DNA from: a virus
Strand: one strand, 5' to 3'
IMG/VR virus record: IMGVR_UViG_3300009158_000211
Coordinates: 1-23,054 of that record
Length of the DNA: 23,054 nucleotides
The notes beneath the pieces are model-generated. The model worked only from the letters and a program-made list of their open reading frames with translations, did no database searches and was not told the origin of the DNA. The translations under genes were made by a program, and so were the position numbers. Below, piece after piece: positions 1-23,054 of this stretch; position 1 is the stretch's first letter, and each line of letters opens with the position of its first letter.

Positions 1-162
1 GGTGAATGGCTTGCAAAGATCACCAAGGAAGCAATGGCAGCCGGGAAGGAACCTGCGCTTGCGATAGAGATCAAAGGCCACGAGGATCCTGTTTTGGAGG
101 CTCATTGGGTGGCTATTCCTATGAGCGTGTTCAAGCGTTTGTTTGACAAAGACGATGAATAG
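1..162 (+). CDS. 3' end of a hypothetical protein, possibly a phage resolvase-like nuclease (5' truncated)
   Basis: The window opens inside this gene. The last 53 codons are open in frame 1 and end at a TAG at 160-162. The visible tail has a Trp-Leu-x-Lys-Ile helix, then Glu-Ala-x-x-Ala-Gly-Lys-Glu-Pro-Ala-Leu, a short beta strand (AIEIKG), and a closing helix rich in Lys and Asp. An 'EA..AGK.P.L..+F' pattern followed by a strand with Trp-Val is, from memory, seen in small phage nucleases annotated as Holliday junction resolvases. The neighbouring RecB-like and RuvC-like nucleases make that reading plausible. No catalytic residues are visible in the fragment, so the function is a weak inference; the reading frame itself is well supported. 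Confidence 0.6.
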   Translation, partial: GEWLAKITKEAMAAGKEPALAIEIKGHEDPVLEAHWVAIPMSVFKRLFDKDDE

Positions 163-244
163 GTTACTGTATGGTGCATACAGATTGATGTGGCAGTTGT
201 TTCTGCGCCGTTTGACGGTGTGGCTTTTAGGAGGAGAGGTTCCG

Positions 245-625
245 ATGTTGGCGATTACATTGACAGATACAGAAGCGTATGGGTTGTTGCGGAAGCGTTG
301 CAAGGCATTGTCCCGGCGCATGGCGAACTGCCCGTATGAGATTGGCAGCACCATTGTTGCTCGCGTGCGGGAGGGCGAGAACACGCGCCCGTATGCCTTG
401 TTGACAGTCAAGACTATCAGGGCTATGACTGCGGGTGAGGTCACGGAGGACTTGGCCAAGGGCGAAGGGTTTAGCGGCCTGCCCGCTTGGACGATCAACC
501 AAACGAGCCTTTACGGTGCGGGTTCGGCTGATGCGTCTATTGTTCGTATCGGGTTCGATGTTGAACGGATGTTGACGGAACAGCCAAAAGTGGAGGTTGA
601 TAATGTTGGGTCGGATAATCGCTGA
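245..625 (+). CDS. Small protein with possible ASCH/PUA-like fold
   Basis: This start encodes 126 residues. The ATG at 245 is preceded by AGGAGGAGAG at 229-238, the best ribosome binding site nearby. In-frame ATGs at 155 and 188 and a possible start at 143 would add an N-terminus rich in Leu, Trp and Arg, but they lack a comparable site. The middle reads as beta strands (STIVARVREG, ALLTVKTIRAMTAGEV), then Thr-Glu-Asp-Leu-Ala-x-Gly-Glu-Gly-Phe-Ser-Gly. That 'eA..eGF.g' turn after a strand with Ile-Arg is typical of ASCH domains, which are RNA- or nucleotide-binding PUA relatives common in phages. The 3' end overlaps the next start by 23 bases, suggesting translational coupling. The frame is fairly sure, the domain is a tentative reading, and the cellular role is unknown. 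Confidence 0.6.
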   Translation: MLAITLTDTEAYGLLRKRCKALSRRMANCPYEIGSTIVARVREGENTRPYALLTVKTIRAMTAGEVTEDLAKGEGFSGLPAWTINQTSLYGAGSADASIVRIGFDVERMLTEQPKVEVDNVGSDNR

Positions 626-1487
626 ACAGAATAAACCGCGTGTCGTTCATGCGGGGTCGAAGAAGTTACGGGATGCGTTGCGGGTTGGCCTAGAACGGGC
701 TGCGAATCCTGCCCCTCCGAAGCCGGGCGATTGGATGCGTGCATCGGGCTTGCCGAGGCTTTGCCCCCGTATGTACGCGCTCGCAATGCAGAATGCGTTT
801 AGCCTAGACCTTGAAGTTGACGCAGACTTGGGTTGGACTTTCGGCATTGGCACGGCCATGCACAGGCAGTTTCAAGAAGAGTTCCTGCGAAGCCTTCCTG
901 CGGGCGTGTTCCAAGGGTGGTGGCGCAATCGTGCAACGGGCTATGTGTCGAAGGGCGATAGCCTACCGTTCGGTCACAACGGCGAATGCTTGGCGCACAG
1001 TTGGGCTCCTATGCCTAGCGGTGACAGCGACGACTACGAGTATGTGGAGTTGTCGTTCCGCAACGAAGCGTTCCGTATCACGGGCCACTGTGACGGTGTG
1101 CTAGTGTGGCCGGGCGAGGACCCCGAAATCTTTGAGTTGAAGACTATCAACGAAACGGGCTTTGCGCGTGTAGACCCCGACAATGGCGGCTCGCCAAAGG
1201 CAGAACACGTGCTGCAAGCGCAGGCGTATCTGTGGTTTAGCGGGCTGAAGCGGGCGCGGATCGTCTACTTTTGCAAGCGTTTCGGGCGGTTTGACGAGAT
1301 GCTTTGCGAGCATGAGATCTTGCGCGACGAGGCTATTATCGAGAGCATCAAAGCAACCTTGCTTGAGACGGTGAAGGCGTTGGACGAAGGCCACAAGCCT
1401 GCCCGACTGACCGAGTGCCGTGGCAAGGGCAGCGAACGGGCCAAGTATTGCCCCGCGAAGGTCGCGTGCTTTACGCCATCGGCCTAG
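603..1487 (+). CDS. PD-(D/E)XK nuclease of the Cas4/RecB exonuclease type, with putative Fe-S cysteines
   Basis: This encodes 294 residues from ATG 603, preceded by GGAGGT at 592-597. The nuclease signature is complete: a His in GTAMHRQF (H87), Asp in GHCDG (D164), Glu-Leu-Lys (E178, K180), then a helix EHVLQAQAY with the Gln and Tyr (about Q206 and Y209) usual in RecB and Cas4 nucleases. Four cysteines are placed as in Cas4 and AddB Fe-S nucleases: one before the core (C54, in RLCPR) and three at the C-terminus (C272, C283, C289). Known members degrade DNA ends, and phage members are thought to act in recombination or replication. The Fe-S cluster is inferred from cysteine placement only. 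The gene sits in a coupled set with a RuvC-like resolvase, which points to DNA recombination or removal of branches before packaging. Family assignment is confident; the in vivo role is inferred. Confidence 0.88.
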   Translation: MLGRIIAEQNKPRVVHAGSKKLRDALRVGLERAANPAPPKPGDWMRASGLPRLCPRMYALAMQNAFSLDLEVDADLGWTFGIGTAMHRQFQEEFLRSLPAGVFQGWWRNRATGYVSKGDSLPFGHNGECLAHSWAPMPSGDSDDYEYVELSFRNEAFRITGHCDGVLVWPGEDPEIFELKTINETGFARVDPDNGGSPKAEHVLQAQAYLWFSGLKRARIVYFCKRFGRFDEMLCEHEILRDEAIIESIKATLLETVKALDEGHKPARLTECRGKGSERAKYCPAKVACFTPSA

Positions 1488-1984
1488 ACCTATCGCTCCG
1501 CAACACCGGGTTGGCGGTAGTCCGTGGAGACGGCACTATCGTCAAGGTCTGCTCGTTCGGCGCATCACTTGAGCGTGGTGCAACGATGAAGCAGAAGGTG
1601 GAGCGGTTGGTGGGCCTGACGCAGCGGATTGTTCAGGAGGTCCGGGTCTACCATGCCGAGGCGTTCGACAAGGGTGGCGAAGCGAAGGTAGCGATTGAGA
1701 ACTACGCCTTTGGTGCAAAGGGAGCGCAGAACGACTTAGGGGAGTTGCATGGCTGCGTGAAGATGCAGTTGCACTTGTCTTTGCACCTGTACCCAAAGGT
1801 GGTTTCGCCTTCGTCCTACCGGAAGATGCTGCTCGGCAAGGGCAACGCGACAAAGCAACAGTCCTACGAACACGCTCAACGGGTCTTGACAGATGCGGGT
1901 TTGACGGTTAGAAACAACGACGAAGCAGACGCTTATCTCGTCGCAGAATGGTTGCGGCGGGCAACATTGGAGGAAGTGGAATGA
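1466..1984 (+). CDS. RuvC-like Holliday junction resolvase
   Basis: This encodes 172 residues of the RNase H-fold RuvC family. The first strand carries IGLDLSLRNTG with the catalytic Asp (D8). The second acidic residue is Glu in VAIENYAFG (E78). The C-terminal acidic cluster is NNDEADAYLVA (D152, E153, D155). PSSYRK followed by GKGNATKQ matches the RuvC region that precedes the last helix. GTG 1466 was chosen because it puts the catalytic Asp about eight residues from the N-terminus, as in RuvC, with GAAGG just upstream. An in-frame ATG at 1415 would add 17 residues and deepen the overlap with the preceding nuclease to 73 bases. Such phage enzymes resolve branched DNA so that concatemers can be packaged. 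The 22-base overlap upstream and ATGA junction downstream indicate one translational unit. Confidence 0.88.
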   Translation: MLYAIGLDLSLRNTGLAVVRGDGTIVKVCSFGASLERGATMKQKVERLVGLTQRIVQEVRVYHAEAFDKGGEAKVAIENYAFGAKGAQNDLGELHGCVKMQLHLSLHLYPKVVSPSSYRKMLLGKGNATKQQSYEHAQRVLTDAGLTVRNNDEADAYLVAEWLRRATLEEVE

Positions 1985-2724
1985 GTGATAGTTTGGTAGT
2001 GATGCAGGGCGGCAAGGAGCATTCCGAAGCCCGGCAGAAGGTCCTCGACCTTCGCAACAAGGTTGAAGAATCCTATTGGGAACTTTCCAAGACCTTGAAC
2101 GAGGTCTATCAGGGTTCTTACTACATTCCGTGGGGCTATTCCTCTTGGAAGGAGTATGTCGAATCGGAGTTGCAGTTTGCGCTGCGGAAGGCGCAATACT
2201 TGGTTTCAATCCAAGATTGGTTCGGCAAGATGAAGCCCGAAGTGAAGGCTTGGGTGCAGGGGCTTGGTTGGACGAAGGCCAAGGAGTTGATCGGTATTGT
2301 GACCGACGACAACGCTGCCGATTGGAAGGCCCGCCTTGAGGGGCTGACCTACGCCGAGATGGTCGCGGAGTTGAAGGGCGGCAAGGGTGGCGACGAGACA
2401 CCGATTGACGGGAAGGCCGACCGTCCTACGGCTCCCGAAAAGCCGGGCAAGAAGGCGTTTGCGCTGTTCCCTGAGCAGGCAACGAATGTCGAGGCTGCGC
2501 TTGCGAAGGCGAAGTCGCTTGCGAACACGGATAAGGAGGGTCACGCGCTCGACCTTATCTGTTCCGATTTCCTCGCCACGAATGCTGCTGACGACGACCT
2601 GTTCGGCGTGCTGCGGCGGCTTGAGAAGTCGTCCGGGCTGCGTCTTGTGGCCTACGACAAAGAGGCAGATGCGGTTGTGTTCGGTGCCGACCTGCTTGAC
2701 GAGATTGCGGGAGACGCGGAGTAA
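1981..2724 (+). CDS. Hypothetical protein, probably DNA-binding
   Basis: This encodes 247 residues. The ATG overlaps the resolvase stop (ATGA), with GGAGG about seven bases upstream. The N-terminal half (about 15-120) contains a helix with Tyr-Trp-Glu-Leu, then WGYSSWKEYVESEL, ALRKAQYLVSIQDWF, GLGWTKAKELIGIVTDDNA and LTYAEMVAELKGG. This series of short helices, with a repeated 'W.K..EL' and 'yl.si..wf' pattern, is familiar from uncharacterised phage and bacterial proteins that look like helix-turn-helix binding modules. A Lys/Pro-rich linker (about 130-160) leads to an Ala/Asp-rich C-terminal half with no recognised motif. The gene is the last of its unit and is followed by a probable terminator. 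A function beyond likely nucleic-acid binding cannot be assigned; it could serve recombination with the upstream nucleases or act with the ParB-like protein downstream. Confidence 0.75.
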   Translation: MSDSLVVMQGGKEHSEARQKVLDLRNKVEESYWELSKTLNEVYQGSYYIPWGYSSWKEYVESELQFALRKAQYLVSIQDWFGKMKPEVKAWVQGLGWTKAKELIGIVTDDNAADWKARLEGLTYAEMVAELKGGKGGDETPIDGKADRPTAPEKPGKKAFALFPEQATNVEAALAKAKSLANTDKEGHALDLICSDFLATNAADDDLFGVLRRLEKSSGLRLVAYDKEADAVVFGADLLDEIAGDAE

Positions 2725-2742
2725 TCCGTTTCTGCCGCTTGA

Positions 2743-2789
2743 CGCTCCCGCTTGACCTAGCCACAGTCTCGCGGGGGCGTTTCGTTTTT
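2743..2789 (+). terminator. Probable rho-independent terminator
   Basis: CGCTCCCGC at 2743-2751 pairs with GCGGGGGCG at 2771-2779 in a nine-pair stem with one U-G pair, closed by a 19-base loop. The run TTTCGTTTTT follows directly at 2780-2789. It lies 18 bases after the stop of the upstream gene and just before the ribosome binding site of the next. The long loop lowers confidence; the strong GC stem and T-run support it. Confidence 0.6.
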
Positions 2790-2798
2790 GGAGGCTCG

Positions 2799-3095
2799 AT
2801 GCGGCGTTGCGAATGGTGCGGGAATGTTGGCACAGTAGTCTTTGTGCATGGACACACGCAATGCGTTCGCTGTAAGACTAACATAGCACCATGTTGTGGT
2901 GGCGAGAGTGCAATCGATTGCGCGGAGGATGAGAATGTCGTCGTTGGCGGGAGACTATGTGGAGTTGGGGATCGACCTGTTGGACGCGGCGGATTGGAAC
3001 CCGAACAAGATGAAGGACAAGGAGTTCAAGCGGCTTGTTCAGAACATCGAGGAAGGGGGCATGATCGACCCGGTACAGGTGGTTCCGAATGGTGA
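2799..3095 (+). CDS. Small zinc-ribbon protein, overlapping the ParB-like gene
   Basis: The ATG at 2799 follows GGAGG at 2790-2794. The first 36 residues are a compact putative metal site: CEWC (C4, C7), a VHGHTQC turn with H17 and H19, CVRC (C22, C25) and a PCCGGE end (C32, C33). This arrangement is common in tiny phage zinc-ribbon proteins, which often stop soon after the final Cys-Cys. Here the frame runs on to 3095, 98 codons in total, and its last 161 bases overlap the ParB-like gene out of frame. The tail beyond about residue 45 is Gly/Arg/Glu-rich and looks like incidental translation of another gene's frame. The zinc-binding part is convincing; whether the tail is made as read or the gene has lost its stop is unclear. 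It may help DNA binding or transcription, with no direct evidence. Confidence 0.6.
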   Translation: MRRCEWCGNVGTVVFVHGHTQCVRCKTNIAPCCGGESAIDCAEDENVVVGGRLCGVGDRPVGRGGLEPEQDEGQGVQAACSEHRGRGHDRPGTGGSEW

Positions 3096-3714
3096 CGGTC
3101 GGTATCGGATTATCGGAGGCCACCACCGGCACTTGGCCTGCAAGATGATCGGTTACAGCACCATTCCGTGTGTCGTGTTGACCGACCCGAAGTGGCAGGA
3201 CGAAGAGCGTCAGAAGTTGGAGACGGTTCGGCTCAACGCGATCAAGGGCAGCATGAACGGCGAGAAGATGCTCGCGCTGTATCAGGAGGTCGCTGCAAAG
3301 CACGGGGCGAGCGCAGTTGCCGACCTTATGGGCTTTGCCGACAAGGACGCGCTGCGGAAGATGATTGGCCACGCACGCAAGGCTATCCGAGATGCCGGGC
3401 TGCCCCCGGAAGCCGAGGACGAGTTGGAGGCGAAGGCGAAGGATGCCAAGAGCCTCGATAACCTGTCCGAGATAATCTATCAGATACATCAGAAGTATGG
3501 TGCAACGCTCAATCAGCACTTCATCTACTTCGATTGGGGCGGGAAGAAGAACTTGTATGTTGAGGTGAACAGCAAGGCTTTCAAGGCTATCGAGAAGATG
3601 ATGAACGAGGTTCGGAAGCGCGGGCTAGATGCGGGCGACTTCTTTGAGGCGTTGGCGAACAACTACGAAGCGGCTGTGGACTTGAACGGTGACGAAGATG
3701 CTGAAGAAGGGTAA
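2935..3714 (+). CDS. ParB-like (ParB/Srx-fold) protein
   Basis: This encodes 259 residues from ATG 2935, with GGAGG ending six bases upstream. GTG 2896 and ATG 2929 are in frame but lack a proper site. Residues 8-85 form the ParB N-terminal domain: the opening DAADWNPNKM, a helix FKRLVQNIEEGGMIDPVQV, RYRIIGGHHRHLACKMIG, then STIPCVVL. GGHHRHLA (61-68) occupies the place of the nucleotide-binding GERRxxA box of ParB, with His replacing the first Arg. A helical region follows (EKMLALYQEVAAKHG, AVADLMGFADKDALRKMI) that resembles the HTH part of ParB. ParB-fold proteins bind CTP or ATP and act in partition, nucleoid packing or modification. Phage copies beside terminase genes are common, and a role in DNA handling at packaging is suggested here. 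The domain is confident; the activity is unproven. Confidence 0.85.
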   Translation: MSSLAGDYVELGIDLLDAADWNPNKMKDKEFKRLVQNIEEGGMIDPVQVVPNGDGRYRIIGGHHRHLACKMIGYSTIPCVVLTDPKWQDEERQKLETVRLNAIKGSMNGEKMLALYQEVAAKHGASAVADLMGFADKDALRKMIGHARKAIRDAGLPPEAEDELEAKAKDAKSLDNLSEIIYQIHQKYGATLNQHFIYFDWGGKKNLYVEVNSKAFKAIEKMMNEVRKRGLDAGDFFEALANNYEAAVDLNGDEDAEEG

Positions 3715-4396
3715 CGACGACAAGCGTGACTTCCGCCGAGATAGGCCAAAGGTGCAGCAGCGGCACAAGCGGATAATGGACATAGCGGTTCAGACACGGG
3801 CCGAGATGGATAGCCGCATGAAGCATGGCTACTCTCTCCCGGACATTGCGAAGTGGTTGCAGGAAGAGCGTAGCGAATGCAACGATCTGACGCACGACAG
3901 CCTTGTGACCACGCTGTACCGCTACCGCGAGGACTTGAAGCCTATGGAGGTAGCGGAACGGCTGCTCCCTTCGGTGGTCCGGGACGCGAAGGTGGTGATC
4001 GACAAGCAGGTGGACGAGTTGGAGGAGTTGCAGAAACTTTACCACTTGCAGCGGGAGCGCATCGAGATCGGCGTTCAGTTTGAGAAGGCGAGCCGAGTGT
4101 TGAACAAGAACATGACGCAGGAAATTGCGCAGGCATCTAGCCTGTTGATGCGGCGGCATGAGATCAAGATGGACTTGGGCATGGATGGCGGGCGCAATCT
4201 TGGCACCATGATGCTACGTCCGGAGTTGGGTGCTACGGTGAGTGGGAAGTATGATGTGGACATTGTTCAGGCAGCGAATGACCCCGTGAGCCGTGGCAAG
4301 GCATTGGCGGTTGCCCGTGCGCTCGCTGCGTTGGACGGGGATGTGTTTGACATGGACTTTGAGATTGAGCCTAGCGAGAACTCGGAGCAAGAATGA
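3698..4396 (+). CDS. Putative small terminase subunit (TerS)
   Basis: This encodes 232 residues from ATG 3698; an alternative GTG lies at 3689. It overlaps the ParB-like gene by 17 bases and joins the large terminase through ATGA. The N-terminus is Lys/Arg-rich. A helix-turn-helix-like segment follows at about 40-80 (YSLPDIAKWLQEE, then a helix HDSLVTTLYRYRED). Residues about 95-150 form a heptad-rich helix (VVIDKQVDELEELQKLYHLQ), and an acidic C-terminus closes it. An N-terminal DNA-binding segment, a central oligomerising helix and a position directly before TerL are the usual traits of TerS, which recognises phage DNA and starts packaging. TerS proteins are poorly conserved, so the call rests on architecture and context. 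It could instead be an unrelated DNA-binding protein. Confidence 0.55.
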   Translation: MLKKGNDDKRDFRRDRPKVQQRHKRIMDIAVQTRAEMDSRMKHGYSLPDIAKWLQEERSECNDLTHDSLVTTLYRYREDLKPMEVAERLLPSVVRDAKVVIDKQVDELEELQKLYHLQRERIEIGVQFEKASRVLNKNMTQEIAQASSLLMRRHEIKMDLGMDGGRNLGTMMLRPELGATVSGKYDVDIVQAANDPVSRGKALAVARALAALDGDVFDMDFEIEPSENSEQE

Positions 4397-6423
4397 TTTT
4401 CAGCACAGATGGTCGTCACAGATCGGAGCGCACCAAAGGCGAGGACCGGGCGCTGCTTATGCAGCAGTTGTCCGAGTTGACCCCTGCCCAACGCAAGTTG
4501 GTGAAGGCAATGCTCGTCAGTGCAACGCAGGGTGATGGTGATCTGTTTGACTACATGAACGACAATCGTTGGCTGCGGAAGCCTGTTTCGGTGCGTCAGT
4601 TTTTGGAGGACCCCTACTACATGGGTGCGTCTAGCCAAACGCTGTATCCTCGCATCAAAGAGGACTTGATCGAAATGTTTGAGACCCCTTCAATCCGGGA
4701 AGTGGTAATGACGGGCAGCATTGGTTACGGCAAGACGACCTTTATCTCGTTCGCTGTCTGCCGATTGCTCTACGAGTTGTCCTGTCTCCGCGCTCCGCAG
4801 TCTGCCTATGGGTTGTCGCTCGGTTCGGAGATCGTGATTGCGCTTATGAGCAAGTCGCTGCACCTATCACGGCAGGTTATGAAATCGTCGGTGGACGACA
4901 AGATCAAGTTGTCTCCCTACTTTATGGAATGCTTCAAGCCGGACTTCCGCTCCGACAACACCTTCTTTCCCAACAACATCAACTTGAGCATCGGTTCGTG
5001 CTTCTCCGAGCGTATCTTGGGCATGAATGTCCTTGGCGGGGCGATGGACGAAGCGAACTTCATGGTGTCGAAGGGTCAGGTTATCGGTAAGAACGGGGGC
5101 AAGAAGGCAACAGTTGCGCAGTACGACTTGGCCGAGAAGATGTACGCATCTATCGTTCGCCGTATCAAATCCCGTTTCCTAAAGGCACCACAAGACTTGC
5201 CGGGGCTGATGATCTTGGCATCGTCGGCTGCAACGATTGACAGTTTCACGAACCGAAAGATTCGTGATTCGGCAAGTGACCCGTCCGTGTTCGTGCGCGA
5301 CTACGCAGCATGGGACGTGAAGCCGAAGCAGAACTTCAACGGCGCAAAGTTTTGGGTTCTGATTGGGAACAGCGCGGTTCACAGCCGGGTGATCAAGGAC
5401 AAGGCCGAGGCAGACGGGATTGACCGTGGTTGGTTGGAAGAGCAGGAGTGCCGCATCATCGAGGTGCCTATCGAATACTACGACGACTTTGACCGCGACT
5501 TGGAGAACGGCATACGCGACATAGCGGGTATCAGTACGCACGCGATCTCGGCGTTTATCAACCGCATTGGTCGGATTGAAGAATGCGTGAACAATGAAAT
5601 GCAGCATCCGTTTGAGTCGATGGAATACGACTACGGTAGTGGTGCAGGCTTTGTTTGGCCTGCGCTGTGTAGGAAGGGTGAGCGGAAACTATCGGGGGGC
5701 TACAAAGAGGTCTTTTGGCAACCGCTTCGGAATCCCAAGACGGCTCGCCATGTTCACATTGACCCTTCGCTATCGGGAGACAGCACCGGGATTGCTATGG
5801 GCCACATTGATCGGTGGGTGGAAGTCGTCCGTCGCGGCCCTGACGGTGAAGAATACACCGATGTTGCACCATACATTGTTATCGACTTGATGCTGCGTGT
5901 GAACCCCCCGCAAGGCGAGCAGATCTTCCTGCCCGACATTCGGCGTATGGTCTACGAGTTGATGGAACACGGCTTCCACCTATCCGGGTTCTCCTGTGAC
6001 AGTTACCAATCTGCGGAGATGATTCAGCAGATGAAGGCGCACGGGGTTCAGTCCGAAGTGGTGTCGGTGGATAGGTCGATGGACGCTTATGATGCGTTGA
6101 AGTCGGCGCTGTACGAGCGGCGGATTGAGTTCTACCGCTACGATCCGTTCGTCACAGAGTTGAGGACCTTGGAGTATGACAAGGTTCGCGGCAAGGTAGA
6201 CCACCCGGTTGCAGGCACCAAGGATGTTGCCGATGCCGTGGCAGGCATGGTCTATGCCCTTGTCAAAGGCGCAAGATTGAGTAATGTTGTGATGCCCGAC
6301 CTCGACCTCGAAACAAGGGATAGCGACAGTTGGGTGAGCAATAAGATTATGGTGCCGCAAGGCTCGATGCAATCAATTGCGCAGGACTTGTCGGGTATGC
6401 CGTTGCCGTTCATTATGGGTTAG
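4393..6423 (+). CDS. terL: Terminase large subunit (packaging ATPase and nuclease)
   Basis: This encodes 676 residues with both TerL halves intact. ATPase: Walker A GSIGYGKTT at about 108-116, and Walker B in GGAMDEANF with Asp219 and catalytic Glu220. Nuclease (RNase H-like): first Asp in HIDPSLSGDSTG (D457), second in FSCDSY (D536), and the last acidic pair in GTKDVADAVAG (D611, D614). TerL forms the motor on the portal, pumps DNA into the prohead and cuts the concatemer. The length is longer than T4 gp17 (610) but within the range for large myoviruses. The start overlaps the preceding stop (ATGA), so it should be translated in coupling with the putative TerS, and the portal gene follows after three bases. 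The assignment is firm. Confidence 0.96.
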   Translation: MIFSTDGRHRSERTKGEDRALLMQQLSELTPAQRKLVKAMLVSATQGDGDLFDYMNDNRWLRKPVSVRQFLEDPYYMGASSQTLYPRIKEDLIEMFETPSIREVVMTGSIGYGKTTFISFAVCRLLYELSCLRAPQSAYGLSLGSEIVIALMSKSLHLSRQVMKSSVDDKIKLSPYFMECFKPDFRSDNTFFPNNINLSIGSCFSERILGMNVLGGAMDEANFMVSKGQVIGKNGGKKATVAQYDLAEKMYASIVRRIKSRFLKAPQDLPGLMILASSAATIDSFTNRKIRDSASDPSVFVRDYAAWDVKPKQNFNGAKFWVLIGNSAVHSRVIKDKAEADGIDRGWLEEQECRIIEVPIEYYDDFDRDLENGIRDIAGISTHAISAFINRIGRIEECVNNEMQHPFESMEYDYGSGAGFVWPALCRKGERKLSGGYKEVFWQPLRNPKTARHVHIDPSLSGDSTGIAMGHIDRWVEVVRRGPDGEEYTDVAPYIVIDLMLRVNPPQGEQIFLPDIRRMVYELMEHGFHLSGFSCDSYQSAEMIQQMKAHGVQSEVVSVDRSMDAYDALKSALYERRIEFYRYDPFVTELRTLEYDKVRGKVDHPVAGTKDVADAVAGMVYALVKGARLSNVVMPDLDLETRDSDSWVSNKIMVPQGSMQSIAQDLSGMPLPFIMG

Positions 6424-6426
6424 TCA

Positions 6427-8193
6427 ATGGGTATTGTATCCAACATTGCAAGCCGAGTCAGCAAGTGGTTCGACGCAGACAAGGAGAATGTCACCATTTC
6501 CTTGAAGAAGGGGAATGATGAAAGTCAGTTTGTCGGTGGAGACGGCGGCGGAATGGCCGGGTATACGGGATACGATCAGTTGTCCGATAACCTCCGCTTG
6601 GAGGACACGCTTCTGTATCGGTACGCCGACTACGAAGAGATGGACGACTACCCGGAGATCGGCTCGGCCCTAGATGTGTATGCCGACGATGCTACGGTGC
6701 AGGACGGACGGCATAATGCGTGTATGTGGCCGACTGCCGAGGACAGCCTTGTTCGTGGCATCCTAGAGGACCTTATCACGCGCCGCTTGCGCGTGGAGGA
6801 AGATGTTTACGCGCTCACGCGAGGCTTGGCAAAGTACGGTAATGCCTACGCAGAGATCTTGGCAAACGATACGGGCGTGGTCGGATTGAACTATCTGCCT
6901 GCACCTACGATGCGGCGGATTGAAGATGAGAAGGGGAACCTACTCGGATTCATTCAGACGATGGATGGTCGGTTCTTGGCCGAGGGAAGCACGATTGTTT
7001 CAGACATAAAGAACAAGAAGTTGCCGCAGGGGGTGACATTCTTTGAGCCTTATGAAGTGGTGCATTGGCGAATGCAGGGCAAGCGCGTTCACACCTCCTA
7101 TGGGTACAGCGTACTAGACAGTGCGCGGTGGATCTTCCGCCGCCTTGTTATGGCCGAGGACAGCGCACTTATCTACAAGTTGACCCGCGCCCCGGCTAGG
7201 TTTGCCTTCTATGTGGACACGGGAAACCTGCCTCCGCAGCAGCGCACGGCCTATGTGAATCAGGTCAAGCAAGGCTACAAGAAGCGGAAGTTCTACAACC
7301 CTTCCACGGGAAAGTTGGACTTCCGTATGAACCCACTCGCCGCAGACGAGGACTTTTGGATCCCAACTGCGAACGGGCAGGACAGCACACGAATCGACGT
7401 GATCAGCGGCCCCGACTATCAGACGACCGACGACCTAGAATACTTCCGAAGCAAGTTGTTCTCGGCGTTGAAGGTGCCGCGACGGTATCTTGGATTCGAT
7501 GGTGGAGAGAGCCGGGCTTCGCTATCGCAGGAGGATGTTCGGTTTGCTCGCACCATACAGCGGTTGCAGCGCGAAGTTCGGAACGGCTACAAGAAGGTCT
7601 GCCGTATTCACTTGGCGGCGTTGAACATCGACCCGGATCAGATCGCCTACGATCTGAAAATGACAACTTCTTCTACGATCTTTGAGTTGTCGCAGTTGGA
7701 GTTAGTGAACGCAAGGGCGGGAGCAGCGCAGGCATTGGTGGAGTATCTTCCAAAGGATTGGATCTTGGAACACATCTTTGATTTCAGCAAGGATGACGCG
7801 ATCTTTATTCAGAAGGAGAAGCGTAGCGAAGTGCGTGACGATGCTATGTACCAAGCGGATACCGAAGCAAAGGTTATGTCTGCCGCGCAGGATGCTATGG
7901 GTGGTGCCGGGGCGATTGAGTTGCAGGGCGAGTTGCCCACGGGCGAGGCCCCTGCTGCCACAGCACCCGCAGAGGACAGTGCAGAAGTTGCGGCAGCGGA
8001 ATCTTTCGCTAAACTTGACAAGCGTTTGCGGTTGTTACAGGAGCGGTATGATCGATTGCACAAGTCGCAGGAAGCGTCTATCAGATCGATTGACCGTCTT
8101 TACGACGACCTTGCACCTACTGTAAAAGAAGTGCATAGGTTGGTGAAACGGAACAGAGGCGTTCTGACAGAGAACCGAAAGAGGAACCGATGA
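6427..8193 (+). CDS. Portal protein, T4 gp20-like
   Basis: This encodes 588 residues directly after TerL. The region at 67-93 (YADYEEMDDYPEIGSALDVY, then ADDATV) is the hallmark start of gp20-like portals. Further on come TRGLAKYGNAYAEI, a WRMQGKR segment, a long helix before PRRYLGFDGG, and SLSQEDVRFARTIQRLQREV at about 365-385, equivalent to the T4 region of conserved Asp, Arg and Phe. Residues about 518-588 form a charged coiled coil ending in Lys/Arg, extra to the core fold. The dodecameric portal sits at one head vertex, nucleates prohead assembly, docks TerL and later the neck. T4 gp20 has 524 residues, so this one is slightly extended. The ribosome binding site is weak, which fits reinitiation after TerL. 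The assignment is strong. Confidence 0.93.
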   Translation: MGIVSNIASRVSKWFDADKENVTISLKKGNDESQFVGGDGGGMAGYTGYDQLSDNLRLEDTLLYRYADYEEMDDYPEIGSALDVYADDATVQDGRHNACMWPTAEDSLVRGILEDLITRRLRVEEDVYALTRGLAKYGNAYAEILANDTGVVGLNYLPAPTMRRIEDEKGNLLGFIQTMDGRFLAEGSTIVSDIKNKKLPQGVTFFEPYEVVHWRMQGKRVHTSYGYSVLDSARWIFRRLVMAEDSALIYKLTRAPARFAFYVDTGNLPPQQRTAYVNQVKQGYKKRKFYNPSTGKLDFRMNPLAADEDFWIPTANGQDSTRIDVISGPDYQTTDDLEYFRSKLFSALKVPRRYLGFDGGESRASLSQEDVRFARTIQRLQREVRNGYKKVCRIHLAALNIDPDQIAYDLKMTTSSTIFELSQLELVNARAGAAQALVEYLPKDWILEHIFDFSKDDAIFIQKEKRSEVRDDAMYQADTEAKVMSAAQDAMGGAGAIELQGELPTGEAPAATAPAEDSAEVAAAESFAKLDKRLRLLQERYDRLHKSQEASIRSIDRLYDDLAPTVKEVHRLVKRNRGVLTENRKRNR

Positions 8194-9041
8194 AGCCTTT
8201 TGTAGTTGGAGACAAGTTTGCGGAAATGCGTAGTGGCTCGGTCGAAAGCGTGCTTGACGCTGCCGAGGCTCTTGCGGAAGCACACCTTGACAAGAAGGTG
8301 GAAGTTCTTGCCACGCACACGGACTGTATCTTTGTGGTTGCAGAAGGCGAGGACTGCGTTCGCAAGTTAGGTGTTCGCATGGATGCTGACGGCCCGAAGG
8401 TGATTTCCAACCGGGTCAAAGATGGTCTTGTGACCGAGAACAACCTTGACAGATACATTAGCAGGTCTATATCCGAGGCTGTGGATGCCCTGCTGAACGG
8501 GGAGCCGTGCAATCAATTGCACCAAGCCGCGAAGTTGATGCAGAGCGGTGGTCGCTATCTGTTCTCGGAAGAGCGTGACGGTCTGTTGGAGTCGGGCAAG
8601 AACCCGCTGCATTGGGAGACGCTTTACGAAGCGAACCGTAAAGACATTCGCCGCATGGCTCATGGAACAATCCGCGATGACGAGAACAGGGTTCCCAAGA
8701 CCCGTTATGGTGCCTTGCCTCCGAAGAAGGTCGAAGGGTTTGACCAAGAGTTGCGCTCATCCGTGGGTGCCCTGATCGGCCTAGCAGAAGAAATCTTCAA
8801 CGAGTTGAAAGTTGTTGACCCCAAAAGCGTTGACGCTAGAGGTTGGAACGTGAAAAATGTCTTGGCAAGTATGCAGACAGAATGTAGCGTGATCTTAGAT
8901 AGGGGGAATAAAGCCCTATCTTTGGCCCGGAAAGAACACCTAGCCGACCTTGCGGAAGTGCATGATCGGCTCGCTGACACAGTAAAGTCGCTACAAGTTA
9001 TGCGGCGGTTTATTCAAGAAAGCACCATCAAGGGAGATTAG
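8190..9041 (+). CDS. Hypothetical head-module protein
   Basis: This encodes 283 residues and joins the portal gene through ATGA. I recognise no family. The N-terminal 60 residues look alpha/beta (KPFVVGDKFAEMRSGSVES, then KKVEVLATHTDCIFVVAEG), like a small globular domain. The middle holds a charged segment with HWETLYEANRKDIRRMAHG and a Lys/Pro stretch (YGALPPKKVEG). The C-terminal third is helical (LADLAEVHDRLADTVKSL). In T4 the genes between portal and protease encode prohead core proteins gp67 and gp68, so by position this could be a minor head or core component. It is far larger than those, and no similarity is visible. The gene is clearly real from its length, coupling and codon use. 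Confidence 0.8.
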   Translation: MKPFVVGDKFAEMRSGSVESVLDAAEALAEAHLDKKVEVLATHTDCIFVVAEGEDCVRKLGVRMDADGPKVISNRVKDGLVTENNLDRYISRSISEAVDALLNGEPCNQLHQAAKLMQSGGRYLFSEERDGLLESGKNPLHWETLYEANRKDIRRMAHGTIRDDENRVPKTRYGALPPKKVEGFDQELRSSVGALIGLAEEIFNELKVVDPKSVDARGWNVKNVLASMQTECSVILDRGNKALSLARKEHLADLAEVHDRLADTVKSLQVMRRFIQESTIKGD

Positions 9042-9043
9042 CC

Positions 9044-9910
9044 ATGCAGGATCGTATTGTTCGCAGTTTGAGCGAGGACTTCGCCAAGATTGGGTGGGAT
9101 AAGGGTGTCAACGAGTTGAACCGCCTGTCTAGCAACCGCCTTGACGAGAGCCTTTACAGCGTCCCGGCTATCACGGCTGACCCCATTGACGGCCCCGTGG
9201 TGACGGTGGAGTTGTTGAGCCGCATTGCAGACCTCGACTTCAACGCGCTGTCCGAAAGCGATTTGGACGATCTTCTTGACGGCCTTCGTGAGAAGGAACT
9301 CCCGGAAGGTGACGCTGATCTTGCCGAGGCTGCTGAGGCGGTCGTCAAGGCTATCCTTGAGTCGCGCAAGATTATCTATGCCATTGACAAGATGGGCAAG
9401 CGCAAGAAGAAGGCTGCTCCGGGCTTCCACATGGTTGACGGTAGGGCTGTAAAGGTCAAGAAGTCCGACGCGCTCCGTTCTGCTCGCAAGAAGATTCGGT
9501 ACGATAAGCGTACTGCCGGAAAGCGGAACACTTACGAGAAGGGCAAGGGTGCTCGCATTGAGTTGAAGCGCAAGGTGCGTGGATTCGATGCAAAGTCTGC
9601 AAGGTTGAACAACCGCCGCCCGCAGAACGCAGACGACATGAGTGACGGGTTGGTGCTTGAACTGAACAGCATTCTTGGCGAGGGCAATCAGTACGGCGAC
9701 TACGGCGATACCGTGTCGCGTGTTGCTCGCATTATGAGCCTGCTTGAGGCTATCCTCGGTTCTGATGTTGGCAATGTCCTTGAGAGCGCATACGAGACGA
9801 TGGAGGGTTCGCTTCTCGCAGAGAACAGCGACCCGCAGCGTGCCTTTGGCCCTGCGCTGAAGGTTATTGCGCGTTGCTTGGAACAGATTGACGACTTGGG
9901 AAACGGCTAG
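9044..9910 (+). CDS. Hypothetical protein with a very basic middle, possible prohead core component
   Basis: This encodes 288 residues; AAGGGAG lies about nine bases before the ATG. There are three parts. Residues 1-118 are acidic and helical (DLDFNALSESDLDDLLDGL). Residues about 119-190 are strikingly basic, starting GKRKKKAAPGFHMVDG and continuing with many Lys and Arg (SARKKIRYDKR, AGKRNTYEKGKGARIELKRK). Residues about 195-288 are again acidic and helical. A 'pGfH.vdGr.vk' turn followed by a basic helix recurs, from memory, in short basic phage head proteins. The charge pattern and the position between portal and protease suggest an internal prohead protein that might contact DNA or the scaffold. 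This is inference. No enzyme motif is seen. Confidence 0.8.
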   Translation: MQDRIVRSLSEDFAKIGWDKGVNELNRLSSNRLDESLYSVPAITADPIDGPVVTVELLSRIADLDFNALSESDLDDLLDGLREKELPEGDADLAEAAEAVVKAILESRKIIYAIDKMGKRKKKAAPGFHMVDGRAVKVKKSDALRSARKKIRYDKRTAGKRNTYEKGKGARIELKRKVRGFDAKSARLNNRRPQNADDMSDGLVLELNSILGEGNQYGDYGDTVSRVARIMSLLEAILGSDVGNVLESAYETMEGSLLAENSDPQRAFGPALKVIARCLEQIDDLGNG

Positions 9911-9969
9911 TAGAGGCCAAGCGGAAGCGTCGAACCGCTTATTCAAGTGGTCGGCGTGAGGTGGCAGGC

Positions 9970-10110
9970 ATGGAAGGCTTTAGGGCTGATGTTAGGTTGA
10001 GCGGAAAAAAGACGGATCGGAAGGTAGACCCGAAGTTTCGTCGCAGAGCAGAGTTGGGCATCGGCATTGACCGGACACCGTTCAAGTTCAAGGATTGGAA
10101 GATCGCATGA
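9970..10110 (+). CDS. 46-residue basic protein in the place of T4 gp67/gp68
   Basis: A short frame opens at ATG 9970 with GAGGTGG at 9958-9964 and ends in a TGA that overlaps the protease start (ATGA at 10107-10110). The product is rich in Lys and Arg (LSGKKTDRKVDPKFRRRAEL) and ends in Phe-Lys-Phe-Lys-Asp-Trp. Size, charge and position just upstream of the prohead protease recall the small T4 core genes 67 and 68, though no sequence similarity is evident. The ATGA coupling, the ribosome binding site and the lack of any other gene in this 196-base gap support it. GTG 9961 is an alternative start. The function is unknown. Confidence 0.6.
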   Translation: MEGFRADVRLSGKKTDRKVDPKFRRRAELGIGIDRTPFKFKDWKIA

Positions 10111-11768
10111 GCAAGCAACTACTTATTGACGCAGCACCAATCAAACTTTCGCTTCAAGAGAGCGAAGGCGGCAAGACGGTTGCGCGTGGCGAGTTTGCGC
10201 GTTGTGATGTTCCCACGCAGAACGGGCGCACCTATCCGCGTGGCGTGTACGAGCGGGAGATCAAGAAGTTGCAGGAAAGCGTTGGTTCGCGCCGCGCTTT
10301 CGGTGAGTTGGATCACCCGGACGATGGCAAGACGAAGTTGAGCCGAGTCAGTCACTTGATCACAAAGTTGACTGTGGACAAGAACGGCGTTGTCATTGGC
10401 GAAGCCGAGATCTTGGATACTCCGAACGGACGCACTCTCAAGGCTATCCTTGATAGTGGTGCAGAGGTTGGCGTATCTAGCCGGGGCTTCGGTTCGACCC
10501 GTGCTATGCCTGACGGTTCATCTATGGTTGGCGAGGACTTCGTTCTGCGTTCGTTCGACTTCGTTGCCGACCCTGCCATGAAAACTGCCTACCCGCAGAT
10601 CTTCGCGGAAGATGTCGAGATTGATGCGGAGCAGGACTTCCTTGCCGAGTTCCCTGAATTGGCAGAGGACCTTCGTTCGCGTGAGCGGGAGGCTGCAAAG
10701 CGTGATGCCGAGGCTGCCGTTGGCGCGATGATTTCCGCCAACGAAGAGAAGGTTCGCAGCGAGATGCGCGAAGCCTTTGAGAAGCAGTTGGCCGGGGCTA
10801 TCGTGAGCGTGCGCGAGAGTGTGACCGAAGGTTTGCGGGAAGAGTTTAGTTCCGACCCGGAGATTGGCGGAGCGCGTGCGGTGCTTGGGAAGATTGCTTC
10901 TCTTATTGGCACCTTCAGCGGTTCGGGCAGCGGCGACGAGGTTGCGCTTCGTGATGCTGTGCGCGAGCGCGACTTGCAGATTGCCTCGATGAAAGAGAGT
11001 TTGGACAAGGCCACGGACATTGCGCGTCGAGCGTCCTACGCACTTGTGGTCGAGCAGCGGATTGGCGGGCATCCTATGGGTGAGCGTATCCGCAAGGTGC
11101 TTGGCGACATTAGCGCGTTTAGCAGTCGGGATGCTTTGCAGGCCCGATTGGAGGACATTGCCGGGGAGTACGACGAGATCGTATCCGAGCGGCAGCAGCG
11201 CGTGAACGAGGACCACGCCTCCGAGGTTGAGACGCTGCGCAATCGGATTGCAGAGTTGGAGGCTTCTTTCGAGGAAGCGTCCGAACAGATTGAAGCGTTT
11301 GAGACTGCCGACGAAGAGGCGCAGGAACGCTTTGAGAGCAAGATTGATGCTTTGGTGCAGAAGCACAAGTCGGAGTTGGACGAGGCAAAGTCGGCTGTGT
11401 CCGAAGCCCTTGAAACTGCCAAGCAGTATCGGTCTTTGGCCGAGAGCAAGGATGCAGAGGCAAAGTCGTCTGACATGACCGCTTACAAGGCTCGCAAGAC
11501 TTCCGGCATGACGAACGCAAGCCGTTTGATGAAGATGATTGAAAGTATTGACGACAAGGATGCCGTTGATGCTATTATCGACGAAAGCGGAACGAACGAC
11601 ATTAGTGACCGTGACCTTTCGGAAGCGGTTAGGAAGTTGAAGCGTGGCCGAGTAAGCACGGGAGCAATGACGGAAGAAGTTGCACCAAACATCTTGCGTG
11701 ACCCAATGTTGGGTGGCGTAACAAACGCACAGTTTCTTGAACTTTCAGGCATCAAGCGAGCGAGGTAA
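10107..11768 (+). CDS. Fused prohead protease (gp21-like) and scaffold protein
   Basis: This encodes 553 residues from ATG 10107; an upstream in-frame TTG lacks support. Residues 1-170 are a T4 gp21-type prohead protease: NGRTYPRGVYE, then GELDHPD with catalytic His70, GEAEILDTPNGR, and GVSSRGFGS with the nucleophile Ser at 124 or 125, followed by FDFVADPAM. From about 185 to 480 the chain is almost entirely charged helix with heptads (EVETLRNRIAELEASFEEAS, then FEKQLAGAIVSVRESV), as in scaffold protein gp22. The C-terminus has short conserved-looking ends (LRDPMLGGVTNAQFLELSGI) that could bind capsid protein. In T4 the protease and scaffold are separate genes, 21 and 22; here one reading frame covers both. 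It should assemble inside the prohead, cleave capsid and core proteins, then degrade itself. The protease call is strong, the scaffold call fairly strong. Confidence 0.9.
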   Translation: MSKQLLIDAAPIKLSLQESEGGKTVARGEFARCDVPTQNGRTYPRGVYEREIKKLQESVGSRRAFGELDHPDDGKTKLSRVSHLITKLTVDKNGVVIGEAEILDTPNGRTLKAILDSGAEVGVSSRGFGSTRAMPDGSSMVGEDFVLRSFDFVADPAMKTAYPQIFAEDVEIDAEQDFLAEFPELAEDLRSREREAAKRDAEAAVGAMISANEEKVRSEMREAFEKQLAGAIVSVRESVTEGLREEFSSDPEIGGARAVLGKIASLIGTFSGSGSGDEVALRDAVRERDLQIASMKESLDKATDIARRASYALVVEQRIGGHPMGERIRKVLGDISAFSSRDALQARLEDIAGEYDEIVSERQQRVNEDHASEVETLRNRIAELEASFEEASEQIEAFETADEEAQERFESKIDALVQKHKSELDEAKSAVSEALETAKQYRSLAESKDAEAKSSDMTAYKARKTSGMTNASRLMKMIESIDDKDAVDAIIDESGTNDISDRDLSEAVRKLKRGRVSTGAMTEEVAPNILRDPMLGGVTNAQFLELSGIKRAR

Positions 11769-11771
11769 ATA

Positions 11772-13373
11772 ATGGAAAGTCGTCGGCTATTGGCAGAGCA
11801 GAGTGGTGGCACCGCAGCAGATGCGGGTTTCGTTCAGAAGGTTGCGTCCAAGTGGTCGCCGCTCCTTGAGGGAGTAGACGATCCGTGGAACCGTGGCGTT
11901 CTTGCGATCCTCCTTGAGAATCAGATGACGCACCTGCGTTCTCTGAACGAGGAGACGCTTTCGACGGGCGTTGGTTCCTTCACGAAATACATCTTCCCCA
12001 TCCTTCGCCGGGTGTTCCCCAACCTTATCGCCAATCAGATTGTCTCGGTTCAGCCGATGACCTCTGCCGTTGGCGGTATCTTCACCTACGAATACAAGTA
12101 TGGTGCAACGAAGGGTACGACGACCGGGGGAACCAACCTCATCGAGAACTTTCAGAAGTACTACTCTTCGGAGTTTGTTGACTACGAAGTGAAGGTTCCG
12201 ACCACGGCCACGGACGGCATCAAGGTTCTTTTCAACGACGCGACCAACGCGACCGACCGTATTCCCTACAAGTGGCTTCCGCTCTCGCCGCTCAACGCGA
12301 GCAAGGGCTATGTCCTCACGCTCTATTGGACGAGCGGTGCTGTCCTTCGCAGCCTCACCGACAACGGTAGCGGCGTTCTCGTTCCTGCTGTTTCGGCAGC
12401 AGGTTGCAGCGGCACCGTGGACTACACCACGGGCGCATACACGCTCGACCTCACGCCGTTCCCGCCCACGGCTTCGTCGGTTATCTACTCGACCTACTAC
12501 TACAACTCGGAGTTGGTCAGCGGCACCACGGCCCCTGCGGTCAATGGTTCGCTCTACGCCAACACCGATCAGGTCGCGCAGATCCCGGACATCAACCTCG
12601 ACATCACGCTCAACACCGTCACGGCGATCACTCGCAAGTTGAAGGCTCGTTGGTCTGCCGAGGCTGTTGACGACCTTCGTGCCTTCCACGGCCTCAACGC
12701 CGAGACGGAGTTGGTCGCGGGTATGGCGAACGAAATCTCGCTTGAACTCGACCGTGAGATCATCACCGACCTCATCACGGGCGCAAAGTTTAGCGCGACT
12801 TACAACTTTCAGACCGGGCCTACCCGTCCTACTGCGGGCAACGGCGGTCAGTTCTCTGAAATCGACAGCATTCGCGGTCTGCTCACGATCATCGAGTCGG
12901 TGTCGGCGCAGATTCACCGCGCTTCGCTTCGCTCCCCGGCCAACTTCATTGTCGTCAGCCCTTCGGTTGGTGCAATGCTCGCGCAGTTGACCACGGCAGG
13001 CGAGTTTATGATCGTCAACCGTGCGCTCGACCCGATGGTTGCGCCTTCCTACGGCCCGATGAACTCCAACTTTGGCGTGAGCCGTCTTGGTACGCTCATG
13101 AACAAGTTTACGGTCTATCAGGATCCGTTCCTTGACCCCTCTTCGACGGGTTCGGTTCCGAATGTTCTCGTTGGCCTCAAGGGTTCGTCGTTCCTCGACG
13201 CGGGTTATGTGTACGCTCCGTACATCCCGCTTCAGGTCACGCCCACCTTCCTTGATCCCGACGACTTCACCTTCCGTAAGGGTCTGCGGACTCGCTACGC
13301 GAAGAAGATGCTCCGCCCGGAGTACTATGGTGCCATTACGGTACAGGGTATGCCCACTGTCGGCGGTATCTAG
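11772..13373 (+). CDS. Major capsid protein, T4 gp23-like
   Basis: This encodes 533 residues. The N-terminus follows gp23: KWSPLLEG at 27-34 (T4 KWKPLLEG), AILLENQ at 45-51, then FPILRRVFPNLIANQIVSVQ and PMTSAVGGIFTYEYKYG. The C-terminal half shows the HK97-like fold region: AEAVDDLRAFHGLNAETELV, EISLELDREII, PANFIVVSP, and GYVYAPYIPLQ near the end. LNE at 58-60 matches the place of the T4 maturation cut. An insertion at about 180-247 has its own beta pattern (LTDNGSGVL at 195-203, GTVDYTTGAYTL), shared with the tail sheath. Leucine codons are mostly CTC and CTT, unlike the TTG-rich neighbours, as expected for the most highly expressed gene. GAGG lies about nine bases before the ATG, and a double hairpin follows the stop. 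The assignment is firm. Confidence 0.95.
   Translation: MESRRLLAEQSGGTAADAGFVQKVASKWSPLLEGVDDPWNRGVLAILLENQMTHLRSLNEETLSTGVGSFTKYIFPILRRVFPNLIANQIVSVQPMTSAVGGIFTYEYKYGATKGTTTGGTNLIENFQKYYSSEFVDYEVKVPTTATDGIKVLFNDATNATDRIPYKWLPLSPLNASKGYVLTLYWTSGAVLRSLTDNGSGVLVPAVSAAGCSGTVDYTTGAYTLDLTPFPPTASSVIYSTYYYNSELVSGTTAPAVNGSLYANTDQVAQIPDINLDITLNTVTAITRKLKARWSAEAVDDLRAFHGLNAETELVAGMANEISLELDREIITDLITGAKFSATYNFQTGPTRPTAGNGGQFSEIDSIRGLLTIIESVSAQIHRASLRSPANFIVVSPSVGAMLAQLTTAGEFMIVNRALDPMVAPSYGPMNSNFGVSRLGTLMNKFTVYQDPFLDPSSTGSVPNVLVGLKGSSFLDAGYVYAPYIPLQVTPTFLDPDDFTFRKGLRTRYAKKMLRPEYYGAITVQGMPTVGGI
12309..12512 (+). repeat. Beta domain insert in capsid protein (copy 1 of a shared domain)
   Basis: This covers residues about 180-247 of the capsid protein. 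It contains LTDNGSGVL, then SGTVDYTTGAYTLDL and a closing strand IYSTYYYNSE. The same order of motifs, with an identical LTDNGSGVL, is found in the tail sheath (21238-21438). It is flanked by regions that align with ordinary gp23 sequence. Confidence 0.7.
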
Positions 13374-13381
13374 TTGACCGA

Positions 13382-13399
13382 CTAATCCTTCGGGGTTAG
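13382..13399 (+). other. UUCG-loop hairpin after the capsid gene
   Basis: CTAATCC at 13382-13388 pairs with GGGTTAG at 13393-13399 (seven pairs, one U-G) around a TTCG loop closed by C-G. cUUCGg is an exceptionally stable tetraloop. It lies eight bases after the capsid stop and just before the terminator, so it may shield the 3' end of the capsid mRNA. Confidence 0.7.
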
Positions 13400-13402
13400 A
13401 GC

Positions 13403-13440
13403 AAGGGCCGGACCTCGAAAGGGGTTCGGCCTTTCTGTTT
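13403..13440 (+). terminator. Rho-independent terminator with GAAA tetraloop
   Basis: A 14-pair stem is formed by 13403-13416 (AAGGGCCGGACCTC) and 13421-13434 (GGGGTTCGGCCTTT), counting G-U pairs, closed by GAAA at 13417-13420. TTTCTGTTT follows at 13432-13440. Position 30 bases after the capsid gene and before a new ribosome binding site makes this the clearest terminator in the window. Confidence 0.88.
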
Positions 13441-13453
13441 GTGGAGTTGAAGT

Positions 13454-14011
13454 ATGAAGTTCCGTTACATCTCGAATGATCGTAATCCTAAGCGCGTGTG
13501 GCCTATTCAGTTGGCAACGGGCGAAATGGTGCTTGTTCCGACTTCTCATTGGATTGAAACCGAGCATGACTTGTCTGCGTGGGTTTCAGGTGGCTTGATC
13601 AAGGGTGGCCCGGTTGAGCAAGATTCCGCTCCGCTTGTGCAACCGATTGCACAGAAGGAGGTTGTCGTTGAACCACCAAAGGATCGTATGGCGGCGTTTG
13701 CCGAGGCAATGGGCAATGCGTTTGCCAAGTCTGTTCCAAAGACTGTACCCGAACCCACTCCTGCTCCCGCCTCGGCTCCCGCTGCACCTGTGGTTGAGCC
13801 TGTATCCGAGCCTGTACCTGAGCCTGTGGCATCGGCGCAGGCTATCGAGGATTTGGTTGAGGAAGCAGCGGAGATTGCAGAAGCAGATGTCACTTCAATG
13901 ACCCGCAAGCACCTGTGGGCCGAGGTCGTTTCGCGTGGTCTGAATGTTGGTTTGGTCTACAACAACACGACAAAGGCAGAGATGCTCCGGGTTCTTTCGA
14001 CGGGAGAATAA
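13454..14011 (+). CDS. Pro/Glu/Ala-rich protein with C-terminal SAP/HeH-like helix pair
   Basis: This encodes 185 residues; GGAG lies seven bases before the ATG. Residues 1-50 form a small beta-rich domain (MKFRYISNDRNPKRVWPIQL, TGEMVLVPTSHWI). Residues about 65-125 are a flexible linker of repeated Val-Pro-Glu-Pro and Ala-Pro units (PTPAPASAPAAP, EPVSEPVPEPV). The C-terminal 45 residues hold an acidic helix and MTRKHLWAEVVSRGLNVG followed by TTKAEMLRVL, a pattern like SAP or HeH helix-extended-helix motifs. The gene starts straight after the capsid terminator. A second protein of similar build, at 20330-20818, shares the N-terminal pattern, the Gln-Pro-Ile-Ala-Gln sequence and the linker type. 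Such proteins could be head decoration or neck parts, but the function is unknown. Confidence 0.8.
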   Translation: MKFRYISNDRNPKRVWPIQLATGEMVLVPTSHWIETEHDLSAWVSGGLIKGGPVEQDSAPLVQPIAQKEVVVEPPKDRMAAFAEAMGNAFAKSVPKTVPEPTPAPASAPAAPVVEPVSEPVPEPVASAQAIEDLVEEAAEIAEADVTSMTRKHLWAEVVSRGLNVGLVYNNTTKAEMLRVLSTGE

Positions 14012-14012
14012 G

Positions 14013-14756
14013 ATGTTGCACGAAGAAGCCCTTGATGCTGCGATCCCTTATGAGGCTCTAGGTTTGGGTGAGCCTGTTGCCGTTGTCACGCGCATGGGAA
14101 CGTTCGTCTCCAAAGGAAAGGTGATGAAGGTGTTTCCTTATGGTGCTGTCCAAGTGCGCGAGTACGACTTGGAACACGGGGGTTCGCAGGCTATCTCCGA
14201 CCGTATCTATGATGCGGATCTGTATCTGTTCTTGCCTACTGATCCGCCCGAGGACAGTGAGATTGGCGACCCCGATGCTGCGGAGGTGCCGGTTCTACTC
14301 GACCCTGAAATGGAAGCCCCTCCTGTTTCTGATGCTGTGTCAGAATCCGCGCAATCGAATGCACTTCCCAAGTTGCATCGTGTGGACGGCGATTGGATCG
14401 TCTACCCGGACGGCACGCGCTATCACAAGTCCGTGATGAAAGCGGGGATGATGGAACAGGATTGGGAGTGGAAGATTGAAGAGGCAGACGAGAAGCCTGC
14501 ACCAAAGCAGAAGGAGGTTCGGAAGGATGACCGAACTGCGTCTGCGAAGGTCGATGTGAACTCGCTTCCAAAGGACTTGCAGAAGCGTCTGAAGGGCGTT
14601 TCAGAGTTGGACGAGGATGCCCGTGACCGGGTGTTGTCTGCTATCTCCGAGGCTGCTATGCGTGCGTTCAAGGCAGTTGGCGTGAAGGATACCGAAGTGT
14701 ATGGTCGGATCGTCAAGTTGCAGGAAGCAATCAAGCCTGTCTTGGAAGGGAAGTAA
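14013..14756 (+). CDS. Hypothetical protein of the neck region
   Basis: This encodes 247 residues from ATG 14013, one base after the preceding stop region, with GGGAGA eight bases upstream. The N-terminal 75 residues look like an SH3-like beta barrel: PVAVVTRMGTFVSKGKVMKV, FPYGAVQVREYD. An acidic Pro-rich linker follows (about 78-110), then a short strand pair DGDWIVYPDGTRYHKS, a Lys/Glu-rich stretch (KPAPKQKEVRKDDR), and a helical C-terminus (LDEDARDRVLSAISEAAMRA). No family is recognised. By position after capsid and terminator and before neck-like genes it probably encodes a virion or assembly protein. Codon use, spacing and length support it as real. Confidence 0.78.
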   Translation: MLHEEALDAAIPYEALGLGEPVAVVTRMGTFVSKGKVMKVFPYGAVQVREYDLEHGGSQAISDRIYDADLYLFLPTDPPEDSEIGDPDAAEVPVLLDPEMEAPPVSDAVSESAQSNALPKLHRVDGDWIVYPDGTRYHKSVMKAGMMEQDWEWKIEEADEKPAPKQKEVRKDDRTASAKVDVNSLPKDLQKRLKGVSELDEDARDRVLSAISEAAMRAFKAVGVKDTEVYGRIVKLQEAIKPVLEGK

Positions 14757-14758
14757 GC

Positions 14759-15502
14759 ATGGCGACACCGCAAAGCGCAGCAGAGATCAAGGGGTTTATC
14801 GCTCGAAATCTTGGTGCGCCCACGGTGGCAGTTGAGTTGACTGACGATCAGTATAATGATGCCATTTCGGAAGCAAACTTGTGGTTCATGGGCCTTATCG
14901 GTCAGATGAAGAACAAGGTGCTAACGATTCAGCCGGACGGCGGAGCGTTTGATGTTGCCGAGGACTGCCTTTCGGTGGTCGAATGCCATTTTGACATTCA
15001 TCGTGCGGGCCTGTTCGATCAGTTTAGTTGGGCGGGCGTGGAGTTGAGCCCATACAGTTTCAGCGGAGGCGGTGGCTACGGCGGAGGCGGTTACAGTGGT
15101 GGTGGTTACTCCGCTATTGTTCAGTCAATGCAGTACCTTGAGCAAGCCCGGCGCATTCTGTCTGCCGACCGAGATTGGGAATGGGATTGGCAGGCAAAGA
15201 AGTTGCGAATCTACCCGACGAGCGGCGACATTGGCACGAATGTCTTTGTTGTCTACATGGTGGACGAGATGGATTTGGGGAAGGTTCGGCCATACGAGTA
15301 TCGGTTGATTCGCAAGTATGCGTTGGCCGAAGCAATGACGATCTTGGGCAATGTTCGGAGCAAGTATGCAGACGGGCCGAGCGCAACAGGATCGATCACG
15401 CTCAATGGTGCAGATCTTCTTGCCAATGCAGACATGATTCGTGATACTGTTAGGGATCAGATTTTGTCCTTGCGCCCACCTGCTAATTTCTTTACGGGAT
15501 AG
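14759..15502 (+). CDS. Putative neck / head-tail connector protein
   Basis: This encodes 247 residues; GGAAGGGAAG lies just upstream of the ATG. Layout: an N-terminal helical part (SAAEIKGFIARNLG, TDDQYNDAISEANLWFMGL), a beta part around FDVAEDCLSVVECHFDI, a Gly-Tyr-rich loop (103-117), then AIVQSMQYLEQARRILSA, DWEWDWQAKKLRIYP and a C-terminal helix PYEYRLIRKYALAEAMTILG. This resembles neck or adaptor proteins of large myoviruses, in which a helical bundle caps the portal and a beta part meets the tail. The same type of protein is often annotated only as structural. The position between capsid and sheath genes supports it. The exact equivalent (T4 gp13 or gp14) cannot be decided from sequence alone. 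Confidence 0.65.
   Translation: MATPQSAAEIKGFIARNLGAPTVAVELTDDQYNDAISEANLWFMGLIGQMKNKVLTIQPDGGAFDVAEDCLSVVECHFDIHRAGLFDQFSWAGVELSPYSFSGGGGYGGGGYSGGGYSAIVQSMQYLEQARRILSADRDWEWDWQAKKLRIYPTSGDIGTNVFVVYMVDEMDLGKVRPYEYRLIRKYALAEAMTILGNVRSKYADGPSATGSITLNGADLLANADMIRDTVRDQILSLRPPANFFTG
15061..15113 (+). repeat. Gly-Tyr-rich low-complexity tract
   Basis: Imperfect GGCGGAGGCGGTTAC-type units encode SGGGGYGGGGYSGGGYS within the putative neck protein (residues about 102-118). Three G3-4-Y blocks are visible. It lies between a beta part and a helix, so it reads as a flexible exposed loop. Confidence 0.8.
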
Positions 15503-15525
15503 CGTTGGCTGAACAGGAGTTGAAG

Positions 15526-16548
15526 ATGGCGCGATCAATGTTTGACTTTATCTCAAGCACCAATGTCCTTCTTGAAGGCATTGACGCGCATGAGGATTGG
15601 ATGCAGCACTTGGACGGAGTGCGTGATGCCCGTGCGAAGGCAATGGCCGACTACACGACGCAGATTTCGACCGAGTTTGACGACCGGGCGAAGGATGTTG
15701 CGGCTCACCACCACCACACAATCCAAGAGAACTACAACGCCGCAGGGATGTATGTGGTGCCGATTGATAAGGTGAACCACCCGCGCAAGACGGGTTTGAG
15801 CGGCCCTTATCGTTACCACACGGGTAATGTTCTTTACTATGACTACACCAACCGGGCCTACTTTGACCCGGCTGAAAAGCGTAACTTGTCTATGCAGGAG
15901 GCTAGAGAAATCATGGGTATCCGTAATCGTTTGGCAGAAGATCAGAACCGCTCGGACTCCGAAATTTCGGTGTTCTTTGATGATCGAAGCACCGCTCTCG
16001 CCGCCTACCGGGTTGCGCAGGAGTTGGGCTTGAAGCGTGGCGAGGTCACTTACGACTCGACCGTGGATCGCCGCTATGGTGTTGGTCAGTATGCTGTCCG
16101 TCTTGCGCCTCACGTGCGCGAGACGAAGCCTGAGATCTTCTACGAGTTCTTGGAGAGCATCTACGATCACATTGTCGAAGAAGATGTTGATCAGTTTGAG
16201 TGGCTTATGGCCGAGGCAAAGGGTGAGAAGGCTCGCTACGGCGGTGTTTCCAACAAGGAGTTGGTCAACAAGGGCAATGTCCTGCACCTTCCCGATGATG
16301 GCAAGTTTGCGGGCGACAAGCAGTTGCCTTCGGGTTCGCTTTCGCTTGGCAGCAACTACAACGCGGTTCGCTTGAAGGCGCGTGACAAGCGTACCAAGGA
16401 CGGTCGTTTGCAGTTTGCCGCTACCAAGTTGCCGTGTGGCCGGGCTTCGCGCACGGCAGGGTCGGGTGCCAACTTCGGTCGCCGTTGTTGGGATGGTCAG
16501 ATTCCGGCTTGGGCTGCTCGCAAGGGTGCCGCAACTCGCGCCAAGTAA
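15526..16548 (+). CDS. Hypothetical virion-region protein
   Basis: This encodes 340 residues from ATG 15526, with AGGAG six bases upstream; an in-frame TTG at 15505 has no better claim. The N-terminal 70 residues are helical and end in four consecutive His (61-64). Then come a beta region (MYVVPIDKVNHPRKTGLSGP, NVLYYDYTNRAYFDPA), helices (NLSMQEAREIMGIRNRLA), a possible alpha/beta segment (SEISVFFDDRSTALAAYRVA), and a basic C-terminus with two Cys (CGRASRTAG, GRRCWDGQ). I do not recognise a family and see no clear catalytic set. Position among neck genes suggests a structural or assembly role. The long continuous frame, ribosome binding site and codon use show it is a real gene. Confidence 0.78.
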   Translation: MARSMFDFISSTNVLLEGIDAHEDWMQHLDGVRDARAKAMADYTTQISTEFDDRAKDVAAHHHHTIQENYNAAGMYVVPIDKVNHPRKTGLSGPYRYHTGNVLYYDYTNRAYFDPAEKRNLSMQEAREIMGIRNRLAEDQNRSDSEISVFFDDRSTALAAYRVAQELGLKRGEVTYDSTVDRRYGVGQYAVRLAPHVRETKPEIFYEFLESIYDHIVEEDVDQFEWLMAEAKGEKARYGGVSNKELVNKGNVLHLPDDGKFAGDKQLPSGSLSLGSNYNAVRLKARDKRTKDGRLQFAATKLPCGRASRTAGSGANFGRRCWDGQIPAWAARKGAATRAK

Positions 16549-16572
16549 ACAATGCACCTAGCAGGTTGATCC

Positions 16573-17055
16573 GTGGCACTTTACGGCGGAAACGCTAGTG
16601 AGTTGAACCTCTACCGTTTCTACGAAGAGGAACGGATCAACCTGTTTGGTCAGCAGATTGACTACTATGTGCTGTCTCGCGGAGCGAATGTAGATCCGCT
16701 TTACAGTGAGCCTGCACCTAGTTGGTCGTTCACGCAGTATTCGCTCGTAGGCGCAGTCACCTATCAGCAGATGGACAACCGGGATCCGTCTGTGCGTGAT
16801 GAAGGTCTTGTTATCGAGTTCGATGCGGAAGCCTACTTTGCCTACAACGAATGGGAGAAGCGCATTGGTGCTAAAATCCCGAAGGAAGGCGACGTTCTGT
16901 TCTGCATGGGGCAGTATTTTGATGTGGTCAATGCGGCTTCCGGGGGCAACTTTGTAGACACCGTGAATGTGGTCGGATACAAGATGCTATTGAGGCGTCG
17001 TGAGAAGTTCGATCCGAACCGAAAGTTTGTTTCAGAAGGCGGATTGATTCCGTGA
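16573..17055 (+). CDS. Putative head-tail joining protein
   Basis: This encodes 160 residues from GTG 16573, preceded by AGGTTGAT. The chain is mostly beta: QQIDYYVLSRG, PLYSEPAPSWSF, then RDEGLVIEFDAEAYF, PKEGDVLFCMGQYFDVVN and VNVVGYKMLLRRRE, ending FDPNRKF. A 'P.eGDvl...yFdV.......vn.vGy' order after a strand carrying 'DEG' is typical of small proteins found between capsid and sheath genes in large myoviruses and annotated as neck or head-closure parts. No T4 equivalent can be assigned by eye. The short 24-base gap upstream and the GTGA overlap downstream place it in one unit with its neighbours. Confidence 0.65.
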   Translation: MALYGGNASELNLYRFYEEERINLFGQQIDYYVLSRGANVDPLYSEPAPSWSFTQYSLVGAVTYQQMDNRDPSVRDEGLVIEFDAEAYFAYNEWEKRIGAKIPKEGDVLFCMGQYFDVVNAASGGNFVDTVNVVGYKMLLRRREKFDPNRKFVSEGGLIP

Positions 17056-17840
17056 GTGGTGCTATGAGCCTATCTAAACTAGCGGAAGATCTTGTTGCGT
17101 TGGTCGAATACAAGGACACCGAGGTTGTTCGCCGTATTCGTGTCGGTCAGAACATGATTGGTCTGAACAAGAAGCAGCAGGCTGTGAGTGGAAATCCGCA
17201 AGCAACGCACCTTTGGAACATGAAGCGTGCGCAGCAAAACGCGGCGGCAGAGCATGAGCGCACGCCCGCAGCAAAGGCTGAAAAGGCGGCGGCGGAAGTG
17301 GAGAAGTCCAAGGTGGATTGGAAGGATAAGTTCCGTTCAATGGCCAAGAATGTAGGTCATCAGTTGGCGCACCCGTTCGTGGCTGCAAAGGACTTGATAA
17401 CGAACCCGGCCGCACGGAAGAAGTTTGGAAAGTATCTCAAAGGTGCAGTTCGCAAGGAGGTCAAAGAGACGAAGCACCTCAAGGAGACGATTGGAAAGGC
17501 TTTGCGCGGAGAGAAGGTTTACAAGGCTGACCGTGACCGGGCGATCAACCAAGCAGTTGATCTTGTGAAGGTGGCATTGATTGGAGCAACGGTAGCGCAT
17601 CTGTTTCAGGGTGGCGTTCTGAAGGCCATTGGTGCGTTGGCTTCGCCTGTGGACGAGGTAGTGGGCGTAGCGATTGATAAGCCGCTCCGAGACATAACCG
17701 AGAAGGTCTTTGGCACTTCTCACGGTCTGCTCCCTTCCTCGTTCTATGAGGAAGCGGAAGATGTGAACGATGTGCTTGACCGGATTATCGATCAGATCTT
17801 GGACGGGATTGCGCAGTCGGACTTTGACGAGAAGATCTAA
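17052..17840 (+). CDS. Hypothetical virion-region protein with a hydrophobic helix
   Basis: This encodes 262 residues from GTG 17052, which overlaps the preceding stop (GTGA) and has GGCGGA eight bases upstream; ATG 17064 is a plausible alternative. The first 100 residues are charged helix (KAEKAAAEVEKSKVDWKDKF). A Lys-rich middle follows (KYLKGAVRKEVKETKHLKET). At about 170-205 lies a hydrophobic stretch (LVKVALIGATVAHLFQGGVL, KAIGALASPVDEVVGVAI), long enough for a membrane segment or a buried helix hairpin. The end reads HGLLPSSFYEEAEDVNDVLD then a helix. I recall similar C-termini ('LP.SfYE') in unnamed phage head-region proteins. The function is unknown; an amphipathic ejected or neck protein is possible. 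Confidence 0.72.
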   Translation: MSGAMSLSKLAEDLVALVEYKDTEVVRRIRVGQNMIGLNKKQQAVSGNPQATHLWNMKRAQQNAAAEHERTPAAKAEKAAAEVEKSKVDWKDKFRSMAKNVGHQLAHPFVAAKDLITNPAARKKFGKYLKGAVRKEVKETKHLKETIGKALRGEKVYKADRDRAINQAVDLVKVALIGATVAHLFQGGVLKAIGALASPVDEVVGVAIDKPLRDITEKVFGTSHGLLPSSFYEEAEDVNDVLDRIIDQILDGIAQSDFDEKI

Positions 17841-17846
17841 AGGTAC

Positions 17847-17874
17847 TTGACGGCGTGTGATAGTCTGCTAGAAT
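17847..17874 (+). promoter_or_regulatory. Sigma-70-type promoter with extended -10
   Basis: The -35 box is TTGACG (17847-17852), followed by a 16-base spacer and -10 TAGAAT (17869-17874). TGC directly precedes the -10, giving an extended -10 element. Transcription would begin near 17881. It lies in one of the few intergenic gaps of the late region and points to the 65-residue gene downstream. Confidence 0.7.
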
Positions 17875-17886
17875 GCTCGCATTGAA

Positions 17887-17907
17887 GGGCAGGAATAGGT
17901 CCTGTCC
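17887..17907 (+). promoter_or_regulatory. Leader hairpin in the 5' untranslated region
   Basis: GGGCAGGA (17887-17894) pairs with TCCTGTCC (17900-17907), eight pairs with one G-U, around a five-base loop ATAGG. It would sit near the 5' end of the transcript from the promoter at 17847. No T-run follows, so it is not a simple terminator. It may stabilise the mRNA or be a protein-binding site. Confidence 0.55.
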
Positions 17908-17925
17908 AAGCATAGGAAAACGGCA

Positions 17926-18123
17926 ATGAACAAGGTTTACGGGAATGTGTTGGAGAGTGGTCGCGCTCGGTTGGAAGATGCGATGAACAAGGTTGACTGC
18001 TTCATGATCGACCGCAAGTTGATTGAAACGCTTGAGCGTGCGGTGGCCGACTACAAGCAGGCCGTGGCAATCCTCGAAGCGGCAGAGGCCGAGCGTGCTG
18101 CGCGGTGGCAGCGCAACGCCTAA
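17926..18123 (+). CDS. 65-residue coiled-coil protein behind its own promoter
   Basis: AGGA lies eight bases before ATG 17926. The product is almost wholly helical and charged: GRARLEDAMNKVDCFMIDRK, then LIETLERAVADYKQAVAILE and AAEAERAARWQRN. Heptad spacing of Leu, Val, Ala and Ile suggests a dimeric coiled coil. It follows a sigma-70 promoter and a leader hairpin, which sets it apart from the long late operon. A one-base overlap (TAATG) joins it to the zinc-binding gene. No family is recognised. A small regulator or an early-expressed host-interaction protein is possible, but only the position suggests this. Confidence 0.7.
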   Translation: MNKVYGNVLESGRARLEDAMNKVDCFMIDRKLIETLERAVADYKQAVAILEAAEAERAARWQRNA

Positions 18124-18482
18124 TGCGTAGGAACCCCGCTCTCGCTATGGCGAACGGCGTATCGTTCGTGTGTTCCACCTGCGAGAAGTTTTGGTGGGGG
18201 GCGGAGCGGGGCATGGACGGCTGCAAGGCAGTCTATGATAAGACCCCTTGTAGTGGGCCTCTAGGGGGCAGGGGCTTCCCGCAGTATGAGGGGCCGCTGA
18301 AGGGCAACCTACTAGCCTTCTGCTTCGCCACAGGGGAGCCTTCGACCGTGGCCGTGACTACCCCCGATAGCCTCATGGTCGGCGCATCGGAGAAGGGGCT
18401 AGAAGTGCTAATGCAATACTCCCCTGAAGGCGAGGCTCCGCGCTTTGTGACGGGCGAGAAGCCCGATCTAAAGCATGGGTAG
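18123..18482 (+). CDS. Small zinc-binding protein with unusual codon use
   Basis: This encodes 119 residues from ATG 18123, which overlaps the preceding stop by one base; ATG 18147 is an alternative. Four to five cysteines form a likely zinc site: CSTC (C17, C20), C34 and C43 with a later C67. GPLGGRGFPQYEGPLKG between them gives a characteristic turn; similar 'C..C ... GPl.g..FP.Y.GPL' proteins occur in phages without known function. Leucine codons are CTA six times, CTC twice, CTG once and TTG never, and GGG glycine is common, unlike neighbouring genes that favour TTG. This hints at separate origin. It is translated with the coiled-coil gene from the internal promoter and overlaps the next gene by eight bases. 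Confidence 0.75.
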   Translation: MRRNPALAMANGVSFVCSTCEKFWWGAERGMDGCKAVYDKTPCSGPLGGRGFPQYEGPLKGNLLAFCFATGEPSTVAVTTPDSLMVGASEKGLEVLMQYSPEGEAPRFVTGEKPDLKHG

Positions 18483-19323
18483 TTTCAAGTATCGACAGCC
18501 CGTGGTGGGCGGCGGTATGCCTGCGATCTATCTGACCGAAGATGCGATAAAGACAGCGAACGAGATTGCTTCCGAAATGCCGGAGCGGATCAAGCGTGGC
18601 ATGGAGTTGTTTCTGCTCGGAGCGGCCAAGATCTTGCAGGAAGGCGTGAAGGCACGTGCGCCTAGTCTGCCCGGAGTGGGCTACTACGCAGAGGACTTGG
18701 AAGTCGTGCTTGTGGAGGGCATGGGCGACGAGGTTGGGATTGCCTTGCTCTACAAGAACAAGCCCCGCAAGTTGAACATTGCAACGGAGGGCCGAAAGAC
18801 AGCACTCCTATTCAAGCCGCATGAGAAGAGTCCAAAGTGGGTTCGTGCATTGGCGAAGTATCAGCCGTGGCCTCCATACATGGTGCCAACGATGCCAAGC
18901 AAAGCAGACGCGCAAGTGATTGCGCGAACGATCACGGAGAAGGAAGAACAGGACTTGCATGACCGGATTATGGTGAACCGACGAAGGATCGAGTTCGACT
19001 TGAAGGAAGCAGGTCTGAGGGAGAATGCGGTGAGGACCAACACCAAGCCGTCCGACAGCGTGAGCGTGATAGACGACATTGGGTATTCGGTGTTGCGTGC
19101 GGAGTTCGGCTACGGCGGGCCTGTGCTTCCGCATTGGCGACCCGCGCTTGCGGAGATGGCAACTGCCTACGACGATCTTCAGAAGGCCTTTATCGAGTAT
19201 GTTCAGACCGGGAAGGAAATCGGGTTCGATCTTCCGCTCTACAAAAAGGTTGCATCAAACGAAACGAGCAGGTATGACGATAAGGTGCAGGATAAACTTG
19301 CGCCCTATGCAAAGGGCGGATAG
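18475..19323 (+). CDS. Putative tail-completion protein, HK97 gp10-like
   Basis: This encodes 282 residues from ATG 18475, overlapping the previous gene by eight bases; ATG 18514 is an alternative start. The part at about 40-90 (RIKRGMELFLLGAAKILQEG, then VKARAPSLPGVGYYAEDLEV) follows the pattern of HK97 gp10-type neck/tail proteins: a long helix with 'GA..i...ak..aP', a loop, then strands. A Pro/Trp-rich loop (YQPWPPYMVPTMPSKADAQV) and a helical basic segment come next, and YGGPVLPHWRPALAEM near the C-terminus resembles the closing part of such proteins, where a tail-facing loop precedes a helix. These proteins join head and tail or set tail attachment. The length is greater than usual (about 120-180), so the call is tentative. 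Confidence 0.5.
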   Translation: MGSFKYRQPVVGGGMPAIYLTEDAIKTANEIASEMPERIKRGMELFLLGAAKILQEGVKARAPSLPGVGYYAEDLEVVLVEGMGDEVGIALLYKNKPRKLNIATEGRKTALLFKPHEKSPKWVRALAKYQPWPPYMVPTMPSKADAQVIARTITEKEEQDLHDRIMVNRRRIEFDLKEAGLRENAVRTNTKPSDSVSVIDDIGYSVLRAEFGYGGPVLPHWRPALAEMATAYDDLQKAFIEYVQTGKEIGFDLPLYKKVASNETSRYDDKVQDKLAPYAKGG

Positions 19324-19355
19324 GTCAGGCACATCTTCCTATGGAGAGGTTAGTC

Positions 19356-19559
19356 ATGGACATTCAGAAGTTGAACCTTACCCTTGCCGACATTGAAGTT
19401 CAGTTGCTCCACAAACTTTCCGTCTTGGAGAGCGAGGAAGAGGAGATGGACGAGATGGACGGCGAAGAGGACTGCGGTTGCGGCGATGCCGAGTGCGAAG
19501 GCGACTGCGGTGAGATGGACGACGAGGAAGAGATGGATGACGAGGAAGAGGACGACTAA
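19356..19559 (+). CDS. Small acidic cysteine-containing protein
   Basis: This encodes 67 residues; GGAGAGG at 19343-19349 gives the correct spacing for ATG 19356, so the in-frame ATG at 19341 is rejected because it lies on that site. The first 25 residues form a helix (MDIQKLNLTLADIEVQLLHK). From 26 on the chain is nearly all Glu and Asp, with four Cys in DCGCGDAECEGDCG (C40, C42, C47, C51), and ends in an acidic run. The helix could dock on a partner, and the tail could bind divalent metal or mimic DNA. No family is recognised. Good ribosome binding and tight packing between genes support expression. Confidence 0.72.
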   Translation: MDIQKLNLTLADIEVQLLHKLSVLESEEEEMDEMDGEEDCGCGDAECEGDCGEMDDEEEMDDEEEDD

Positions 19560-19580
19560 CCTCGCTTCTTTGGTGCGGCT

Positions 19581-20330
19581 ATGGGCGCGATTGGCACGGT
19601 CGGTCTAAAGGACTTTGACCGGGGTATGATACTCACGCTCGGCTCGCAGTTGATCGACATTCAGATCGATAGCGACACCCGGAAGGCGTATGCTCTCTCG
19701 GTTCCGTCATTGACGACCGATGTGCCGTACTACGCCCCGTATGTGCCTGTGTTCTTCACGATTCCCGAAGATGTGTTTCAGCAGTTTCGGTTGCCGTGCG
19801 TTGTGGTGCGCCGTAACGATCTGACACCTGCTTTCGAGCGGTCTCCCTACTACGGTTATCAGCGAACAGTCGCGCCTGATGCCAAGAAGGTGATGATCCA
19901 ATCCGGGGGCAAGGTTCTTACAGGCTACAACAAGTATGTGTCTGCACCATTGCCGACCCCGTTCGACATTTCCTACGACATACAGGTCTATGCCCGGACG
20001 CAGAACACGGGCATCCCGTTGTTGATGAGCGTTCTGAAAGTTTGTAGGCCACCTTTTTTCTCTGTTGCAGTTTTTGATAGTTTAGGCGATAAGCGTCTTT
20101 ACGATGCGGGCGAGGTGTCGGTATCGGACGGTTCAGAATTGGCAGACATAGCCGACCGGACGATCTCTTGGACGATCTCGTTTAGCATTCGCGGAGAGTT
20201 AGACTTGGAAGCGCAGACAACTGAAGATAAGATCGTGACAACCTTGCCCAACATTGGCATACAGGTTAGCACGATTGAGACGAATGTTCGGATCAACGCC
20301 GAGATCGCGGCAAGGCACAAGGATTGTTGA
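19581..20330 (+). CDS. Putative tail terminator / neck protein
   Basis: This encodes 249 residues. Order: strand-rich N-terminus, then VPYYAPYVPVFFTIPEDVFQ, PCVVVRRNDLTPAFER, a loop, PFDISYDIQVYARTQNTG, LLMSVLKVCRPPFFSVAV, FDSLGDKRLYDAG and SDGSELADIADRTISWTISF. 'PFDI.Y.i.v.aR......l......' followed by a strand with 'D..G..R.Y' resembles proteins just before the sheath gene in large myoviruses, thought to cap the tail tube or sheath (T4 gp15 or gp3 role). This equivalence is inferred from position and fold pattern only. A short AT-rich patch at about 20041-20090 (TTTTTTCTC, TTTTTGATAG) stands out against the GC-rich surroundings but stays in frame. It ends in a TGATG junction with the next gene. 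Confidence 0.62.
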   Translation: MGAIGTVGLKDFDRGMILTLGSQLIDIQIDSDTRKAYALSVPSLTTDVPYYAPYVPVFFTIPEDVFQQFRLPCVVVRRNDLTPAFERSPYYGYQRTVAPDAKKVMIQSGGKVLTGYNKYVSAPLPTPFDISYDIQVYARTQNTGIPLLMSVLKVCRPPFFSVAVFDSLGDKRLYDAGEVSVSDGSELADIADRTISWTISFSIRGELDLEAQTTEDKIVTTLPNIGIQVSTIETNVRINAEIAARHKDC

Positions 20331-20818
20331 TGGCTTGGTATTACTACACCGGAAGCACCATTCTCTCGATCCCGATTGGGAAGGGCGAGGTTGTCGCAGC
20401 CCGCCCATACTCCACGATCTTTGTTGATTCGAGCATCGAGAACAGCGCGTCTTTCAAGCGGCTTGGCAAGGTGCTGCGCCGCACGGGTGCGCCCAAGGAT
20501 GGGGTTGACCTCGTTCCCGCGCAACCGATTGCGCAGGTCGCGGTTGAGAAGCCCCATTTGTTCTCTGATTCTTTCGTAGAGGGCAAGGCGGCATTGACGA
20601 CGAAGGCGAAGGTGGTAGCAGATGCGCCGCTTCCCAAGTCTGCCGATGCTGTGCTTGACGAACCCGTAGCAGCCTCGGTTGTTGCGGAAGATGCTCCTAG
20701 TGAGCCTGTGGTTGATGCTCCTGCTGACGAACCTGTTGAAGTTGAAGCGGCTTCCGATGAATCTGTGGTTGCACCTCTGCGCAAGCGGCGTGGCTTTGCC
20801 AAGACTGAAACCGACTAA
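20330..20818 (+). CDS. Pro/Glu/Ala-rich protein, partner of the 13454 gene
   Basis: This encodes 162 residues from ATG 20330, which shares its A with the preceding stop (TGATG); AAGGA lies upstream. Residues 1-50 are a small beta-rich domain with MAWYYYTGSTILSIPIGKGE and PYSTIFVDSS, comparable to the first 50 residues of the protein at 13454-14011. A shared QPIAQ follows, then an Ala/Val/Asp/Glu/Pro-rich linker (SEPVVDAPADEPVEVEAASD), ending in RKRRGFAKTETD. It lacks the C-terminal SAP/HeH-like part of the other protein and instead has a short basic tail. The two may be distant paralogues. It lies just before the sheath gene. The function is unknown; a tail or neck accessory role is suggested by position. 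Confidence 0.72.
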   Translation: MAWYYYTGSTILSIPIGKGEVVAARPYSTIFVDSSIENSASFKRLGKVLRRTGAPKDGVDLVPAQPIAQVAVEKPHLFSDSFVEGKAALTTKAKVVADAPLPKSADAVLDEPVAASVVAEDAPSEPVVDAPADEPVEVEAASDESVVAPLRKRRGFAKTETD

Positions 20819-20838
20819 ACTTTTGATAGGAGTTGACG

Positions 20839-23054
20839 ATGCCGACCTACACTTATCCCGGCGTTTACATCGAGGAAGTGCCTAGCAATGCCGTTGGCAT
20901 CAACGGCGTTTCTCCGTCTATTGGCTCTATGATTGGCGGCTCCTTGCAGGGGCCGACCAACACGCCTACGGCTGTGACCTCGTTCACGGACTATGTTGGC
21001 AGATTCGGTTCGTTCACTTCGCTTTCGCGCATGACGACCTCGGCCTACGCCTTCTTTCAGAACGGCGGGCAGAACCTTGTAGTGGTGCGCGTTACGCCTA
21101 CCGATGCTACGGCTGCGGCAGGCTACATTGCGCTCCCCAAGACGGGCGAGGCTTTGACGGCTGATGCAGGCACGCTGACCGCGACCTTCGCCGCCTTCAC
21201 GGGTGCGAACGGCACGGACAAGACCCCGGTTGCGCCTTCGACTGTCTCGATTGTGATTACGAGCGGTACCGCGGCCAACGGAACGCTGACCGACAACGGT
21301 TCGGGCGTTCTGACTAGCGCGGTTGTCGGCTTGAGCGGCACCATTGACTACGCTTCGGGCGAGATCACGATCAGCGGCCCTGCGGGTTCGACGCTATCTG
21401 CGGCAGTCTTTACCGCTGCCTATGACTACAAGACCTTCTCGTTCGACGTGAAGTGGGAGGGTGCGCGTGGCGACGACTATGTGGTGGCCATTTCGGGCGA
21501 CACCAACTACTACACGGTGAACACCGCGACCTACACCCGCTATGTGGTGCAGATTGTGGACACGGCGAACTCCAACTCCGTGCTTGAAACCTTTGACGCT
21601 ATCTCGTTCACGGATCCAAGCAGCACTTCGTTCATTGCGACTGTGTTGAACGACGAAGTTACCGGGTCGCAGTATGTGTCTGTGACCGCTGAGGGCAACA
21701 ACGAGGGCGTATCGACCTTCAACGGCGTGCCTGTGACGGCTGCGGCTGTGACCTCGGCTCCTGCCTACAACGGCACGGTTCGTTCGTTCACCTACGCGCT
21801 TGCGAATGATGTGGCCCCGTTCTCGCTGACGGGTTCCTTCGCGTTGGAGAACACGATTGCCGCTACGCCTGTCGTCGGGCAGACCTTTGCGGTGAGCGGC
21901 GCAAACTTGGTGCTGACCTACACGCTCCCGGCTGCCTATCAGACGATTGCGCAGGACATTGCAGCGGGTCGCGGCACCGTTACGCTTACGACGGCACAAA
22001 CCGACTTGAACGGAACGATCTTGGTTGCGAAAGCAAGCGGCAATGTTGCCGGTTCTGTCGCGTTTACCGATCAGACCTTCACCTATGTTTCGTCGTCCGA
22101 CACTTTCACGGTTTCAGGAACGCTCGTTGCGGGTAACGTTGTGAGTGCTTCATCGGGCATTTCGATTGTGGGTGGAAACCTTGTGGCTACCATCACGCTT
22201 GTAGCAGGCGGCGGCAATCCCGATCCCGAGTTCGACCCTGCAACGGTTACGCTTCAGACGGCTTCTAACTTGGAGCCGATCAACTACGCTATCGGAACGG
22301 TTCTGATTGCCGACGATGGTGAAGGCAACATCACCGATCTTGGAACGGGAACGGCGGTTGACATTGTTCTCGACCCGTCTGCTTCTAACACCATTGACTA
22401 CGGATCGCCCACTTCGGTTGGTTCGCTGTCGTTGACTTGGAAGTTCTTGGACAACCCTGCGCGTGGGCCTTCGGGCGCGGGCGTGCAGACTGTAACCTAC
22501 TACAACCCTGCCGCTGCGACTTCGGCCTCTGTCACGCTTTCGGGTGGTTCGGACGGCTCTGCGTTGACGCGCTCGGTGGTGTCTGCCCCGGCTTTGGCGG
22601 CAAGCAACAGCGGCCTCTACTCGCTCAACACCGTTGAGAGCATCCTCAACATCTGTATCCCCGACTTCGAGACGGACTACTTGGTGTCGCAGGATCTTGT
22701 GGACTACTGCGAGACGCGCAAGGATCGCTTCTGTATCTTGTCGGTTCCGAGCGGTCTGACGAATGCACAGGCGGTCAACTACAAGCAACTGACGCTTGCC
22801 AAAAACTCGTCGCGTGCGGCCCTCTACTACCCGCACATTCGCATCATCGACCCCGTTTCGGAGACGGAGGTGTTGCAGCCTCCGGGCGGTCACATCTTGG
22901 GCGTGTATGCTCGGACGGACGCTACGGCGAATGTTTCGACGGCACCTGCGGGAACGACCCGTGGCACGCTCAACTTCTCGACGGGTTTGGAGTTCTACAT
23001 GACTCCCGATCAGGCAGGCGTGACGAACCAAGTCGGCGTAAACAACTTGGTGCA
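20839..23054 (+). CDS. Tail sheath protein (3' truncated by window end)
   Basis: AGGAG at 20828-20832 lies six bases before ATG 20839, and the frame stays open for 738 codons to the window edge. The N-terminus is diagnostic of contractile tail sheaths: TYTYPGVYIEEVPSNAVGI, then IGGSLQGPTNTPTAVTSFTD and YVGRFGSF. The C-terminal part seen (about 610-738) shows the conserved sheath core: RKDRFCILSVPSGLTNAQAV, LYYPHIRIIDP, PPGGHILGVYARTDATANVS, TAPAGTTRG. Between them is a large beta-rich insertion region (about 100-570) with one clear and one possible copy of a domain also found in the capsid protein. Sheath subunits contract to drive the tube through the host envelope. T4 gp18 has 659 residues, so this one is already longer. 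The assignment is firm. Confidence 0.95.
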   Translation, partial: MPTYTYPGVYIEEVPSNAVGINGVSPSIGSMIGGSLQGPTNTPTAVTSFTDYVGRFGSFTSLSRMTTSAYAFFQNGGQNLVVVRVTPTDATAAAGYIALPKTGEALTADAGTLTATFAAFTGANGTDKTPVAPSTVSIVITSGTAANGTLTDNGSGVLTSAVVGLSGTIDYASGEITISGPAGSTLSAAVFTAAYDYKTFSFDVKWEGARGDDYVVAISGDTNYYTVNTATYTRYVVQIVDTANSNSVLETFDAISFTDPSSTSFIATVLNDEVTGSQYVSVTAEGNNEGVSTFNGVPVTAAAVTSAPAYNGTVRSFTYALANDVAPFSLTGSFALENTIAATPVVGQTFAVSGANLVLTYTLPAAYQTIAQDIAAGRGTVTLTTAQTDLNGTILVAKASGNVAGSVAFTDQTFTYVSSSDTFTVSGTLVAGNVVSASSGISIVGGNLVATITLVAGGGNPDPEFDPATVTLQTASNLEPINYAIGTVLIADDGEGNITDLGTGTAVDIVLDPSASNTIDYGSPTSVGSLSLTWKFLDNPARGPSGAGVQTVTYYNPAAATSASVTLSGGSDGSALTRSVVSAPALAASNSGLYSLNTVESILNICIPDFETDYLVSQDLVDYCETRKDRFCILSVPSGLTNAQAVNYKQLTLAKNSSRAALYYPHIRIIDPVSETEVLQPPGGHILGVYARTDATANVSTAPAGTTRGTLNFSTGLEFYMTPDQAGVTNQVGVNNLV
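21238..21438 (+). repeat. Beta domain insert in sheath (copy 2 of a shared domain)
   Basis: This covers sheath residues about 134-200. It carries LTDNGSGVL (150-158), SGTIDYASGEITISG and a final strand AAYDYKTF, in the same order and spacing as the capsid insert at 12309-12512. The nine-residue core is identical at protein level, with 22 of 27 bases the same. Confidence 0.7.
22279..22452 (+). repeat. Possible degenerate third copy of the shared beta domain in the sheath
   Basis: This covers sheath residues about 481-538. It reads ADDGEGNITDLG, then NTIDYGSPTSVGSLSLTWKF. The D-[ND]-G-x-G turn, the [GN]-T-[IV]-D-Y strand and a following beta strand keep the order seen in the two better copies, but identity is low. 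Confidence 0.4.

Follow-up and report, generated by a model that had tools for sequence, protein, structure and literature searches.

A six-stranded beta module that appears to link a capsid insertion domain and a tail sheath insertion in tailed phages

Do the head and the tail of a phage carry the same surface domain, and if so, how did the domain come to be in both? The question is raised by a virus record of 23,054 bases (hereafter the window), in which the major capsid protein (MCP) and the tail sheath protein both contain the nine residues LTDNGSGVL. An earlier note on this DNA took the shared motif as the mark of one beta domain inserted in both proteins and copied or exchanged within this genome. 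Taking all parts of the answer together, we consider it likely that both segments belong to one widespread module family, which forms the I-domain of the capsid protein and an insertion of the sheath, that the two copies have separate descent, and that the sheath copy has been replaced as a unit.

The model of the MCP had T4 gp23 (7vrt) as its top match (Z 20.9, rmsd 3.6, 265 aligned), which together with the Pfam Gp23 match identifies the carrier of the MCP copy, and of that copy only, as a gp23/HK97-fold capsid protein. The core of the sheath model matched solved sheaths in the model search, with Z up to 38.3. The sheath comprises 738 aa within the window and 866 aa in the full frame on L091, a contig of 54 kb that comes from the same virus and has an MCP 100% identical to that of the window. 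The window, L003 and L091 were counted as one virus, and L005/L092 and L038/L093 as pairs. Positions 10095-11768 encode a 557-aa protein in which a match to a head maturation protease PHROG spans residues 4-228 only; the rest appears helical by eye and might represent a fused scaffold. In Listeria phage LIS04, the capsid gene is preceded by a gene of similar length, which is annotated 'peptidase'.

Table 1 Features of the window that bear on the module
Feature	Position	Strand	Residues	Remarks
Major capsid protein (MCP), gp23 family	11772..13373	+	533 aa	Pfam Gp23 E 1.3e-65; PHROG 138 major head protein
Module copy in MCP	12297..12506	+	about 176-245	I-domain position; module HMM E 7e-17 (training set included this copy)
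LTDNGSGVL in MCP	12354..12380	+	195	
Tail sheath protein	20839..23052, past window end	+		PHROG 23 tail sheath E 2.5e-24
Module copy 1 in sheath	21226..21432	+	130-198	Module HMM E 8.7e-16 (training set included this copy); MCP-only HMM 6.8e-12
LTDNGSGVL in sheath	21286..21312	+	150	
Possible degenerate second sheath copy	22288..22440	+	484-534	Window i-E 8.8, not significant alone

The match between the two segments is far beyond chance. BLASTP aligned the MCP with the sheath at E 1e-6 (33/86 identical), and the Smith-Waterman score of 118 exceeded the maxima of 1000 shuffles (94) and 1000 local shuffles (98) as well as the score of the reversed sequence (63). Downstream of LTDNGSGVL, the two proteins have SGTVDYTTG and SGTIDYASG and then a Tyr-rich closing strand (YSTYYYN / TAAYDYK). 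The core of the module can be written D-[DN]-G-x-G-x-L ... G-T-[IV]-[DN]-Y-x-[TS]-G, in a total of about 65-70 residues. A module HMM was built over three rounds from module copies, and further HMMs were built from single classes of protein, with training copies that had themselves been gathered with the mixed HMM. The HMM from MCP copies alone found the window sheath at E 6.8e-12, the one from sheath copies alone found the window MCP at E 2.1e-11, and one from the copies of the remaining proteins, which is not sheath-free because two of its sources (L056 and L082) match sheath PHROGs, found the MCP at 5.5e-15 and the sheath at 1.9e-10. None of these three HMMs had a match at 1e-3 among 7935 reversed ORFs.

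AlphaFold2 models of the MCP (50-row alignment; mean pLDDT 74.8, pTM 0.65) and of the sheath (18-row alignment; mean pLDDT 76.6, pTM 0.64), compared by strand order and register, both show six strands in the module, with matching order and matching register relative to the motif. The predicted strands lie at residues 183-188, 191-197, 202-205, 213-216, 223-226 and 238-244 of the MCP, where pLDDT is 81-90 in 10-residue blocks over 171-250, and at residues 137-140, 148-152, 157-160, 166-170, 175-179 and 191-204 of the sheath, where it is 67-89 in 10-residue blocks over 131-200. A favourable turn motif (DNGxG, DYxTG) might instead have arisen by convergence in unrelated beta domains, as the abundance of small residues in both segments would allow and as the baseplate wedge protein gp6, which has the core alone in common (see below), could suggest. 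We judge convergence to be quite unlikely, given cross-class HMM E values of 1e-11 to 1e-12, the lack of matches among the reversed ORFs and the like order of the six predicted strands. Motifs at the expected sites, BLASTP, cross-class HMMs and strand order thus bear out the claim that MCP and sheath carry the same kind of domain.

In the MCP, the module aligns at the insertion position of P1 gp23, T4 gp23 and T4 gp24, which we take to be the I-domain position, in part from the naming in the P1 paper; the alignment with P1 and T4 gp23 agrees with the comparison to the gp23 insertion domain drawn earlier. When a profile of 27 module copies was compared with all PDB sequences, the one match at E <= 1 was P1 gp23 (9ukm, E 5.6e-4), a protein matched at 3.8e-7 among P1 and T4 proteins and ORFs. 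The MCP model aligned with 9ukm over 383 residues (rmsd 7.2, Z 16.9), the longest alignment among the best 50 rows. The module HMM recognised none of T4 gp23, T4 gp24, T4 gp18 and P1 gp22, the last two being the sheaths of T4 and P1, in which, unlike in the window sheath, the module goes undetected. By these comparisons of sequence, the MCP module is a gp23-type insertion (I-)domain.

According to the P1 paper, the P1 I-domain is beta-rich and protrudes outward, and it contacts, together with the N-terminus of the adjacent monomer, the P-domain of the adjacent capsomer, adding stability (PMC12810830). The I-domain of P1 gp23 (9ukm, 9vl4; PMC12810830) occupies the same chain position as the MCP module and is recognised by the module profile. 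The section of that paper in which the I-domain is compared with capsid domains of T4, N4 and phiKZ, and in which A-1(L) and R4C are named, brings in no tail proteins (PMC12810830). In Bacillus phage SP-15, the capsid gene (9476-11993 of L009) is annotated as two joined pieces around a putative endonuclease gene, an interruption that lies some 450 bases past the module.

In the sheath, an alignment of 18 sheaths places the module between conserved N- and C-terminal parts of the core, and so in a variable insertion, as had been proposed. The placement is like that of the additional domains described for type 2/3 sheaths, which are inserted in the core, are often beta-sandwiches and lie away from the tube contact (PMC9230969). 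Unlike the domains described there, the window's insertion is tied by sequence to a capsid I-domain and has signs of replacement as a unit. A second insertion region of the sheath (residues 311-560) probably holds a degenerate second copy (Table 1), as judged from copies that relatives carry at the same alignment columns (i-E 0.005 in L093, 0.0022 in L094, 2.5e-12 in L061, 5.1e-12 in L074 and 1.2e-15 in L057). In the sheaths of L061, L057 and L074, two or three module copies occupy more than one insertion site, which suggests repeated insertion or internal duplication.

How far does the module extend beyond these two proteins? At i-E under 0.05, it was present in 81/89 MCP ORFs and 17/30 sheath ORFs (1-3 copies each) of the fetched loci, counts that refer to ORFs and not to viruses, that include fragments and repeat contigs and that for the MCP are biased, since MCP loci were partly fetched via the motif itself. 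Six of the eight MCP ORFs without the module were pieces of 91-211 aa, and two were full-length (L026, L027). At the same threshold the module was found in 15 other ORFs, among which L056 and L082 have the sheath PHROG matches mentioned above, L088 matches a baseplate wedge PHROG, and gp19 of Stenotrophomonas phage S1 has six copies. S1 gp19, a putative tail protein of 1201 aa, is a subunit of neither shell nor sheath; PHROG 6128, to which this likeness refers, was matched at the level of segments only, by the MCP segment at 2.7e-6 and by the sheath segment at 1.5e-4.

Viral contigs were also scanned with a DNA pattern for GT-I-D-Y-x-T-G, which gave at least 120 loci, a sample in which proportions are to be read as such. 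In each of the 120 loci listed, the pattern match was in frame in an ORF of at least 60 residues. Baseplate wedge proteins resembling gp6, defined by a profile match of at least 100 positions before the module, accounted for 91 of these ORFs, with 6 MCPs, 5 sheaths and 18 others; all five gp6-like ORFs that were submitted matched PHROG 219, a baseplate wedge subunit. A module-HMM domain under 0.01 was present in 93 of the 120 listed ORFs and absent in 27 when the 120 were searched alone, and was missing from 25 of the first 80 when these were searched among all ORFs of their loci. In this survey, L106 encodes a DNA primase in which the module HMM finds no domain, and it was set aside as a chance match.

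The gp6 copies have only a 28-column core in common with the other copies (hhalign probability 95.5, E 1.5e-8, ten gp6 copies). In gp6-like ORFs, including L117, L137, L142, L160 and L179, this core lies near the C-terminus (median position 537 for a median length of 619, 60 ORFs). The corresponding region of T4 gp6 was not recognised by the module HMM, and the ten-copy gp6 profile found nothing at E <= 1 in the PDB. Searches with less than a family profile also returned little: against annotated phages, tblastn with single segments gave 4, 3, 0 and 12 records only (15 of the 19 rows being major capsid proteins by annotation), a phmmer search of the PDB with the sheath segment gave weak matches only (best E 0.17), and fold searches of BFVD and the PDB with whole models gave MCP and sheath matches in which the module was not isolated. 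A Pfam scan of five proteins yielded no module-specific entry, the capsid Gp23 match running across the module. The MCP and sheath segments appear, on the strength of the profile matches, to be members of one widespread family of six-stranded beta modules found in several tailed-phage structural proteins. The module proposed for two proteins is therefore present in head and sheath as the earlier note had it but is not special to them, since the baseplate wedge and other tail proteins carry it too.

If both copies belong to one family, was one of them recently copied from the other in this genome? The nine identical residues, with 22 of 27 bases shared between the MCP and sheath genes, could be read as recent copying or conversion. 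The agreement in DNA adds nothing to the match, because codon usage predicts about as many shared bases: given identical residues at all nine positions and codon frequencies taken from five window genes, 19.85 of 27 are expected (sd 2.0; P of 22 or more, 0.21), and we rejected the 22/27 identity as evidence of copying. The identity of the nine residues is itself unstable, the sheath of the relative L005 having DLTDTATAGLL at this site.

Module copies also cluster by protein and not by genome. In a tree of 108 copies and 67 columns, the window sheath copy forms a four-row group together with sheath copies from three relatives (SH-aLRT 96), and the MCP copy falls into a six-row group made up of relatives' MCP copies (SH-aLRT 93). 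Ranked by identity to the window sheath copy, its own MCP stands at 24 of 62. Across 14 sheath copies from 11 genomes, the MCP of the same genome was never the most similar, its best rank being 2 of 62, in a ranking that excluded pairs with fewer than 30 shared columns and in which the L004 row stood in for the L005 MCP copy, identical rows having been dropped. Recent head-to-tail copying is strongly disfavoured by these comparisons, and we regard it as very improbable; the proposal of copying or exchange within this genome is not upheld. Separate descent of the MCP and sheath copies within this phage group is supported instead by the grouping of the copies. An ancient head-to-tail transfer could still have taken place, because the module tree is built on 67 columns and leaves 65 of 105 inner branches open.

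Comparison with the sheath of L005 points to a different kind of exchange, between related phages. Amino-acid identity between the window and L005 sheaths is 97% for residues 1-105 and 100% for 106-129, falls to 53% in the module, and is 91% for 202-310 and 98% for 561-866; region 311-560, at 72-80%, is a second divergent stretch. In 30-base bins, DNA identity is 1.00 in four bins at 21100-21219, 0.33-0.80 over 21220-21429 and 0.93-1.00 in the next five bins. The divergent block thus begins and ends within about one bin of the domain borders, with bin identities switching at 21220 and 21429. The module data favour the topology (window, L093)(L005, L094) and reject that of the rest of the sheath (AU p 0.017), with modest bootstraps of 52 and 74 in the five-taxon module tree, whereas the rest of the sheath favours (window, L005) by 91 log units.

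Silent sites give a similar contrast. Between the window and L005, silent differences amount to 14/38 (0.37) in the module versus 10/123, 5/73 and 32/295 (0.07-0.11) outside it. Between L005 and L094 they amount to 12/58 (0.21) in the module versus 40/83, 21/40 and 121/239 (0.48-0.53) outside, a figure weakened because L093 and L094, a pair not thought to have been swapped, also differ less inside the module (10/42, 0.24) than outside (47/85, 23/29 and 111/246, 0.45-0.79). Rapid point mutation under diversifying selection could likewise lower amino-acid identity at the module, and region 311-560 is variable as well; yet silent differences between the window and L005 rise alongside the amino-acid ones, L005 is nearer to L094 inside the block than outside it, and the topology flips at the module, so that we think this explanation unlikely. 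Replacement of the sheath module as a unit between related phages, with edges near the domain borders, is supported by the sequence data. On the simplest reading, a module from another sheath gene was taken up either in the window lineage or in that of L005, the latter being the simpler case and implying an L094-like source; this direction is tentative.

The MCP copy behaves less clearly. Between L015 and L094 its identity is 75%, versus 96-98% in the main flanks and 69% and 89% in the linkers, and in some pairs the MCP copy and its linkers change faster than the main flanks. Silent differences gave no clear sign of import of the MCP module (0.30 versus 0.18-0.35). Elsewhere in the window, a 262-aa ORF at 17052-17840 has no PHROG match, and its DNA has no aligned counterpart in L005 (150-base bins of 0.00 over 17100-17550), most neighbouring bins being at 0.80 or above. 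Identity to L005 also drops locally at 9300-9600, with bins of 0.55 and 0.45, inside a 288-aa ORF at 9044-9910.

What might the module do? In tailed phages it would be an accessory domain of several structural proteins. On the head, by analogy with P1, it would stand out from the shell and help to clamp neighbouring capsomers. On the tail, where it is inserted in the variable accessory portion of the sheath, it may touch adjacent sheath subunits or the surroundings. The MCP and sheath copies would have descended separately in the phage group, with replacement of the whole sheath copy between related phages. In published models, accessory sheath domains lie away from the tube and could contribute to sheath stability or to adhesion (PMC9230969).

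Adhesion offers an alternative role: the module could be a ligand-binding domain, for example a glycan-binding one, on head and tail alike. This is a possible though rather doubtful reading, and it is compatible with clamping. The proposals that accessory sheath domains (PMC9230969) and Ig-like domains (PMC9022992) aid adhesion are in its favour, as is the greater divergence of the module than of its flanks in some pairs for both proteins. On the other side, the P1 I-domain is described as stabilising the capsid (PMC12810830), and no binding-domain family was among the Pfam matches at E <= 1 in the five proteins scanned. Binding of glycans or of a decoration protein, as suggested in the earlier note, is a possible, putative function of the module beside the clamping role that we prefer for the head.

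Promiscuous Ig-like domains, capsid I-domains and sheath accessory domains are already known. Ig-like domains of one type occur across capsid, tail and baseplate proteins, with a mosaic distribution between phages (Fraser et al. 2006, cited in PMC9022992), and the module is like them in its spread over particle proteins and its mosaicism. It differs from them in having its own D[DN]GxG...GT[IV][DN]YxTG signature and in occurring in sheaths; Ig, Big, I-set and FN3 had no Pfam match at E <= 1 in the five proteins, and these families diverge strongly. What appears to be added here is a link in sequence between the capsid I-domain and sheath domains, together with evidence of cassette-like replacement. 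Among the matches listed in a literature search, no title or abstract opening joined the capsid I-domain with sheath domains, which is not proof of absence.

The capsid I-domain is in this way tied by sequence to insertion domains of sheaths and to baseplate and tail proteins, and the module profile can be used to spot such domains in unannotated phages. The sheath gene provides a natural case of apparent domain-sized replacement in which the adjoining stretches are 91-100% identical. More speculatively, an exchangeable beta cassette with edges at domain borders might be a general plug-in of contractile-tailed phage particles, carried on the head shell, the sheath and the baseplate wedge. If this were true, head, tail and baseplate could have a common surface chemistry or a common subunit-clamping geometry.
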